DNA from: Ornithinibacillus bavariensis
GTDB taxonomy: Bacteria; Bacillota; Bacilli; Bacillales; Amphibacillaceae
Assembly (NCBI RefSeq): GCF_018333235.1
Contig: NZ_BORP01000001.1
Coordinates: forward strand, 558,001 to 622,000
Direction of reading: 5' to 3'
DNA length: 64,000 nucleotides
Shown here piece after piece: positions 1 to 64,000 of this stretch. Made by a program: the position numbers and the translations under genes. Under the pieces are notes generated by a model. It saw only the letters and a program-made list of their open reading frames with translations, was not told the DNA's origin and searched no databases. Position 1 is the stretch's first letter; each line of letters begins with the position of its first letter.

Positions 1-519
1 TTCATTTTAGTAAATATTGGTACAGGTACCTCTATTTTTCATGTGACAGAGGATTCCTATGAACGAGTAATGGGCAGTGGCATTGGTGGTGGAACCTTAA
101 TGGGGCTTGGCCACTTAATAACAGGGGAGACGGATTTTCATTTATTTACTTCCCTAGCTTTAAAGGGTGATAATCGTAATAGTGATTTACTTGTCCGAGA
201 TATTTATGCCCCTGATGAGCCTCCTATTTTTGGAGATTTGACTGCAGCTAATTTCGGAAAAGCCCATTTGAACAAAGCTGCTACAGAGCAGGATTATTTG
301 GCTAGTGTTATCCATTTAATTGGAGAGACAATTGTATTACTTGCTGGTCAAGCAGCGACTAGGAAGCAGGTTAAGCGAATAGTATTTGTTGGCAGTACAT
401 TAATAAATAATAAACCATTACAAACAGTGTTAACTAGTTTTCATAAGGCATTGGCATATGATCCAATCTTTTTAGAAAAAGGGTCACATGCTGGGGCAAT
501 TGGAGCCTTACTTAGTTAG
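1..519 (+). CDS. coaW: Type II pantothenate kinase, C-terminal part (5' end outside window)
   Basis: The reading frame is open from base 1, so the N-terminal part lies upstream of the window; 172 residues are visible. It starts in the glycine-rich stretch NIGTGTS and continues with GSGIGGGTLMGLG, both typical of the ASKHA-fold, CoaW/PanK-II type kinase that phosphorylates pantothenate as the first step of coenzyme A synthesis. The end matches the family too (VGSTLINN and a glycine-rich GSHAGAIGALL tail). A strong terminator follows the stop at once, so it appears to end its transcript. Family assignment is firm; the length of the missing part (roughly 100 residues) is inferred from the usual family size. 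Confidence 0.85.
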   Translation, partial: FILVNIGTGTSIFHVTEDSYERVMGSGIGGGTLMGLGHLITGETDFHLFTSLALKGDNRNSDLLVRDIYAPDEPPIFGDLTAANFGKAHLNKAATEQDYLASVIHLIGETIVLLAGQAATRKQVKRIVFVGSTLINNKPLQTVLTSFHKALAYDPIFLEKGSHAGAIGALLS

Positions 520-538
520 TGTCTATGTACAAAGTTGA

Positions 539-583
539 TGGAGAATACTTTCCTCAATGGTAGTATTCTCCATCCTTTTTTGG
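539..583 (+). terminator. Rho-independent terminator after coaW
   Basis: An 11-bp perfect stem (539-549 with 562-572, TGGAGAATACT and its complement), a 12-base loop and a T-rich tail from 573. It ends the coaW transcript and separates it from the opposing polymerase gene. Confidence 0.8.
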
Positions 584-636
584 TAGCTAAGAAAAATCTT
601 TCTCGCCCCATTAGGAAGTTCCTCAAGACATTTTTA

Positions 637-1887
637 TTATGCATGATGTCCACCAATTTTTTTACTGCGATCAATAGTTACGCCAGCATCGGTATAACTA
701 CTTGCACGAAGAATGGCAGTAGCCCCATATTTATCACGAATAGCATCCATAACATAGCCAATGTCGGTTTTTTTGGAGCGATTTTCAAATAAATTTAATT
801 GGGTCTCGGCTTTTTCATATAAATTATCGAGTGTTACATAAACATGGCGAATATTACTATGTCCATCATAGAATTCATGGAAAAGCTGCATACAAACATG
901 GTACACATCCATCGTCACATTAGTTGGTATGGAAATAGAACGAGAACGAGAAAATCCGCCCCCAGTTTCTTTAGAATAAGCAATTCCGAGGTGAATCGTT
1001 TTTCCTGTTTTTCCCGCTGTACGAGCACGCCGACACACCTCTTCACAAAGATCTAAAATACAAACAGCAACGTCATCTTTGGTATAGTCACGTAAAAGAG
1101 CAATACCATGCCGAAAGCCCTTTTGTTCATGTTTAACAAAGTCTCCATATACCGGACTTAAGTCAACTCCCCACGCATGCCAGTAAAGCTGTTCACCCAT
1201 AATGCCGAACCGTTTCTTCAGATGATTTAAATCAAACCTTGCGAGCTGACCAAGAGTAATAATTCCCATACGATTCAGGTTTTTTTTCATTCTATTTCCG
1301 ATTCCCCATATTTTTTCTACTGGAAACGGCCAAAGCTTTTCCTCCACATCCTCATAACGACATTCCGCAATACCAACCTTTTTGGCATGTAAGTCCATGA
1401 CAACTTTCGCTAAAAATTTGTTATCACCAATTCCGATTGAGCAAGTGATACCGAAGCTTTCGAGAATGTCCTGCTTAATTTGTCTGGCAATTTCTCTAGC
1501 ATCTCCGAATAACCTACCAAGTCCATTTAGTGTAACCCAAACTTCATCAACAGAATATTGGTGAATGGCCTCCTTTGGGGCATATTGATTAATTAATCTG
1601 GTAATTTCTACGGAAACCTCTAAATAATCTGCCATATGGGCAGGAACGATATGAATATTTGGGTCTTTCGGTAATTCAAAAAAACGACTGACATTGCTGA
1701 TGCCGTATTTTTCTTTCAGAGCGGGCGATGCGGCAAGCACGATACTTCCCGAACGGCTTGGATCTCCCACAACTGCAAGTAGATCTTTCATTGGATCAAG
1801 CTCTAACTTAACGGCTTCTACACTGGCATAAAAGGAACGCATATCGATACAAAGTACATCGTGACGTGGAAATGAAGAATAGTCCAT
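637..1887 (-). CDS. Y-family DNA polymerase (UvrX/YqjW-type, SOS-inducible)
   Basis: A 416-residue protein of the DinB/UmuC superfamily, which copies past DNA lesions. Visible features are the catalytic DMRSFYASVE motif near the start, YSVDEVW carrying the second acidic pair, SIGIGDNKFLAK, and a helix-hairpin-helix region around WGIGNRMKKNLNRMGI. Together with the C-terminal LNLFE segment, which resembles a beta-clamp binding motif, this fits the UvrX/YqjW branch rather than DinB (Pol IV). The ATG at 1887 was chosen because an AGGTGGTGA ribosome site (1893-1901) sits 5 bases upstream; a longer frame would use a GTG inside that site. A LexA palindrome just upstream indicates SOS control. It is a single-gene transcript. 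Confidence 0.85.
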   Translation of the reverse strand: MDYSSFPRHDVLCIDMRSFYASVEAVKLELDPMKDLLAVVGDPSRSGSIVLAASPALKEKYGISNVSRFFELPKDPNIHIVPAHMADYLEVSVEITRLINQYAPKEAIHQYSVDEVWVTLNGLGRLFGDAREIARQIKQDILESFGITCSIGIGDNKFLAKVVMDLHAKKVGIAECRYEDVEEKLWPFPVEKIWGIGNRMKKNLNRMGIITLGQLARFDLNHLKKRFGIMGEQLYWHAWGVDLSPVYGDFVKHEQKGFRHGIALLRDYTKDDVAVCILDLCEEVCRRARTAGKTGKTIHLGIAYSKETGGGFSRSRSISIPTNVTMDVYHVCMQLFHEFYDGHSNIRHVYVTLDNLYEKAETQLNLFENRSKKTDIGYVMDAIRDKYGATAILRASSYTDAGVTIDRSKKIGGHHA

Positions 1888-1903
1888 GATATTCACCACC
1901 TAG

Positions 1904-1917
1904 AGAACATTTGTTCT
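1904..1917 (-). promoter_or_regulatory. LexA (DinR) operator
   Basis: AGAACATTTGTTCT is a palindrome close to the Gram-positive SOS box consensus CGAACRNRYGTTYG, with five-base arms flanking a four-base centre. It lies at the expected transcription start of the Y-family polymerase gene, between its -10 element and its ribosome site, so LexA binding would block the gene. Confidence 0.85.
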
Positions 1918-1918
1918 T

Positions 1919-1948
1919 ATTGTATGTCTTTTGTAGGAAGATTATCAA
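1919..1948 (-). promoter_or_regulatory. SigA-type promoter of the Y-family polymerase gene
   Basis: Reading the minus strand, TTGATA (complement of 1943-1948), an 18-base spacer and TACAAT (complement of 1919-1924) form a near-consensus housekeeping promoter directly upstream of the LexA box. Confidence 0.6.
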
Positions 1949-2043
1949 TGGGAATTTATGCTAATTAAAAGGGCTCACGATTCCCTGACTAATTAGTTCC
2001 GCATATAGTGTTGTAAAAGAGAAGAATGGAGGAGGGAAGGCCA

Positions 2044-2400
2044 TTGTATTATTATCCAGTATATGTATATCCAGCATATCTGCATCAACATAATATGAAT
2101 CGCCAATTTCCTAAAGTGGATGCAGGACTACTTCATGCATCTGCAAATGAAACCAGAAAGTTAATGAAGGAAGTAAGTATTGTGTTAGACCGGTTTGCAA
2201 CTTCAAAGGAATTTGATAATCAGGTCATGGCTGCAGCACAGGCGTCTAATATGGCTGAAGTAAAAAGGTTAATTAAATCAATTGGAATAACATCGGATGT
2301 CGATGTGGAGTTTAACCCAGATGGATTACGAATGGTATTTACATCAAAGGTCGCCAATACAGAATGCTGTAAGTTAACTGTAGCACTAAGATGGCGATAG
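2044..2400 (+). CDS. Small YuzC-like protein, possible inner spore-coat protein
   Basis: A protein of 118 residues that begins with a tyrosine/proline-rich patch (YYYPVYVYPAYL), followed by a helical central part and a C-terminal Cys-Cys pair in CCKLTVALRWR. The arrangement of an aromatic N-terminus and a CC...RW end resembles Bacillus YuzC, reported as an inner spore coat protein; this match is from memory and is tentative. The TTG at 2044 is preferred because GGAGGAGGG (2028-2036) ends 7 bases before it; an in-frame ATG at 2026 has no such site and overlaps it. It stands alone between two transcription units and has its own terminator. Role in the coat is inference. Confidence 0.7.
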   Translation: MYYYPVYVYPAYLHQHNMNRQFPKVDAGLLHASANETRKLMKEVSIVLDRFATSKEFDNQVMAAAQASNMAEVKRLIKSIGITSDVDVEFNPDGLRMVFTSKVANTECCKLTVALRWR

Positions 2401-2402
2401 AG

Positions 2403-2455
2403 AAAATGATGATATCGTCTCCTTAGAGAGAGGAGTCCGTATCATCATTTTTTTA
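2403..2455 (+). terminator. Terminator after the YuzC-like gene
   Basis: AAAATGATGATA pairs with TATCATCATTTT across an internal TCTCC/GGAG helix, followed by a run of T. The stem starts 3 bases after the stop codon. Confidence 0.8.
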
Positions 2456-2459
2456 TTCG

Positions 2460-2486
2460 GAAATAGTATAGGTGCACCGCCGATTT
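2460..2486 (+). promoter_or_regulatory. Probable SigD (motility) promoter of the chemoreceptor gene
   Basis: GAAA at 2460-2463, exactly 15 bases, then GCCGATTT at 2479-2486. The B. subtilis SigD consensus is TAAA-N15-GCCGATAT, so only one base differs in each element. It leaves a 5' leader of about 180 bases before the chemoreceptor start, within which no other structure was recognised. Confidence 0.6.
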
Positions 2487-2672
2487 CATCTTAGGAAAGC
2501 AAATGTACATTTCTTTCCGTTAAATTATAATACAATTGACAATACTTGTGAGATTTGTTGTATTTTGACGAATCATCAATTATGATTGATGATGTGGACA
2601 ATACATACAAATTAAGCAATTGTAAAAACGAAATAAACATTACTTTTAGCTATATATATTCGGGGGATTAAT

Positions 2673-4397
2673 ATGCTTAGAAAAATTAAATTGAAAAAGT
2701 TTTCTTTCCGAAACCTCAGAATCGGAATAAAGTATGGTGTTGTGCTAGCTGTAATCATAGTATTATTTATCGGTTCATCACTTCTCGTGACGAACTCCAT
2801 CAATAAAGTTGGTAGGGGTATTGATGATTTAGAAACGAAGAGTGATATTGCAATGAGCATGTCAGAGATGGGTTCATTAACACGTAACATGAGTATCTAT
2901 ATTACGTCTTATTTACAAAAACAGGATCCAAAATATGTCGATGCTTTCAAAGAGAATCAGGTGCAATATAATGAATTATCGAGTAAAGTTCGGACTAATC
3001 TTCATTCCGAAGAACAAAAAAGGATTTTTGAACAGATTACATCAAATAATCAAGAAGTATACCGACAGTTTACAAATTACATCGTATCTGCAATAGAGAA
3101 TGGTAATTTAAGCACAGCTGAATCCTATGTTGCTGAGTCCGATGAACTAAGAGAAGAGACGATAACTCTACTCAATCAATTAGTAAATGAAGTAAATATC
3201 GACCAGGAAAATGCAATAAATCATGCAAGAGAAAATCAAAAGCAAACATATAGGATTCAAACTGTCTTTATTTCAATATCCATTGTTATTGGTGTTACTT
3301 TACTTTTACTAATCAGTATTCCAATCTCAAGAAATCTGAAAAAGGTTGTTCACATAAGCAATCAAATTGCAGAGGGGAATCTTTCAGTTTCTGATTTAAA
3401 TGTTAAGAGTTCTGATGAAATCGGGGAACTTTCCTTAGCGATTGGTAAGATGAGTGATTCACTCAAAAACATGATTCAACAAGTATCTAGTGTCTCGGGA
3501 ACTGTTACAAGTCAAAGTGAAGAATTAACACATGCAGCCAATGAGGTGCGCTTGGGAGCTGAACAGGTTGCTTCAACGATGCAGGAATTAGCTGCAGGAT
3601 CTGAAAAACAGGCTGATAATGCCAGTAATTTATCCAATACGATGCAAGGATTTTCAAAACGAGTAGTAGAAGCAAATGAAAATGGAGAACAGATTCATCA
3701 GGCTTCAACAGTTGTATTGGATTTATCCAAACAAGGCAGTCAGTTGATGCATGCATCGATAAAGCAAATGACTCAGATTAATGGCATAATGCAGGATGCC
3801 GTCAACAAGGTTCAAGGACTGGCGGAAAACTCTAGAGCAATTACAAAGCTTGTATCTGTTATTCGAGACATCGCTGATCAAACAAATCTCTTGGCATTAA
3901 ATGCTGCTATTGAAGCTGCAAGAGCCGGTGAACATGGAAAAGGATTTGCGGTCGTAGCAGATGAAGTAAGAAAATTATCTGAGCAAGTAGGATTATCGGT
4001 TTCCGATATTTCTGCGATAGTACATACCATTCAAACTGAAACAAATACTGTCACGGAATCCTTAGAAATGGGTTATCAAGAGGTTCAGCAGGGTACAAAA
4101 CAGATTCATACAACGAATGAAACATTTGATCAAATCAAAAAAGCTATTACAGAAATGACCGGCAACATCCAAATCGTAAAAGATAACCTTCTGGAAATTT
4201 CTGGAACGACACAGATAATGGGATTATCTATTGAAGAAATCGCAGCTATTTCAGAGGAATCTGCTGCAGGAATTGAGCAAACGTCAGCTTCCTCTCAACA
4301 AACAAGTAGCTCTATGGAAGAAATGGTAAGGAGCTCGGAAGATTTAGCTAAACTAGCAGAAGAATTAAATGCACTTGTACAGCAATTTAAGATATAA
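2673..4397 (+). CDS. Methyl-accepting chemotaxis protein
   Basis: A 574-residue transmembrane chemoreceptor. A basic N-terminal stretch leads into a membrane segment at about residues 22-42, an extracellular helical sensor domain of about 140 residues, a second membrane segment near 190-212, a HAMP domain (about 213-265) and a long coiled-coil signalling domain. The signalling tip carries [20 protein letters not shown] and [15 protein letters not shown], the segment that binds CheA and CheW. The ligand domain resembles four-helix-bundle sensors, so the ligand cannot be predicted. The ribosome site GGGGGAT precedes the ATG. It has its own terminator and a SigD-like promoter, the usual arrangement for scattered receptor genes. 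Confidence 0.92.
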
Positions 4398-4406
4398 ATC
4401 GGAATA

Positions 4407-4440
4407 GGATAGTACGATTAGGTATTATCCTTTTCTTATT
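4407..4440 (+). terminator. Terminator after the chemoreceptor gene
   Basis: GGATAGTAC (4407-4415) pairs with GTATTATCC (4422-4430), one G-T pair included, with a 6-base loop and the tail TTTTCTTATT. Confidence 0.8.
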
Positions 4441-4556
4441 GACTTAGAGAATAAATTAGCATATAGTTAACGTAATAAAGACGGAAAGGGTGTTTTTTGG
4501 GCAGATGATTAATTAATCCTATTTTCAAATCGTAAATCGAATCATTGCATAAAAAG

Positions 4557-4747
4557 AAGAGCAAGGTGCTCTTTTATTTGGTATGTTTTTTGAAAAACAA
4601 TACCCAATTATATTTGCAATTTCTCGAGACACGAAGAATAGGATTAACATCTGGACAGATATTCCCCATTTTAAAATACGGGTGTATTATATGTTTATTT
4701 GTTTTTATTTGCTTCCTATTTCTTCGTGAATTAGGGGCTTTTTTTAT
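4557..4747 (+). promoter_or_regulatory. Attenuator-like leader of the ABC-F gene
   Basis: Three elements are seen. A small hairpin AAGAGCA/TGCTCTT (4557-4573) is followed by T-rich sequence. A hairpin built from 4711-4718 and 4732-4738 runs straight into a T-run (4739-4745), as in an intrinsic terminator. A distant segment CACGAAGAATAGG (4630-4642) is complementary to 4715-4728 (13 pairs, one bulge) and would take up the 5' half of that terminator. These two pairings exclude each other, which is the logic of transcription attenuation. A 48-codon leader frame crosses both segments. Antibiotic-responsive leaders are well known for ABC-F resistance genes; that this one responds to an antibiotic is inference. 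Confidence 0.6.
4583..4729 (+). CDS. Candidate leader peptide (48 aa) of the ABC-F attenuator
   Basis: An ATG-initiated frame of 48 codons beginning MFFEKQYPI and ending LLPISS, with its TGA at 4727-4729. The frame runs over both halves of the proposed antiterminator helix and stops inside the terminator stem, so ribosome position would decide which helix forms. A shorter in-frame ATG at 4691 would give a 12-residue peptide. The ribosome site is weak (AAGGTG at 4563-4568 in the loop of an upstream hairpin). Expression is not proven; the placement is the argument for it. Confidence 0.4.
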   Translation: MFFEKQYPIIFAISRDTKNRINIWTDIPHFKIRVYYMFICFYLLPISS

Positions 4748-4769
4748 TTGAGAAAAATGGGGTGATTGC

Positions 4770-6341
4770 ATGCTTTTATTGGAAGCCCAGCATATTTTAT
4801 ATGAAGTAGAAGGCAAGGAAATATTAAATGTCGAAAATTTAAAAATTCAAAAAGGTGATTGTATCGGAGTGGTTGGTAAAAATGGTAGTGGAAAGACCTC
4901 ATTAGTTCATATCTTGACTGGAAAAATAGATAGTTATTCAGGAACTGTACTTACGGAAGTGGCAGTTCAGCTTCTACCACAATTAAAACCAATGGCTGGC
5001 GTGCGTAGTGGCGGAGAGATTACTCAACAGTATATTAATGATGCATTAGCAACAAAGGCAGATATCTTATTTGCTGATGAGCCAACCACAAATTTAGATA
5101 GGGAACATATTGAAACATTAGAAAATCAATTAAAGCGCTGGAATGGTTCAGTAGTGATAGTTTCACATGACCGAGCTTTTTTAGATAGTCTATGCAATAA
5201 AATTTGGGAGGTGAAAGATAGTAGGGTCACAGAATATAAAGGTAATTATACAGATTATCGAGACCAAAAAGAGATGGAAATTAAGAAACAGGACGATGAT
5301 TATAAGAATTATATTTCCAAGAAACAGCACCTAGAGCGTGCTTTAGAACTGAAAAAGAAAAAGGCAGCAAGAGCGATCAAATCTCCCAAAAGAAAAGGAG
5401 ATTCTGAAGCTAATTTGTCTGGTGCTAAACCCTACTTCGCAAAAAAACAGAAAAAGTTAGAAACTACAGCGAATGCGATTAAAACTCGATTAGAAAAGCT
5501 AGAAAAGGTAGAAAAGGTGAAAACAGATCCACCATTAAATATGAGTGTTATCAATGAAGAAATATTGGGGAATAAGCCGATTATTCGTGTAAAGGAAGTA
5601 GAAGGGCGAGTTGGTAATAGGATTTTGTGGAAAACGAAACCTTTTCAAATTCATGCTGGAGATAAAGTAGCGATAATTGGAAACAATGGAGTAGGAAAGA
5701 CAACATTTATCAAGAAGTTAATGTCTGGTGAAAAAGGAATCGAGGTATCACCGTCCGTAAAGATGGGTTACTTTAGTCAAAATCTTGATATTTTAAATCT
5801 AAAGGAAAGTATCCTTGAAAATGTAACCAAGTTTTCTTCTCAGGAGTTGTCTTTGGTAAGGACTGTTTTAGCACGATTACATTTTTTTAGAGATGATGTT
5901 TATAAACCCATTGAGGTTCTAAGCGGTGGTGAACGAGTAAAGGTAGCATTTGCGAAAATATTTTTGAGTGATATAAATACAATCATTTTAGATGAACCGA
6001 CCAACTATTTAGACATTGCTGCTGTAGAGGCTCTGGAAACCTTGTTAAATGAATATAGGGGAACTATAGTATTTGTATCGCATGATAGGAGGTTTATCCA
6101 TCAAGTTGCTAGGAAAATAATAAGTATTGAAAAGCAAAAAATGGAACTATTTAATGGAGATTATAAATCGTATCTAGAATACGAACCGAAAAAAATAGAT
6201 GAGTCAAAACAAGAGTTAATGATCATTGAGACAAAGCTTTCCGATGTCTTGAGCAGATTAAGTATTAGTCCCACTCCAGAATTAGAGGAAGAGTTTCAGA
6301 AGCTATTGAAGGAGAAGAGGAAATTACAAGAAGAGTTGTAG
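4770..6341 (+). CDS. Vga-type ABC-F ribosomal protection ATPase (antibiotic-resistance class)
   Basis: A 523-residue soluble protein with two ATPase domains and no membrane segments. Domain 1 has Walker A GKNGSGKT (about residues 36-43), a very close signature SGGE (about 80) and Walker B FADEPTTNLD; domain 2 has GNNGVGKT, LSGGERVKVAFA and IILDEPTNYLD. The shortened first domain, the lysine-rich interdomain linker with AKPYFAKKQKKL, and the C-terminal coiled coil with VLSRLSI closely resemble Vga(A) proteins as remembered, which free ribosomes from lincosamides, streptogramin A and pleuromutilins. It lacks the transposon context of mobile vga genes and looks resident. SD GGGGTGA lies 5 bases before the ATG. 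Resistance spectrum is inference. Confidence 0.85.
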   Translation: MLLLEAQHILYEVEGKEILNVENLKIQKGDCIGVVGKNGSGKTSLVHILTGKIDSYSGTVLTEVAVQLLPQLKPMAGVRSGGEITQQYINDALATKADILFADEPTTNLDREHIETLENQLKRWNGSVVIVSHDRAFLDSLCNKIWEVKDSRVTEYKGNYTDYRDQKEMEIKKQDDDYKNYISKKQHLERALELKKKKAARAIKSPKRKGDSEANLSGAKPYFAKKQKKLETTANAIKTRLEKLEKVEKVKTDPPLNMSVINEEILGNKPIIRVKEVEGRVGNRILWKTKPFQIHAGDKVAIIGNNGVGKTTFIKKLMSGEKGIEVSPSVKMGYFSQNLDILNLKESILENVTKFSSQELSLVRTVLARLHFFRDDVYKPIEVLSGGERVKVAFAKIFLSDINTIILDEPTNYLDIAAVEALETLLNEYRGTIVFVSHDRRFIHQVARKIISIEKQKMELFNGDYKSYLEYEPKKIDESKQELMIIETKLSDVLSRLSISPTPELEEEFQKLLKEKRKLQEEL

Positions 6342-6364
6342 AAGTCTACAACTCTTCTCTTTTT
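6330..6364 (+). terminator. Terminator overlapping the stop of the ABC-F gene
   Basis: GAAGAGTTGTAGA and TCTACAACTCTTC form a stem that includes the stop codon, followed by TCTTTTTA. Confidence 0.8.
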
Positions 6365-6397
6365 ACCACTATTACTATATCGAACGTAAAGCGATGG

Positions 6398-6450
6398 ACG
6401 GGAAAGTATAAAACCAAATTTGATTTGGATTAGTTCAGTTTTGTTCCCGT
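6398..6450. repeat. Nested inverted repeat in a gene-free stretch
   Basis: ACGGGAA (6398-6404) pairs with TTCCCGT (6444-6450), and CCAAAT (6414-6419) pairs with ATTTGG (6423-6428), with AAAAC/GTTTT able to pair between them. No gene was seen in 6365-6604; the strand and role of this structure are unknown. Confidence 0.4.
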
Positions 6451-6604
6451 GAACCTGTTTAGATGTATTATTCTCCTCGACATCTTAAAGTTGAGTTATT
6501 CATAAAGAATAGTGAAGCGGGGATAAGTAAGGCCATTTTTCTATATAAGCCAATACCTGCTTGCAATGGAGATACTTGGAGAATGAATTTGGTGAGAGCC
6601 TTCA

Positions 6605-6739
6605 TTACTTTTTAATAAAAGGATCTGGTTCTTCAACATTAGCAAAATCAGACTCTTGATATGCTAAAAAACCACTGAAAGAAATGCTTGAAAGCATTAT
6701 AGCTAAAGAAAATAAGCCATAAATCCAATAGCGTTTCAT
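6605..6739 (-). CDS. Small secreted-peptide precursor, candidate signal of the adjacent NprR-like regulator
   Basis: A 44-codon gene with a strong ribosome site (AAAGGGGGTG, 6 bases before the ATG). It lies 15 bases downstream of the stop of the HTH-TPR regulator, on the same strand. The product has a short basic start (MKR), a hydrophobic core of about 20 residues up to GFLAYQ, and a hydrophilic acidic tail ending VEEPDPFIKK. This is the layout of NprX, PapR and Phr precursors, which are exported, cut and re-imported by the oligopeptide permease to bind the partner regulator. The mature peptide is presumably within the last 10 or so residues. The sequence does not match the NprX or PapR peptides I remember, so it would be a distinct pherotype. 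Confidence 0.7.
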   Translation of the reverse strand: MKRYWIYGLFSLAIMLSSISFSGFLAYQESDFANVEEPDPFIKK

Positions 6740-6754
6740 TGTTTTCACCCCCTT

Positions 6755-8017
6755 TCAAAAATAAGAGTTTATATTATCAAGCGCTTTATAGTATATTGCT
6801 GCTTGTTTGTATTTTCGGTTGTCAAAATAATATTTAGCAAGAAGTTTAGTATAATTTGCTTCCTCATATACAAGTTGTTTTTCGTGGTAAAACGGTATAA
6901 TGTGTTTTGTAATTAATGATTCAAATGAATTATTTATTCCATTAATTAAGTGTTCATAGACTTTAAATTCGTAAACATGGATAGATTGTAAGGGATCTAT
7001 TGATTTGCTCAACTCTAATCCTAATTCCATCCAAGTTTTAGCATTTTCTAAATCTCCAATCTTATAATATTCATTCATTAAACTGGAAATAGGAATCAAC
7101 TTTTTTTCAATTGATTGATTTTTCCTTAATTCATAGCTTTTTAAATAGTGGTTGATCGATTCAAATGATTCCCCAATTGAAGACAATAGCTTCCCCATAT
7201 TTTGATAGCATAATACTAAAATGCCATTGTCATCAATCTTATGGGCAATCTTTATAGCAAAACCGTAACTCTCTTTTGCTTTATCAATATTGTTAATTCT
7301 CCTATAAGAAATCCCTAATAATATTTGACATTTCGCACATCTTCTTAACTCATATTTCCCCTGATAATACTCCAATGCACGTAAAGTATAGAGCAGACAT
7401 AAATGTGTTTGTCTTATTTTGCTAGCTGAGCTTCCAATTAAATAGTAGAGATTATGAATATCCTCTGCCTTATGAAAAATATCGGAGTGGATATATCTTT
7501 CAGCATTTTGAAAGAAATCTAATGCTTTTTTGTATTCCATCTGTGAGTAGTGATAGCATCCTAGAAAATTTAGATAATAGTACATTTCATTTTCAGAGAA
7601 TTTTTTTGAGCTTTTTTGTAAAGATACAATAACATTTTCTGCCTCTTTATAATCTTTAATCAGAACGAAGTAATAGAGCTTGTGAATGTCAACTAAAGTA
7701 GTTAGCTTTTTATCATAGCCATTTATTAAATTGTTTTTGATTTTATTGTATAGCCGTATGGATTCATCGATGTTTACTCGTAATAGATGATGAAACCAAC
7801 GAATTATCGATTGATCTGTAACAGCATTCGTAGAATCTAGTGCGTTCATATTTAGCCTTTCACCTAATAAACCAATGATTTCCTCTGGAGGTTCAGCTGT
7901 TCCGTTTTCTATTTTTGATAAATAAGAAACAGAGATTATTCCATTTGCTAATTCTGCCTGGGTCATATTGGCTCTTAATCGATTAAATTTAATAGCTTGT
8001 CCTAAATCTATTCCCAC
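6755..8017 (-). CDS. NprR-like RNPP-family regulator (HTH plus tetratricopeptide repeats)
   Basis: A protein of 420 residues, the length expected for NprR. Residues about 5-60 form a Cro/CI-type helix-turn-helix (MTQAELANGI, SYLSKIENGT), followed by a long all-helical region with repeated tyrosine-rich TPR pairs such as YSQMEYKKALDFFQNAERY. RNPP regulators bind a small re-imported peptide with the TPR domain and then change DNA binding or, for NprR, release of Spo0F. The GTG at 8017 was chosen because AGAGAGGTGAG precedes it by 4-5 bases; a longer frame starting at 8056 has no ribosome site. A peptide-precursor gene follows 15 bases after the stop. The targets are not known; the divergent peptidase gene is the nearest candidate. 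Confidence 0.8.
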   Translation of the reverse strand: MGIDLGQAIKFNRLRANMTQAELANGIISVSYLSKIENGTAEPPEEIIGLLGERLNMNALDSTNAVTDQSIIRWFHHLLRVNIDESIRLYNKIKNNLINGYDKKLTTLVDIHKLYYFVLIKDYKEAENVIVSLQKSSKKFSENEMYYYLNFLGCYHYSQMEYKKALDFFQNAERYIHSDIFHKAEDIHNLYYLIGSSASKIRQTHLCLLYTLRALEYYQGKYELRRCAKCQILLGISYRRINNIDKAKESYGFAIKIAHKIDDNGILVLCYQNMGKLLSSIGESFESINHYLKSYELRKNQSIEKKLIPISSLMNEYYKIGDLENAKTWMELGLELSKSIDPLQSIHVYEFKVYEHLINGINNSFESLITKHIIPFYHEKQLVYEEANYTKLLAKYYFDNRKYKQAAIYYKALDNINSYF

Positions 8018-8064
8018 TTTTCTCACCTCTCTGGGTTTCATTATAAATAAAAGCAAGGTAAAAT

Positions 8065-8092
8065 ACTATATAATAAAGGGAATATTCAACAA
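8065..8092 (-). promoter_or_regulatory. Probable promoter of the NprR-like regulator
   Basis: On the minus strand TTGTTG (complement of 8087-8092), 16 bases, then TATAGT (complement of 8065-8070). A GGGAATATT element sits in the spacer and a related GGAAATATT just upstream (8094-8102), which hints at autoregulation. Confidence 0.45.
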
Positions 8093-8134
8093 AATGGAAA
8101 TATTAACTAAATATCGAATGGAATTGGTGAAAAA

Positions 8135-8150
8135 CAGGAAATATTTCCTG
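8135..8150. promoter_or_regulatory. Perfect 16-bp palindrome, candidate operator
   Basis: CAGGAAATATTTCCTG is identical to its reverse complement. It lies between the divergent NprR-like regulator (start 8017) and the S13 peptidase (start 8249). Half-site-like GGAAATATT recurs at 8094-8102. Position and symmetry fit a dimeric regulator site; which protein binds is unknown. Confidence 0.5.
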
Positions 8151-8248
8151 GTGTTTCCTCGAGATGGTGTTTTTATTTCAATTCACGTCCACTAAATTTC
8201 TTAATAAACTATAGTTTTTGAAAAAAATTTAATAAGGAGCTGTGAAAA

Positions 8249-9643
8249 ATGAGAGAAGTTTGGAGAAAATTAGAGGAGGCATTTCAAGCAGAGCCAAAGC
8301 TAAAAGGGGCATTAACGGGAATAAGCATACGCAGTAGTCAGACAGGAGAATTACTATATGAGCACCTCGGAGATATTCGTTTACATCCTGCGTCCAATAT
8401 GAAAATATTTACTTGTGCGGTTGGGTTGGCTGTCTTGGGAGAGGATTATAGGTTTAAAACAGAGCTTTGGACGGATGGTGAAGTAAGCAATGGGAGACTT
8501 TTTGGTAATGTTTACTTAAGAGGAATGGGAGACCCAACCTTATTACAGAGTGATATCGATTTTTTTGGGGAATGTCTCGCTGAGCAGGGGATATGTCACA
8601 TTGAAGGCAACATTATTGGGGATGATTCATGGTATGATGATGTACGGCTATCACAAGATTTAAATTGGAATGATGAACATTTTTATTATGGATCACAGGT
8701 CTCAGCGCTAACAGTGTCTCCAAACGAAGATTATGATTCAGGCACAGTTAAGCTTACAATAACTCCAAAAACAACCGCTGGAGAAAAACCTAGTATCTCT
8801 TTAACTCCAGAAACTGAATACATAAAAATAATTAATCGTGCAGTCACGATAGCGGCATCAACTATGGAAGAACATGAAATAACAGTAATACGTGGGCATG
8901 GCAATAATATCGTTACAGTCAGTGGTACTATCCCAATTCAATCCGAACCGATAGATGAATGGGTAACGGTATGGGAACCTACTAACTATGTGTTAGAGTT
9001 ATTTGGGAATGCCTTAAAGCGACTTAATATTAGCTGGTCAGGAGAGCTAATGGTAGGTAATACACAAGAAACCGCAACACTTCTTCACACGCGGTTATCC
9101 ATACCTCTAAAAGAATTGTCTATTCCTTTTATGAAGCTTAGTAATAATGGGCATGGAGAGATCATTGTAAAAGAGTTGGGAAGAGTTGTGAATGGAGAAG
9201 GAAGTTGGGACAGTGGTCTTGAGGTCTTGAATACTAATTTACAAAAATATGGTGTTGATACATCCAGTATGGTCATTCGTGATGGATCAGGAATTTCTCA
9301 TGTGACGTTAATCCCTCCAAATGAGATTTCGAAGTTCCTATTTCGTATACAAAATGAAAAATGGTTTTCTCATTTTTATCGTTCTCTTCCTGTTGCTGGT
9401 GCTAAGAAAAGAATGGTCGGTGGTACTTTACGAGAGCGAATGGAAGGATTACAAGTATATGCAAAGACAGGTACCATTATGGGCGTTAGTACACTTTCTG
9501 GCTATCTTATAATAGATGAAGAGGAAACATTAATCTTTTCAATAATGCTAAACAATCTATTAGATGAAGAAGATGGTCCAGACATTATTGATAGATTACT
9601 TGAGATTATTGTTGAAGAAAAAAGCAAAACAATCCTTTCTTGA
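8249..9643 (+). CDS. D-alanyl-D-alanine carboxypeptidase, peptidase family S13 (PBP4/DacC-like), no signal peptide
   Basis: A 464-residue penicillin-binding-protein fold. The three active-site motifs are present: SxxK as SNMK (about residue 50), SxN as SNN in MKLSNNGHGE (about residue 292) and KTG in YAKTGT (about residue 408). A long insert between the first two motifs is typical of the S13 family, which trims D-Ala from peptidoglycan stem peptides. Unlike DacC of B. subtilis, the N-terminus (MREVWRKLEEAFQ) is hydrophilic and has no export signal, and no better start is seen upstream, so it may be cytosolic or exported in another way. The SD AAGGAG is good. It is divergent from the NprR-like regulator and ends in a terminator. 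Confidence 0.85.
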   Translation: MREVWRKLEEAFQAEPKLKGALTGISIRSSQTGELLYEHLGDIRLHPASNMKIFTCAVGLAVLGEDYRFKTELWTDGEVSNGRLFGNVYLRGMGDPTLLQSDIDFFGECLAEQGICHIEGNIIGDDSWYDDVRLSQDLNWNDEHFYYGSQVSALTVSPNEDYDSGTVKLTITPKTTAGEKPSISLTPETEYIKIINRAVTIAASTMEEHEITVIRGHGNNIVTVSGTIPIQSEPIDEWVTVWEPTNYVLELFGNALKRLNISWSGELMVGNTQETATLLHTRLSIPLKELSIPFMKLSNNGHGEIIVKELGRVVNGEGSWDSGLEVLNTNLQKYGVDTSSMVIRDGSGISHVTLIPPNEISKFLFRIQNEKWFSHFYRSLPVAGAKKRMVGGTLRERMEGLQVYAKTGTIMGVSTLSGYLIIDEEETLIFSIMLNNLLDEEDGPDIIDRLLEIIVEEKSKTILS

Positions 9644-9660
9644 TTGTTTTGCTTTTTTCT
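9621..9660. terminator. Bidirectional terminator between the S13 peptidase and SRPBCC genes
   Basis: AAGCAAAACAATC pairs perfectly with GATTGTTTTGCTT, with a 7-base loop and T-runs on the plus strand; the A-run on the other side also serves the opposing gene. Confidence 0.8.
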
Positions 9661-10137
9661 TTAGGAAAGCTTACTTAAGGCATCACTATATTTCTCAAAC
9701 CAAAATTCCCAGATTTTCATTCGGTCTTCAATCTCTTGATGATTGAGAATAGAAGTAATGACATCTAAACAGACATGCCAACCTGCCAAATCCTTTGGTG
9801 TGTGAGGAGTGAGCTTATTTATGGTCTCCTTTAAGAGTAGTTGACATGTCATATCCACTTCCTTTAATTCGAAACGTACAAGATCATCTCCCCAAGTAAA
9901 TTCTAATACAGTATGGTCGATATAATCTGTGATAGTCATTTTTTCGAAAGTGCCATTTCCCAAATTAAAGCTGAAGTATCCGCCTTTTTCAAGATCTACT
10001 ACTCGCAGTTCATCAAACCATAGTGCTAATTTTTCATTTGTTGTAAGCATAGCCCATACGTCCTCTAAAGGGGAATTGATATGTCTATGAAAGGTAGCTA
10101 TATGGTGATTGGATTGTTTTTCAATTTTTGCAAGCAC
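9661..10137 (-). CDS. SRPBCC/AHSA1-domain protein
   Basis: A 158-residue protein of the START/Bet v1-like (SRPBCC) superfamily. It begins with the recognisable AHSA1-type opening (ATFHRHINSPLEDVWAMLTTNEKLALWF), continues with alternating strands (GGYFSFNLG, LEFTWGDDLVRFEL) and ends with a long helix around GWHVCLDVITSIL. Such proteins carry a hydrophobic ligand pocket, but the ligand is usually unknown. The start is a GTG with GGTGG 5 bases upstream. It is a single gene whose stop abuts the terminator shared with the S13 peptidase. No physiological role can be assigned. Confidence 0.75.
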   Translation of the reverse strand: MLAKIEKQSNHHIATFHRHINSPLEDVWAMLTTNEKLALWFDELRVVDLEKGGYFSFNLGNGTFEKMTITDYIDHTVLEFTWGDDLVRFELKEVDMTCQLLLKETINKLTPHTPKDLAGWHVCLDVITSILNHQEIEDRMKIWEFWFEKYSDALSKLS

Positions 10138-10298
10138 ATTTCCACCATCCTTTTCTGGAATTCTTATCCTTGATTTAGTCTGTAAGAATAAACTATTTAT
10201 AGTATAATAGATGCACCCACGTTTTACGAACCTCTTATAAAATCTGTGTTAATGTACCTCTTACAATTTTCAAACGCAAAGAAAGTAGGTGTTCCCCC

Positions 10299-12455
10299 TT
10301 GAAGTTAATACTAGCGGAAAAACCATCCGTAGCGAAGAATATTGCGGATGCACTTGGGATTAGAACGAAGAAAGACGGGTATTTTGAAGGGAATGGTTAC
10401 CTTATATCCTGGGCTTTCGGACATTTATTACAGCTATATGATGCAAAAGACTATGATAGTAAGATGGCTAGCTGGAAAATGGATAATTTTCCTTTTATAC
10501 CGGAGAAGTTTGAGTATAAAGTGAAAAGTAGTCCGAGAAATAAACAATGGGCAGATCAAGGAGCAAAGAAACAATTACAAATTATTCATTCACTAATGAA
10601 GCGGGTGGATGTAGAAAGTATCATTTCTGCTTGTGACTACGATCGAGAAGGGCAGTTAATTGGCGATAGTATTATTTATCGGGCCAAACCGAATAAACCA
10701 ATTTATAGGCTATTATTAAATGAATGGACAAAGGACGAGGTGCTTCGTGGTTTAGCTATGCTTAGACCTAACGAAGAATTACGACCACTTCAGGATGCTG
10801 GTGTTAGTAGACAATGGGCTGATTGGGTAATAGGTATCAATTTAACCTCTGTTGCAACGTTGAAGTATCAAAAAGGAAAAGGAAAAGCACTAAATATAGG
10901 CCGTGTGTTACTGCCTACATTAAAAATTATCTATGATCGAGATAAAGAAATAGAGGATTTTGTACCAGAGGATTATTTTAAGCTGACGGCAATTTTTCAG
11001 GCCAAGAATGGTAAATACGAAGGTACATATGTTGTGAACAAAGAGGAAAAATTTAAACAGAAAGAAGTATTAGAAAAGGTACTAGAATCAATTCAAGAAA
11101 AGCAAGGGGAAATTATTGAAAAGAAAATTGAAACTAAAAAAGAATTTCCTCCATTTTTATTTAACTTATCTAATCTACAAGGGCATATTACTAGTAAATA
11201 TAAGGGATGGACATCAGATAAGGTTCTGAAGGTTGCACAGTCTTTATATGAGAAAAAATATATTACTTATCCACGTACATCTAGTACAGCACTTGAAGAA
11301 AGTTTAGTAGGGAAGACAGCAAAGGTTTTGTCAACATTAAAAGAGGATTTACCATATCAAGATGAAGTAAAGTTTATGAAAACTAAGCGTGTCTTTAATA
11401 ATGCTAAGGTAGAAAGCCATAGTGCAATTATTCCTACCTATGTAAAGCCGAAGCGTTTAACAGCAGATGAACAAATAGTTTATAATGCCATTAAAAATCG
11501 GTTCGTTATGCAGTTTATGCCGATTGCAGAATATGAGGAAACTAGATTAACTACTAAAATCTTGGATGTGGATTTACTAGGTGTGTTTGAATCAAAGGGT
11601 AGAGTGCAGCTAGTTGAAGGCTGGAAAAAGGTCGAAAGTGTTGCTTCAAAAGACAAGTTATTACCAAGAATAGAAGAAAATGAAATTGTTCAGCTGGTCG
11701 ATTCTGAGGTGACAAAACATATAACGAAGCCACCAAAAGCACATACAGAGAAAACCTTGCTTCGTGTCATGGAGACTTGTGGAAAGAGTTTTAAAGAGGA
11801 AGATAACGAAGAAATGGTTGGCAGTATATTAACGGGTTTTAGTATTGGTACTCCAGCAACACGGGCAGAGACCATCAAGAAACTAAAGGATGTAGGCTAT
11901 ATAGCCGCACAAGGTAAAAATTTGACATGTACGGATTTAGGGAAGAAGCTCGTTGAAACTTTTCCGGTAAAATCCCTATTTGACTTAGAATTTACTGGTA
12001 GATTGGAAAAGACTTTGTCAGATATACAAAAAGGAACGGTTAATAAGCAACGATTTTTAAACATTATTTTTGATTTTACTAAGGAGTCAGTAGCAACGAT
12101 TAAAAAAGACCAAGAAATTACGATACATGAAGTAACAGGAACTCATGCTAAAGCTAGGTATGAAGTTCTTGGCACTTGCCCGAATTGCGGTGGTAATATT
12201 GTAGAAGGACCTAAGGGGTTTGGCTGTAGCAATTGGAAAAAGGGCTGTAAATTTGCAATATGGAAAAATGATAAATACTTAGGAGCGTTAAAAAAGAAGC
12301 CGACGAAGACAATGGTGAAGAGCCTTCTGCAAAATAAAAAAGCATTGGTAAAGGGGCTAACTAGTAAGCAAGGTAAAAAGTTTAATGCTTATCTAAGCTA
12401 CGAGAAAAACGTTAATAATGACTATTATTCATGGAAGATGGAATTTGAAAAATAA
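10299..12455 (+). CDS. topB: DNA topoisomerase III
   Basis: A 718-residue type IA topoisomerase, close to the usual size of Firmicute TopB. The N-terminal Toprim domain shows the opening LILAEKPSVAKNIA and the acidic triad in CDYDREGQLIGD. The catalytic tyrosine is Tyr324 in YITYPRTSS. A zinc-ribbon with CPNCGG and a second Cys pair (CSNWKKGC) lies near residue 625, followed by a basic tail. TopB relaxes negative supercoils and helps to decatenate replication or recombination intermediates. The start is a TTG with AGTAGGTG about 8 bases upstream. Single-gene unit with a strong shared terminator. Confidence 0.95.
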   Translation: MKLILAEKPSVAKNIADALGIRTKKDGYFEGNGYLISWAFGHLLQLYDAKDYDSKMASWKMDNFPFIPEKFEYKVKSSPRNKQWADQGAKKQLQIIHSLMKRVDVESIISACDYDREGQLIGDSIIYRAKPNKPIYRLLLNEWTKDEVLRGLAMLRPNEELRPLQDAGVSRQWADWVIGINLTSVATLKYQKGKGKALNIGRVLLPTLKIIYDRDKEIEDFVPEDYFKLTAIFQAKNGKYEGTYVVNKEEKFKQKEVLEKVLESIQEKQGEIIEKKIETKKEFPPFLFNLSNLQGHITSKYKGWTSDKVLKVAQSLYEKKYITYPRTSSTALEESLVGKTAKVLSTLKEDLPYQDEVKFMKTKRVFNNAKVESHSAIIPTYVKPKRLTADEQIVYNAIKNRFVMQFMPIAEYEETRLTTKILDVDLLGVFESKGRVQLVEGWKKVESVASKDKLLPRIEENEIVQLVDSEVTKHITKPPKAHTEKTLLRVMETCGKSFKEEDNEEMVGSILTGFSIGTPATRAETIKKLKDVGYIAAQGKNLTCTDLGKKLVETFPVKSLFDLEFTGRLEKTLSDIQKGTVNKQRFLNIIFDFTKESVATIKKDQEITIHEVTGTHAKARYEVLGTCPNCGGNIVEGPKGFGCSNWKKGCKFAIWKNDKYLGALKKKPTKTMVKSLLQNKKALVKGLTSKQGKKFNAYLSYEKNVNNDYYSWKMEFEK

Positions 12456-12494
12456 GAAATGAGAGGGATTCCTCCCTCTCATTTCTTATTTTTC
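12453..12494. terminator. Bidirectional terminator between topB and pyrP
   Basis: A 15-bp or longer perfect stem (AAGAAATGAGAGGGA and its complement) with a TTCC loop, A-run on one side and T-run on the other. It overlaps the 3' ends of the two convergent genes. Confidence 0.85.
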
Positions 12495-13760
12495 GTTTGA
12501 TAGTTTTACAATATCAAATAGCTTAAACAGTAAGCTTAGTGAAATCCCTACAACAGTTGCAAGTCCCATTCCGGATAGCCCAACTTTTCCAATATGAATG
12601 GTTGCTCCACTAATACCAATAACAAGGATTACACAGGTTAGTATTAGGTTTTGTGATTTACTATAATCAACCTTTGCTTCTACTAGCATTCGAATACCAC
12701 TTGCTGCAATTATTCCGAATAATAGTAAGGATATCCCTCCAAGTACTGCTGTGGGAATAGATGATATAAGTGCAGCTAATTTTCCAATAAACGATAGTAA
12801 AATAGAGAAAACAGCTGCTCCACCGATAACCCATGTTGAATAAACTCTTGTTATTGCTAATACACCGATATTCTCACCGTAGGTAGTGTTTGGTGTTGAA
12901 CCGATAAAGCTGGAAATGATAGTAGAAATACCATTACCTAGAAAAGAACGGTGTAGACCAGGTTTTTTTGCCAAGTCTTTTTTAACGATATTCGATGTAA
13001 CAAATAGATGTCCAATATGCTCTGGGATTAGTACTAGTGCAGCAGGAATAATGATTAGGATTGCAGACCAGTTAAATTTCATTTGGTGGAATTCTGGCAC
13101 CTTAATCCACGCTGCATCCTTAACAGCTGATAAATCCACTAATCCAAAGAAATAAGCAATAATATAACCGGCAATAAATCCAATTAGAATTGGAATAATT
13201 TTAAAGAATCCGCGGAAGGTGACCCATCCTATAACTGTAATACCTAATGTTAATAAAGATACGGTGACAGTAGTAGGATCCATTGTCCAATTTGGATCTC
13301 CTGCAGTACTAGCAATTAAGCCTGCTTGACCTGCAGCTACTGGAACAAGCTCTAAACCGATAACCGCAACAATTGCGCCCATCGCCGCTGGTGGAAACAA
13401 AACATCAATCCAACTAGTGCCAGCAAATTTAACAATTAATCCTACGAGCGAAAGAATAATACCTACTGCTAAGAATCCACCTAAAGCATAGCCATATCCA
13501 TATTGAGAGATAACAATTGTTGTTGGTGCAATTAGAGCGAAACTTGATCCTAAGTATGCAGGAATTTGTCCTTTCGTAATCATAATGTAAAGAAGTGTTC
13601 CAACACCATTCATTAGTAGAATAGTAGAAGGATTAATTCCGAAAATAATAGGTACTAAAACGTTTGAACCAAACATTGCGAATAAGTGCTGAAAGCTTAA
13701 AGGTAAACTTTGAAAAAATGGTAAACGTTGGTCTACTTGAATCTCATCATATTTTGCCAT
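12486..13760 (-). CDS. pyrP: Uracil permease (NCS2 family)
   Basis: A 424-residue membrane protein with about 12-14 hydrophobic segments. It opens with LPLSFQHLFAMFGSNVLVPIIFG, the typical start of uracil/xanthine (NCS2) permeases, and contains the family's conserved acidic positions in GLELVPVAAGQAG and PEHIGHL, plus the NTTYGENIGVLAIT stretch of the substrate site. It imports uracil by proton symport. A PyrR-type attenuator upstream of the gene strongly supports uracil rather than xanthine as substrate, and shows repression when pyrimidines are plentiful. The ribosome site AAAGGGAGAG is good. It is monocistronic here, apart from the pyr biosynthetic operon it usually accompanies. Confidence 0.93.
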   Translation of the reverse strand: MAKYDEIQVDQRLPFFQSLPLSFQHLFAMFGSNVLVPIIFGINPSTILLMNGVGTLLYIMITKGQIPAYLGSSFALIAPTTIVISQYGYGYALGGFLAVGIILSLVGLIVKFAGTSWIDVLFPPAAMGAIVAVIGLELVPVAAGQAGLIASTAGDPNWTMDPTTVTVSLLTLGITVIGWVTFRGFFKIIPILIGFIAGYIIAYFFGLVDLSAVKDAAWIKVPEFHQMKFNWSAILIIIPAALVLIPEHIGHLFVTSNIVKKDLAKKPGLHRSFLGNGISTIISSFIGSTPNTTYGENIGVLAITRVYSTWVIGGAAVFSILLSFIGKLAALISSIPTAVLGGISLLLFGIIAASGIRMLVEAKVDYSKSQNLILTCVILVIGISGATIHIGKVGLSGMGLATVVGISLSLLFKLFDIVKLSNEK

Positions 13761-13814
13761 GTAATTCTCTCCCTTTGTAGATTGTTCACCAGTTACCAGG
13801 TGAGAGATAATTAG

Positions 13815-13940
13815 AAAAGCACCTTGCCTACAATAGGCAAGGTGCTCATTCGCATGAAAAACACAAAAATGGATATTCCATTTCTGTTAATAAGACAGCC
13901 GAGCTGTCTATTACACCTTGCCAGTCTCACAGGACTGAAT
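13815..13940 (-). promoter_or_regulatory. PyrR-dependent transcription attenuator of pyrP
   Basis: On the minus strand, CAGTCCTGTGAGACTG (complement of 13922-13937) matches the conserved PyrR binding loop. Downstream comes AAGGTGTAATAGACAGC, which can pair as antiterminator, and then a perfect terminator stem GCACCTTGCCTA/TAGGCAAGGTGC with a TTTTCT tail (complement of 13815-13846). UMP-loaded PyrR would hold the first hairpin and so favour termination. Confidence 0.88.
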
Positions 13941-14048
13941 TAAAGGTAACCGTATGAACTTAACTAGATAATACACAATGAAGTACAACCATGTCAATCT
14001 ATTTTTTTACTTATGTATATTTAACTAGACAAAAGAAAAAATAAACCC

Positions 14049-15305
14049 ATGAGATACCCTACATATTTTCTAATAGTGATGCTGTATTTTTTGATTCCAA
14101 CTGTGACAAGTGCTGAAGATATGGTAATGGTAAAGCTTGTCAATTATGTGGGAAATACGAATGAATTATCGGTTAAAGTCGAAGGGGATTTTTTTAGTTT
14201 GGATCCGACGTTTAAGGTAGAGGAGGGAGTAAACTACACGCTACAGCTAGAAAAAGGTAGCATGTATATCATGCAGAAAGGAGAGAAAAAGCAACAACTA
14301 CATGGTGGTTTGATTTTAGTCCCGGAAACCTATAATCAAAACCATATTATATATATCAATGATCGACCATATTTAGGAGCAATGGAATTTGTGTTAGAAG
14401 GTGAAGACGTTATTCGTCCTATCAATCAATTGCCCTTAGAGGACTACTTAAAGGGGGTTGTTCCATTTGAGGTTTATTCGTCATGGGGATTAGAAACGTT
14501 AAAGGCACAAACATTAGCCGCTAGAACCTATGCTGTATCGAAAATGGGTCAAGTAATTGATGATACGGTTAGCTATCAAGTATATGGTGGTTACCAGTGG
14601 GATGAAAAAACAACAAATGCTGTCCAGGAAACTAGTGGGGAGGTTATTACCTACTGTGACCAATTGATTGAAACATTCTACTCAGCCAGTAATGGTGGTA
14701 TAACAGAAAATAATGCGAACGTATGGGGCGGCCAAGCGATGAAATATTTTCCTATTAAAGAGGATCCTTATGATCCAGTTAATCCTTGGAAATATTCCCT
14801 TCATCAAACACAAATAGATGTTAATACTATTGACTTTGATCAACCGAATTGGTGGGATGAGCTCGAAGAGAAGGATATAAAGATAGCTAATTCGATAAAA
14901 AACTGGCTAAACCGCAATGGATATCCAGGTGATATTAAGCTCCTTTCAATTCCGCAATTTGAATTAACAGGTGATAAATTTGCATCTAGTAGAAGTATAA
15001 GTGGTTCGATAACGATTACATTTATGCGACGAATAGTTGCAGGAATTATTTTGTTTGAACAGGTCCAATTGGAAGATGTAAATTTAAATCGTATTCGGCC
15101 AATGATAGGTGGGACGCTATTTAAGAGCTATTTAATCGATTCTCTACAAGATAAGAACGGAAGGTATACGATGAATGGGAGAGGTTATGGTCATGGAGTT
15201 GGAATGAGTCAGTGGGGGGCACACTATATGGGGGAAAACGGTAAAAATTACAGGGAAATCATCGATTTTTACTACCCTGGAACAACAATAAAGGAATTCC
15301 AATGA
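14049..15305 (+). CDS. SpoIID/LytB-domain protein, secreted
   Basis: A 418-residue protein with a cleavable-looking signal peptide (hydrophobic residues 5-20, ending VTSAED). The central and C-terminal parts carry SpoIID/LytB family marks: LPLEDYLKGVVPFEV, LKAQTLAARTYAVSK, the YSASNGGITE stretch and the end motif GRGYGHGVGMSQWGAHYMG. SpoIID is a lytic transglycosylase that acts on denuded glycan strands during engulfment; LytB-type relatives boost cell-wall amidases. This protein is not in a spoIID context and has its own N-terminal domain of about 120 residues, so the amidase-enhancer type is more likely. No clear ribosome site precedes the ATG, which is unusual for this region. Confidence 0.82.
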   Translation: MRYPTYFLIVMLYFLIPTVTSAEDMVMVKLVNYVGNTNELSVKVEGDFFSLDPTFKVEEGVNYTLQLEKGSMYIMQKGEKKQQLHGGLILVPETYNQNHIIYINDRPYLGAMEFVLEGEDVIRPINQLPLEDYLKGVVPFEVYSSWGLETLKAQTLAARTYAVSKMGQVIDDTVSYQVYGGYQWDEKTTNAVQETSGEVITYCDQLIETFYSASNGGITENNANVWGGQAMKYFPIKEDPYDPVNPWKYSLHQTQIDVNTIDFDQPNWWDELEEKDIKIANSIKNWLNRNGYPGDIKLLSIPQFELTGDKFASSRSISGSITITFMRRIVAGIILFEQVQLEDVNLNRIRPMIGGTLFKSYLIDSLQDKNGRYTMNGRGYGHGVGMSQWGAHYMGENGKNYREIIDFYYPGTTIKEFQ

Positions 15306-15316
15306 AAATAGTATAA

Positions 15317-15338
15317 ACAGAGGAGAATGCTCCTCTGT
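15317..15338. terminator. Hairpin between convergent genes
   Basis: ACAGAGGAG pairs with CTCCTCTGT around a 4-base loop. A T-rich tail exists only on the minus strand and is imperfect, so it more likely ends the YpbF-like gene than the SpoIID-like gene. Confidence 0.5.
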
Positions 15339-15399
15339 AAATGAAGATTTTGCTGTTGAACAAAAGTCATTATCTGTACCTTATGAAGATAGATGATGA

Positions 15400-15843
15400 T
15401 TATTTATTTTTAACATATAAATTGATGTTATATTCCCCTTTCATCATTTTCTTGATGATCGGTACCTTGTCTTGCAGATTCATATCCTTTGAGTCATTTA
15501 AATAATCGATTGCTTCAGCACGGACTTTATTTAATTTATCCTTTTCTTTCTTCAGCTTTTTTTGATAATAATGAAAATAGGAAAAGGTTAATGCGATGAT
15601 ACTAAAAATAAAAAGATACAATGGATTTAGTAAGATGCTAGCAAATGTTGAAAATGGATCTAACATCGTATGTAAATCGTTCATATTAAGATATACAAAT
15701 AATCCTAAAAGAAGTAATAATGTCACAATTAGATACATGTCTCTTAGTCTCTCATACTTATCCTTTTTATTTTTCCTCTTAATAACAGCGTTTAAGATGT
15801 TTTCTGTTTCAGAAGATAAATTTTTAATATCTCTTAGTGGCAT
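15400..15843 (-). CDS. YpbF-like membrane protein (DUF2663 type)
   Basis: A 147-residue protein with a charged N-terminal helix, two membrane segments (LIVTLLLLLGLFVYL and LYLFIFSIIALTFSYF) joined by a short loop, and a charged C-terminal coiled stretch. The length and layout match B. subtilis YpbF, a DUF2663 protein of unknown function; the name is from memory and tentative. The ATG at 15843 follows GGGAGGAATGTAAA; a longer frame to 15861 would start upstream of this site. Monocistronic. Confidence 0.65.
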   Translation of the reverse strand: MPLRDIKNLSSETENILNAVIKRKNKKDKYERLRDMYLIVTLLLLLGLFVYLNMNDLHTMLDPFSTFASILLNPLYLFIFSIIALTFSYFHYYQKKLKKEKDKLNKVRAEAIDYLNDSKDMNLQDKVPIIKKMMKGEYNINLYVKNK

Positions 15844-16001
15844 TTTACATTCCTCCCTCATTCATGTTTATGCTTGTTCATCTGTTATTAAGCCTGTATT
15901 TTCATGAAATGCCTGACTAGATATCGGATAAAAATGAGTAGGTTAAGCATACTACTAGATAGTAACTCATTAATGAAAAGATAAAATAAAGGGTGGATAA
16001 T

Positions 16002-17213
16002 ATGAATACAACACCTCGTATTGTCGTACTAGGTGCAGGCTATGCAGGGATGATGACAACTAAAAAGCTAATGAAATATCTTTCACCAGAAGAAGCTGAG
16101 ATTGTGCTAGTCAATAAACATAATTATCACTATCAAACGACTTGGCTACATGAAGTAGCAGCAGGAACTATTAATCAAAACCAGGTACGTATTATGATCC
16201 GCGATATTATAAGTCCAAATCGGGTTCGATTGATTTATGATACCGTAGAGGAAATCGTTACCGATGAAAAAATAGTAAAGCTGGAAAACAGTGAAATACC
16301 TTATGATTATTTGGTGATTTCTTTAGGATTTGAAACGAATACCTTTGGAATAAAAGGAATGGATGAGCACGCTTTTTTTATTGAGAGTTTTGATCAATGC
16401 CAATTGATACGAGAACATATCGAATATCAATTCGCCAACTATAAGAACCATCCGGAGGCTGATGAATCTAGCTTAACGATACTAGTTGGAGGGGGTGGCT
16501 TTACTGGGATTGAATTTATTGGTGAGCTTGTCGAAAGAATACCGAACTTATGCAGAAAATATGATATTGAACGTAAAAAAGCGAAAATAATTAATGTGGA
16601 AGCCGCTCCTTCTATTTTACCGAGTTTTGATCCGGATTTGGTCCAATACGCGAAAAAATCATTACAAGATCGTGGAGCAGAAATCATGGAGGGTACTAGA
16701 ATCCAAGAGTGTACGGAAGAAGGATTTATTGTTGGCGATAATAATGAGCTTATCAAGGCAGGTACAATTGTTTGGACTGGTGGTGTGACAGGGAACTCAG
16801 TTTTAGGTAAGTCTGGCTTTGAACTAACTAAAGGAAAAGTGACAGTAAATGGAGACTTGCGTGCGCCTGGCTATGAGAATGTCTTCATTCTTGGTGATTG
16901 TGCATGGGTTATGAACAAAGAGGATAATCGCCCATACCCGCCTACAGCACAGGCTGCTATGCAACATGCTATAACATGTGCGAAAAACATCAGAGCACTT
17001 CTTCATAATGGTACACTAGAGGAATTTACATTTCATGATAAAGGTACAGTTGCTAGTTTGGGTGTTACAGATGGAATGGGTACAGTTTTTAATGGGAAAA
17101 AACTATATGGAAAGACAGCTGCAGCAATGAAGAAGGTTGTGGATGATCGTTATTTATTTTTACTAGGCGGCCCACATCTCCTCTTGAAAAAAGGAAAGAT
17201 TCGACCATTTTAA
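16002..17213 (+). CDS. Type II NADH dehydrogenase-like flavoprotein (YumB/Ndh family)
   Basis: A 403-residue two-dinucleotide-binding-domain flavoprotein. The FAD-binding GxGxxG is in VVLGAGYAGM at the start, the NADH-binding one in LVGGGGFTGIEF (about residue 165), and the second FAD motif in NVFILGDCAW (about residue 290). NDH-2 enzymes pass electrons from NADH to menaquinone at the membrane surface without pumping protons. The C-terminus has hydrophobic and basic stretches suited to membrane contact. The ATG at 16002 follows AAAGGGTGG by 6 bases; the GTG nine bases upstream overlaps that site. A small membrane-peptide gene follows closely and may be co-transcribed. Which of the Bacillus paralogues (YumB, YutJ) it matches best is not certain. 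Confidence 0.85.
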   Translation: MNTTPRIVVLGAGYAGMMTTKKLMKYLSPEEAEIVLVNKHNYHYQTTWLHEVAAGTINQNQVRIMIRDIISPNRVRLIYDTVEEIVTDEKIVKLENSEIPYDYLVISLGFETNTFGIKGMDEHAFFIESFDQCQLIREHIEYQFANYKNHPEADESSLTILVGGGGFTGIEFIGELVERIPNLCRKYDIERKKAKIINVEAAPSILPSFDPDLVQYAKKSLQDRGAEIMEGTRIQECTEEGFIVGDNNELIKAGTIVWTGGVTGNSVLGKSGFELTKGKVTVNGDLRAPGYENVFILGDCAWVMNKEDNRPYPPTAQAAMQHAITCAKNIRALLHNGTLEEFTFHDKGTVASLGVTDGMGTVFNGKKLYGKTAAAMKKVVDDRYLFLLGGPHLLLKKGKIRPF

Positions 17214-17238
17214 ACGATGTAAAAGGGGTGTACTAATT

Positions 17239-17337
17239 TTGAAAAGGGTATTTGTTTGGATAGCTGCCGTTATTGCAGCGCTGATTGGATATCGTTGGGC
17301 TTGCCAGACCTTAGAGGATAAAAGGGATTTTCGTTAA
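17239..17337 (+). CDS. Small single-pass membrane protein (32 aa)
   Basis: A 32-codon frame starting at TTG with AAGGGGTG 8 bases upstream. The product is one membrane helix (VFVWIAAVIAALIGYRWAC) with a charged tail ending LEDKRDFR. It begins 25 bases after the NDH-2 stop and ends before a terminator, so it looks like the second gene of that operon. No family was recognised; small helper subunits of respiratory enzymes have this form, but a link to NDH-2 is only inferred from position. Confidence 0.5.
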   Translation: MKRVFVWIAAVIAALIGYRWACQTLEDKRDFR

Positions 17338-17397
17338 TATGAAATTAATTGTTGTATATACATTAATTGCAAATGAAAATATAATAATTGCTTTGTG

Positions 17398-17428
17398 ACA
17401 CCTTACATAAACTTGTAGGGTGTTTTTT
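17398..17428 (+). terminator. Terminator of the NDH-2 unit
   Basis: ACACCTTACA pairs with TGTAGGGTGT (one G-T pair) around a 6-base loop and is followed by TTTTT. Confidence 0.8.
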
Positions 17429-17481
17429 CCTATACATGAAAAAGAAAAAAAGTTGAATACTACATGTAGGAGGGATAATAG

Positions 17482-18339
17482 ATGAAAAGGACGCTTTTAT
17501 TAATCATATTGCTATTATGTTTTACCAATAAGGTTCATGCAAATGAACTAATAATCACGGATAAAAACATGAATGAAACAATTAGACGAGATGATTTTTC
17601 ATTAAGTCTATTTGATGATATTTTTGTTGATCGTGAAAAATTGGATGTTCTATTGAATCGATTAGAAGAACAAGTTTATCAACCTCCTACAAATGCAAAA
17701 TTTGATGACTCTTGGAAGCTTATTCCAGAAAAGAATGGCCAAACACTAGATCGAATAAACTTTAAAAAGTTTTTTTATGAGTTTTTTTATAGTGATGTCT
17801 CCTTTGAGATGAAAATTCCGAAGAAAAACGTCTATCCAAAGGTTGATAGCGAATTATTATCCGATATTCGATCAAATGAAATAGGAAGTTATGTGACGTA
17901 TTACCGACCAAGTAATAAAGAGCGTTCACATAACATAAAGCTAGCAGCAGAAGCAATTAACAATGTAGTCGTGTTTCCAGGTGAGAACTTTTCCTTTAAT
18001 AAGGTTGTCGGTAAACGTACAAAGGAGAAAGGGTATTTACGTGCACCAGTCATTGTAAGAGGAGAGCTATCAGAGGATATTGGTGGAGGAATCTGTCAAG
18101 TTTCTTCAACTTTATTTAATGCTGTCTCTTTAAAGGGAATAGAAATTGTTGAGCGATATTCGCACAGTCGAAATGTTCCATATGTTCCTCCTGGCAAGGA
18201 TGCAACTGTAAGCTGGTGGGGACCTGATTTCATCTTTAGGAATGAATACAGTCATCCTATCTTGATTAGGGCAAAAGCAATCGATGGAAAAATGATTGTC
18301 CGTATTTTTTCATCAGAGCATATAAGAACACATGAATAG
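17482..18339 (+). CDS. VanW family protein, exported
   Basis: A 285-residue protein with a signal peptide (MKRTLLLIILLLCFTNKVHA). The C-terminal half is a VanW domain: FPGENFSFNKVVGKRT, the glycine-rich DIGGGICQVSSTLFNA and a following YSHSRNVPYVPPGKDATVSW. VanW proteins are named from some vancomycin-resistance clusters, but most members are elsewhere and their function is unknown; a role at the cell wall is likely from the export signal. The N-terminal 120 residues resemble the peptidoglycan-binding-like domain found in relatives such as YoaR, only loosely. SD GTAGGAGG precedes the ATG. No van genes are near, so no link with glycopeptide resistance is suggested. Confidence 0.85.
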   Translation: MKRTLLLIILLLCFTNKVHANELIITDKNMNETIRRDDFSLSLFDDIFVDREKLDVLLNRLEEQVYQPPTNAKFDDSWKLIPEKNGQTLDRINFKKFFYEFFYSDVSFEMKIPKKNVYPKVDSELLSDIRSNEIGSYVTYYRPSNKERSHNIKLAAEAINNVVVFPGENFSFNKVVGKRTKEKGYLRAPVIVRGELSEDIGGGICQVSSTLFNAVSLKGIEIVERYSHSRNVPYVPPGKDATVSWWGPDFIFRNEYSHPILIRAKAIDGKMIVRIFSSEHIRTHE

Positions 18340-18376
18340 GGACTATCCATCTTTGCTATTTAGATGGGTAGTCCCT
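18338..18376. terminator. Hairpin terminator between vanW-like and yceI-like genes
   Basis: AGGGACTATCCATCT pairs with AGATGGGTAGTCCCT (one G-T pair) across a 9-base loop, placed between convergent genes. The T-tract is weak on both sides. Confidence 0.65.
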
Positions 18377-18380
18377 TTGA

Positions 18381-18914
18381 TTATGCTTGTTTATGTGCTT
18401 CAAGCTCAATATTAATTTTTACATCTTCCCCTACAAGAACACCCCCTGTTTCAAGTGCGGCATTCCATACAAGGCCAAAATCTTTACGGTTTAGCTTACT
18501 CGTCCCGCTAAATCCCGCAACTTCATTTCCCCATGGGTCTTTGTTAACACCCTCCATAGTGACATCGAAGGTAACTGGCTTAGTTACGCCACGAAGGGTT
18601 AAGTCACCAGTTACATCATAATTATTGCCAGATTTTTTCTTTATTTCTGTTGCAACAAAAGTCATTTTAGGATGATTCTCCATATCAAAAAAGTCATTGG
18701 AGCGCAAATGATTGTCGCGGTCCTCATTTCGTGTATCTATACTATTTATGTTTACACTAAATTCAATCTTTGCATCTGTTAAATCATTTGGGTCTGCCTC
18801 TACTACCGCTTCAAAATCGTTAAATACCCCTCTTACCTTTGAAATCATCATGTGCTTTACAGTGAACTCTAATGAACTATGACTTTTGTCTACTGTCCAT
18901 ACTGATTTTGTCAT
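18381..18914 (-). CDS. YceI-family protein
   Basis: A 177-residue beta-rich protein of the YceI family: it opens WTVDKSHSSLEFTVKHMMISKVRGVF, includes DIENHPKMTF-like and TGDLTLRGVTKPVTFDV stretches, and ends with the LNRKDFGLVWN/VGEDVKINIELEA signature. YceI members form a lipocalin-like barrel that binds polyisoprenoid or other lipids; the ligand here is unknown. No signal peptide is present, as in most Bacillus members. The SD TTTAGGAGG lies 6 bases before the ATG. Monocistronic. Confidence 0.9.
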   Translation of the reverse strand: MTKSVWTVDKSHSSLEFTVKHMMISKVRGVFNDFEAVVEADPNDLTDAKIEFSVNINSIDTRNEDRDNHLRSNDFFDMENHPKMTFVATEIKKKSGNNYDVTGDLTLRGVTKPVTFDVTMEGVNKDPWGNEVAGFSGTSKLNRKDFGLVWNAALETGGVLVGEDVKINIELEAHKQA

Positions 18915-19179
18915 TTTAAATTCCTCCTAAACTTATGTTTTAATTCTTACTTACTTTATGTAACTAAGTATATTACCATAATGGAATTTAGTCAAGTGTC
19001 TTTAATTAAATTATTATTAATTAAGGGTAAATATTCCTAGATTTAATGATTCGATTGTCACTTTTGACGACTTGAAAACGATTTTTATTGATAGAAAGTC
19101 ATTTCTGGTTAATAGTCGACACATCTAAGGGGAGAAATGAAAACAATATTATATACGAAAAAAGGAGGTGAAATGAATA

Positions 19180-19434
19180 ATGGACAAAGGTACTGTGGTT
19201 AGAACGTCTATTTTGTTTGTGGCAATTATAAACCAAATACTTGTTATTTTTGGAAAATCACCACTGCCGATTGATAGTGAGTTATTAGAACAAGTTGTTT
19301 CTTCACTTTTTACGATAATTACTGCACTAATTACGTGGTTTAAAAATAACTATATAACGAAGAGAGGTATAGAACAGAGGGATGCATTACGAGAAAAGGG
19401 ATTAATTAAGACAAAGGAGAGGAAACAAAAATGA
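19180..19434 (+). CDS. Phage-type holin (SPP1/XhlB-like)
   Basis: An 84-residue protein with an N-terminal membrane segment (TSILFVAIINQILVIFG), a short polar stretch, a second hydrophobic helix (VVSSLFTIITALITWF) and a basic tail (TKERKQK). This is the layout of the SPP1-type holins, which open the membrane for a lysis enzyme. It overlaps the next gene, an amidase, by 4 bases (ATGA), the classical holin-endolysin order. AAAGGAGGTG provides a strong ribosome site. No phage structural or integration genes lie nearby, so this is an isolated lysis cassette, perhaps a prophage remnant or adopted for host use. Confidence 0.82.
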   Translation: MDKGTVVRTSILFVAIINQILVIFGKSPLPIDSELLEQVVSSLFTIITALITWFKNNYITKRGIEQRDALREKGLIKTKERKQK

Positions 19435-20861
19435 TAAAACCAATCTTAATCATTGATCCTGGTCATGGCGGTAATGATCCTGGTGGTGGTACTAATAAAT
19501 ATTGGAAAGAAAAGGATTTAACATTAAAGATTTCTTTATATCAATATAAGCGTTATAAAGAACTAGGGGTGCCAGTAGCAATAACAAGAACGACTGACAA
19601 AAGCTTATCACCTGACGAGAGAACTCGGATTGTTCGAGAAAGTGGGGCGAAATATTGTCATTCCAATCATATTAATGCTGGTGGCGGTGATGGTGCTGAG
19701 GTTATTCATTCGATTTATGATGGAAAAGCCATGGCTGAGAAGATAGGAGAAGAATTAAGGAAAGCAGGACAGAATATTAGACGAATTTTTACTAGAACAT
19801 TACCGGGTAATTCTAGCCAAGATTATTATTTTATGATAAGGGAGACTGGTTCTGTTGTAACCAATATCATTGAATATGGATTTGCTGATTCTCGTAATGA
19901 TGATGTACAACAACTACAAAATCATCATTTAGATTTTGCAGAGGCGGTAGTGAAAGCATTTTGCGAATATACAGGATACAAGTACAAAAGGCCTTCTGGA
20001 GAAATAGATCAGGTTGAAATTCCAATTCGACCGGTACCACCTCCGATTTCTGGGGGGAATACTGGAGGAACAGGTGAGTATATTCACTTACCTGCATCAG
20101 CAAGCTCATGGAGAGTATATCCACTTGATGTTTCTCCTACAAAAGGAAATGAATCTGGCTTCTTAAATCCGAAAAAGTTTGGTGGATTAACCTACAAAAT
20201 ACTAGGTCAGACCACACCTAATGTATTTATTATCAATACTAGTGATTTTGGAAAGGTACAAATTTATGGTCATCCAAGTACTGGAGCCGTAGTGAATAAG
20301 AGCAGTAGTCAGAGTAAGGGAGAAACTGTGAATTCGAACACAGAATCTAATCAATATGCTGGTAAACACTTGCATTTGCCGAAAAAAGAAAGTTCTTGGA
20401 GAGTATATCCGTTAGGTGTAGCACCAGTAAAAGGGAATGAAATTGGCTTCCTAAATCCAGCAAAGTTTGGAGGTCTAACATATGAAATTTTAGGGAGGAG
20501 CCAGTCTAACGTTTATATTATCCAAACAAGCGATTATGGAAGGGTGCAAATTTATGCCGCTCCAAGTACTGGTGCAACAATTAGTGAGGATAATCATACT
20601 GGTGAAAATGCTAATAAAAATTCTACCGATACTAGGTATTTGCACTTACCTGCCTCTGAGAGCTCGTGGAGAGTATATCCAATAGGTGTAGCACCAGTAA
20701 AAGGAAATGAAAAAGGATTTTTAAACCCAGCAAAATTTGGTGGACTAACCTATCAGATTTTAGGAAGCACGCAAGCAAATGTATATATTATTCAAACGAA
20801 GGATTATGGTAGAGTTCAAATTTATGCAGGACCGAGTACTGGTGCTACAGTATCAAACTAA
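19431..20861 (+). CDS. N-acetylmuramoyl-L-alanine amidase with three C-terminal repeats (endolysin-like)
   Basis: A 476-residue protein. Residues about 1-185 form an Amidase_3 domain that cuts the MurNAc-L-Ala bond: zinc ligands are expected at His13 (DPGHGG), the Glu of WKEKDLT, and the His of HSNHINA, with the catalytic Glu in IIEYGFAD. A proline/glycine linker leads to three copies of an approximately 73-residue module starting HLPxxxSSWRVYP and containing GFLNPxKFGGLTY and VQIYxxPSTGA. Such modules are likely cell-wall anchors. No signal peptide is present, which fits release through the holin encoded just upstream (4-base overlap). The same architecture occurs in cell-lytic enzymes of related bacilli, from memory. 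Confidence 0.9.
   Translation: MIKPILIIDPGHGGNDPGGGTNKYWKEKDLTLKISLYQYKRYKELGVPVAITRTTDKSLSPDERTRIVRESGAKYCHSNHINAGGGDGAEVIHSIYDGKAMAEKIGEELRKAGQNIRRIFTRTLPGNSSQDYYFMIRETGSVVTNIIEYGFADSRNDDVQQLQNHHLDFAEAVVKAFCEYTGYKYKRPSGEIDQVEIPIRPVPPPISGGNTGGTGEYIHLPASASSWRVYPLDVSPTKGNESGFLNPKKFGGLTYKILGQTTPNVFIINTSDFGKVQIYGHPSTGAVVNKSSSQSKGETVNSNTESNQYAGKHLHLPKKESSWRVYPLGVAPVKGNEIGFLNPAKFGGLTYEILGRSQSNVYIIQTSDYGRVQIYAAPSTGATISEDNHTGENANKNSTDTRYLHLPASESSWRVYPIGVAPVKGNEKGFLNPAKFGGLTYQILGSTQANVYIIQTKDYGRVQIYAGPSTGATVSN
20079..20297 (+). repeat. Cell-wall-binding module, copy 1 of 3
   Basis: Encodes the first HLPASASSWRVYP...PSTGA unit of the amidase. At DNA level the copies share blocks such as TGGAGAGTATATCC; they have diverged elsewhere, so the duplication is not recent. 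Confidence 0.85.
20366..20585 (+). repeat. Cell-wall-binding module, copy 2 of 3
   Basis: Encodes HLPKKESSWRVYP through VQIYAAPSTGATI. Separated from copy 1 by a Ser/Asn/Gly-rich linker. Confidence 0.85.
20636..20855 (+). repeat. Cell-wall-binding module, copy 3 of 3
   Basis: Encodes HLPASESSWRVYP through VQIYAGPSTGATV and ends the protein. Copies 2 and 3 share VAPVKGNE and are the closest pair. Confidence 0.85.
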
Positions 20862-20874
20862 AGAATAAAGACAG

Positions 20875-20908
20875 CCCTCTTCTAAGGATATAGAAGAGGG
20901 ATTTATTT
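20875..20908 (+). terminator. Terminator after the amidase
   Basis: CCCTCTTCT pairs with AGAAGAGGG, loop of 8 bases, followed by ATTTATTT. Confidence 0.75.
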
Positions 20909-21012
20909 CGGTTTAAAAATATTTCGATTTCCAAAGTATTTTTAGTGAAAAGTGAATAATTTATTGTTAATATAATAATTAGTTTAAATTTTTTAAATTA
21001 GGGAGAGATTCG

Positions 21013-22799
21013 ATGCAAGAAACTAGGGGATACGAGAAAACTTGGGATTTAGACGTGATATTTCCTGGAGGTAGTGAGTCAAAGGAATTTGAAGACTATC
21101 TACAAAAGTTAGAAAGCAAAATGAAGGATCTATCAAACTCGGTTAATTATTATGACCCAAAAGGTCAAAATTCAGCACTTGAATTAGTGGAAATTGTTAC
21201 TATTCTTGAGGCTACGATGAAGAAACTACGAGAATCATTCGCATTCATTAGTTGTCTGAGTGCTCAAAATGTAAAGGATGTTGGGGCAAATCTATTAACA
21301 GGAAGACGCAGCACATTAGGTGCCAAGATGGGAAGTATACAAACCATTCTAAATCAAAAATTAGCAATTATCCCTGAGGAAAAATGGTTAGAGATAGTAA
21401 ACCATGAATCTTTGCAGGATATTTCCTTTGTATTAAATGAAAGGCGAGAAGCTGCGCAAGAGTTGCTGTCCTCTGAACAAGAAATATTATTGAATGATTT
21501 ATCTGTTGATGGATACCATGCATGGGGACAAATGTATGAGACGATCGCAGGGAATATGACTGTAGAATTGGAAGAGAACGGAGAACTAAATTTATATTCT
21601 ATTGGACAAGCCTCCAATAAATTAAGTAGTCCAGATCCGGAATTTCGTAAATATGTATTCGACCAAATTAGTAAGGCTTGGGAGAAAAATATTGATTTAT
21701 TTGGGCAAACATTAAATCATTTGGCTGGATTTCGTTTACAAAAGTATAAACATCGCGGATGGGACAATGTATTAAAAGAACCTCTTTCTATGAACCGAAT
21801 GAATCAGGAAACTTTAGATGCAATGTGGAATGCGATAACAAAAAATAAACACCATTTTGTAAAGTATTTAACGAAAAAGGCAGAGCTACTTGGGAAGGAC
21901 AAACAAGTATTTATGATATTAATGCCCCTTTAACGAAAACAGTTAAAACTGTTTCATTCACGGAAGGTGCAAATTTTATAATGAAACATTTTAGAGAGTT
22001 TAGTCCGAAGATGGCAAACTTCGCAAAAATGGCCTTCGAAAAAAGATGGATTGAAGCAGAAGACCGTCCAGGAAAGCGACCTGGTGGATTTTGTACAAGC
22101 TTTCCAGACAGTGAACAAACACGAGTGTTTATGACATACTCAGGAACTTCCTCGAATATTTCCACACTCGCTCATGAGCTTGGACATGCATATCATCAAT
22201 ATGTCATGAACGATGTACATGGTTTAAATCAAGGGTATGCGATGAACGTTGCGGAGACAGCTTCCACGTTTGCAGAGATGATTGTAGCAGATGCATCTGT
22301 CTTAAATGCTAAAGATAAACAAGAAAAGCTAGAATTACTGGAAGATAAAATTCAGCGTAGTATTGCCTTCTTTATGAATATTCATGCTAGATTCGTATTT
22401 GAGACACGTTTTTATGAGGAGCGTAAGAAAGGAATCGTGTCAGTTAAAAGACTTAATGAGTTAATGCTAGATGCACAGAAAGAGACCTACTGTGAGGCGC
22501 TTGAGGAGTATGACCCTTCATTTTGGGCATCAAAATTACATTTCCATATTACGTCAACTCCTTTTTACAACTTCCCATATACCTTTGGTTACTTATTTAG
22601 CCTAGGTATCTATGCACATGCGAAAAGAAGTAATGAGAGTTTTGAAGACAACTATATTGCATTACTACGTGACACGGGTCGGATGAAGGTAGAAGATCTT
22701 GCATGGAAGCACCTAAAGGTAGACTTAACAAAATCTGACTTCTGGGAAGCTGCAATGGAACTTTGTGTTAAAGATGTAGAGGAGTTTATTTCATTATAA
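21013..22799 (+). pseudogene. Oligoendopeptidase F-type M3 metallopeptidase, split by one frameshift
   Basis: Two reading frames, 21013-21933 and one resuming by about 21905 and ending at 22799, together encode one M3 peptidase of about 595 residues, the normal PepF length. The first ends abnormally after GKDKQVFMILMPL; in the next frame the sequence reads SIYDINAPLTKTV, the expected continuation. The lesion is within about 21899-21907, best explained by loss of one base. The second part holds the zinc site LAHELGHAYHQY and downstream FPYTFGYLFSLG, intact. No other stop is present, so the break is recent or a sequencing error in an A-rich spot. If real, the N-terminal product lacks the active site. 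SD TTAGGGAGAG precedes 21013. Confidence 0.85.
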
Positions 22800-22867
22800 C
22801 GAGATAAAATTGCTAAATATACAAAATTAAGCTACAATAACGGTAGCAAAAAAAGTGAAAATGAAGT

Positions 22868-22953
22868 CCACAGGGGGAGCCTTATGGCTGAGAGTGAACA
22901 ATTTTGTTCTGACCCTTTGAACCTGTTAGTTAGTACTAGCGTAGGGATGGTGG
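22868..22953 (+). promoter_or_regulatory. TPP riboswitch (THI box)
   Basis: The conserved parts appear in order: CAGGGGGAGCC, GGCTGAGAGTGAACA, GACCCTTTGAACCTG, then TAGTACTAGCGTAGGGATGG. These are the thiamin-pyrophosphate aptamer core. It precedes thiT by about 130 bases. Confidence 0.95.
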
Positions 22954-22970
22954 CTTTTTTGATGGATAGT

Positions 22971-23028
22971 AAAGCAGTGTGAGCGGAATTCCCCATCAGG
23001 AAGCTTCCCCTTGGCATCTGCTTTTTTT
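22971..23028 (+). terminator. Expression-platform terminator of the TPP riboswitch
   Basis: AAAGCAG (22971-22977) pairs with CTGCTTT (23018-23024), with further pairing inside (GGAA/TTCC), and runs into TTTTTTTG. When thiamin pyrophosphate is bound, this would end transcription before thiT. Confidence 0.65.
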
Positions 23029-23083
23029 GTGTTTAAAAATCTATTTACTAGATTTTTAGATTACATTAGGGGAGGAAATAGGT

Positions 23084-23665
23084 GTGAGTTCAAAACGCAC
23101 ATTATTTTTAGTTGAAGTTGCAATTTTTACTGCATTCGCTTTATTGTTGGATATAATACCATTTTTATCGTTTAAAATATGGGGTCAAGGTGGTTCCATT
23201 TCGTTTGCAATGATTCCGGTATTTATCGTTGCCTTTCGCTGGGGGATGAAGGGAGGACTCCTATCGGGTTTTTTGTGGGGGATACTACAAATAGCTCTCG
23301 GAGTGGCAGATATGTACTTTTTCTGGCAGATTGTTATTGAATATGGATTAGCCTTTACTGTATTAGGTTTTGCAGGTGCAGTTTCTAAACCTGTACAACA
23401 AGCTATTAAAGCAGGAAATATAAAGAAGAGTTTTGTCTATATTATGGCCGGGGTGTTTATTGGATCAGCATTACGTTTTCTCTGTCACTTCTATGCAGGA
23501 ATCGTATTCTTCGCTCAATGGATGCCAGAAGGCTGGAGTAATATATGGATATATTCACTAGTCTACAATATTTCCTATATGTTCCCATCATTTATATTAT
23601 GTACGATAATAGTATTCTTCTTATTTAGTAAGCAGCCAAGAACTTTATTGCGTACAGCCGTATAG
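23084..23665 (+). CDS. thiT: Energy-coupled thiamine transporter, substrate-binding S component
   Basis: A 193-residue protein with six hydrophobic segments. It fits the ThiT (YuaJ) family: the helix near the start with LVEVAIFTAFALLLDII, the RWGMKGGLLSGFLWGILQ stretch with its conserved Trp and Gly residues, and YGLAFTVLGFAG. The S component binds thiamine and works with the shared ECF ATPase/T module encoded elsewhere. The TPP riboswitch directly upstream confirms the vitamin and the regulation. Start GTG with GGGGAGGAAATAG upstream. Single gene with its own terminator. Confidence 0.95.
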   Translation: MSSKRTLFLVEVAIFTAFALLLDIIPFLSFKIWGQGGSISFAMIPVFIVAFRWGMKGGLLSGFLWGILQIALGVADMYFFWQIVIEYGLAFTVLGFAGAVSKPVQQAIKAGNIKKSFVYIMAGVFIGSALRFLCHFYAGIVFFAQWMPEGWSNIWIYSLVYNISYMFPSFILCTIIVFFLFSKQPRTLLRTAV

Positions 23666-23688
23666 AAAAGTATTTCCGCTCACCAACT

Positions 23689-23718
23689 AGGATAGCTAAT
23701 TAGGCTATCCTTTTTATC
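23689..23718 (+). terminator. Terminator after thiT
   Basis: AGGATAGC pairs with GCTATCCT, 7-base loop, TTTTTA tail. Confidence 0.8.
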
Positions 23719-23799
23719 TATTTCCGGTAGTTAATCCTGCATTAGAAAGGCCTTATTTATTCGTTTTGACTTATAATAGTTAAAAAGGAGTGTAAGAAA

Positions 23800-23919
23800 A
23801 TGAAGGAATTAGTTGGTAAGTGTGCTAAGTGTAATAAGGAGATATATTGTGAAAATGGATTTCTAAACGGCGTTCATGAAAATGGTAAGCTAACCTGCTT
23901 TAAATGCACCGAGCAATAA
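23800..23919 (+). CDS. Small CxxC zinc-ribbon-like protein (39 aa)
   Basis: A 39-residue frame with AAAAAGGAG 9 bases before the ATG and its own terminator downstream. The product has two Cys pairs, CAKC near the start (residues 8-11) and CFKC near the end (33-36), plus Cys17, the spacing of a small treble-clef or zinc-ribbon finger: MKELVGKCAKCNKEIYCENG is the first half. No family was recognised. Strong signals on both sides suggest a real gene expressed on its own; a regulatory or redox role would be a guess. Confidence 0.6.
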   Translation: MKELVGKCAKCNKEIYCENGFLNGVHENGKLTCFKCTEQ

Positions 23920-23956
23920 AAATAAAAAATTAGAAATACAGAGAAAGGGCAATGAA

Positions 23957-24008
23957 CCACTCAGAAATTGATCACTGCTTAAGCGTGGGTCATTTCTGAA
24001 GTGTTTTT
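23957..24008 (+). terminator. Terminator after the CxxC small protein gene
   Basis: CACTCAGAAAT pairs with ATTTCTGAAGTG (one mismatch), enclosing a second helix TGATCAC/GTGGGTCA, then TTTTTAA. Confidence 0.7.
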
Positions 24009-24134
24009 AACCGAACTAACTATTTGAATTTATGGTTACTTAAAACACTTTTAGTTTAGAGCCTCTTTTGTACTCCTTTTACACCTCTATTTATTTTCTT
24101 CTTGATGAACATATACATTAAATTATCCAAATGT

Positions 24135-24163
24135 TGTAACTTTTTTAAGTGTCATTACGTTTT
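24135..24163 (+). promoter_or_regulatory. Possible ECF-sigma (autoregulatory) promoter
   Basis: TGTAAC at 24135-24140, 17 bases, then CGTTTT at 24158. ECF sigma factors of the SigW/SigM/SigX kind read TGAAAC-N16/17-CGT. Location directly before an ECF sigma gene makes autoregulation likely, but the match is partial. Confidence 0.45.
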
Positions 24164-24186
24164 CCAAGTAAGAAGGGGGGATGCTA

Positions 24187-24750
24187 GTGGAAAGTTTGAT
24201 AATAGCGTTTAAGAATGGTAATAATCATGCCTTTGAAGAACTTATTGATAAATATAGTCCGTTAATAGAACGATTTGCATTTCAACTAGGGGTGCCTTTC
24301 CATGATATACCTGATATTACCCAAGAAGTCTTTATCCGTATATTTCGTTTTAGCAACCGGTTTGATGGCCAATCATTTACCTCTTGGTTATATAAAGTTA
24401 CGATGAACATTGTAAAGGACTATGGAAGAAAGCAAAAGAGTCTAGGGATTATTCAGAGTAGATATAAGAATAATCATGACATTCTACAAGAACAGTATGT
24501 GCAAGTAGAAATGCAAATTTTAAAACAAGAAGATGATATTTTATTACATCAAAGTATTCAACGATTACCAGATCGGAATAAAATCCCAATAATTCTTTTT
24601 TATTTTCATGATTTAACGTATGAGGAGATTGCAAAAGTTACCGGTTCCAAGCTTTCTACAGTAAAAGTAAGGATACACCGTGGAAAAAAGATGTTGGTTG
24701 AGGAATGGAAAAAAACGAATCATAATGGAGGGATTCCATTTGGAACATAA
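24187..24750 (+). CDS. ECF-type RNA polymerase sigma factor
   Basis: A 187-residue sigma-70 family protein with only regions 2 and 4. Region 2 shows HAFEELIDKYSPLIERFAFQ, DITQEVFIRIFRFSNRFDGQSFTSWLYKVTMNIVKDYGRK; region 4 shows RLPDRNKIPIILFYFHDLTYEEIAKVTG and the recognition helix STVKVRIHRGKKML. The GTG at 24187 lies 6 bases after AGAAGGGGGG; the ATG at 24181 has no spacing and is unlikely. The downstream gene overlaps it by 11 bases and encodes a one-pass membrane protein, the standard anti-sigma partner. It does not clearly match SigM, SigV, SigW, SigX or SigY of B. subtilis; the signal is unknown. Confidence 0.88.
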   Translation: MESLIIAFKNGNNHAFEELIDKYSPLIERFAFQLGVPFHDIPDITQEVFIRIFRFSNRFDGQSFTSWLYKVTMNIVKDYGRKQKSLGIIQSRYKNNHDILQEQYVQVEMQILKQEDDILLHQSIQRLPDRNKIPIILFYFHDLTYEEIAKVTGSKLSTVKVRIHRGKKMLVEEWKKTNHNGGIPFGT

Positions 24751-25936
24751 AAATTTTGACGTAAAAATGAAGAAATTAAAAGCCACTTATGATGAACTCC
24801 CAACGCAAACAGATAAAGAAAGGATTATGAGACAAATTAGGGATGATAAAAAACCAAAATATCCTTTTCAAATTTTTCGATATGCTGGTGTAGCAATTAG
24901 CTTTTGTCTGTTTATCCTACTAGCACTTCCATTTTTTAACCAAGAAATTAAGAACCAAGGAACGGTAGAAGAGGATTTTGTGCTTTCTTTGTCTGATGTA
25001 AAGGTAGAAATATATTCTGATGAATCCAAATTTGGCTCCATAGATATTGGAAATGATAAGCACATCCCCACAGTAATTGAGTACCAATTAACACTCCATA
25101 ATGAAGGTAATCAGAGTATAGGCAGCCTAAGCTTTGATAAAGAAAAAAATCAGGAACAAGGTCTCCGTATCGAAATAGAACCCCAAGAACCATTGAGACA
25201 AAGTATGCTAGATGTTTTCGGACAGGATATTATAAATGGAAATGACCTTGGTAATGGGGCAACAGGTGATAGTAGATTGAAAGCAGATAAAAAAGGAAGC
25301 TTTACACGTTATTATCTACTAGGTACGGAGGACGATATTTCAGGATTACCTAAGCTACCTCCAAAGGGAAAACTTAATGAGCTTGAGAATAACGCATTAT
25401 ATGCGGATGTAATTGTTTATCTTGGGGAAAATCGTATTGCTCGTTTTGACTTAAGTGATTATATTACGCTTAATTCTACTATTGCTGAGAAGGAAGCATG
25501 GAGGGAGAGTCCTAAATTTTCTATTCCGGTCGAGTTCGGGGAGGAGAAAACCCCGGGAGAATATGGTTTGGTCGGTAAGGAAGGAAAGTTTGGCATTCAA
25601 ATTGGTTCTGGGGAGAAGGGGGAACTGGAATATTACAACTTTATCGCAAACGTACCTAATAAAAATATGTGGTACTTTTGGAAGGTCGATGAAGCTATGA
25701 GTGGAAATTTGAAAGTGTTTGCCACTGATGAATACGGCAAAAAACATCCAGTATTAATGAAGAACGGTTACTCCTCCTGGGATACTGGATACGGGATTGA
25801 TTCTGTTTCCCAAAATAATGAAAATGAAATTAGGCTTCATACTGGTATGATATTCCCCTCTGCTGGTCAATGGAAATTAGATGTTTACTTTGGAGACAAA
25901 TGGTATGATGAATTATTCATTACTGTAGAAGAATAG
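24740..25936 (+). CDS. Putative membrane anti-sigma factor with large extracellular domain
   Basis: A 398-residue protein: a cytoplasmic N-terminal part of about 45 residues, one membrane helix (about 47-66, AGVAISFCLFILLALPFF), and about 330 extracellular residues rich in beta strands. Its position, overlapping the end of the ECF sigma gene, supports an anti-sigma role. The cytoplasmic part has no HxxxCxxC zinc motif, so it is not a ZAS-type anti-sigma. The outer domain resembles the DUF4179/DUF5643-type proteins paired with sigma factors in Bacillus, but this is from memory and weak. Start TTG at 24740 with GGAGGG 7 bases upstream; ATG alternatives upstream lack a ribosome site. The outer domain probably senses an envelope signal. 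Confidence 0.7.
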   Translation: MEHKNFDVKMKKLKATYDELPTQTDKERIMRQIRDDKKPKYPFQIFRYAGVAISFCLFILLALPFFNQEIKNQGTVEEDFVLSLSDVKVEIYSDESKFGSIDIGNDKHIPTVIEYQLTLHNEGNQSIGSLSFDKEKNQEQGLRIEIEPQEPLRQSMLDVFGQDIINGNDLGNGATGDSRLKADKKGSFTRYYLLGTEDDISGLPKLPPKGKLNELENNALYADVIVYLGENRIARFDLSDYITLNSTIAEKEAWRESPKFSIPVEFGEEKTPGEYGLVGKEGKFGIQIGSGEKGELEYYNFIANVPNKNMWYFWKVDEAMSGNLKVFATDEYGKKHPVLMKNGYSSWDTGYGIDSVSQNNENEIRLHTGMIFPSAGQWKLDVYFGDKWYDELFITVEE

Positions 25937-25950
25937 GGCAATTGATAAAT

Positions 25951-26009
25951 CTTCCTCTCACCGCTGTGTATGGCCACGCATAGGCTATAGCACAATAGTA
26001 GAGAGGAAG
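25951..26009 (+). promoter_or_regulatory. Structured RNA sequestering a ribosome site (possible riboswitch)
   Basis: CTTCCTCTC (25951-25959) is the exact complement of GAGAGGAAG (26001-26009), and the latter is the ribosome site of the transporter gene. The 41 bases between fold further: TGTG (25965-25968) with CACA (25991-25994), and TATG (25969-25972) with CATA (25979-25982) around GCCACG. A closed P1 would hide the ribosome site, an on/off form used by translational riboswitches. No known class was recognised with confidence. Confidence 0.5.
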
Positions 26010-26015
26010 ATGAAT

Positions 26016-27431
26016 GTGGAGCTAACGTTTACCCATTGGTTATATGGTATTTTTACCTTAGTCATTATTATTACAATGATATTTCGTAAAGGGGTTGTAC
26101 TACCAACATTATTAGGTACGTTTATTATTGCTTGGGTATATAAGGGCAATATAGTAGACGGATTTACAGCTATATTTCATGCGAATCTAGTTGCAGCACA
26201 AGAATTATTTAGCATTTTCTTAATTATTACCTTTATGCTTGCTCTACTAAATTCATTAAAGGACTTAGGTGCTGATGTAAGAATGATTCAACCAATACAG
26301 AAAGTAATGGTTAATGGCCATGTCTCCTTTTTTGTCCTAGTTGGAGTAACCTACACAATTTCGTTGTTCTTTTGGCCAACTCCTGCTGTTCCGCTAATTT
26401 GTGCATTATTAGTCCCGGCAGCAGTAAGGGCAGGTCTTCCAGCAATTACAGCTGCAGTAGCGGTTGCTTTAGCAGGGCAGGGAATGGCATTATCCTCAGA
26501 CTATATTGTCCAGGTAGCTCCTAGTCTTTCTGCTACTGCTGCAGGTACATCGACTAGCTTAGTAGCAGATAAAGCGCTATTGCTATCCATTATTGCAGGT
26601 GGTATTGCTATCTTATTAGCCTACACGATGTATAGAAAATCAATTCGTTCAAAGAACAATCCACAGAATCAAGTCGACCTAAAAACACTTAATAGGAGTG
26701 AAGAAACAAAAAATGTGGCAATTACAGAAAATTTAACAAAATGGAGCAAAGTATTTGCTGTTTTTGTACCCTTATCTTTATTAGTCGTCGTTATCTATAT
26801 GATGTATAACAAGCTATATACAGGAAGTGGTGGTCTAGTAGGGGGAGATGGTGCCGCTTTTGTGGGCGGGGTGGCTGTTATTTTATTACTTCTTTCGACT
26901 ATCGCATTCGGTAAACACCATGCGCTAGACTATATTACCAATCATATAACAGACGGCTTTGTTTTTGCCTTTAAAGCAATGGGACCAGTAATTCCTATTG
27001 CGGGATTTTTCTTTTTGGGTAGTGGTGATTTTTCTGGAAGTATTTTAGGCGTAGAGGAAGGTCCGACATTTTTATTTGGCTTAGTAGAAGCAACTCAGGA
27101 ATTTCTACCGCAAAGTGCTTTATTTGCAGCATTTAGCATGTTAATCATTGGTATCATTACAGGACTTGACGGATCTGGGTTTTCTGGGCTGCCATTGACT
27201 GGAGCTTTAGCTGCATCATTAGAGACCACTGGTATCGATACAGAAACGCTTGCAGCTATTGGACAAATGGGAGCTATATGGACTGGTGGTGGAACTATAA
27301 TTGCATGGTCATCCCTTATTGCCATTGCTGGGTTTTGTGGCGTATCTGTTATGGAATTAGTAAGAAAAAACTTCGTACCTGTTATCGTAGGATTATTAGG
27401 GATGACAGTGGTTGCAGTATTTTTTCTGTGA
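26016..27431 (+). CDS. Polytopic membrane transporter, ion-transporter-like
   Basis: A 471-residue membrane protein with roughly 11-12 hydrophobic segments and a cytoplasmic loop around residues 205-240 (RKSIRSKNNPQNQVDLK). Glycine- and proline-rich half-repeats such as FWPTPAVPLICALLVPAAVRAGLPAITAAVAVALAGQGMALSSDY and GLDGSGFSGLPLTGALAASLETTG look like the re-entrant loops of the ion transporter superfamily (DctM, ArsB, CitM, NhaD types). I could not place it in a named family, and no substrate can be given. GTG at 26016 is chosen because AGAGG lies 9 bases upstream; the ATG at 26010 has 3. The RNA hairpin that covers this ribosome site suggests ligand- or ion-controlled translation. Confidence 0.75.
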   Translation: MELTFTHWLYGIFTLVIIITMIFRKGVVLPTLLGTFIIAWVYKGNIVDGFTAIFHANLVAAQELFSIFLIITFMLALLNSLKDLGADVRMIQPIQKVMVNGHVSFFVLVGVTYTISLFFWPTPAVPLICALLVPAAVRAGLPAITAAVAVALAGQGMALSSDYIVQVAPSLSATAAGTSTSLVADKALLLSIIAGGIAILLAYTMYRKSIRSKNNPQNQVDLKTLNRSEETKNVAITENLTKWSKVFAVFVPLSLLVVVIYMMYNKLYTGSGGLVGGDGAAFVGGVAVILLLLSTIAFGKHHALDYITNHITDGFVFAFKAMGPVIPIAGFFFLGSGDFSGSILGVEEGPTFLFGLVEATQEFLPQSALFAAFSMLIIGIITGLDGSGFSGLPLTGALAASLETTGIDTETLAAIGQMGAIWTGGGTIIAWSSLIAIAGFCGVSVMELVRKNFVPVIVGLLGMTVVAVFFL

Positions 27432-27542
27432 TATAGGGAATACAGCCGTGTTGTCGAAAGAGATCCTTCATTTAGAGAAATCATGATACAACTATTGTTT
27501 AAAAGATTGAAAACCAACAAGATAGTTTCCTAATAATTTTAA

Positions 27543-27570
27543 AGGCGCTCAATCTGTAGGGAGCGCCTAA
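27543..27570 (-). terminator. Terminator downstream of the ger operon
   Basis: AGGCGCTC pairs with GAGCGCCT. Read on the minus strand the stem is followed by TTTAAAATTATT, so it probably ends the ger operon; on the plus strand there is no T-run. Confidence 0.55.
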
Positions 27571-27579
27571 ATAGTGCGA

Positions 27580-27741
27580 TTAAAATTTTATCGCGGTAAA
27601 AAAAGGTAAAATTAAAATTGTTAAAGCCAGAATGGATATAGAAATAGAGCCAAATTTATTTTTTTCTTTCCATAAAGTTATTGCGAATCCAATCGTATAT
27701 ATAAAAATTGTTAATGTCGCAATAATGATCAATAACGTCAA
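27580..27741 (-). CDS. Small two-helix membrane protein, candidate germinant-receptor D subunit
   Basis: A 53-residue frame beginning 1 base after the stop of gerC, on the same strand. It starts at TTG with AGGGA a few bases upstream. The product is almost wholly two membrane helices (LLIIIATLTIFIYTIGFAITLW and a second, ISISILALTILILPFF) joined by a KEKNKFG turn. Several Bacillus ger operons carry a fourth gene for a two-helix D subunit of about 60-80 residues that modulates the receptor. Position, size and topology fit this; sequence similarity was not tested. The weak start signal is the main doubt. Confidence 0.55.
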   Translation of the reverse strand: MTLLIIIATLTIFIYTIGFAITLWKEKNKFGSISISILALTILILPFFTAIKF

Positions 27742-27742
27742 G

Positions 27743-29002
27743 CTAATCCCTAATTTCCTTTAGTTTTGGTATATCTCCCTGCCTGCCAAATTTACCAAGC
27801 TCTACATCAACTGTGATATTAATGTCCATTTCAGGATATTTTTTCATCCAATCAAATGCCTCCCATTCTGGTATCGTTAGGAATTTTTTTCGAGCTATTA
27901 ATGACCAACCAAATGGATCTGCTTTATACTCCTCTTGTGTTTTTCTAATTAATTCGTTTAGCTTCTTTTCTAAAGCTTGCTCAAAGCTTTTATTTAAGGT
28001 TTTTCTTTTTTGCGAGTCTTTTGCGTAATGCTCCATACTGTGGTTAGTTAAAACTTCCACTAATATAGGTACATTTACATCAATTGATGGGGTGCTTTTT
28101 TTTGTGTTTATCTTTATATCTTCAGTACCATTTTTTGTAAGACGTGTTGCAATCCGGTATTTTTCATCAAACGGATCTGGAAAAGTTGTTAAAATTTCTT
28201 GCGCAGTTAATGTTGGGTTTAACATAAAGGTTAGTCTGGTTTCTTCGATAGTTAGTACGTCAATCATCTTACCCTCTTTAAATACAGCAGATCCTGCAAA
28301 TTGGGTATTATTTGTTTCTCCTCCATATTGAAATTCACCAGCTTTAAAATTATCAGGGTTTATAGGATTAGATGAACGCTCCTCCTTTTCCGTTGTGCTA
28401 TAAATTCCTAAAAAAAGATCGGCATCGGCTTCAGTAATACGGAAAAAAGTGGTTAAATCTGAAGTTGGTGTCATTCCCGTTTCATTCCCACGTTCAATAA
28501 TCATCTGAAAATATTCATGAGGTCTCGTTTCTAGTTTTGGTTGATTGTTGAGTATATATTTTTCCGTATCCTCTTTAGTTATCATTAGCTTTGCATCCCT
28601 TCTAATTTCCATTTCCTTCGTAGCATCGTATATCCATCTAATAAAATTCTCATCTCTGGCAAATTCTTCTGAAACTATCAATATTCTTAATAAATCATAA
28701 GAAATTTGCTTCGCAATAACCGTATTGGCTATATTTCTCGAAACAACAAAGTCATCTGTTTTAAAGGAAATAACTTCACGAGGGGGTTCATTCCCAGCAC
28801 CACCACTTGCAGCGTTTCCTGACTCCGGGTTTGCTATAAGATAGGTGATTTTTATAAGATTTTCATCATCTTTTGGCTTGTCAATACCCATTGCGATGAC
28901 ATAAGCAAATTCTTCAACTTCTCGCTGATCCCAGCAACCAGAAAGAATGAATAAAGGGATCAGATAAATGATTATCTTTCCTCTATTGATTTGCTTTTTC
29001 AT
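27743..29002 (-). CDS. Spore germinant receptor C subunit (Ger(x)C lipoprotein)
   Basis: A 419-residue lipoprotein: a basic start and hydrophobic stretch run into the lipobox LSGC, followed at once by WDQREVEEFAYVIAMGID, the hallmark of GerAC-type subunits. The GerC subunit sits on the outer face of the inner spore membrane and joins GerA and GerB subunits into a nutrient receptor. The start overlaps the end of gerB by 20 bases and has AAAGGAGATTTTAAAC upstream. The operon order A-B-C is normal, and SigG control in the forespore is expected from the family, although no clear SigG promoter was found. Confidence 0.93.
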   Translation of the reverse strand: MKKQINRGKIIIYLIPLFILSGCWDQREVEEFAYVIAMGIDKPKDDENLIKITYLIANPESGNAASGGAGNEPPREVISFKTDDFVVSRNIANTVIAKQISYDLLRILIVSEEFARDENFIRWIYDATKEMEIRRDAKLMITKEDTEKYILNNQPKLETRPHEYFQMIIERGNETGMTPTSDLTTFFRITEADADLFLGIYSTTEKEERSSNPINPDNFKAGEFQYGGETNNTQFAGSAVFKEGKMIDVLTIEETRLTFMLNPTLTAQEILTTFPDPFDEKYRIATRLTKNGTEDIKINTKKSTPSIDVNVPILVEVLTNHSMEHYAKDSQKRKTLNKSFEQALEKKLNELIRKTQEEYKADPFGWSLIARKKFLTIPEWEAFDWMKKYPEMDINITVDVELGKFGRQGDIPKLKEIRD

Positions 29003-30086
29003 GTTTAAAATCTCCTTTAAGCTTGGCTATTAGCCACATCAGGCAAGGTAGGAAGAAAAAAACAGGTGACAATATGTTTAGAACCGTTTCTCTCAGATAG
29101 AAAATGGTGAAGGTAGGCGTATCTGGTATTATTCCTATAAAAATAATTAATGTTGCGAGAGAAGGAATAATATACTCGAAGTTTTTAATTTTAAAGAGAT
29201 GCCCGAATAATAATGCATTAATATACAAATATACTGAAAATCGAACGAAAGTACCGATTAACCAAAATGGGAAAAAAAATGTCTCCATATTGGTTATAAA
29301 ACCTGCAGAAATCGTACGTATTACCTCATGAAATGGATAGTTCATCTGCATAAGTGAATTATAGTCAAATAAAAAAACAAAACTAGTCATTGCAAGAACT
29401 AAGTTAATTACAACAAAAAATAATGAAATCCATGATCCTTTTTTAATAGTAGCAGCTGTACTTAAAAATGGTACGAGAATAAATAAATAAAGATAGTCCG
29501 CAAAAATGGATAATTTCATTACACTTTCCTTCATAATTGTCCATTCTCCAGGACCAAAAAAGGGAAAGAGGAAGGATGTATTTCCATGCCTTATCGTTAA
29601 AATTAGAGCGATTAAAAATGGAACCTGCAAATAGGGAAAAACGGTCCATGCAACGGATCCTATTTTTTCTAATCCTTTTTTAGCACCATAAGCACTTGCC
29701 AGCATTAAGACGCCATAAATGACAATTGTAGGAGTTTTGACAAAATACATGCTACTGACAATATCTGTGTAAATAGCTGTATCTATGATTGTGGCAGCCA
29801 ATATACCTAACCAAAGAGCAAATAAGATAATATAACCAAGGAACCTTCCGAATAATTGATTCGTAACCTCTATAAGCCCCTTTCCTTGATAATTTGTAAT
29901 GACTCGTATTAAAAGAAAGATAGGGAGGATAGTAACTATACCGTTTATAATAATAGCCATCCAACCAGCATTGTACAATTTTTCATACAAAATAGCTGGA
30001 GTATCATCAGTTAACTTTGTCGAAAGGATAATCATGCTGATTGCAACAAATTCTTTTATCCCAATTTTTCCTTTTGACTGTTCCAT
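28983..30086 (-). CDS. Spore germinant receptor B subunit (endospore germination permease)
   Basis: A 367-residue protein with about ten membrane helices, of the APC-superfamily spore germination permease group. It opens with KGKIGIKEFVAISMIILSTKL and has the family pattern of a Pro/Gly-broken first helix. GerB subunits bind the germinant, usually an amino acid. The start codon overlaps the gerA stop by 1 base (TAATG), so the subunits are translationally coupled. Which nutrient is recognised cannot be read from the sequence. Confidence 0.92.
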   Translation of the reverse strand: MEQSKGKIGIKEFVAISMIILSTKLTDDTPAILYEKLYNAGWMAIIINGIVTILPIFLLIRVITNYQGKGLIEVTNQLFGRFLGYIILFALWLGILAATIIDTAIYTDIVSSMYFVKTPTIVIYGVLMLASAYGAKKGLEKIGSVAWTVFPYLQVPFLIALILTIRHGNTSFLFPFFGPGEWTIMKESVMKLSIFADYLYLFILVPFLSTAATIKKGSWISLFFVVINLVLAMTSFVFLFDYNSLMQMNYPFHEVIRTISAGFITNMETFFFPFWLIGTFVRFSVYLYINALLFGHLFKIKNFEYIIPSLATLIIFIGIIPDTPTFTIFYLRETVLNILSPVFFFLPCLMWLIAKLKGDFKHEKANQ

Positions 30087-31615
30087 TAGTTCTCTCCCTG
30101 TCTCTTCTTTAAATTCTTTGGTTTAACGTAGCCTGGCCGGAATATTTCTTTTTGTAAGGTTCTCCTTATAATTGTATCCTCCGAGGATATATAATTAGGA
30201 GTCATGGGAGCCAAATAAGGTACACCGAACGATTTTATAGAAAGCATATAAAATAACCCCATTACAAAAATTGAAGTAATGCCATATAAACCGAATATAC
30301 TTGCACTTAAAAGCATCATAAATCTACTGATACGAATAGCAAAATTCATACTGATATCACCAATCGCAAATGAACTTAGCCCACCTAATGCAACAATAAT
30401 GACAACAATAGGGCTTACAATATTTGCTTGAACAGCAGCCTGTCCTAAGATTAGTGCACCAACTATTCCAATTGTTGGACCAATAGGACTTGGAACTCTT
30501 AAGCCTGCTTCTCGGATTAGTTCAAAGGCGATTTCCATTATGAAGACTTCTATTGCTGCTGGAAATGGTACTCGCTCCCGAGTTGCTGCAATGGCTAGCA
30601 GTAAATCGGGAGGAATCATTTCTGCATGGAAGGTAACAACGGCGACATACAGTGCAGAAGCAAATAAGGTGATGAACAAAGCCAATATCCGTAGTAACCT
30701 TGTAAAGTTGGCATATGGTAACCGTAAATAGTGGTCTTCTGCTGAATGATAAAAAGACCAAAATGTAGCGGGGATAATTAAGGTATCTGGTGAATTATCC
30801 ATGATTAAGATAATATATCCATCCTCAATGAAAGAAGCTGCACGATCTGGCCGTTCAGTATACAATGTGGTTGGAAAAATGGAATATTTTCGTTCCTCGA
30901 TATATTGTTCAAGTAAACTTAGATTTTGAATCGCATTTGTATCTAGAGATTTAACGCGTGCTTTAACATTTTGTAATAATTTTTCATTTACCAAGTCCTT
31001 TTGATAGATAATAAATAGATCATTTTTTGATTCATTTGAGACGATTGCGGATTCTACTACTAAGTTCTCACTTTTTATTCGCTTTCGAATTAAGGAAATA
31101 TTAGTTGCGGCTTTTTCATTAAATGCCTCTTTTGGTCCTTTTACAACGTTCTCATTCTCTGTTTTTTCAACTGTTCTGCTTTCAAAGTTAGAAGCATCGA
31201 AAAGGAAAGCTAGATCTTCTCCTTCAATAAAGAGAGCAACATTCCCATTATTAATTTTTGTTGCGATTTGATTAATGTTGTTTTCAGTTGATATCGTTTG
31301 GGCTGAGACGATGTCTTCAATGCTTTGGAATGGCTCTGTACTACTTTGAAGAGGTTTTATAATATTTTGTTCTATAATTTGAGGATCGGTAATTGTCTTG
31401 ATGAATATAATAGCAGCTGGTTTATCTTTTCCGGGAATAGAAAGATTTCGAATAATGACATCATGGTTAGTCGGTACAGTATAAATTTCACGAAAGATTT
31501 TTAAGGTTTGTTCTAAACTTGGATCGATCGTTAGGTTTGTAGTTTCTTTATTTTGTTTTGGAGATTCGCTTACCTCTTTATCTTTTTTCTTAACCGATTT
31601 TCTTAATTTAATCAT
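30086..31615 (-). CDS. Spore germinant receptor A subunit
   Basis: A 509-residue GerA family protein: a hydrophilic N-terminal half (residues about 1-290, with NNINQIATKINNGNVALFIEG) and a C-terminal half with four to five membrane segments. The highly conserved block around the helices is present (MIPPDLLLAIAATRERVPFPAAIE, EAGLRVPSPIGPTIGIVGALILGQAAV), as is GISSFAIGD-like LSSFAIGDISMN. GerA subunits form the oligomeric ion-channel-like core of the nutrient receptor. First gene of the operon, with GGAGTTG rather far (about 14 bases) from the ATG. A terminator separates it from the spoVA operon upstream. Confidence 0.94.
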   Translation of the reverse strand: MIKLRKSVKKKDKEVSESPKQNKETTNLTIDPSLEQTLKIFREIYTVPTNHDVIIRNLSIPGKDKPAAIIFIKTITDPQIIEQNIIKPLQSSTEPFQSIEDIVSAQTISTENNINQIATKINNGNVALFIEGEDLAFLFDASNFESRTVEKTENENVVKGPKEAFNEKAATNISLIRKRIKSENLVVESAIVSNESKNDLFIIYQKDLVNEKLLQNVKARVKSLDTNAIQNLSLLEQYIEERKYSIFPTTLYTERPDRAASFIEDGYIILIMDNSPDTLIIPATFWSFYHSAEDHYLRLPYANFTRLLRILALFITLFASALYVAVVTFHAEMIPPDLLLAIAATRERVPFPAAIEVFIMEIAFELIREAGLRVPSPIGPTIGIVGALILGQAAVQANIVSPIVVIIVALGGLSSFAIGDISMNFAIRISRFMMLLSASIFGLYGITSIFVMGLFYMLSIKSFGVPYLAPMTPNYISSEDTIIRRTLQKEIFRPGYVKPKNLKKRQGEN

Positions 31616-31683
31616 CTTGTATGAACAACTCCAGTATCACTTCTTATCTTACGTTTCCACGTATTGCTAAAATTATGTAATAT

Positions 31684-31722
31684 ACGAAATAAAATCCCAC
31701 AGGTTAAAAGATGTGGGATTTT
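31684..31722 (-). terminator. Terminator of the spoVA-type operon
   Basis: On the minus strand AAAATCCCACA and TGTGGGATTTT form an 11-bp stem followed by ATTTCG; the stem begins at the DUF421 gene stop codon. It isolates the ger operon from the spoVA operon. Confidence 0.75.
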
Positions 31723-32578
31723 ACTGTAAATATGGTTTTACCTTATCAATCGCTTTTTGTAGCTTTTCACTATTGACTTGATACATCTGTTTTGATCTCT
31801 CATTATCTGTTGCTAAGGCAAATATTTCCAAGTCTGCTTGGCATTTTCTCATTGTAGCAAGTAGGAGTGGTTTTTGTGTTGGCATTGGTACAGTGAGCTT
31901 ATCGTCATACAGATCTACTGTCAATTGTCCATCACTATCAACTTGACCAAGGAAAACATTTTCAATACTAACATTCATTTTTTCCAATTCCGTTTCTAAC
32001 CAGGTTGGATTTAATGAAAGATTAGCAAGAGACTCTAGAAGTGGTCTTCCATCCATAACTACAGTTTGTGGTTCTTTACTTGGTGCAAGCTTTAAACCGA
32101 TATCTTTAGCAGTTAAAGGACGATAATCTGTTTTGGGAAGTACATTTAGTTTTCCTGTAGGTTCTAATACAGCAAATTCTACATCTGCAACTTTAAATAT
32201 ATTTTTTTCGCGTAAGCTTTCTAATAGATCATCCGTGGAATAATGTTCCTTTTTTAAGTTATCTTCCATAATTTTTCCGTTTTGAATGATTACCCGACTT
32301 TTTCCTTGGACAAAGTTACGAAACGTTTTGCTTTTTAAGGAAATAACCTCGACAAGATAAGGGATAATAAACCAAATCAACATGGAGATAACAGCAAAGT
32401 AGAAGGGACTCTCTAGTGTACTAACGTGGATTGCGACAATCCCTCCAAGAACAATACCAGTAATGTATTCAAAAACATTTAGTTGTGAAAGTTGTTTCAT
32501 CCCAAGCCATTTAGTAAAGAAAAACAAAATGATGAGAAGTGAAACGGATCGTACTACAATCTCTAACCAATCTGGCAT
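31721..32578 (-). CDS. DUF421 membrane protein with DUF1657-like C-terminal extension
   Basis: A 285-residue protein: three N-terminal membrane helices and a YetF/YdfR/YrbG-type (DUF421) cytoplasmic domain with VIIQNGKIMEDNLKKEHYSTDDLLESLREKNI and a second similar strand-helix unit. The last 50 residues (FALATDNERSKQMYQ...VKPYLQ) align by eye with the stand-alone DUF1657 proteins of this operon (FALQTENKQAKKLYE...VEPRLQ), so a fusion is likely. DUF421 proteins sit beside spoVA genes in the spoVA2mob operon, where they contribute to spore heat resistance in B. subtilis. Last gene of the operon. SD GAAAGGAAA precedes the ATG. Confidence 0.85.
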   Translation of the reverse strand: MPDWLEIVVRSVSLLIILFFFTKWLGMKQLSQLNVFEYITGIVLGGIVAIHVSTLESPFYFAVISMLIWFIIPYLVEVISLKSKTFRNFVQGKSRVIIQNGKIMEDNLKKEHYSTDDLLESLREKNIFKVADVEFAVLEPTGKLNVLPKTDYRPLTAKDIGLKLAPSKEPQTVVMDGRPLLESLANLSLNPTWLETELEKMNVSIENVFLGQVDSDGQLTVDLYDDKLTVPMPTQKPLLLATMRKCQADLEIFALATDNERSKQMYQVNSEKLQKAIDKVKPYLQ

Positions 32579-32592
32579 GAGAATTTTCCTTT

Positions 32593-32796
32593 CTACTGAT
32601 TATATTGCGGTTCTTGCCTTGCAAGTAAAAGTACTTGCTCTTCAAGATCTTTTTTTATTTCCTGAATGATATGTTCTGTTTCCAAGTATGCGTCATGTGC
32701 CTCTAAATCATTAGTCTGGGATCTGAGAATACGTAAACTAGCTTCTATCCCTTTGATACTTGCATAACAACTTTTTACTTGGGCCCCAACTGTCAT
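32593..32796 (-). CDS. DUF1657 protein, downstream copy
   Basis: A 67-residue helical protein that starts MTVGAQVKSCYASIKGIEASL, as all DUF1657 members do, and ends EPQYNQ; the paralogue upstream ends EPQYKGF. Function unknown; members occur in spoVA-type operons, and are made in the forespore. The ATG at 32796 follows GGAGGTCACC; a longer frame upstream would swallow this site. It lies 14 bases before the DUF421 gene and 15 after spoVAEb. Confidence 0.88.
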   Translation of the reverse strand: MTVGAQVKSCYASIKGIEASLRILRSQTNDLEAHDAYLETEHIIQEIKKDLEEQVLLLARQEPQYNQ

Positions 32797-32811
32797 TAAG
32801 GTGACCTCCAA

Positions 32812-33162
32812 TCATCCCTTAGGTTTAAAAATTAACGCACCTATCATACCAAATATGATGGCTGCGGATATTCCTGAGCTTGTAACTTCAAACATACCCG
32901 TAATAACACCAATTAAACCATGCATTTCTGCTTCCTGCATTGCCCCATGAACTAAAGAATTACCAAAGCTAGTAATAGGAACGGTTACTCCAGCACCAGC
33001 GAAATCGATTAATGGTTCATATAATCCAAATCCATCTAATATCGCTCCTACAACCACTAGTATGCTAAGCGTATGTCCAGGAGTTAATTTAAAAACATCA
33101 AACATTATTTGGCCAATGACACAAATTAAACCACCAATAACGAATGCCCAGAAAAATATCAT
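32812..33162 (-). CDS. spoVAEB: Stage V sporulation protein AE-b
   Basis: A 116-residue protein with four hydrophobic stretches and the SpoVAE/SpoVAC family pattern: [17 protein letters not shown], then [43 protein letters not shown]. It belongs to the channel that moves dipicolinic acid into the forespore and out at germination. It overlaps the spoVAD stop by 4 bases. Similarity to SpoVAC of this operon reflects a common origin. Confidence 0.92.
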
Positions 33163-34175
33163 GTTCTATCACTTCCTGATTCAATAGAGACTGCGTGTGC
33201 TATACATGGTATAGGATCCTTTTGGTTTACACTTAGAGGAGAGTGTAAAGAACCAGTTGCAACTACCAGTATTTTATCCAGTTTTCCTTTTTTCATTAAA
33301 TCTAAAAAGTGTCCATAGGTTACCACTGCAGAGCATGCTGGACCACTTGCTCCCGCTAATACTGGCTGATCCTCACGATAAATAGTCAGTCCGCAATCTA
33401 GATAATTATTTTCAATGATATTGACACCATTTTTCCTTAATAGGTCTAATGAAACCTCTCTTCCAATATGTCCTAAATCACCAGTTATTATTAAATCGTA
33501 ATAGGAAGCATCAACATTTCTTTCTTTTAAGTGTGTTAAGATTGTGTCTACTGCAGCGGGAGCCATGGCTCCACCCATATTAAAAGGATCCGTCATTCCC
33601 ATATCTACAATTTTCCCAATCGTTGCTGAGGTTACTTGTGGTCCATCACCGGTTTTTGCAACTAAAGCACATCCAGCACCAGTTACTGTCCATTGAGCAG
33701 TTGGAGGTTTTTGCCCACCATATTCTGTTGGATATCGAAATTGTTTTTCTGCTGCAGCATTATGGCTAGAAGTACCACTAAGAATATAATCTGCACCATT
33801 ACTATTCAGAATGTAAGCTGCTAAAGCTAAGCTTTCCATAGAGGTGGCACAAGCACTAAATAAACCAAAAAAAGGACTTCCTACCGTTTTAGCAGCAAAA
33901 TTTGTAGGGGTGATTTGGTTGATTAGGTCACCACTGATAAAAAAAGAGACTTGTTCTTTTTCAATTGGACTATTTTTAATAGCATATTGACATGCTTCTT
34001 CCATCATCAATTGCTGCGCTTTTTCAAATGAAGCTTGTTCCAGCCACATATCGTCATGTAATATATTGAAAGCATGGGGAATACGACCATTTGCTTCAAA
34101 CGGACCTCCGACTGTTCCAGTAGAAATAATTACTGGTTTATTTTCAAAAATCCACGTCCTGTGCCCTGCAAGCAT
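33159..34175 (-). CDS. spoVAD: Stage V sporulation protein AD
   Basis: A 338-residue thiolase-fold protein: the opening [42 protein letters not shown], the [28 protein letters not shown] block and [13 protein letters not shown] near the end. SpoVAD binds dipicolinic acid at the inner spore membrane. ATG at 34175 follows GGGGTGG and shares one base with the spoVAC stop (TAATG), so the genes are translationally coupled. The central region matches SpoVAD of the spoVA2-type operons, from memory. Confidence 0.94.
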
Positions 34176-34654
34176 TAAAATCCACCCCATGTTATAAGGA
34201 TTGTTTTAATTAATGCCACTATAAAGGCAGAAAATACACCAAACAAAATGACAGTTCCTGCAAGCTTAAACATATTCCCACCGACACCTAGAACAAAGCC
34301 CTCGGTTCGGTGCTCAATTGCAGCACTTATTACCGCATTACCAAAACCAGTGACTGGTACTGCCGACCCAGCACCGGCAAATTGTCCGATTCGGTCATAT
34401 ACGCCAAAACCAGTGAGTAGCATGGTAAGGAATATCAGTGTTGCTGTAGTTGGATTTCCAGCTGTCTGTTCTGTAAAATCAAAAAAGTAAATGTAAAACG
34501 TTGAAATAAGCTGACCAATGAAACAAATAAACCCCCCAACTAGAAATGCTTTTATACAGTTTTTGAGTAATGGCCGCTTCACCTCACGCTTTTCCTGAAA
34601 ATCTTGATATTTTTGTGCCTGGGGAGGAAGGTTCTTCTTTTTTTTATCTGCCAT
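34175..34654 (-). CDS. spoVAC: Stage V sporulation protein AC
   Basis: A 159-residue membrane protein with a basic N-terminal tail (MADKKKKNLPPQ) and four to five hydrophobic helices including AFLVGGFICFIGQLISTFYIYFFD and YDRIGQFAGAGSAVPVTGFGNAV. SpoVAC acts as a mechanosensitive channel for dipicolinic acid release. The ATG at 34654 follows AAGAAGGGATTCGA; 18 extra residues of a longer frame have no ribosome site. First channel gene after the YhcN/YlaJ lipoprotein. Confidence 0.93.
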   Translation of the reverse strand: MADKKKKNLPPQAQKYQDFQEKREVKRPLLKNCIKAFLVGGFICFIGQLISTFYIYFFDFTEQTAGNPTTATLIFLTMLLTGFGVYDRIGQFAGAGSAVPVTGFGNAVISAAIEHRTEGFVLGVGGNMFKLAGTVILFGVFSAFIVALIKTILITWGGF

Positions 34655-34685
34655 TCGAATCCCTTCTTTCATCTAATTGGTTCAT

Positions 34686-35147
34686 TTATGTCTTTTCTTT
34701 CATCAATTTACTTATGTCTTCTAATTTTTTCTTTAATTCTTTTTTGGAAATCGATCCATTACGTATTTCCTCTTCTAACTGCTCAAGCTTCCACAGTATT
34801 TTCTGATCAGAAGAGACTTCTACTTTTAAGGAGGTTTTCTTAAATTTCTTTTTCATTTCCTTTGTTAGTTTCTTTTCATATTTCTTTAATTGTAAGCGTT
34901 CATGATGTGGTACATCGATAGCTATCATTAGCAGCTTGTCCGAATTTACAGCGAATACCTTTGTCACATTTTTCTTTTGTGCAAGGGTAGATTTTGCCTG
35001 GTTAGCGTAGGATTGATCATACGAATGTTTTGTGGAAACATTGGATATATGGATTGGGTTTGTTTTTTCAGAAGGCTCACTCGATGATGAGGTGCAGCCA
35101 GCAGTAAGGATGAATACAATAAAAAGTAGAAATTGGTATTTGCGCAT
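34686..35147 (-). CDS. YhcN/YlaJ-family sporulation lipoprotein
   Basis: A 153-residue lipoprotein (lipobox LTAGC about residue 20), followed by a Ser-rich linker and a YhcN/YlaJ domain: HSYDQSYANQAKSTLAQKKNVTKVFAVNSDKLLMIAIDV. It ends in a lysine-rich coiled stretch. YhcN and YlaJ are spore-membrane lipoproteins linked to germination. ATG at 35147 lies 6 bases after AGGTG; the GTG at 35156 overlaps that site. It sits between DUF1657 and spoVAC, as in the spoVA2mob operon. Confidence 0.88.
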   Translation of the reverse strand: MRKYQFLLFIVFILTAGCTSSSSEPSEKTNPIHISNVSTKHSYDQSYANQAKSTLAQKKNVTKVFAVNSDKLLMIAIDVPHHERLQLKKYEKKLTKEMKKKFKKTSLKVEVSSDQKILWKLEQLEEEIRNGSISKKELKKKLEDISKLMKEKT

Positions 35148-35240
35148 CAGTTTCACCTATTTCTGTCAATGTTAGAAGGGGAGAGTAACCTCCCCAATTA
35201 GGTCTAGCTCTAGAATGAGTATTATCCTGAACTTTTATTA

Positions 35241-35447
35241 TTAAAAACCTTTATATTGAGGCTCTTCGCTCTCAATTTGCTGTAGACGAGGCTCTACGGA
35301 TTGTAAAATAGACTGTGTTTGCTGAGCAGCTTGCTCATAAAGCTTTTTTGCTTGCTTGTTTTCCGTTTGTAAGGCGAACTGTTCGAAGCTTGCTTGAACA
35401 CTTTTTAAGCCAGCCACTGCCTGCTTCACTTGGTTACCTACTGTCAT
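35241..35447 (-). CDS. DUF1657 protein, first gene of the spoVA operon
   Basis: A 68-residue helical protein starting MTVGNQVKQAVAGLKSVQASFE and ending EEPQYKGF. AAAGGAGGAAAATTCC is a near-ideal ribosome site. It is the first gene of the operon; the second DUF1657 copy is between spoVAEb and the DUF421 gene. A GGGGAG/CTCCCC hairpin without a T-run (35173-35191) separates it from the lipoprotein gene and could adjust downstream expression. Confidence 0.88.
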   Translation of the reverse strand: MTVGNQVKQAVAGLKSVQASFEQFALQTENKQAKKLYEQAAQQTQSILQSVEPRLQQIESEEPQYKGF

Positions 35448-35537
35448 GGAATTTTCCTCCTTTATGATGTCCTTCATTATATAGCTTCGTGTAACAATGA
35501 TGAAATATACTTACTAAGTGTTTCCAATAATAAGAAG

Positions 35538-35566
35538 AAAAGGTGTCCCATATAGGAACACCTTTA
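35538..35566 (-). terminator. Terminator of the 36-kb lipoprotein gene
   Basis: AAAGGTGT pairs with ACACCTTT across an 11-base loop; the minus strand continues TTTTCTTCTTATT. Confidence 0.75.
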
Positions 35567-35611
35567 GTAATTTACATTGGTATACAAATTTATCCACGTA
35601 AAAAATTGGAA

Positions 35612-36340
35612 TTACTTTTTATTAGTTACATGAAATTGGACAGTTGTAACGTTTCCTTTGTTTGCATTATTTCCTTCGACTTCATTAGCTTGCGGTATTG
35701 TTTCAGGAACGGAAATAGAAACGGTTTCATTGTCAATCCAACTTGCTGAGATTATTGGCCAATTGAAGTCAAGGATAGCATGATCGTTTTCTTCATTCTT
35801 AAGTGTTAGCGATTGCCAGTTAATCAAGTCCACTACCACTACATCGGATAAAGGTGGCTTCATCTCTGGGTTTCTGTTAAATTTTACTAATAGCTTAGAC
35901 TCATCTGGTGAAATTACTGCATTTTCATACGATGCTAAATCGGCAAGCAGGAAGCCGGTATTATCGGCTGATTCATCAAGAAGGAGGTAAGAGCAACCCA
36001 TGTCCGTACATGAAAATTCTAAAAGATAGATATCATTGTTTTCTTTACTGTATAAACGGTCAATTTTCATCTTTTCAATTACTGATTTAGGATTAGCGGT
36101 AGCCTGTAAATAAGCATATAGAGTAGGAATTTGCTTTAAATTCACCCGGACTACTTCATCGTCTAAAGGAAATTCAATAAATTCATCAATTTTTTCATTG
36201 TCTGTTATTTCTTCGATTAGCTCTGGCTCCTCTGTAGCATTATCTGGTGACGTATTTACCTTAACAATTGCAGGCTGGGAATTTGAGCAAGCGGTTAAGA
36301 ATATTAATCCAATTAGCGGAACAATTAGAGTTTTACGCAT
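35612..36340 (-). CDS. Lipoprotein of unknown function
   Basis: A 242-residue lipoprotein. The signal ends in lipobox LTAC (about residue 18), followed by an acidic linker (TEEPELIEEITDNEKIDEF). The rest looks like a beta-rich, propeller-like fold: strands such as DIYLLEFSC, SYLLLD, AVISPDESKLLVKF and VVVVDLINWQSLTL resemble WD40/TolB-type blade repeats, though only two or three blades are visible. A CTDMGC stretch could form a disulfide outside the cell. No family was recognised. Monocistronic, on the minus strand. Confidence 0.75.
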   Translation of the reverse strand: MRKTLIVPLIGLIFLTACSNSQPAIVKVNTSPDNATEEPELIEEITDNEKIDEFIEFPLDDEVVRVNLKQIPTLYAYLQATANPKSVIEKMKIDRLYSKENNDIYLLEFSCTDMGCSYLLLDESADNTGFLLADLASYENAVISPDESKLLVKFNRNPEMKPPLSDVVVVDLINWQSLTLKNEENDHAILDFNWPIISASWIDNETVSISVPETIPQANEVEGNNANKGNVTTVQFHVTNKK

Positions 36341-36512
36341 AAAGACACTCCTGTAACGTTTCTATTTATTTCTTATTATACATGGATGAAAGGGTGGTTG
36401 ATATAATTTTCTGTTTAATACCTTATTGTAATGGTAAAATATATATACCAATAAATTGGAAATTTTGTTACACTAAGTTAAAAAGTTGGGAGTAAGAAAG
36501 GGGGGAATGGTA

Positions 36513-36947
36513 TTGAAAACGTTTTTGCTAAAGGATTTACGAATATTAGAAAGTGATCATGATGAAATTACAAAAAAGAATATTCCTTTAATCGATGGGT
36601 TAATCATTAATCGTGAAGATGACAAGAATAGTTGGTTAATTGAAGCATTAGTGGAGAAAGAGTACTATAGCTATTTCCAAGAATTACAGGATAAAGAGGA
36701 ACAAGTTATGGTAGAGGTTCGTATTACAAAGGAAACTAACCATCCAGCTACATTTATTACTTCCATTGATAGTATCAATATAATCGGGAAGCATATCGAT
36801 ATTCATTTATTAGGTACGATAGTAGATAAAAGAAAGAGTAAAATTGAAGAGATGCTCAGCGAGCTTATCGATCAAGGCTATCAAGGAGAAGACCTGTTAG
36901 AAAGATTTAAAGAGGTCTTAAATAAAAAGGCTAGACATGAAGCCTAG
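36513..36947 (+). CDS. YwpF-like protein
   Basis: A 144-residue protein whose central part NIPLIDGLIINREDDKNSWLIEALVE and VMVEVRITKETNHPATFITSIDSI fits the YwpF family of Bacillus, which has no known function. It ends in a helix (LSELIDQGYQGEDLLERFKEVL). The TTG at 36513 (then KTFLLKDLR) follows AAAGGGGGG by 7 bases; the ATG six bases earlier is too near the site. In B. subtilis ywpF is near glycolate- or flagella-unrelated genes, so context gives no clue. Short hairpin downstream shared with glcF. Confidence 0.75.
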   Translation: MKTFLLKDLRILESDHDEITKKNIPLIDGLIINREDDKNSWLIEALVEKEYYSYFQELQDKEEQVMVEVRITKETNHPATFITSIDSINIIGKHIDIHLLGTIVDKRKSKIEEMLSELIDQGYQGEDLLERFKEVLNKKARHEA

Positions 36948-36950
36948 CCC
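36929..36950 (-). terminator. Terminator of the glcD-glcF unit
   Basis: GGCTAG pairs with CTAGCC around GCTTCATGT; minus-strand tail TTTTTATTT. It lies inside the 3' end of the convergent YwpF-like gene. Confidence 0.6.
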
Positions 36951-36961
36951 ATCACATATTT

Positions 36962-38287
36962 TTAATGTGTGTTTTCATATGCCTCTAGTAGAAAGTCCAC
37001 GATATGCACAGCTTGCATGGTATCTGAAAGCCCTTCACGTTCAATTCCGAGTTTCATTTGTAATAAACAACCTGGGTTTGCCGTTACAATTGTTTTTGCC
37101 TTTGTCTTTTTCGTTTGTTCCATTTTATAATCTAGAATTTGCATGGACATTTCAGATTCAACGATATTATAAATACCTGCTGAACCACAGCATCTTGAAG
37201 CATCTTTCATTTCTACATATTTTACGCCTTTGATTGATTGTAATAAAGTACGCGGCTCCATAAATGTTTTCTGACCGTTTTTTAAATGACAGGAGTCCTG
37301 ATAGGTTACGATTTGATTATCTAGTTCCAGATGTTCCTGCTGAAAATTAAGTTCAACTAAAATACTCGTAATATCTTTAATTTTTTCAGAAAAATTCTTT
37401 GCACGTTCCATCCATTCTGGTTCGTCTTTTAATAAATGGTTATAATCCACAAGGAACGCACCACAACCTCCTGCATTAGTGATGATATAATCAACATTCA
37501 TACCTTCAAATGCTTCAATGTTTCTTTTGGCCATCTCTTTCGCCTTTTCTCTTTCGCCACTGTGTCCATGTAGGACTCCACAGCAATTTTGCGTATTAGG
37601 TATAACAATTTCACAGCCTGCATATTGTAGGAGCTTCATCGTAGCATCATTTGTTGTCATAAACACAGTATCCATTAAACATCCAGTAAAAAATGCAACT
37701 CGTTTTTTTTGTACACTAATTGCCGGCAGATGATTTGGTCGATTTTTCATATCTTTTTTCTTCGGAACGGATGGAAGAACCTTTTCCATTGTTCGCAATG
37801 ACTCAGGGAAGAAGTTCATAATTCCTGTTGATCTTGCAACCTTTTGTAAGCCGGATCGCTGATAAAAGCCGAGTAGGCTAGCTGCTGAAACCATTCGGTT
37901 TTGCTTTGGGAACAGATGGTTAAAGACAATATTTCGAACAGCTTTTTCAGGAAGACTTTGTTTGTTATTTTGATAAATGATATTTCTTGCTTGCTCCAAG
38001 AGGTGCCCATATTTTACACCTGATGGGCATACTGGTTCACAAGCTCTGCACCCTAAACATAAATCTAAGGAGCGTTTGACATCTTCATCAGGTTCGATCT
38101 CACCATCAACAACTGCCTTCATTAAAGCAATTCTTCCTCTAGGTGAATGTGACTCATCCATTCCAGATTCTATATAGGTTGGACAGCTTGGTAAGCAAAA
38201 ACCACAACGCATACAATTTAGCAGCTCATCATAATCCATTTTTTCTTTAAATTCTTGGCTTATTCTTTCTTTTTCTGCAAGTTTCAT
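36962..38287 (-). CDS. glcF: Glycolate oxidase iron-sulfur subunit
   Basis: A 441-residue protein with two [4Fe-4S] ferredoxin motifs near the start (CMRCGFCLPSCP and CLGCRACEPVCP, residues about 25-105) and two cysteine-rich CCG domains later (QNCCGVLHGHSG, SRCCGSAGIYN). This is the GlcF layout, which passes electrons from the flavin subunit to the quinone pool. It overlaps glcD by 4 bases (ATGA) and corresponds to ysfD of B. subtilis. The third subunit GlcE is absent, as in other Bacilli. Confidence 0.92.
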   Translation of the reverse strand: MKLAEKERISQEFKEKMDYDELLNCMRCGFCLPSCPTYIESGMDESHSPRGRIALMKAVVDGEIEPDEDVKRSLDLCLGCRACEPVCPSGVKYGHLLEQARNIIYQNNKQSLPEKAVRNIVFNHLFPKQNRMVSAASLLGFYQRSGLQKVARSTGIMNFFPESLRTMEKVLPSVPKKKDMKNRPNHLPAISVQKKRVAFFTGCLMDTVFMTTNDATMKLLQYAGCEIVIPNTQNCCGVLHGHSGEREKAKEMAKRNIEAFEGMNVDYIITNAGGCGAFLVDYNHLLKDEPEWMERAKNFSEKIKDITSILVELNFQQEHLELDNQIVTYQDSCHLKNGQKTFMEPRTLLQSIKGVKYVEMKDASRCCGSAGIYNIVESEMSMQILDYKMEQTKKTKAKTIVTANPGCLLQMKLGIEREGLSDTMQAVHIVDFLLEAYENTH

Positions 38288-39696
38288 TTCTGTACCACCA
38301 CTCTATTTCTATCAGATAGGGAAAAGATTTTACCTGGATTCATGATCTGGTTTGGATCTAAAGCTTGCTTTATACCTCGCATGACTTCTATCCCAGCTTC
38401 TCCCGCCTTTAAGTGAAGATAAGGTAGCTTCATTGCACCAACACCATGCTCTCCAGTAATTGTACCTCCTAGCTCGATTGCTTTCTTGAAAATTTCTTCG
38501 AAGGCCTTTTCAACACGAGCCATTTCTTCTTTATCACGAATATCAGTAAGACAGGTAGGATGCAGATTTCCATCTCCCGCATGTCCAAATGTACAAATAT
38601 TTACTTGATTTCGTTCAGCTATTTCTTCAATCGCTTTTACCATATTGGCAATCTCTGATCTAGGAACGGTAGCATCCTCAAGTATGGTGGTAGGGCGTAG
38701 GCGAGCTAATGCTGATAGGGCAGCTCTTCTTGCAGATGTTAATGCTTCTGCTTCTTCTTTTGTTTCTGCAATTGTTACCCGGACGGCTTTATTCTGATTA
38801 CAAATGGCAGCTATTTTATCCATATCTGCATTTACGACACTCTCATTCCCGTCTTGTTCAATTAAAAGAATGGCTTTAACATCTGTAGGTAAGCCTACCT
38901 GTGCAAAGTCTTCTACTGCTTTTAGTGTAGGCTGATCGAGAAACTCGAGTGTAGCAGGAATAATTCTATTAGCAATAATCGCCGAAACAGTTCTCGCAGC
39001 TGCATCTATATCCTGATAAAGAGCGAGCATTGTTTTTTTTGTTTCTGGCTTTGGAATGAGCTTTAAAGTAGCTTCTGTTACAATACCAAGGGTTCCTTCA
39101 GCACCAATGAATAATCTAGTAAGGTCATAGCCTGCTACATCCTTTGCTAGTTTTCCACCTGTTCGTATGATTTCACCATTTGGTAGCACAACCTCAAGTC
39201 CCATGACATAATCACGGGTAACACCATACTTTAAGCCCCGAAGTCCACCAGAATTTTCACTGATATTACCACCGATTTGTGAAATTTTCATAGAACTTGG
39301 GTCAGGAGGATAAAAGAATCCTTTTACCTCAACAGCTTGAATTAGGTCCTGTGTAATTACACCTGGCTGGGTTCGTACAGTTAAGTTCTCCTCATCTATT
39401 TCAATTATGTTATTAAGATGCTTCATTAATAGCACCACACCACCATGCAATGGGGTAGTTCCAGCACTTAGATTAGATCCAGAACCCCTTGGAACAATCG
39501 GAATTTGGTATTCATTACATAGCTTTACAATTTCTGAGATTTCCTGTTTATTTTTTGGGGAAACCACAATATCCGGAAAGGACTGAAAACCAGGTGTCGC
39601 ATCATAGGAATAAGCTAGTAAACTTGCTTTTGAATCTTGCACATTTTCTGTTCCGACAATCGTAATCAGCTTATTTTTGACTTGCTCACTTAGCAT
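38284..39696 (-). CDS. glcD: Glycolate oxidase FAD-binding subunit
   Basis: A 470-residue flavoprotein of the FAD-binding type 4 (PCMH/VAO) family. Motifs: VVPRGSGSNLSAGTTPLHGGV and the FAD contact stretch GGNISENSGGLRGLKYGVTRDYV, GAEGTLGIVTEATLKL, and the C-terminal TFGHAGDGNLHPT and TGEHGVGAMKLPYL. It oxidises glycolate (or D-lactate-like 2-hydroxyacids) and corresponds to ysfC. Start ATG at 39696 with TTAGGAGAATGTCT upstream; longer frames lack a site. It lies downstream of a CdaR-type regulator on the same strand, which likely controls it. Confidence 0.92.
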   Translation of the reverse strand: MLSEQVKNKLITIVGTENVQDSKASLLAYSYDATPGFQSFPDIVVSPKNKQEISEIVKLCNEYQIPIVPRGSGSNLSAGTTPLHGGVVLLMKHLNNIIEIDEENLTVRTQPGVITQDLIQAVEVKGFFYPPDPSSMKISQIGGNISENSGGLRGLKYGVTRDYVMGLEVVLPNGEIIRTGGKLAKDVAGYDLTRLFIGAEGTLGIVTEATLKLIPKPETKKTMLALYQDIDAAARTVSAIIANRIIPATLEFLDQPTLKAVEDFAQVGLPTDVKAILLIEQDGNESVVNADMDKIAAICNQNKAVRVTIAETKEEAEALTSARRAALSALARLRPTTILEDATVPRSEIANMVKAIEEIAERNQVNICTFGHAGDGNLHPTCLTDIRDKEEMARVEKAFEEIFKKAIELGGTITGEHGVGAMKLPYLHLKAGEAGIEVMRGIKQALDPNQIMNPGKIFSLSDRNRVVVQK

Positions 39697-39789
39697 AGAC
39701 ATTCTCCTAAGATTTTTTAAGTTTATTGTAAAAGGAAAACAGGAAGAATGATATGTATAAAGCAACAAAAAATATTGGCAAATGCCTGT

Positions 39790-40896
39790 TTATTTTGTTT
39801 CTTTATCCAAAAAATAAAATAAAACATAAAACAAGGTAATAGCGTAGGCTGATTTTGGATTTAATTGAGTCAATGCTTCTATTTGATTTAAACGATAATG
39901 TAATGTATTAATATGAATATGTAGTTCATTTGCAGTCCTCTTACTATTTAAATTGTTTGCGAAGTACACCTTAAGCGTCTCTAATAAATTTTTCTCATTC
40001 CCTAATAGGTGAATTATCTTGTTAATGAATTCTCGTCTTACCTCTAAAGGGATTTCATCAAGACAGATTTCTAAAAGTAAATCCTCATAGATCGTTATTG
40101 CGTTTATATCTCCTATAGATAATGCTTTTAATGCTGATTGGTAAGAATCTTTAATTAATAAGCTATTAGAAATTATCCCAACACCTATCGAAACGCTTAA
40201 ATCAAATGTTGATGAGATATAGTTTTGAAAAGATCCTAATTGATTCTTTAAATATTCAAGGGATGGATATGTTCTCTCTTCCGTCACCAATAATAAACGC
40301 TTGTCTCCCCAAAGTATTGCTTGACCTTTTATTTTTAACTTTAGAATATGTAAAATATCGCTTAGTTTTTTTGCTGGGACAACATGTGAATCCATACGGA
40401 TAATCGTACAACGAAGCGGGGGGGTTACTTGGAATTCTATTAATCTAGAACGGGTTTGAAAATCACCTGGAATGTGATCCATTTGTACCCAATCCATGAA
40501 GAAGGATTCTATTGCACGAGCATGCCACTCCGTTTCCTGAATATATATGCTTTCCCGTATGAGAAGTTCAGTCATTTTCTGCATTAGAAAAGCAAAAGGC
40601 TTTACCTCTGTTGGATTACCTGTAATACCAATTACACCAATTACTTCATGATTTATTGTAATTGGTAAATTTATTCCGGGGCGAATACCCTTCATAACAC
40701 GCACATGCTCCTCTGATAAAATGGTCATTTCATTCCGGTCAATTGTGAGTAAAGCTCCTTCATGAAAATGACCAATTCTACTTGGATCGGTGCTCGCAAT
40801 AATGATTGCTTGTTTATTTACAATAATAATATTTTCATTAATTAGTTTTTTAGTTTCGTTAATAATTTTTTCGCCTAGATCGGCAGTCAATTCCAT
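39790..40896 (-). CDS. CdaR/PucR-family transcriptional regulator of the glcDF genes (YsfB-like)
   Basis: A 368-residue regulator. The N-terminal sugar-diacid-recognition domain is recognisable from NENIIIVNKQAIIIASTDPSRIGHFHEGA and LPITINHEVIGVIGITGNPTEVKPFA. The C-terminus has the PucR-type helix-turn-helix (KVYFANNLNSKRTANELHIHINTLHYRLNQIE). Regulators of this group respond to glycolate, glycerate or glucarate. The order ysfB-ysfC-ysfD in B. subtilis is the same, so it is the probable activator of glcDF. About 93 bases separate it from glcD. Confidence 0.88.
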   Translation of the reverse strand: MELTADLGEKIINETKKLINENIIIVNKQAIIIASTDPSRIGHFHEGALLTIDRNEMTILSEEHVRVMKGIRPGINLPITINHEVIGVIGITGNPTEVKPFAFLMQKMTELLIRESIYIQETEWHARAIESFFMDWVQMDHIPGDFQTRSRLIEFQVTPPLRCTIIRMDSHVVPAKKLSDILHILKLKIKGQAILWGDKRLLLVTEERTYPSLEYLKNQLGSFQNYISSTFDLSVSIGVGIISNSLLIKDSYQSALKALSIGDINAITIYEDLLLEICLDEIPLEVRREFINKIIHLLGNEKNLLETLKVYFANNLNSKRTANELHIHINTLHYRLNQIEALTQLNPKSAYAITLFYVLFYFLDKETK

Positions 40897-41074
40897 CTAT
40901 TAGACCTCCATTGTACGGGTATGTCTTTTCAATCGATATGTTTTCCGTTATAATTTTTTGGTACTATAGTTTATTTTATCGTAGGATTAAGGACTGTAAA
41001 GACTCTACTTGAGTTAAACTCTATTTTAGATTGGTTGCTTATTTTTTAAAATAGAGGAAATATTTACAAAACAC

Positions 41075-41083
41075 TGCTATAAT
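41075..41083 (+). promoter_or_regulatory. Extended -10 promoter of the potassium channel gene
   Basis: TGCTATAAT is an extended -10 (TGN plus TATAAT). No good -35 is seen 17 bases upstream, as is common with extended -10 promoters. It lies 60 bases before the KtrD-like start. Confidence 0.5.
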
Positions 41084-41142
41084 AAAAAATGAATTTTAGC
41101 CTGTTACTGAATTTCTGGCTAGTCTAAGGAGTATGTTTACTC

Positions 41143-42507
41143 ATGTCTTTTTCAAAAAGTTTTCTACAATGGCTTAATACGCTATCACCGGTTCGGATGA
41201 TCTTATTTTTTTATTTTATTGCCGCTATTTTTTCAACGTTGCTTTTATGTTTACCATTTGCCTATCAGGGTGGGGTAGAAGTACCTTTTATTGATATTGT
41301 TTTCACAGCAATTAGTGCTTTAAGTGTTACAGGGTTGAGTACTATTACCATTGCGGATACTTTAAGTACATCTGGTATTTTCTTATTAGCCTTTATCATG
41401 CAGCTTGGTGCTGTTGGTGTTATGGCAATTGGTACTTTTATATGGCTTATATTAGGGAAAAAAATTGGCTTTAAGGAAAGACAATTAATCATGACGGATC
41501 AAAACCAAACGAGTTTTGAGGGGATGGTGCGTCTTATAAAGCAAATTGTTCTAGTATTATTTACAGTAGAATTATTCGCTTTTTTAATTTTAGGTACATA
41601 CTTTTTAAAGTACTTCTCACAGCCATCTGAGGCTTATCTACATGGTTTTTTTGGAACGATAAGTGCTGTAACAAATGCAGGTTTCGATATAACTGGAAGC
41701 TCTTTAATTCCTTATAAGGATGATTATTTTGTTCAATTTATTTATATGCTTTTAATTATTTTTGGAGCTATAGGTTTTCCAGTGTTAATTGAAGTAAAAA
41801 ACTATTTGTTCAAAAGAAATGATAAAAGGGCAACAACTCATTTTAGTTTATTTACTAAGCTAACTTCTTTTACGTTTTTAGTGTTAATAGTTGTTGGAAC
41901 ACTTGTATTTTATTTGTTGGATATGAATCATTTTCTAGCTGGAAAGACATGGCATGAGTCACTCTTTTATTCATTATTTCAGTCGATAACAACAAGGAGC
42001 GGTGGACTTTCCACGATGGATGTTAGTCAACTAACAGAATCAAATCAATTGTGGTTATCATTTTTGATGTTTATTGGAGCCTCGCCAAGTAGTGCCGGAG
42101 GGGGAATACGGACAACAACCTTTGCACTAGTAGTAATTTTTATAGTTACCTATGCTCGCGGTGGTAGTAGTATAAGAATTTTTAGAAGGGAAGTACATGA
42201 GGACGATCTGTTAAAGGCAGTTACCGTAACATTAATGGCATTGATATTTGTTTTTGCTTCTGTGTTATTCATAACAACTATAGAACCTTTTTCTATTACA
42301 AAAATATTATTTGAGGTAACATCTGCGTTCGGTACAGTAGGATTATCCTTAGGAATTACTGGAGACTTAACTACTGTGAGCAAAGTTATTCTCATGTTTT
42401 TAATGTTTGTAGGTAGAGTTGGGATCATTACATTTCTATTTATGTTTAAGAAAACAAAGAAAACGGGTAGCTATCATTACCCGAAAGAACGAATAAGTAT
42501 TGGTTAA
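41143..42507 (+). CDS. ktrD: K+ uptake transporter membrane subunit (KtrD/KtrB type)
   Basis: A 454-residue Trk/Ktr/HKT-family protein with eight membrane helices and four pore loops. Selectivity-filter glycines are visible in ISALSVTGLSTI, ISAVTNAGFDITG, SITTRSGGLSTMD and TSAFGTVGLSLGITG. The protein forms the K+ (Na+-coupled) pore and works with a cytosolic RCK subunit; the KtrC-like gene at 61.4 kb is a likely partner, since neither gene has a neighbour of the other kind. I favour ktrD because it stands alone, as in B. subtilis. The SD AAGGAG is 11 bases from the ATG. Confidence 0.88.
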   Translation: MSFSKSFLQWLNTLSPVRMILFFYFIAAIFSTLLLCLPFAYQGGVEVPFIDIVFTAISALSVTGLSTITIADTLSTSGIFLLAFIMQLGAVGVMAIGTFIWLILGKKIGFKERQLIMTDQNQTSFEGMVRLIKQIVLVLFTVELFAFLILGTYFLKYFSQPSEAYLHGFFGTISAVTNAGFDITGSSLIPYKDDYFVQFIYMLLIIFGAIGFPVLIEVKNYLFKRNDKRATTHFSLFTKLTSFTFLVLIVVGTLVFYLLDMNHFLAGKTWHESLFYSLFQSITTRSGGLSTMDVSQLTESNQLWLSFLMFIGASPSSAGGGIRTTTFALVVIFIVTYARGGSSIRIFRREVHEDDLLKAVTVTLMALIFVFASVLFITTIEPFSITKILFEVTSAFGTVGLSLGITGDLTTVSKVILMFLMFVGRVGIITFLFMFKKTKKTGSYHYPKERISIG

Positions 42508-42535
42508 AATGGATAACTAGTGAGGAGAAACCCTT

Positions 42536-44485
42536 ATGAAAAATAATGCGTTAACCTTTCCAATGGATAATCAAATGCTTTCTTTATTAAGTGATCCAAT
42601 ATTATTTGTTCATCGAGACGGAACAGTTTTAGGAGGGAATCCAGTGGCATACACAATATTTAATATGGATCCCTCTTTAAGACATTCTATAACAGACTAC
42701 ATTGAATTTTCTTTACTAACAGGCTCTTCAAACTCTCATTTGCTAATGGAACGTAAGATGGAAAAGGGAGGGTTACTAGAGATAAAGTCTCTTCTACTAA
42801 ATGAAAATCTATATGGTTTGATATTAAATGAGTTATCCGTCAAAGATAAGGTAGAAGAAATTAAGCGATACATTAATCAAGTTTCCAACAATGCTACGGA
42901 AGGAATTGTCTTATACGGGGAATCTTTAATTTTAGACTGTGATGAGACCTTTGCCGAAATGTTTGGATATACAAGAAAAGAAATAATCGGAAAAGCAATG
43001 AGCGCATTAATTGATCCAAAAAGCTATGAAAAGTTAGTAGATATGGAGCACTTGACAACAGAAGAGCTTTTAGAGCTTAGAGGAATTAAAAAGGATGGGT
43101 CAACATTCTATGTAGAGGTTCTAGAATATCCTTATCAAACAAACGGAAAAATTCTTCGGACAGCAAGTATTAAAGATGTGACGGATCGGGTTGAAAATGA
43201 ACGAAGAATTGAATACATAGCATATTATGATGAGCTTACGGATATACCGAATCGTAACTTTTTTAATATCGTTCTAAAAGAAGCCATCAATCAGGCCAAA
43301 GAGACTGAAGAGCATATTGCAGTGTTTTTTCTTGATTTAGATTATTTTAAAGAGATAAATGATACACTCGGCTATGCTTTTGGGGATGAGCTTTTAAAGG
43401 CTTGTTCAAACCGGCTAAGAATCTTTCAGCAAACAGATACCTTTATCTCTAGAATGAGTGGTGATGAGTTTTTAATTTTGCAAAGGCATACAACGAGGGA
43501 AGATGCAAAGAAACTAGCCGAAAAGCTTATTACGGAATTTGAAAAACCTATTCAAATAAAAGAGTATGAAATTTACATTACAATTAGTATTGGTATTAGT
43601 ATTTTTCCTGAGAATGGAAATTCAGCATCTGATTTAGTTAAACATGCAGACTCTGCTATGTATATCATAAAAGAGAAACAGCGAAACTACTATAACTTAT
43701 TTGATTCCTCTATATCTGAGAATTTTAGAATAATGCTTACAATGGAATCTGAATTAAGAAAAGCATTAAAAAACGGGCAATTTGAGCTTTATTATCAGCC
43801 ACAGAAGAATCTAATAGATAATGAGGTAGTTGGTTTAGAAGCTCTAATTCGGTGGAATCATCCTGATAGAGGCTATATAAGTCCAAATAAATTTATCCCT
43901 TTGGCGGAGAAAACTGGATTAATTATTGATATAGGTGATTGGGTTCTAATGGAAGCATGCAGGCAGAACAAGGAATGGCAGGATAAAGGCTTTCGCCCAA
44001 TGACAGTAAGTGTTAATCTTTCTGCAAAACAATTTTATCAACGCAATCTTTTGGAAAAGGTTGAATGTGCTCTACAGGAGACGGGATTGGAACCTCGGTA
44101 TTTGGAGCTTGAAATTACGGAAAGCATGGCCATGGCAAATGAAGAAGAAATATTAAAGACATTACATGATCTAAGAAAGCTTGGTGTCCTTGTTTCGATT
44201 GATGATTTTGGAACAGGCTATTCTTCCTTAAAATACTTGAGTATTTTCCCGATATCAAAATTAAAAATTGATAAGATGTTCTTAAATGGACTCCAAAGGG
44301 AAAATCAAGCAATAGTGCGATCAATTATACATATGTCACATGCACTTAACATGAAGGTTATTGCAGAGGGGGTAGAGACGATAGAACAATTGAATTTCTT
44401 GACGAACGAAAAATGTGATGAAATGCAGGGATACTATGTAAGTAAACCACTGCCAGCTGATAAGCTAATGGAATTCCTTGTCTAA
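42536..44485 (+). CDS. PAS-GGDEF-EAL cyclic-di-GMP signalling protein
   Basis: A 649-residue cytosolic protein: one or two PAS domains (about residues 10-100 and 113-220), a GGDEF domain (about 225-390) and an EAL domain (about 400-649). The cyclase motif is SGDEF in RMSGDEFLIL (residues about 308-312), a variant of GGDEF; the inhibitory-site-like region is not clear. The EAL domain has all catalytic marks: EALIRW, ELEITESM, DDFGTGYSSL, KIDKMF and AEGVET, so phosphodiesterase activity is very likely. Which activity dominates cannot be seen. It lies 28 bases downstream of ktrD, possibly in one transcript, and ends in a very long hairpin. Confidence 0.9.
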   Translation: MKNNALTFPMDNQMLSLLSDPILFVHRDGTVLGGNPVAYTIFNMDPSLRHSITDYIEFSLLTGSSNSHLLMERKMEKGGLLEIKSLLLNENLYGLILNELSVKDKVEEIKRYINQVSNNATEGIVLYGESLILDCDETFAEMFGYTRKEIIGKAMSALIDPKSYEKLVDMEHLTTEELLELRGIKKDGSTFYVEVLEYPYQTNGKILRTASIKDVTDRVENERRIEYIAYYDELTDIPNRNFFNIVLKEAINQAKETEEHIAVFFLDLDYFKEINDTLGYAFGDELLKACSNRLRIFQQTDTFISRMSGDEFLILQRHTTREDAKKLAEKLITEFEKPIQIKEYEIYITISIGISIFPENGNSASDLVKHADSAMYIIKEKQRNYYNLFDSSISENFRIMLTMESELRKALKNGQFELYYQPQKNLIDNEVVGLEALIRWNHPDRGYISPNKFIPLAEKTGLIIDIGDWVLMEACRQNKEWQDKGFRPMTVSVNLSAKQFYQRNLLEKVECALQETGLEPRYLELEITESMAMANEEEILKTLHDLRKLGVLVSIDDFGTGYSSLKYLSIFPISKLKIDKMFLNGLQRENQAIVRSIIHMSHALNMKVIAEGVETIEQLNFLTNEKCDEMQGYYVSKPLPADKLMEFLV

Positions 44486-44497
44486 ATAAATGCATTT

Positions 44498-44556
44498 GAG
44501 GCTATCCCCCTATTACGTTCAAATTGTTGCTTTGAACGTAATAGGGGGATAGCCTC
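44498..44556. terminator. Very long bidirectional hairpin (26-bp perfect stem)
   Basis: 44498-44523 is the exact complement of 44531-44556, with a 7-base loop TTGTTGC. It lies between convergent genes and has a TTTATTTT tail on the plus strand. The stem is about twice the length of the other terminators here. Confidence 0.85.
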
Positions 44557-44571
44557 TTTATTTTCGGTTGT

Positions 44572-45708
44572 CTACTCGTAATTCAAACGAATTATCTTTA
44601 ATTGATCATTCTCGTATCCTACAGTAAATTGATAATGTACATTTTTTTTCAATAGCTCTTCTTCATTTGGTTGATTCTTAGTAAGCTCAATATCGACTCG
44701 AATTGATACATGACTTTCATCTGTCATAGTTGGGTCTTCAGGCGTATATTTTACATTTACTACCTGAATATAATCTTCACGAAAGTCAGTATAAGAGGTA
44801 GTTGATAGGATAGAGTCGCCTAATAGTGAATAAGCTGCGACATAGTCACGAATGATAATACTATCCAAAAAGTATTCCACTACATAGTTTGCATCCTGTA
44901 AAAACTGCTTTTGATCTATTGAATTAATAATATCTTCCGTGTTTGTAAACGTTAATTGATCATTTCGTGCTTCATTAGACCAAGTTTCGATTTCTTTTAT
45001 TACATCTACTATTGGAATACTAAAACCAAGTGTTCCATCTTCTGTACCGACAGAGTTAATACCTATAATTCTACCCGTATTTCGATTAATTAAAGGTCCA
45101 CCACTATTACCATGAGTAATCTGTGCAGAGATTTGATATACATTTTTATAATCAAATCCATCTAAAGTAAAATTCCTTGACGTACCAGAAATAATTCCTA
45201 GTGTGACCGTATTTTGAAACCCATGCGGACTACCTAATGCAATTACCTCATCACCAATTTCGGCTAGATTATCCTTTTCTATTTCTAATACATTTTCACC
45301 TGCAAGCTGTGGGACGCGAAGGACAGCTACATCGTTTCGATCCCCAATTCCAATAACTGCAGCTGGATAGGTCCGGGCATTTGCTGTACGAATATAGATT
45401 GTTTCCGCATCTTTTATAACATGTGCATTCGTAATAATATCTCCTTGATCATTATAAAGAAAGCCTGAGCCAGTTAAGGTTTGTTGTTCACCCTTTGCCT
45501 CAATCTGAACAACATTCTTTTCTGCTTCATGAATAATAGATTTTAAGTCTACTGTCTCATCTTCTAATTGAATCTGTTTTATGACAGGATTATTGATTAC
45601 AATGTCCTTTGAATTCCAGACATAATAAAGATAATAGAAACCTAGGCCACCAAATAAAATGACCACAATTGTAACAATTATCGGTAGCTTTTGTTTGAAA
45701 AATATCAT
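44572..45708 (-). CDS. Membrane-anchored HtrA-like serine protease without PDZ domain
   Basis: A 378-residue protein: membrane helix at residues 9-30, then a trypsin-like domain with the catalytic triad His96 (TNAHV), Asp126 (NDVAVL) and Ser202 (HGNSGGP), and the loop IGINSVG of DegP/HtrA proteases. After about residue 250 there is no PDZ domain; instead a domain of about 120 residues with repeated aromatic strands, of NTF2- or TcaA-like look, is seen. It is 22 bases downstream of the zinc-ribbon/TPR gene and is probably co-transcribed with it. It likely trims envelope proteins outside the membrane. Confidence 0.87.
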   Translation of the reverse strand: MIFFKQKLPIIVTIVVILFGGLGFYYLYYVWNSKDIVINNPVIKQIQLEDETVDLKSIIHEAEKNVVQIEAKGEQQTLTGSGFLYNDQGDIITNAHVIKDAETIYIRTANARTYPAAVIGIGDRNDVAVLRVPQLAGENVLEIEKDNLAEIGDEVIALGSPHGFQNTVTLGIISGTSRNFTLDGFDYKNVYQISAQITHGNSGGPLINRNTGRIIGINSVGTEDGTLGFSIPIVDVIKEIETWSNEARNDQLTFTNTEDIINSIDQKQFLQDANYVVEYFLDSIIIRDYVAAYSLLGDSILSTTSYTDFREDYIQVVNVKYTPEDPTMTDESHVSIRVDIELTKNQPNEEELLKKNVHYQFTVGYENDQLKIIRLNYE

Positions 45709-45729
45709 AGTTTCACTCCGCTAAGATCC

Positions 45730-46887
45730 TTAATAATTTGTATACCATGTTATTTTTTTAACACGTATATTCATTTTTTTAACATTCTTATCAATGTCAA
45801 AATGAGTAAACTCAAATTTTCCATTTTCGTTTGGATAAAGTGTGTCTGGATACACGTAAACATTATTCTTAAGGAACTCTTTATCCTTTGTCATTAAAGC
45901 ATATTCTACTAGAACAGAACTAATAGGGACTGTTCCAACACTTTTCACTTCACCTTTGACTACTAAATTTCCCTGTTTATCATTTTCAAGTTTGACGGAA
46001 ACTAATTTTATTGCATCATTTTCATTCTTTTCCCGTTCTTCTTCAGCCGAATCTATTGCCTGTTGAATCCGCTGTTCTTGCGTGATTTCAAAAGATACTT
46101 TTTCCTTTTCAACAGTTGTCTTTAAGCTAAGCAGTTTCTCTGAATTCGGTGCATATTTCAAACCATCCTCTACAATAAATTGAGCATCACCAAACTGTTT
46201 ATCGGATAACATTTCACTAGCTTTTGTATAGGCATAATCAATAATTTGTTCACGGATTGTTTCTGTTATTTCCTGAGCTTCTTCCGTTTTTATTGCATCA
46301 GCTTCCCATAGTAAAGCTTTTAATTCATCAATGGACGGGAACTCAGATAAAAGGCTCTTTAACTGTTCAATTTTTACAGTGTTACGATAGGAGTCAATTT
46401 TATTAACTAGATTAGTAGCTGGTTTCCCATCATAATTTTTTAACAATTCTTCTGCTTCATGTAATAGTGATAGGGAGGCTTGAAAATTTTTATCCTTTAA
46501 TTCATTTTCAGCCTTCTGTAGATACTCCTTAATTGCACCTGATTTATTAATAAATTCTAATGCCATTTGTGCCTGTGTAAAGTTTGATTTTTGGTCAATA
46601 GCTTTTGAAAAATAGTCTTTAGCTGCACGATAATCTTCAGCGAGTAAACTCTTTTCACCAAGCTCATAGAAATGCTTTGCGTCTTCTTCTTGAGCATTAA
46701 GAAATGTATGGAATAAACTACTAGACAATAACACTAGCACAAATGTAAGGATGGGAATGCCCCATAATTTTATGAACGATTTCTCTTTCTTCGATCGTAA
46801 ATGGATATCGGTAGGTAATTTTTTACCACAGGTTATACAATACGTTTCTTCTTCCTTTACGATAGAACCGCAATAGGGACAGTGCAT
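45730..46887 (-). CDS. Zinc-ribbon membrane protein with TPR-like and FxLYD-like domains
   Basis: A 385-residue protein. N-terminal zinc ribbon CPYCG...CITCG (residues 3-24), a membrane helix (about 46-66), an extracellular helical region with TPR-like units (YELGEKSLLAEDYRAAKDYFSKAI, about 75-270), and a C-terminal beta domain of about 100 residues resembling the FxLYD domain (VKGEVKSVGTVPISSVLVEYAL). It lies upstream of the HtrA-like protease in the same unit and may present or regulate substrates for it. The ATG at 46887 follows TAGGTG by 9 bases; the GTG at 46899 overlaps that site. No named family was recognised. Confidence 0.75.
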   Translation of the reverse strand: MHCPYCGSIVKEEETYCITCGKKLPTDIHLRSKKEKSFIKLWGIPILTFVLVLLSSSLFHTFLNAQEEDAKHFYELGEKSLLAEDYRAAKDYFSKAIDQKSNFTQAQMALEFINKSGAIKEYLQKAENELKDKNFQASLSLLHEAEELLKNYDGKPATNLVNKIDSYRNTVKIEQLKSLLSEFPSIDELKALLWEADAIKTEEAQEITETIREQIIDYAYTKASEMLSDKQFGDAQFIVEDGLKYAPNSEKLLSLKTTVEKEKVSFEITQEQRIQQAIDSAEEEREKNENDAIKLVSVKLENDKQGNLVVKGEVKSVGTVPISSVLVEYALMTKDKEFLKNNVYVYPDTLYPNENGKFEFTHFDIDKNVKKMNIRVKKITWYTNY

Positions 46888-47058
46888 TACTATTTTCACC
46901 TACTTCTTATAGAGCTTCGATAAAAAGCAACAATTATTTTAATTTTATTGTAACATATTTCCCTTTATTTAGAAGGTGGATATTGGTATGATAAATACGG
47001 TTACGATTACTTAAAAAGTAGAATAATACATAACATAAGTTTACGGGAGGTGTCATCT

Positions 47059-47139
47059 GTGGAACTAGCTTTAGGAATATTATGCTTTGTTATATTATTG
47101 TTTAATTTTGGAAGCTGTATATTTGATAATGAAAAGTAA
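47059..47139 (+). CDS. Very small membrane protein (26 aa)
   Basis: GGGAGGTG, then a 6-base spacer and a GTG start, gives a 26-residue product: one hydrophobic helix (LGILCFVILLFNFGSCIF) and an acidic end DNEK. The near-ideal ribosome site and own terminator support it. Small single-helix proteins of this size act as subunits of oxidases or membrane regulators, but nothing here shows which. It was not matched to any known family. Confidence 0.45.
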   Translation: MELALGILCFVILLFNFGSCIFDNEK

Positions 47140-47162
47140 TACAACAATGACTAACAAGACAA

Positions 47163-47209
47163 AAAAGGCAGTTCATTTAAGGTTACACAACCTTTGAACT
47201 GCCTTTTAT
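47163..47209. terminator. Bidirectional terminator before sipS
   Basis: GGCAGTTCA/TGAACTGCC and an inner AAGGTT/AACCTT helix, flanked by A-run and T-run, so it can serve both sides. Confidence 0.8.
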
Positions 47210-47210
47210 A

Positions 47211-47735
47211 TTATCTTGTTTTAGCCATTTGATTAAAGGGATAAAACACAAATTCCGAACGACCTATAATTTCATCCTCGGTAATGAAGCCTAATCCATT
47301 TCTAGAATCTTTACTGATAGATCGGTTATCGCCCATCACAAAATATCTTCCTTCTGGAATAGTTATTGGTCCAAAGCTACCCGTGTGATTTTTTGCGTCC
47401 TCTGATAAAAAGGTCTGGTCATGAAGTTCATTATTGATATATAGCTTGTGATTCCGTATCTGAATTGTTTCTCCAGGTAAGCCAATAACACGCTTAACAT
47501 AATTTTTTTCTGGGCGATGGATTATGACAATATCGCCTCGTTTCGGCTCATCGATGAGATATACAATTTTATTAAAAACAACCCGTTCTCCATCTTGTAA
47601 TGTAGGATCCATACTGTCTCCTTCTACTATGGAAGTTGCAAATATAAATGTACGTAATAAGAATGCAAGAATAATGGCGATAAGGATTGCTTTACCCCAT
47701 TCTATCCATTCATTTTTTTGTTTCGTTTCGGTCAA
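47211..47735 (-). CDS. sipS: Type I signal peptidase
   Basis: A 174-residue membrane-anchored protease that cuts off Sec signal peptides outside the membrane. One N-terminal helix (AILIAIILAFLLRTFIF) precedes the catalytic Ser41 in GDSMDPTL and Lys81 in YVKRVIGLPG; GDNR and SRNGLGFI boxes follow. TTG at 47735 is favoured, with AAAGGA 8 bases upstream; the ATG at 47744 touches that site and TTG at 47771 has none, so the start is uncertain by up to 12 residues. Monocistronic. The symbol reflects the family, not a proved orthology to one B. subtilis Sip paralogue. Confidence 0.9.
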   Translation of the reverse strand: MTETKQKNEWIEWGKAILIAIILAFLLRTFIFATSIVEGDSMDPTLQDGERVVFNKIVYLIDEPKRGDIVIIHRPEKNYVKRVIGLPGETIQIRNHKLYINNELHDQTFLSEDAKNHTGSFGPITIPEGRYFVMGDNRSISKDSRNGLGFITEDEIIGRSEFVFYPFNQMAKTR

Positions 47736-47928
47736 AGAAGACATTCCTTTCTCATCAGAAGTAACTGACAACTAAATAAAAATAATGTTACTTCTATTAT
47801 ATCAATTATACCTAGATAAAATAGTTAAATGTAAGTAAAAAGTTCAAAAAATGTAATTAATAATTGTTATTCGGTTCATTTCTGTGCTACATTAATAGAA
47901 ATAGAAAAGGAGGTATTGTTAAATATTC

Positions 47929-48129
47929 ATGCACGAAACTGACAAGCTCCTAAAACAAATAGAAAGGCTTCGTGAACAAATGAGTTCTGTTGCCCTATCA
48001 CAAGGCATAACAAGCCTAGAATCTATCGCTCTCAGTCAAGAATTAGATCGTTTGCTAAATATGTATGAAAAACTAAGATATGATAAAAAGGAAGTATGCA
48101 CAAAAAATAGAGAGAATATTAATTTTTAA
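47929..48129 (+). CDS. Spo0E-like aspartyl-phosphatase regulator of sporulation
   Basis: A 66-residue helical hairpin protein with the SQELD motif (residues about 36-40) that defines the Spo0E family, which removes phosphate from Spo0A~P and so delays sporulation. The pattern of a leading helix (DKLLKQIERLREQM) and a second one from SLESIALSQELDRLLNMYEKL is normal. AAAGGAGGT is about 14 bases from the ATG, which is long, but a stop codon in frame excludes earlier starts. It is a single gene between divergent sipS and convergent patA. Confidence 0.85.
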   Translation: MHETDKLLKQIERLREQMSSVALSQGITSLESIALSQELDRLLNMYEKLRYDKKEVCTKNRENINF

Positions 48130-48196
48130 CTATCATATAGCTAATAGGTGGGATATCGCTATTATGCATTATCCCTTCTATTACTATATCCACTGA

Positions 48197-49357
48197 CTAA
48201 ACGTTTCGCTTCTGTAAATACTCTTCCAATCGATTTAACCCCTCTTTTAGTGTGAGAAAATCATAGGCATAAGATAATCTCATATATCCTTCGCCAAGTA
48301 ATGAAAAACTATCTCCAGGTACTAGTGCAAGTCTTGCCTTTTTAACTAAATCTATACCTAATTCAAATGAGGTCATCTCAGAAATGACAAATCTTGGAAA
48401 AAAATAAAAGGCCCCATTCGGCTTCATTACTTGTAAACCCATCCTCACTAACCGGTCGTAAACATAGTCTCTTCTAACAAGATATTCTTCATTCATTTTC
48501 TTCGGATCACTTAAACCGTTTGTTAGTGCCTCGAGTGCAGCATATTGGCTTATAGAGGAAGCACAGGACACATTGTATTGATGAACTTTAAGTATGTGAC
48601 TTGCCAGCCATTTAGGTGCTAGTACATATCCAAGACGAAATCCAGTCATGGAATGGGATTTCGATAGGCCATTAATGACTACAACTCGGTCCCTAATTTC
48701 TTCAAAGCTGGAAATAGAAGTATGTTTAAAATCATAAACAAGTTCGCTATAAATTTCATCCGCCAGAACAAAAATTTCCTTTCCTTTTAAAACCTCAACC
48801 AACTTTTTTAGTTCTGTAGCAGTCAATGATACACCAGTTGGATTAGAAGGGTAGGGGAGTACGACACATTTGGTTTGTTTAGTAATAGCCCTTTCTAAGT
48901 CCTTATTTGTTAATTTAAATTCAGTATTTGTTGTATCGACATATACTGCTTTTGCCCCAGCTAAGGTAATTAATGGTTCATATCCAGGATAAATTGGACC
49001 AGGTAGAATTACTTCATCGCCTGGATTTAATATGGTTCGAAATACGATATCGATAGCCTGAGAAGCACCAGTTGTTACAATAATTTCATTCTCAGGATTA
49101 AAATAAACATGATATGCAGACTCATAAAAGGCGGAAATAGCTTTTCTCAAATCGAAGATACCAGCATTATTTGTATAGGTTGTTCTGTTCGTATTTAATG
49201 CATGGATCGCAGCTTCCTTAATATGGCTAGGTGTATGGAAATCAGGCTGACCAATTGTAAGAGAAACAATATTCTCTTCTTCCTCAACCATTTGAAAGAA
49301 CTTTCTAATACCAGAAATCTCTATTGAATGTATATATTGATTAAGACGGTTTTCCAC
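48197..49357 (-). CDS. patA: N-acetyl-LL-diaminopimelate aminotransferase
   Basis: A 386-residue class I PLP aminotransferase. Marks are EISGIRKFFQMV, LTIGQPDFHTP, VTTGASQAIDIVFRTIL, the PYPSNPTGVSLT stretch, DEIYSEL, and the PLP-lysine in NGLSKSHSMTGFR (about residue 234). The opening and KVHQYNVSCASSISQ match PatA of B. subtilis closely, as remembered. PatA gives N-acetyl-LL-diaminopimelate in the acetylase branch of lysine/mDAP synthesis; dapH and dapL of the same branch are at 55-57 kb. It overlaps the upstream permease gene by 17 bases. Confidence 0.9.
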   Translation of the reverse strand: MENRLNQYIHSIEISGIRKFFQMVEEEENIVSLTIGQPDFHTPSHIKEAAIHALNTNRTTYTNNAGIFDLRKAISAFYESAYHVYFNPENEIIVTTGASQAIDIVFRTILNPGDEVILPGPIYPGYEPLITLAGAKAVYVDTTNTEFKLTNKDLERAITKQTKCVVLPYPSNPTGVSLTATELKKLVEVLKGKEIFVLADEIYSELVYDFKHTSISSFEEIRDRVVVINGLSKSHSMTGFRLGYVLAPKWLASHILKVHQYNVSCASSISQYAALEALTNGLSDPKKMNEEYLVRRDYVYDRLVRMGLQVMKPNGAFYFFPRFVISEMTSFELGIDLVKKARLALVPGDSFSLLGEGYMRLSYAYDFLTLKEGLNRLEEYLQKRNV

Positions 49358-50264
49358 TAGTTCTCCCCCTCAATTTAATCACCTGGGCATTATTCTTGTT
49401 TTCGGTTTGCATTAATATAACTGCTCCTATAATCATTGTCATGCCAAGCATTTGCAACATGTTGAAGGTCTCTTTAAAAATAATAATACCAATTGATGCT
49501 GCAACTACGGGTTCAATTGTTGATAAAATAGCAGCTTTTGATGCCTCGGTTTGATTTAGGCCATATGTATACACAATATATGCTATCGCTGTTGGAAAGA
49601 GTCCCAATCCAAAAGCATAGAATAAAACCTCTTTATCTAGAAGAAGTGGTAGTTTTTCTTGATATGGAAAAAATGGAATTAGTGCAATTGCTGCTACGAC
49701 GAAGGTAAAGGTCGTAATACTTAGACTTGAGTACTTGTTTAATGCAAATTTACTAATGATACTATATAAAGCATAACCAATTCCAGATCCAATACCAAAT
49801 AGGATACTCCCAAGCTGCAAATTATTTACATTTAAAGGTATTAGTTGTACGACGAATAGAGTGCCAATTAATGTTACGAATAGTGCCACCGATTTTCTTT
49901 TGGTAAAGGACTCTTTAAATAAGTAAAAAGATAATATGGCAACAAATGCAGGCGCTGTATAGAGCAGTGCAGTAGCAACAGGTATGGAGGACAAGCTTAT
50001 AGCTGTAAACATACAATAATTAAAAAATATAATACTAAAAATTCCCGTTCCAATAAAATATTTTATATCAGACAGGGAAGTTAATTTAACTTTTTGTGGA
50101 GATGTTATTAGCAAAAATAAGAGTAAGATAATTGCTGAGGTTGTTACTCGAAGTGTCACAACCTCCATAGGAGTAAAACCATATACATATAGATTTTTTA
50201 TAAACCAGCCGATGGTTCCCCATAAGGATGCACCTAGCAAAATATAAGTAACTGCTTTGTTCAC
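49341..50264 (-). CDS. EamA/DMT-family permease
   Basis: A 307-residue protein with ten membrane helices and two EamA repeats, each beginning with a GASLWGTIGWF- or GSGIGYALYSIISKFAL-like pattern. Drug/metabolite transporters of this size export amino acids or other metabolites. The overlap with patA (17 bases) suggests co-transcription and possibly a lysine- or diaminopimelate-related substrate, but this is only position-based. Start GTG with AGGAGGGGTAGGAA upstream. Confidence 0.85.
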   Translation of the reverse strand: MNKAVTYILLGASLWGTIGWFIKNLYVYGFTPMEVVTLRVTTSAIILLLFLLITSPQKVKLTSLSDIKYFIGTGIFSIIFFNYCMFTAISLSSIPVATALLYTAPAFVAILSFYLFKESFTKRKSVALFVTLIGTLFVVQLIPLNVNNLQLGSILFGIGSGIGYALYSIISKFALNKYSSLSITTFTFVVAAIALIPFFPYQEKLPLLLDKEVLFYAFGLGLFPTAIAYIVYTYGLNQTEASKAAILSTIEPVVAASIGIIIFKETFNMLQMLGMTMIIGAVILMQTENKNNAQVIKLRGRTSGKPS

Positions 50265-50392
50265 TTCCTACCCCTCCTGATAAAATTATCTTTTATTATA
50301 GCAAACGTACAAAAATAGTTAGACCTGTAGGTATAGTTCCTATTAAAATCGTTTAGAATGCTTATTAGGTTACTAGAAGAGGGGTGCAGGGA

Positions 50393-50746
50393 ATGTTTTT
50401 AACCATTTCAGATTGGATAAAGATATCGCAACTACAATCGATAGGCATTGAAGAAGAATTATTTTATACATTGGTTATTCTATTTGGAATTGCTGGATGT
50501 TATGTGTTGATTAGACCAATTTCAGTATTTCTTTTATCGATACGTTCTGAAACGTTATTACGATACGTTTTAAGTGGATTACTTTTTATCGTACTCTTTT
50601 TCATTGTTGTTTTATTGAATGGCCATATTGAACTAATAACCTATCAATTATTAAAATTGGCATTACAGGTTTTGGCAATACTAGGATTGTTCCTCTGTGT
50701 GATACACCTATTTCGTAATATAAGCAAGAGAAAGAAAAGAGTATGA
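50393..50746 (+). CDS. Three-helix membrane protein of unknown function
   Basis: A 117-residue protein with three membrane helices (LVILFGIAGCYVLIRPISVFL, VLSGLLFIVLFFIVVLL and LALQVLAILGLFLCVIHLF), a short N-terminal polar part and a basic tail (SKRKKRV) facing the cytoplasm. No family was recognised. The ATG at 50393 was preferred over GTG at 50384, which lies inside the AGAGGGG ribosome site. It stands alone with a hairpin after the stop. Confidence 0.65.
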   Translation: MFLTISDWIKISQLQSIGIEEELFYTLVILFGIAGCYVLIRPISVFLLSIRSETLLRYVLSGLLFIVLFFIVVLLNGHIELITYQLLKLALQVLAILGLFLCVIHLFRNISKRKKRV

Positions 50747-50751
50747 ATGAA

Positions 50752-50796
50752 GAACCCCCTCATACTAAACTTAATTTTATTTGTATGAGGGGGTTC
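50752..50796. terminator. 14-bp hairpin between convergent genes
   Basis: GAACCCCCTCATAC pairs with GTATGAGGGGGTTC across a 17-base A/T loop. T-runs are poor on both sides, so efficiency is uncertain. Confidence 0.55.
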
Positions 50797-50825
50797 TCAA
50801 TTATTACAATAGACAAGCTAACAAT

Positions 50826-51299
50826 TTATCGAAAGGTTTTCTTGGGGGGCCATTCCATTTTGCCGAGTGATGATGGCGTGTAGTAAGTTGAAGTATACTT
50901 TTTTGTTTTCTTTTTTTTCTCTTTTGGTTCTCTATAGTCTATATATTGATAGATAATTTTTTTTGCCTGCGCTAAAGACATTTTTGTTTGGGGATTTCGA
51001 AAATTATGATCAAGTGAGCCTAAATGCTTAAGTTCTTGAAAGTCTTCCTTCGTTGGAGGAATGTGAAAAAAATAGTCATCCACTTGAACTAATAGTGTTG
51101 AATGTTGATTACTTAATTTTGGGTGTTCAGAAAAATGAAGACCAATTTTTTTTGCTTTTTGTTCCTTTAATAGGCGATTAATTGTTTCTTTCTTAATAAA
51201 ATACAGGTGCTGTGGCTCAAGTGCTGTTTTTGCGTGACGATTTACCGTATATATTGCTTTTGCTAAATCCTGTATGGATACTGTTTCGTGTTGGGCCAT
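50826..51299 (-). CDS. ykyB: YkyB-family protein
   Basis: A 157-residue basic protein that fits the YkyB family: IQDLAKAIYTVNRHAKTALEPQHLYFIKKETINRLLKE, GLHFSEHPKLSNQHSTLLVQVDDYFFHIPP, and a lysine-rich C-terminal tail ending KMEWPPKKTFR. Function unknown. In B. subtilis ykyB lies near ykuE and ykuF, and here the same order is kept with a Sco gene inserted. The ATG follows GAGGAGAGC. Monocistronic. Confidence 0.85.
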   Translation of the reverse strand: MAQHETVSIQDLAKAIYTVNRHAKTALEPQHLYFIKKETINRLLKEQKAKKIGLHFSEHPKLSNQHSTLLVQVDDYFFHIPPTKEDFQELKHLGSLDHNFRNPQTKMSLAQAKKIIYQYIDYREPKEKKKKTKKYTSTYYTPSSLGKMEWPPKKTFR

Positions 51300-51418
51300 A
51301 GCTCTCCTCCTTTCTATAAGTATTGGCGTACGTTATAAACTTACTATCTAAAATAAATAGTAACGTAAAGCTTGTCCATTTTTCAAATAATAAAGATAAA
51401 AAAAGAAGCCGGTAGGTT

Positions 51419-51462
51419 GTGATCCCAAAAGCTATAATTACAATCTATCTTTTTGGGGTCAC
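51419..51462 (-). terminator. Hairpin downstream of the sco gene
   Basis: GTGA-TCCCAAAAG pairs with CTTTTTGGGGTCAC. There is no T-run on the minus strand, so it may slow decay rather than terminate. Confidence 0.45.
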
Positions 51463-51476
51463 TACCATATGGCTCT

Positions 51477-52055
51477 TTATTGCATATCTTTTATAAATTC
51501 TACCATTTCTTTGATTTGATCTTGTTCAAGGTAATAGCCATTGTAACTCTTTATTGCGTTTCCCTCTGGACTGACTATGGTAAACGAAACACCGTGCATA
51601 AAGGTATTATCCTCAAGTTGTTCAATTGGAATTTTGAAAGACTTAACAGCAAACTCTTTAATCGTTTCATAATCATAGCCTGTCAAAAATGTCCAATGAT
51701 CAAATTCAATTCCACGTACTTCCCCATATTCTTTTAAAGCCTCTGGTGTATCACGCTCGGGGTCAATACTAAATGATACAAATTCAATATTATTAATTCC
51801 TTCATCTTCTAATGCACGTTCAATCTTTTGCTTGTTATATGTCATTTGTGGACATTCCGTTTCACATGATGTGTAGATGAAGTCTACAATCCATATTTTT
51901 CCGTCAAAATCACTTTTACTTACTTCCTTACCATCCTGATTCGTAAAGGTAAAGTCCTGAACCTCATTTGAAAAGTCCCCTTTATATTTTTGTCCACATG
52001 CTGCTAGAAATACAACAAGTGCAAGCATGATTACGACGGAAATCTTTTTTTTCAT
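51477..52055 (-). CDS. SCO1/SenC-family copper chaperone lipoprotein
   Basis: A 192-residue lipoprotein (lipobox LAAC, about residue 20) with a thioredoxin fold. The copper site CETECP (CxxxC, about residue 66) and the later His of MHGVSFTIV are present. Sco proteins deliver copper to the CuA centre of cytochrome c oxidase on the outer membrane face; the B. subtilis counterpart is YpmQ. ATG at 52055 with ACTGGAGGAAAAACT upstream; ten residues of a longer frame precede that site. It interrupts the otherwise Bacillus-like ykyB-ykuE order. Confidence 0.9.
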   Translation of the reverse strand: MKKKISVVIMLALVVFLAACGQKYKGDFSNEVQDFTFTNQDGKEVSKSDFDGKIWIVDFIYTSCETECPQMTYNKQKIERALEDEGINNIEFVSFSIDPERDTPEALKEYGEVRGIEFDHWTFLTGYDYETIKEFAVKSFKIPIEQLEDNTFMHGVSFTIVSPEGNAIKSYNGYYLEQDQIKEMVEFIKDMQ

Positions 52056-52162
52056 AGTTTTTCCTCCAGTAATATATTCTTCCATTATTTTAGCATGTAA
52101 ACGTTCTAGAAACTATGGACAAACTGTTACAAACTTGATGGGAGACTATAAAAGAAAGTCTA

Positions 52163-53014
52163 CTATTTTTGTTTTAAGGTAAAGCATGTAATCTCAGGCA
52201 CACAAAGGAATCGGTAAGGAAGTCTAGTTGTACCAATACCTCTACTAACATATAAAATTAAGTTGCTGGATTCAAATGTATATTTTCCTTCTACATATTT
52301 TTCTGCAAACTTTGGTGTATATAAATGACCGATAAAAGGAAAGCGTACTTGTCCTCCATGACTATGACCGGAAAGTTGAATATCTACTGGATAGTCAATT
52401 GTATGATCAGCATAATCCGGCTCATGTGCAAGTAATATAGTAAACAGATCAGAATTAGTATTTTCAAGTGCTTTCGCTAGATTTGGCTTACCAAGCATTA
52501 CATCATCGATACCGGTAAGGATGATTCTGTCTAAATTATTTTCAATTACATGATGAGTGTTTTTAAGTAGAATAAATTCAGCTTTCTCCATTGTCTCTTG
52601 GACAATTTCGGTACCATATCCCCCATGATCATGGTTACCATATATCCAGAACTTCCCTAATGGTGCATGAAGTGAGTGGAGTAAATTGATCAGTCTCTGG
52701 TTCCAATTATAGTGATTTGGTTCATCTACTAAGTCACCAGTAAAGACAATTATATCCGGATTTAATTTATTAATTTTCTCAACTAGCTCTTCAAATTGAT
52801 TTAGCGTGTAGTGGAAACCAATGTGTGTATCTGAAAATTGTACTATTCTAATATTATCGAATGAAGCGGGGATTTTTGTATGGGTAATCGTTTCTTTTTT
52901 TATGGTGAGCATACTAGGTTCAATATTCCTTGCATAATAATATGTTCCGCCAGTTAAACCCAAAAATGTGAGTGTACTGCCAATAAGTTTTTTTAGAAAA
53001 GACCTTCTATTCAT
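52163..53014 (-). CDS. ykuE: Tat-exported metallophosphoesterase (YkuE-like)
   Basis: A 283-residue protein with a twin-arginine signal (NRRSFLKK, then a hydrophobic stretch to about residue 25). The calcineurin-like metallophosphoesterase motifs follow: FSDTHIG, FTGDLVDEP, YGNHDHG, LLAHEPDYAD and LSGHSHGGQV. YkuE in B. subtilis is a Tat-secreted phosphoesterase found at the cell wall. The ribosome site AAAAGGTGAGAG is good. It is divergent from fadH. Confidence 0.9.
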   Translation of the reverse strand: MNRRSFLKKLIGSTLTFLGLTGGTYYYARNIEPSMLTIKKETITHTKIPASFDNIRIVQFSDTHIGFHYTLNQFEELVEKINKLNPDIIVFTGDLVDEPNHYNWNQRLINLLHSLHAPLGKFWIYGNHDHGGYGTEIVQETMEKAEFILLKNTHHVIENNLDRIILTGIDDVMLGKPNLAKALENTNSDLFTILLAHEPDYADHTIDYPVDIQLSGHSHGGQVRFPFIGHLYTPKFAEKYVEGKYTFESSNLILYVSRGIGTTRLPYRFLCVPEITCFTLKQK

Positions 53015-53147
53015 TCTCTCACCTTTTATTCAATAGTGTTATTCATTATATCATACATAGCTTTATCTGTAATACAACATATGATTTTTGACTTTTCCTT
53101 ATAATAGAAATAGTATGAAGATAGTACTATAGAGAGGAAGATAATGT

Positions 53148-53915
53148 ATGGTTAAAGAGACAGTAATCGTTACAGGAAGTTCTAGTGGCATGGGGAAATT
53201 CATGGCTAAGAAATTTGCTGATGAGGGATTGAATGTTGTCTTAACAGGTAGAACTGAGGAAAAATTATTAGCTGTACAAGAAGAGCTTGCACAAAGTGCA
53301 AAGGGAGATATCCTTTCAGTTCCATTAGATGTTCGTAATCCAGAAGATATAGAACGAATGGTGAAAGAGACAGTTAATCGATTTGGTAGAATAGACCATT
53401 TAGTGAATAATGCTGCAGGTAATTTTATTTGTGCAGCAGAGGATTTATCTGTCAACGGCTGGAAAGCGGTCATTGATATAGTATTAAATGGTACTTTTTA
53501 TTGTAGTAGAGAAGTAGGAAGGTACTGGATAGAAAATAATATCCAAGGCACGATTATTAATATGGTAGCTACATATGCTTGGAATGCAGGTGCTGGAGTT
53601 ATCCATTCATCAGCTGCAAAAGCAGGCGTACTCAATATGACAAGAACATTAGCAGTAGAGTGGGGAACGAAATATGGTATTCGTGTTAATGCAATTGCCC
53701 CTGGACCAATTGAAAGAACAGGAGGAGCAGAAAAGCTATTTCTGTCTGAAGAAGCGGCTAAACGGACATTAGACTCAGTACCATTAAAGCGATTAGGAAA
53801 ACCAGAGGAAATAGCAGAGCTAGCTTATTTCTTGTTATCTGATAAAGCCTCCTACATTAATGGAGAAGTAGTAACGATGGACGGTGGGCAGTGGCTAAAT
53901 AAATTTCCGTTTTAA
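53148..53915 (+). CDS. fadH: 2,4-dienoyl-CoA reductase (SDR family)
   Basis: A 255-residue short-chain dehydrogenase: NADP-binding TGSSSGMGK near the start, NNAAGNF (about residue 90), and the unusual active-site region ATYAWNAGAGVIHSSAAKAGVL, where Tyr of the SDR YxxxK motif is replaced by Ser (SSAAK), a known trait of dienoyl-CoA reductases. It helps beta-oxidation of unsaturated fatty acids. In B. subtilis fadH (ykuF) is also next to ykuE. SD GAGAGGAAG. Confidence 0.9.
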   Translation: MVKETVIVTGSSSGMGKFMAKKFADEGLNVVLTGRTEEKLLAVQEELAQSAKGDILSVPLDVRNPEDIERMVKETVNRFGRIDHLVNNAAGNFICAAEDLSVNGWKAVIDIVLNGTFYCSREVGRYWIENNIQGTIINMVATYAWNAGAGVIHSSAAKAGVLNMTRTLAVEWGTKYGIRVNAIAPGPIERTGGAEKLFLSEEAAKRTLDSVPLKRLGKPEEIAELAYFLLSDKASYINGEVVTMDGGQWLNKFPF

Positions 53916-53924
53916 ATGTCCTAT

Positions 53925-53967
53925 GGGCCTTTGGTACAGTATCTCTAAAAAAGGCCCTTTAATTTTC
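53925..53967 (+). terminator. Terminator after fadH
   Basis: GGGCCTTT pairs with AAAGGCCC across 17 bases, then TTTAATTTTC. Confidence 0.7.
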
Positions 53968-54493
53968 TTAAAGTCACCTTCATCAAATAAAAAGAAATGC
54001 TATTAAGCATACTAACTCTAAGGACTATTATGAAATCTTACTATCGACTCTTGGCTAATCAACAAAACAAGTTACTCCTTCATAGAATACATAAAGGGAT
54101 AAAATAAGTAGTTTTACACCATTTATCATACTTCAAGCATTTTTATCTGTTCATCCTCACAGGGTTAGGTCTTCAAAATTTTTGTTACAGAAAATATGGA
54201 AAGGTAGATGAAGTGATTCAAATTCTTTTTAGCACCAAGAGAACCGAAAAAACTTGTGATACCCAAAATATTTTTTGGTTTTCTTAGGACTTAAATTCAA
54301 TTCTCTTTAACATATAACTGTAATACGGGCATTTATTAATGTTCATCTTCAATCATTCTATATCGTACATGCTAAATTATTACCATATATGTTACACTAA
54401 GGTTGAGGTGGAAAAAATATTTCATCTGATCTAAGGTAGGCCCCTTCATTAGAATTGTCTTTCAGGTTAGTTTGATAAAAAGGAGCGGGTAAT
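53968..54493. other. Gene-free stretch of about 525 bases
   Basis: No convincing frame was found on either strand. The only structure is an imperfect inverted repeat at 54237-54286 (13 of 16 bases paired, AAGAGAACCGAAAAAA with TTTTTTGGTTTTCTTA), which resembles a terminator with no gene before it. In B. subtilis several ykuG-ykuK genes lie between fadH and darB, so this could be a decayed remnant. Confidence 0.5.
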
Positions 54494-54943
54494 ATGAGTA
54501 TATTGCAAGATAGAGATTTGACATCGCTTACAATTAGAGATTTAATGATTCCCTCTGAGAAGGTTGCACATGTCCAACTAAACAATCCACTAGAACATGC
54601 TTTATTAGTTTTAGTAAAATCAGGATACTCTGCTGTGCCTGTACTTGATTCAACTTATAGATTACAAGGTACAATTGGAAAAACGAGAATTCTAAATGAA
54701 ATATTGGGATTAGAACAATTTGAGATTGAACGATTATCAACACTTCAGGTACAGGAGGTTATGGTAACAGATATTCCTAGACTCTTAAAAGAGGATACAA
54801 TCCTTGATGGATTGAAGGCGCTAATTGATTATCCTTTTGTTTGCATTGTTGATGAAGAAGGCTATTTTGATGGTATTTTAACGAGAAGAGCATTACTGAA
54901 AGAATTACGAAAGGATATATATTCAGGAAAAAGTAAAAATTAA
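54494..54943 (+). CDS. darB: CBS-domain cyclic-di-AMP-binding protein
   Basis: A 149-residue protein made of two CBS domains (LTIRDLMIPSEKVAHVQLNNPLEHALLVLVKSGYSAVPVLD and a second ending TRRALLKELRK). DarB (YkuL, CbpB) binds c-di-AMP and, when unbound, activates the (p)ppGpp synthetase Rel and pyruvate carboxylase. Its place between fadH and dapH agrees with B. subtilis, where ykuL precedes ccpC and dapH. AAAAAGGAGCGGG is the ribosome site. Hairpin at 55024-55062 follows. Confidence 0.88.
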   Translation: MSILQDRDLTSLTIRDLMIPSEKVAHVQLNNPLEHALLVLVKSGYSAVPVLDSTYRLQGTIGKTRILNEILGLEQFEIERLSTLQVQEVMVTDIPRLLKEDTILDGLKALIDYPFVCIVDEEGYFDGILTRRALLKELRKDIYSGKSKN

Positions 54944-55023
54944 TGACTTAAGACATAGTGTTAAGAATAAAAATTTTATAGTAAGGGATTCGCAGATTGA
55001 GAATCAAGCTTCTCCTGTCATGG

Positions 55024-55062
55024 AAAGAGGATATCAAAGGAAGTTATTTTTGGTATCCTCTT
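55024..55062 (+). terminator. Hairpin after darB
   Basis: AAGAGGATATC pairs with GGTATCCTCTT across about 16 bases. It lacks a strong T-run, so termination may be partial. Confidence 0.5.
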
Positions 55063-55125
55063 CGTATTGCTTGAAGATAAACTGTCTGATAGAGTGAAGA
55101 TTATAAAAATTAAGGGGGATCGATC

Positions 55126-55845
55126 ATGGGTATGATGAATGCAGAAGAAATTATTAGCTTTATCTCGAATAGTAAGAAAAGCACGCCTGTAAAAGTATAC
55201 ATAAAAGGGGAAGAGTTATCTGGACTTAACTTTGGAAACATCCAAGCTTTTGTAGAACAAAAAAACGGTGTACTGTTTGGAGAATGGAAGGAAGTTTCTG
55301 ATTTCTTAAAGAACAATCGTTCAGCTATAGCAGATTATGTCGTAGAAAATGATCGTAGGAATTCAGCAATTCCATTATTGGACATGAAGAATATTAATGC
55401 TCGAATTGAACCAGGTGCGATTATTCGTGATCAAGTAAAAATTGGTGACGGGGTTGTAATTATGATGGGTGCTATGATCAATATTGGAGCTGTTATTGGT
55501 GATGGTACGATGATTGACATGAATGCCGTGCTTGGTGGGCGCGCAACAGTTGGAAAAAATTGCCATATAGGAGCTGGAACTGTTCTAGCGGGTGTCATTG
55601 AACCACCATCAGCAAAACCGGTAGTTATAGAGGACGATGTAGTGATCGGAGCAAATGCTGTTGTTTTAGAAGGGGTAACTGTAGGTAAGGGAGCTATCGT
55701 TGCAGCTGGTGCTATCGTAACCAAAGATGTTACTCCATACACACTAGTAGCAGGTACACCTGCAAAAGTTTTAAAAGAAATTGATGAAGGAACGAAAGCC
55801 AAGACGGAAATTAAGCAAGAACTACGTAAGCTAGACAATGAATAG
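55126..55845 (+). CDS. dapH: Tetrahydrodipicolinate N-acetyltransferase
   Basis: A 239-residue acetyltransferase: an N-terminal domain of about 90 residues ([24 protein letters not shown]) and a left-handed beta-helix with hexapeptide repeats ([58 protein letters not shown]). These are the DapH marks. It acetylates tetrahydrodipicolinate in the acetylase branch of lysine/mDAP synthesis. dapL starts 12 bases after its stop, in one operon; patA of the branch is 6 kb away. SD AAGGGGGAT. Confidence 0.95.
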
Positions 55846-55857
55846 AGGGACTACAAA

Positions 55858-56994
55858 ATGGATCTGGCTGAGCTGCGTAAAATTAGACGTGAATTACATC
55901 AAATTCCTGAATTAGGGTTTCAAGAATTCAAGACACATGAATATTTACTTCATTATATCCACTCAATCGCTAATGATCATGTAGAAGTGAAAACGTGGAA
56001 AACAGGAATATTAGTGAAGGTTTCTGGAACGAAATCAAAACAATTAATTGGTTTTCGTACGGATATTGATGGACTACCAATTTTTGAAGAAACAGGATAT
56101 GATTTTGCCTCAAAACATCCTGGCAATATGCATGCCTGTGGACATGACTTCCATATGACAATTGCTTTAGGAGCTTTAAAAAGCGTTATTGAGCATCGAA
56201 TCACAGATGATGTACTATTCATATTTCAACCAGCAGAAGAGGGACCAGGCGGAGCATTGCCACTGATGCTTTCCGATGTGTTTTTAGAGTGGTATCCAGA
56301 TTGTATCTTCGCTCTTCATATAGCACCTGAGTATCCAGTAGGGACAGTTGCGAGTAAAACTGGGTTACTATTCGCAAATACGAGTGAGTTATTTATCAAT
56401 TTCAAAGGAAAAGGTGGTCATGCAGCATATCCACACTTATCAAAGGATATGGCAGTTGCAGCAGGTGCTTTCATTTCCCATGTACAAGGAATAATAGCAA
56501 GAAATTTAAATCCCCTAGATAGTGCTGTTATTACAATTGGCAAAATGACTAGTGGCCATGTCCAAAATGCAATAGCTGAAACCGCTAGACTAGAGGGAAC
56601 GATACGGACATTAAATCCGGTGGTTATGTCACAAGTAAAAGAGCTATTGCAACGTCTTGCTAAAGGCTTCGAAATCATGCATGATTGTCATATCAAATTA
56701 GATTATGGTTCATCCTATTATCAGGTATATAATGATGAACAGTTCGTCCAACGATTTAAGCATGTTACAAAAAAAATAGGTATTCACTATGCAGAAGCAA
56801 AAGAAGCAATGACAGGTGAAGATTTTGGCTTCATGCTTAAGGATATACCTGGCTTCATGTTTTGGCTTGGTGTAAATTCAAGCTACGGTCTTCATCATGC
56901 TAAATTAAAACCTAGGGAAGAAGCATTAGAGGTTGGAGTAAATACTGTTATTCATATGCTTCGTGAATTGTCTATGGAAGGGAAAATATCCTAG
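55858..56994 (+). CDS. dapL: N-acetyldiaminopimelate deacetylase
   Basis: A 378-residue M20-family metallopeptidase. Metal-site motifs: [50 protein letters not shown] and [15 protein letters not shown]. The start [26 protein letters not shown] is typical of amidohydrolases of this type. The dapH-dapL order defines it as the deacetylase of the acetylase branch, giving LL-diaminopimelate. The product feeds mDAP for peptidoglycan and dipicolinate for spores. (The gene is also called dapI in older nomenclature.). Confidence 0.93.
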
Positions 56995-57060
56995 AATATC
57001 TTCCATACTTTCGGTCAAACTAAGGATGTAAAAATGGATACTTAGAGGAGTGAAAAAAGT

Positions 57061-57303
57061 ATGGCTAGAATCGGGGTAGAAGAATCCCTTACTGATGTAA
57101 AAGAAGCACTAATGGCAATGGGACATGAAGTAATCGAGCTAAAATCCGAAGCGGATACAGCTCATTGTGATTGTTGTGTAATTTCCGGTTTAGATAAGGA
57201 TGTTATGGGTATGGCTGATACTAGCATTTCAGGTCCGGTGATTAATGCAAATGGACAAAATGCTGAAGAAATTTGCCAAATGGTAAATAATAAATTAAGT
57301 TAA
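57061..57303 (+). CDS. ykuS: YkuS-family protein (UPF0180)
   Basis: An 80-residue protein that starts ARIGVEESLTDVKEALMAMGHEVIELKSEADTAHCDCCVISGLDKDVMG, the YkuS/UPF0180 pattern, with a CDCC cysteine cluster. Function unknown. It lies after dapH-dapL as in B. subtilis, 66 bases downstream of dapL, and may share their transcript. SD GAGGAGTG. Confidence 0.9.
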   Translation: MARIGVEESLTDVKEALMAMGHEVIELKSEADTAHCDCCVISGLDKDVMGMADTSISGPVINANGQNAEEICQMVNNKLS

Positions 57304-57334
57304 TAAATATACAAAAGTTTATATGAATTACTAA

Positions 57335-57368
57335 AACAAGGCTCCTACTAGCAGGAGGCCTTGTTTTT
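57335..57368 (+). terminator. Terminator of the dapH-dapL-ykuS unit
   Basis: AACAAGG with TCCT pairs with AGGA and CCTTGTT; tail TTTTTAT. Confidence 0.8.
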
Positions 57369-57507
57369 ATTATGGTTTAAATTTTTTCTATTGATGAATT
57401 AGAAATAATTTTTAAAAAATAAAGTAAAAGTTGTAGCAATTTATTTCGGAAACCGCTATATTAGTAATTACGTTATAGAAAATACTTCTTGGGGGAGGGG
57501 ATTTAGA

Positions 57508-59256
57508 ATGGATACATTTAAAAAGCTAAAAGAGTTTTACTGGCCTTATAGAAAGTATTTTTATGCTTCATTATTCTTTTTATTTTTTGTAACGGTCATA
57601 ACGGTTGTGTATCCGATAATTTTGCAGTTAACGATTGACGAAGTAGTCGCAAAAGAGAGATATGACTTAATTCCATGGATTTCATCCATCTTCGTCGTTC
57701 TAATGCTGATTAAAGGAATAGCTACATTTTATCATCAATATTTAGGTGACCTTTTTGGAGTCAGTGCAGTGTATGAGGTTCGTGATGCACTGTATAAGAA
57801 GCTGCAGGTATTGTCTTTTAAGTATTATGATAATGCAAAAACCGGGGATATTATGTCTCGATTAACATCAGATGTGGAAGGATTTCGTTTCTTCCTATCG
57901 TTTGGCTTTGCGGAACTTATCCGGATTGTTCTATTAATTGGTATTAGTTTAAGTGTTATGTTTTATTATTCCATACCACTCACATTGGTTACCATGGCTG
58001 CTATGCCATTCCTCATAATAGTAGTTATGAGGTTTGAAAAGAGAGCCCATCCTGCCTTTCGCGGAATCCGTAAGTCTTTTGGAAAACTAAACACAAGGGT
58101 ACAAGAGAATATAAGTGGGATGCAAACAGTGAAGTCCTTATCACGTGAGGATTTTGAAATTGATAGGTTTTCAACCAGTAATGATGACTATCGAAAAAAC
58201 TATATTAGCACATCGGAATTATGGGCGAAATTCTTCCCACTAATGGAATTTATCGGGAATGTTTGTGCAGTAGCGTTGCTTGCTTATGGAGGATTCCTTG
58301 TCATTGATGAGACATTAGCACTTGGTGAGCTCGTTGCCTTCTTTAGTTTAGTATGGTATATCATGGGACCATTAATGAATGTTGGTTATGTGGTGAATAT
58401 GTTCTCACAAGCAAAAGCTTCTGGAGAACGATTAAGAGAAATTTTAGAAGCAAAAGAAGATATTGTTGAAAAGGATAATCCAATAACTACTCCGATTAAG
58501 GGGCATGTTACATTTCACAATGTTACGCTCACTTATACAAAAGATGATGACTCCGCACTTAAAAATATTAGCTTTGATGCACCACCAGGTAAGACAATTG
58601 GCTTAATAGGGGCAACTGGATCAGGTAAGACTAGTATCACACAATTAATTACTAGGTTTTATGAGCCAGAAGCCGGTGATGTACTTGTAGATGGAAGACC
58701 AGTAACAGATTATAGTATTAAGACATTAAGGAAGCACATTGGCTACGTTTTACAAGAGTCCTTCTTGTTCTCAACAACAATTAAGGAAAATATTGCTTAT
58801 GGTAATCCAGAAGCTACAGATGAACAAATTGTTGATGCAGCTAAACGAGCACAGGCCCATGACTTTATCATGGAAATGCCAAAGGGTTATGATACCTTAT
58901 TAGGGGAAAGAGGAATGGGGTTATCCGGAGGTCAGAAACAACGAATTGCAATTGCCCGTGCTATATGTACTGACCCTAGTATTCTAGTCCTTGACGATGC
59001 AACATCAGCAGTAGATATGGAAACGGAATTCCAGATACAGAAGGCATTAAAAGAAGTTATGAAAGACCGTACGTCATTTATCATTGCGCACCGTATCTCG
59101 TCTTTAAAGCATGCTGATGAGATAATCGTGTTAGATGATGGGGAAGTAGTAGAACGTGGCACACATGAAGAATTATTATCAAATAATGGTGTATATAAGC
59201 GAATTTATAGTATCCAATATCAAGACCATGACGCCATTATGAATGCTGTCAATTAA
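57508..59256 (+). CDS. ABC exporter half-transporter, degenerate-site subunit
   Basis: A 582-residue type IV ABC exporter: six membrane helices (to about residue 320) and an ATPase domain with Walker A GATGSGKT, Q-loop YVLQESFLF, signature LSGGQKQR and Walker B LVLDDATSAVD. The catalytic Glu after Walker B is replaced by Asp (LDD), the mark of the inactive site in heterodimeric exporters such as BmrC or TM287. Its partner begins 13 bases downstream and has the normal Glu. Together they match the YknU/YknV or YfiB/YfiC multidrug-type pairs of Bacillus; the substrate is unknown. SD GGGGGAGGGG. Confidence 0.9.
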   Translation: MDTFKKLKEFYWPYRKYFYASLFFLFFVTVITVVYPIILQLTIDEVVAKERYDLIPWISSIFVVLMLIKGIATFYHQYLGDLFGVSAVYEVRDALYKKLQVLSFKYYDNAKTGDIMSRLTSDVEGFRFFLSFGFAELIRIVLLIGISLSVMFYYSIPLTLVTMAAMPFLIIVVMRFEKRAHPAFRGIRKSFGKLNTRVQENISGMQTVKSLSREDFEIDRFSTSNDDYRKNYISTSELWAKFFPLMEFIGNVCAVALLAYGGFLVIDETLALGELVAFFSLVWYIMGPLMNVGYVVNMFSQAKASGERLREILEAKEDIVEKDNPITTPIKGHVTFHNVTLTYTKDDDSALKNISFDAPPGKTIGLIGATGSGKTSITQLITRFYEPEAGDVLVDGRPVTDYSIKTLRKHIGYVLQESFLFSTTIKENIAYGNPEATDEQIVDAAKRAQAHDFIMEMPKGYDTLLGERGMGLSGGQKQRIAIARAICTDPSILVLDDATSAVDMETEFQIQKALKEVMKDRTSFIIAHRISSLKHADEIIVLDDGEVVERGTHEELLSNNGVYKRIYSIQYQDHDAIMNAVN

Positions 59257-59269
59257 AGGGGGGAAAAGC

Positions 59270-61111
59270 ATGTCAAGCAAGGGAGCACAAATAGAGAATA
59301 AACGACATTTAAAACGATTTTATTATACAGTGGATCAAGCAATTGAGAAGCCCTTTAACTGGAAGCAAATGTGGCGATTACTATACTATTTAAAGCCTTA
59401 TACGAAAACCTATTTATTAGGTGCAATTATTGCGATGATCGTGTCAACAGCAATTCGCTTAGCGATACCTATTTTAATTGGTAAAGCTGCAATTGATATC
59501 GCTATCGCTAAAAAAGATACTACTTTGTTACTATACTTAGTTATTACGATTGGTATTCTTTATTTACTTAGCTATGTCGCCAACTATTTTCGAATAAAAT
59601 GGGTAAATTTATTAGGACAAAATGTTATATATGATTTGAGGCAGCATTTGTTTACCCATGTTCAGGGGCTATCGAATAATTTCTTTGATTCCAAATCAGC
59701 TGGTTCTATTCTAGTTCGGATCATGAATGATACAAACTCTTTACAGGAGCTATTCTCAAGTGGGATAATCAATCTCTTAATGGATATTGCGACATTACTG
59801 GGAATTGTAACTATCTTAATTACACTAAGTCCAAAATTAGCCTTAGCTGTTATGGTAGTTATTCCACTCATGTTTTATGTAACTACTGTTCTAAGAAGAA
59901 AAATACGTAGGACATGGCAAGAAGTTCGGATACAACAATCTCGGATGAATTCCCACCTGAACGAAAGTATCCAAGGAATTCGTATTACACAGGCATTTAC
60001 TCAGGAAAAAGAAAATACAGAGTTTTTTAATGGGTTAAATACGGATACGTACAATGCTTGGGTTAGTGCAACGAAGAAAAGTGCAATGTTCCGTCCCTTT
60101 GTGGAAATGAGTAATGCTATAGGTACAGTCATTTTGATCGTATTCGGGGCACATCTTATCATTCTCGGCCCTTCTAATGGAGGGATTGAGCTAGGTACCT
60201 TCGTATCCTTTGCGTTTTTCCTAGGTATGTTTTGGGATCCTATTTCTCGTTTGGGTCAAATGTATAATCAGCTCTTAGTAGCTATGGCTTCCTCGGAACG
60301 AATATTTGAATACCTAGATGAAAAACCTAATGTTGATGAGGTTGAAAATCCGTATGAATTTCAGGAGATGAAAGGACGTATCGAATTTGACCATGTTCAA
60401 TTCTCCTATGATGAGAACCGGATTGCCCTTCATGAGGTTTCACTAGAAATGAAGGCAGGTCAGACAATTGCATTAGTTGGCCATACAGGTAGTGGAAAAT
60501 CAACCATCGCCAACTTAATTAGCAGATTTTATGACCCAACCAAAGGTCAGGTTAAGATTGATGGACATAATTTACGTGATGTATCCTTAAATAGCTTACG
60601 AAAACATATTAGTGTCGTTTTACAAGATACCTTTATTTTCTCTGGTACTATTATGGATAACATACGATTTGGTAATCCAGGTGCAACAGATGAAGAGGTA
60701 ATGGAAGCAGCAAGAGTTGTTGGAGCTGATGATTTCATTGCACGGTTAGCAAAAGGTTATCAAACCGAGGTTGAAGAAAGAGGAAATATTCTCTCTGCAG
60801 GGGAAAGACAATTATTATCCTTTGCCCGAGCATTACTTGCTAATCCGAGTATCATCATTTTAGACGAAGCTACTGCAAGTATTGATACGGAAACCGAATT
60901 AAAAATTCAAGCAGCACTCCGGACGTTGCTGAAAGGAAGAACGGCAATCATTATTGCTCACAGGCTTTCCACCATTCGTGAGGCAGATAATATTTTTGTA
61001 TTGCAGCAAGGGAAAATATTGGAAAGTGGTAATCATGAGCAATTGATGGAACAAAAGGGTGAATACTATGAATTAGTACGCTCCCAATTCCAAATGTTGG
61101 ATGCCATTTAG
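59270..61111 (+). CDS. ABC exporter half-transporter, catalytic-site subunit
   Basis: A 613-residue exporter half: a 40-residue N-terminal extension, six membrane helices and an ATPase domain with Walker A GHTGSGKS, Q-loop VVLQDTFIF, and Walker B IIILDEATASID with the catalytic Glu. The signature is altered to LSAGERQL (Ala for the second Gly), as often in the partner of a degenerate subunit. Thus one composite ATP site is canonical (this Walker B with the LSGGQ of the partner) and the other is degenerate. The ATG at 59270 follows AAAGGGGGG; the longer frame starting at 59243 overlaps the first gene's end. Confidence 0.9.
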   Translation: MSSKGAQIENKRHLKRFYYTVDQAIEKPFNWKQMWRLLYYLKPYTKTYLLGAIIAMIVSTAIRLAIPILIGKAAIDIAIAKKDTTLLLYLVITIGILYLLSYVANYFRIKWVNLLGQNVIYDLRQHLFTHVQGLSNNFFDSKSAGSILVRIMNDTNSLQELFSSGIINLLMDIATLLGIVTILITLSPKLALAVMVVIPLMFYVTTVLRRKIRRTWQEVRIQQSRMNSHLNESIQGIRITQAFTQEKENTEFFNGLNTDTYNAWVSATKKSAMFRPFVEMSNAIGTVILIVFGAHLIILGPSNGGIELGTFVSFAFFLGMFWDPISRLGQMYNQLLVAMASSERIFEYLDEKPNVDEVENPYEFQEMKGRIEFDHVQFSYDENRIALHEVSLEMKAGQTIALVGHTGSGKSTIANLISRFYDPTKGQVKIDGHNLRDVSLNSLRKHISVVLQDTFIFSGTIMDNIRFGNPGATDEEVMEAARVVGADDFIARLAKGYQTEVEERGNILSAGERQLLSFARALLANPSIIILDEATASIDTETELKIQAALRTLLKGRTAIIIAHRLSTIREADNIFVLQQGKILESGNHEQLMEQKGEYYELVRSQFQMLDAI

Positions 61112-61117
61112 TGAAAA

Positions 61118-61155
61118 GAAGCAAATTTTCTACTTTGGAAATTTGCTTCTTTTAT
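61118..61155 (+). terminator. Terminator of the ABC exporter operon
   Basis: GAAGCAAATTT pairs with AAATTTGCTTC, 10-base loop, TTTTAT tail. Confidence 0.85.
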
Positions 61156-61363
61156 GTTGTACATTGTAATAGGGGAAGTTACTAGAACAGTATTGATTCG
61201 ACAATTGATCTGCAAACTTCTTGATAAGAAATTAAAAATGTCAACGATTTCTGCAACGAGATCCCCTAGTTTTAGTTCTACATCTCCATAGGAGCATCTT
61301 GCACTTTTCTATTTCAATTGTTAAAGTAATAGATACAAGTGCGTTTGGTTTGGAGGAACATGT

Positions 61364-62029
61364 ATGAAAAAAGAGTTTGCTGTTATAGGCTTAGGCAGAT
61401 TTGGGGGGAGTATTTGTCAGGAGTTAAGTAAAGAGGGTATGGAAGTATTAGCAATTGACCGAGATGAAGAACGTGTTAATCAATATAAGAACATTGCATC
61501 TCATGCAGTGATTGCGGATTCTACCGATGAAACTACTTTGAAAGAGCTAGGAATTAAAAACTTCGATCACGTTATTGTGGCAATTGGAGATAATATACAG
61601 GCAAGTATTCTAACCACTGTAGTGCTTACAGAACTCGGAGTTGAAAAAATTACTGTTAAAGCTCAAAATGATTATCATGCAAAAATCCTGCATAAAATTG
61701 GTGCCCATCAAGTAGTACATCCTGAACGAGATATGGGAAGAAGAATAGCCCATAGTATTATGTCTAATAATATAGTTGACTACTTAGAACTATCCGATGA
61801 GCACAGTATTGTAGAGGTAAAAGCAGGGAAGAAAATGATTGGTAAATCAATTATAGGACTTGACATTCGTGCAAAATATGGTTGTACGGTTGTTGCTATT
61901 AAGCAGGGTAATCACATTAATGTATCACCAACCCCCGAAGACATTCTAAAAATAGGGGATATTTTAATAGTTGTCGGAGCAGATAAAGATATTGCTAGAT
62001 TTGAAAGACAACTAGTCATAGATGAATAA
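61364..62029 (+). CDS. ktrC: K+ uptake regulatory RCK subunit (KtrC-type)
   Basis: A 221-residue cytosolic protein: an RCK_N Rossmann domain with VIGLGRFGGSICQEL (NAD/ATP-binding GxGxxG) and the acidic AIDRDEERV, followed by an RCK_C domain from about residue 140 (GKKMIGKSIIGLDIRAKYGCTVVAI). It gates the KtrD/KtrB pore; the RCK_C domain of KtrC binds c-di-AMP in related bacteria. In B. subtilis ktrC is also next to rnjA and rpoY. The ktrD-like gene of this window is the natural partner. SD TTGGAGGAA. A 200-base leader (61160-61363) shows no ydaO riboswitch. Confidence 0.9.
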   Translation: MKKEFAVIGLGRFGGSICQELSKEGMEVLAIDRDEERVNQYKNIASHAVIADSTDETTLKELGIKNFDHVIVAIGDNIQASILTTVVLTELGVEKITVKAQNDYHAKILHKIGAHQVVHPERDMGRRIAHSIMSNNIVDYLELSDEHSIVEVKAGKKMIGKSIIGLDIRAKYGCTVVAIKQGNHINVSPTPEDILKIGDILIVVGADKDIARFERQLVIDE

Positions 62030-62090
62030 GAATTTAGAGTTGTTTTGCCATAAAATTTCTATATAACCGTGTACGGTAGTAAAGAAAATT

Positions 62091-62134
62091 AAAAGGAAGT
62101 ATCCGTTTCGATTTCGGATACTTCCTTTTTTTAT
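62091..62134. terminator. Bidirectional terminator between ktrC and rnjA
   Basis: AAAAGGAAGTATCCG pairs perfectly with CGGATACTTCCTTTT, 9-base loop, T-run after and A-run before. Confidence 0.85.
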
Positions 62135-63798
62135 ACTTCCATAATGATTGGTAAAATCATAGGTCTGCGCTTTGTTTTTTCATATAGGAATGGTGCAATG
62201 GTATCGGTAATTTCATTTTTAATTTCCGACCACTGGGTTGTTTTACGCTCCATTACTTTATTTAAATGAGCTGAGACCAACTTCTGTGCTTCGTTAATCA
62301 TGTCCTCTGATTCACGCATATATACAAATCCTCGAGAAATAATATCAGGACCAGCTGCGATTTTGAATTCCTTCATGTTTATACTTACTACTACGATAAC
62401 CAAGCCTTCTTCAGAAAGGATTCGGCGATCTCGTAATACGATATTTCCGATATCACCTATTCCACTTCCATCTACATAGACAGAGCCAGAAGGAATTTTA
62501 CCAGCTACTTGGGCACTATCTTTACTTAGAGCTAATACATCCCCATTATCCATAACAAAGGAATTCTCTAAATCTATCCCACACATTTCAGCAAGTTTTG
62601 TATGTTCTACGATCATGCGATATTCACCGTGAATAGGTAAAAAGAATTTTGGTTTCATTAGTCGTAGCATTAATTTTTGTTCTTCCTGACTTCCATGTCC
62701 AGAGGTATGGATGTCATTAAGTTTACCATGAATTACTTCTGCTCCAGCACGATAAAGCAAATTAATAGTCTTTCCAACACTTATCGTATTCCCTGGGATT
62801 GGTGAGGAAGAGAATACAACTGTGTCGCCTGGTATAATTTGAATTTGCCTATGTGTACCATTTGCAATTCTTGATAAAGCTGCCATCGGCTCACCTTGGG
62901 ATCCTGTACAGAGAATGGTTACTTCATTTGCAGGAAGTCTATTAATTTCGTTCGCATCGATGAATGTGTCCTTAGGTGCTTGGATGTATCCAAGTTCTTG
63001 CCCAAGTGTAATGGCAGATTCCATGCTACGTCCAAACACGGCTACTTTACGATTTGTTGCAACCGCTGCTTCTACCATCTGCTGAAGTCGGTAGATATTG
63101 GAAGCGAAAGTAGCAAAGATAATTCTACCGGTAACACGACTGAATATATCTTTAATATTTTCTCCGACAACCTTCTCAGACATGGTGAAGCCAGGTACCT
63201 CACTATTCGTGCTATCAGATAGAAGGCAGAGTACGCCTTCTTTACCTATTTCAGCCATTTTTGTTAAGTTCGCAGGATCTCCAACAGGGGTAAAGTCAAA
63301 TTTAAAATCCCCTGTATGAACAATATTACCTGGAGGTGTTTTAATAACAATCCCATAGGAATCAGGAATACTGTGCGTAGTACGGAAAAAGCTTACGGAA
63401 GTTTTACGGAATTTAATGACATCATCTTCTTGAATTGTAATTAATTTTGCATTTCTTAATAGTCCATGTTCTTCTAATTTGTTTCGAATTAAACCTATTG
63501 CAAGCTTGCCAGCATAAATTGGAATATTTACTTCACGAAGTAAATAGGGAATACCACCGATATGATCTTCATGTCCATGAGTTACAAATAGTCCCTTGAC
63601 TTTGTCTTGGTTTTGGATGATATACGTATAATCTGGAATAACATAATCAATACCAAGAAGCTCATCCTCAGGGAATTTTATCCCTGCATCAATTAAAATA
63701 ATTTCGTCTTGGAATTGAACACCATACGTATTTTTACCAATTTCACCGAGTCCGCCAAGTGCAAATACCGCTGCTTGATCATTTTTTACAAATTTCAT
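62131..63798 (-). CDS. rnjA: Ribonuclease J1
   Basis: A 555-residue metallo-beta-lactamase/beta-CASP nuclease: the zinc site [22 protein letters not shown], and the beta-CASP motifs with [18 protein letters not shown], and [17 protein letters not shown] near the C-terminal third. RNase J1 is the essential 5' exonuclease and endonuclease in mRNA decay and rRNA processing. The start lies 4 bases after the rpoY stop, so both are in one transcript, the conserved B. subtilis arrangement (ykqC-ykzG). Confidence 0.96.
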
Positions 63799-63801
63799 AA
63801 C

Positions 63802-64000
63802 TTACACGTTCTCCAATTTAAAGTCTTCAGATTGCTTTTCGTATTCCAAATGTGCTTCATCTAATGGTTGGATTAATTCGATGTTGTATCCGCGATCACT
63901 TAATTTTTTACGTACATCTTTTTGTGATTCGGCTTCTAGATAGAGCGACTTAGAACGCTCACGAATAGGTACCTCATATGAGGACTCTTGGTAAATTACT
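63802..64000 (-). CDS. rpoY: RNA polymerase epsilon subunit, N-terminus cut off by the window
   Basis: On the minus strand the frame is open to the window edge and ends at 63802. The visible 65 residues ([24 protein letters not shown] ... [15 protein letters not shown]) match RpoY (YkzG, DUF1447), the small epsilon subunit of Bacillus RNA polymerase, of about 69-70 residues. Only about five N-terminal residues are missing. It is translated before rnjA. Confidence 0.92.

Follow-up and report, generated by a model that had tools for sequence, protein, structure and literature searches.

An NprR-type receptor gene of Ornithinibacillus bavariensis with its own predicted pheromone, and covariation between one receptor position and the pheromone residue before a conserved proline

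Results

A receptor and a small exported-type protein are encoded in tandem

The analyzed stretch of the O. bavariensis genome (hereafter, the window) comprises 64,000 nucleotides of contig NZ_BORP01000001.1 and carries, on its minus strand, a pair of genes (Table 1). As the preliminary description had it, a 420-aa regulator with helix-turn-helix (HTH) and tetratricopeptide repeat (TPR) domains is followed after 15 nt by a 44-codon gene with a strong ribosome-binding site and an export-like leader, the latter judged by a hydropathy rule alone; all of these points were confirmed. The GTG start of the receptor is supported by the ATG found at the same place in six aligned relatives. Besides the divergent carboxypeptidase gene, an ABC-F neighbor is retained in 3 of 6 named orthologues. 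Elsewhere in the window, the adjacent open reading frames (ORFs) at 21013-21933 and 21981-22799 resemble what we take to be one oligoendopeptidase F-type gene in 2 pieces.

Table 1. Features of the receptor–propheromone locus (positions in the window).
Feature	Position	Strand	Description
Receptor/regulator gene	6755..8017	minus	GTG at 8017, stop at 6755; 420 aa with an HTH at the N terminus and nine TPR helix pairs
Propheromone gene	6605..6739	minus	44 aa; ATG at 6739, stop at 6605; export-like leader and VEEPDPFIKK tail
Ribosome-binding site of the small gene, AAAGGGGG	6748..6755	minus	Touches the receptor stop codon
Predicted pheromone core VEEPDPFI	6614..6637	minus	Register as NprX SSKPDIVG; mature ends inferred
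Receptor codons S199-T204	7406..7423	minus	K200 at 7418-7420, the column covarying with the pheromone residue before Pro
Palindrome AGGAAATATTTCCT	8136..8149		Candidate autoregulation operator; conserved in orthologues
Candidate receptor promoter, TTGTTG-N16-TATAGT	8065..8092	minus	By-eye reading of the conserved alignment; absent from the consensus scan list
Peptidase_S13 (D-Ala-D-Ala carboxypeptidase) gene	8249..9643	plus	Divergent; neighbor in 6/6 named orthologues of >60% identity; at most a possible member of the system

The receptor belongs to a clade distinct from characterized NprR

Family searches identified an HTH_3 domain in the regulator (E = 1.8e-8) as well as TPR matches. By sequence, its best solved relative is NprR (E = 1.7e-13), with Raps next among the nine chains matched, and the family-profile search puts NprR second, after a designed TPR protein, among the best 60 of 68 matches; AimR is named neither among the nine chains nor among these 60 profile matches. 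The AlphaFold2 model, built from 58 sequences (mean pLDDT 90.3), displays an HTH followed by 18 helices, which form nine TPR pairs over residues 68-417. The NprR entries 5dbk (chain A, TM 0.85 by target length) and 4gpk (chains at about 0.8) head its fold matches, followed by Raps, with NprR and Rap entries mixed lower down. Neither NCBIfam nor PHROGs provided an informative family name.

In a tree of 44 rows rooted with two Raps, NprR lies on a long branch apart from the 13-row clade of the window's receptor; NprR of the Bacillus cereus group is represented by the 4gpk chain alone, because the class search, with matches in 8 of 398 genomes (best 28-29% identity), missed it. A single offset sufficed to map all 17 NprR residues taken from the accessible portion of PMC4970707 onto the 4gpk chain. 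The receptor retains W74, D102, and Y222 (NprR W79, D107, and Y223), and none of the five NprR residues contacting the pheromone is identical, with R126, W167, H201, N306, and D309 corresponding to K121, Y162, K200, K305, and I308. Judged from sequence, the pair falls into a clade apart within the NprR-type systems and has a predicted signal of its own.

A small gene with a conserved core follows most homologous receptors

We searched behind the receptors of 297 loci for small genes with an ATG, GTG, or TTG start between -40 and +60 of the receptor stop, a ribosome-binding site, a basic start, a hydrophobic stretch, and a length of 22-170 codons. Such a gene was detected behind 184 of 225 unique receptors as compared to 5 of 129 other long ORFs in 80 loci, two of the five control matches being located behind second receptors of the same family, so that the small gene is not there by chance. 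No peptide was detected for 40 receptors. The pairing of an RNPP-type regulator with a peptide gene in NprR-like order, suggested from the window alone, is thus supported both by NprR as the best solved relative and by the conservation of the small gene behind homologues.

The propeptides share a core with an acidic residue, one or two variable residues, and a Pro, often followed by x-Pro or x-Ile. Cores in the window's clade include NEEPYPW, EEHPDPW, and EKEPDPY, a second clade has EPSIFS, and other Bacillaceae have DEHPDP, EPDHPKIV, and EEEFPPF. Among the window's gene and its six genus orthologues, the 8-codon core has a pN/pS of 0.21, as compared to 0.44 for the leader and 0.65 for the spacer (each summed over pairs of related sequences). 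What had been described as an acidic tail resolves into a conserved E-E-P-x-P core and a short tail (IKK, PKK, or TKK) after it. As for the unfamiliarity of the peptide, VEEPDPFIKK is indeed an individual variant, but its acidic-x-Pro plan is common to a large NprR-type family; it is a new predicted specificity inside a known kind of system. A Pro-containing five-residue stretch is repeated two to nine times in 35 of the 184 propeptides, and a 2022 survey in mBio lists repeats in 17 of 17 unusually long NprX-type propeptides (PMC9765709, in its accessible portion).

The leader, ribosome-binding site, and size would suit other small exported proteins, such as a bacteriocin-like or membrane microprotein sharing the operon and not serving as this receptor's signal, and the small protein matches no Pfam, NCBIfam, or PHROGs family. 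Such a protein would not be expected to repeat its core, to experience stronger purifying selection on that core, or to covary with a receptor position whose NprR equivalent contacts the pheromone (see below), which renders this reading very improbable. The search for plasmid matches to the small protein returned none.

The arrangement varies among several family members. The tandem receptors L016/L034 have a single detected propeptide (SEEPDPW) behind the second receptor. Seven receptors from Amphibacillus, Paraliobacillus, Streptohalobacillus, and Halolactibacillus (L129-L135) have no detected small gene, and another Paraliobacillus receptor (L128) has one. Behind the Perspicuibacillus receptor L116, a tandem-repeat ORF of the VANEEVVEPTFKSG type starts at 324 nt, beyond the reach of the rule.

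Distribution of the receptor family

Among the best 80 of 170 named loci in the alignment-based scan, six orthologues from Paucisalibacillus and Ornithinibacillus exceed 60% identity, and further orthologues at 41-50% come from Oceanobacillus, Aquibacillus, Perspicuibacillus, and others; the close-relative scan with the single protein as query yielded no match. An orthologue of >60% identity is encoded in 6 of 10 other genomes of the genus that were searched. With all paralogues counted, a receptor was detected at 1e-40 in 112 of 159 genomes of the family and, among 397 genomes sampled across the order, in 165 at 1e-30. The window's genome holds three receptor paralogues, two with the cores GEAHPPIF and FEEDPGPMD and the third without a detected peptide.

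Relatives of the pair have already been classed as NprR-NprX in published surveys. The mBio 2022 survey reports NprR in 21 genera and in Virgibacillus (accessible portion of PMC9765709). A literature search that covered few subscription papers found none joining NprR and Oceanobacillus, and, at the level of titles and abstract openings, none on peptide quorum sensing in Ornithinibacillus.

One receptor column covaries with the pheromone residue before the proline

In the crystal structure of NprR with NprX, the Lys of SSKPDIVG stacks on H201 and W167 (accessible portion of PMC4970707). A match at the corresponding position, K200, was first spotted by eye in a table of known contact columns, after which every well-filled receptor column (414 in all) was scored for the information it carries on the residue preceding the conserved Pro of the pheromone. 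The scan used 173 receptor–propeptide pairs, obtained from 185 propeptides (the 184 found by rule and the annotated ORF of L098) by dropping 12 without a clear core; four cores were corrected by hand (L018, L027, L143, and L166). The K200 column, equivalent to NprR H201, ranks first of 414, and it also does so with the uncorrected core assignment. Glu before the Pro goes with Lys in 77 of 82 pairs (77 of 85 uncorrected), Phe with Arg in 8 of 9, and Gln with Lys in all 8, and His (n = 48) is accompanied by Gln (23), Arg (9), Tyr (4), Lys (4), His (3), Glu (2), and others.

When 2,484 position pairs are corrected for background, the combination of K200 with the residue before the Pro comes third; R298 paired with the residue two positions ahead of the Pro, and S199 paired with the residue before the Pro, score higher. 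On a tree built without the K200 column, the strongest co-change with the pheromone residue among 411 columns is that of S199, T204, and K200; for the residue after the Pro, the W167 and H201 columns rank fifth and sixth in tree co-change.

The covariation might instead reflect shared ancestry of the receptor clades and not contact, the pair itself being real. Consistent with this, the sister-pair sign test for E/K does not reach significance (median p 0.125), its 12 pairs comprising averages of 4.1 concordant, 0.2 discordant, and 7.7 uninformative ones, and inside single groups other columns outscore K200, which ranks 2 of 416, 7 of 421, and 16 of 413. However, the association of E/H with K/not-K recurs separately in clade A (16,1 / 1,7), clade B (48,0 / 2,5), and the rest (13,4 / 1,32), the p values per clade ignoring relatedness, and the three columns that lead the 411 in tree co-change lie within six residues, so that we regard ancestry as the sole cause as quite unlikely. 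There are exceptions to the match: L008, from the same genus, combines K with H-P, and L073 and L228 deviate as well. Receptors without a detected peptide neither help nor hurt the case, because those of Amphibacillus, Paraliobacillus, Halolactibacillus, and Streptohalobacillus vary at the K200 column and several closer to the window's receptor (L011, L015, L016, L023, and L116) retain the Lys.

Returning to contact as the source of the covariation, we tentatively propose, at somewhat less than even confidence, that NprR-type pairs across Bacillales use a recognition letter, that is, that the pheromone position preceding the fixed Pro has its counterpart in a single receptor residue (E-K, F-R, Q-K, H-Q/R/H/Y, D-N, and S-F). 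The three pairs in the window's genome carry three letters (E-K200, H-T, and D-N), and, if the proposal holds, these differences would separate the signals of the three paralogous pairs, the pheromone would be predictable from the receptor, and specificity would be switchable by one exchange. This residue-level match looks to be the new part: the same literature search, covering few subscription papers, found among the papers listed no NprR report describing such covariation, and in the accessible portion of their paper Even-Tov et al. name it as a key future challenge to pinpoint which receptor positions underlie coevolution with the pheromone in Raps, the sister family (PMC5199041). The scan points to a position known from the NprR/NprX crystal, and the specificity of a widespread family could be tested with single exchanges and short synthetic peptides.

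A conserved palindrome is a candidate autoregulation operator

Upstream of the receptor start by approximately 130 nt, the palindrome AGGAAANNTTTCCT (8136-8149) is unchanged in all seven genus members compared, among which the divergent intergenic region is otherwise mostly diverged. Of the 32 receptors of the window's clade (a clade cut by score, with one member lacking upstream sequence), 16 have GAAANNTTTC between -160 and -100, 7 of the 16 being the genus members; 12 of these sites share one 20-nt bin, and none is found in the coding sequences of the clade receptors. At that place, GAAANNTTTC precedes 7 of 193 other receptors. The exact palindrome occurs five times in the window's genome as compared to once for the reversed control, and 40 versus 9 times in 11 genomes of the genus; 8 of the 40 are receptor promoters, leaving 32 versus 9. 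When one mismatch is tolerated, the window's own genome shows no enrichment (36 versus 42 for the control). Autoregulation of the receptor through this candidate operator appears likely, because the palindrome is invariant in the genus, recurs before clade receptors, and is enriched over the reversed control.

Alternatively, the palindrome could be a transcription terminator or an element of the divergent carboxypeptidase gene, given that a search for terminators picks it out as a stem with a run of T and that it sits between divergent genes. We consider this unlikely: several orthologues lack the T run, there is no upstream gene that would need termination, and a similar site stands before nine clade receptors outside the genus-level orthologues, in a clade whose named loci (L116-L126) have no carboxypeptidase match.

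Two further candidate targets were rejected. An exact site ends 116 nt upstream of a secreted-type subtilase gene, which would recall the control of a protease gene by NprR, but the exact site is absent from the 300 nt upstream of the genus's 10 other subtilase loci, the best sequence there being one mismatch away (L359). The sites in three genomes near a gene that is presumably spoIIR-like lie inside the upstream gene, over the same codons, and are explained by coding. As separate observations, TTTCCCAA is identical across 11 of 11 aligned regions upstream of subtilase genes (L349-L359), and in L330 and L337, from two genomes of the genus, similar FAD-binding oxidase genes are preceded by the exact palindrome at distances of 198 and 180 nt (Pfam assignment on L330 only). 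No term for an NprR DNA site occurs in PMC3325205.

Sporulation and the mode of action of the receptor

The preliminary description linked the pair to sporulation, a link that is neither supported nor excluded. Spo0A is encoded in the genome, but of the NprR residues that contact Spo0F (D107, Y118, E188, and Y223; here D102, K113, I187, and Y222), two of the four needed for Spo0F inhibition are kept and two are changed, the alignment being of low identity and the middle two positions uncertain. The same residues bear on the possibility that the receptor is mainly a Rap-like protein-binding switch, which would inhibit Spo0F and delay sporulation when free of peptide and be released by the peptide, with DNA binding secondary. 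The retained W74, D102, and Y222 and the presence of Spo0A agree with such a switch, and NprR of B. thuringiensis performs both functions (accessible portion of PMC4970707). Against this, K113 and I187 replace Y118 and E188 of NprR, conservation of the HTH is strong, and the upstream palindrome is invariant in all seven genus members; a predominantly Rap-like role thus seems somewhat unlikely. Elsewhere in the window, the genes at 27743-31615 and 33159-35156 resemble what we take to be spore germination receptor and SpoVA-type operons, which agrees with a spore former.

Discussion

A predicted cytoplasmic receptor with its own pheromone

We consider it highly probable that the pair constitutes an NprR-type cytoplasmic peptide receptor with its own pheromone, which would operate through export, import, and binding. 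The 44-aa product would be exported through its hydrophobic leader and trimmed outside the cell to a peptide around VEEPDPFI, which would be re-imported by an oligopeptide permease; the genome encodes eight SBP_bac_5 proteins, of the peptide-importing kind. The peptide would occupy the groove of the superhelix formed by the nine TPR pairs, where K200 would lie opposite the Glu that precedes the first Pro, and the bound form might either activate or repress transcription at the candidate operator.

Comparison with known systems

PlcR-PapR shares with the window's pair an HTH, a TPR domain, and a downstream small gene, but PlcR matches weakly (E = 7.5e-5 over residues 3-178, among the best 60 of 68 profile matches), and its fold has five TPRs (accessible portion of PMC12700828) as opposed to the nine pairs in the model of the window's receptor. 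Rap-Phr systems have the nine-TPR fold and a downstream propeptide in common with the pair; Raps, however, lack the HTH, and the two Phr propeptides compared have other cores. A plasmid-borne pair of Priestia koreensis FS-1 contains a receptor of the same family and a SEEEFPEP core, with Phe before the Pro and Arg at the K200 column. The paper on RRNPP_detector counts two NprR-NprX systems on plasmids of this strain (accessible portion of PMC10075063), and, given the strain and plasmid, the pair analyzed here is probably one of them.

NprR-NprX is the system that the window's pair resembles in the HTH and nine TPR pairs, in the small exported-type propeptide encoded directly downstream, in the best fold match, in the Pro-Asp of the core, and in a pheromone core that does not lie at the very C-terminus. 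The two differ in that identity in the fold alignment is 20% and that the Lys before the Pro in NprX is a Glu here, mature NprX (SKPDIVG) and EEPDPFI being in the same register.
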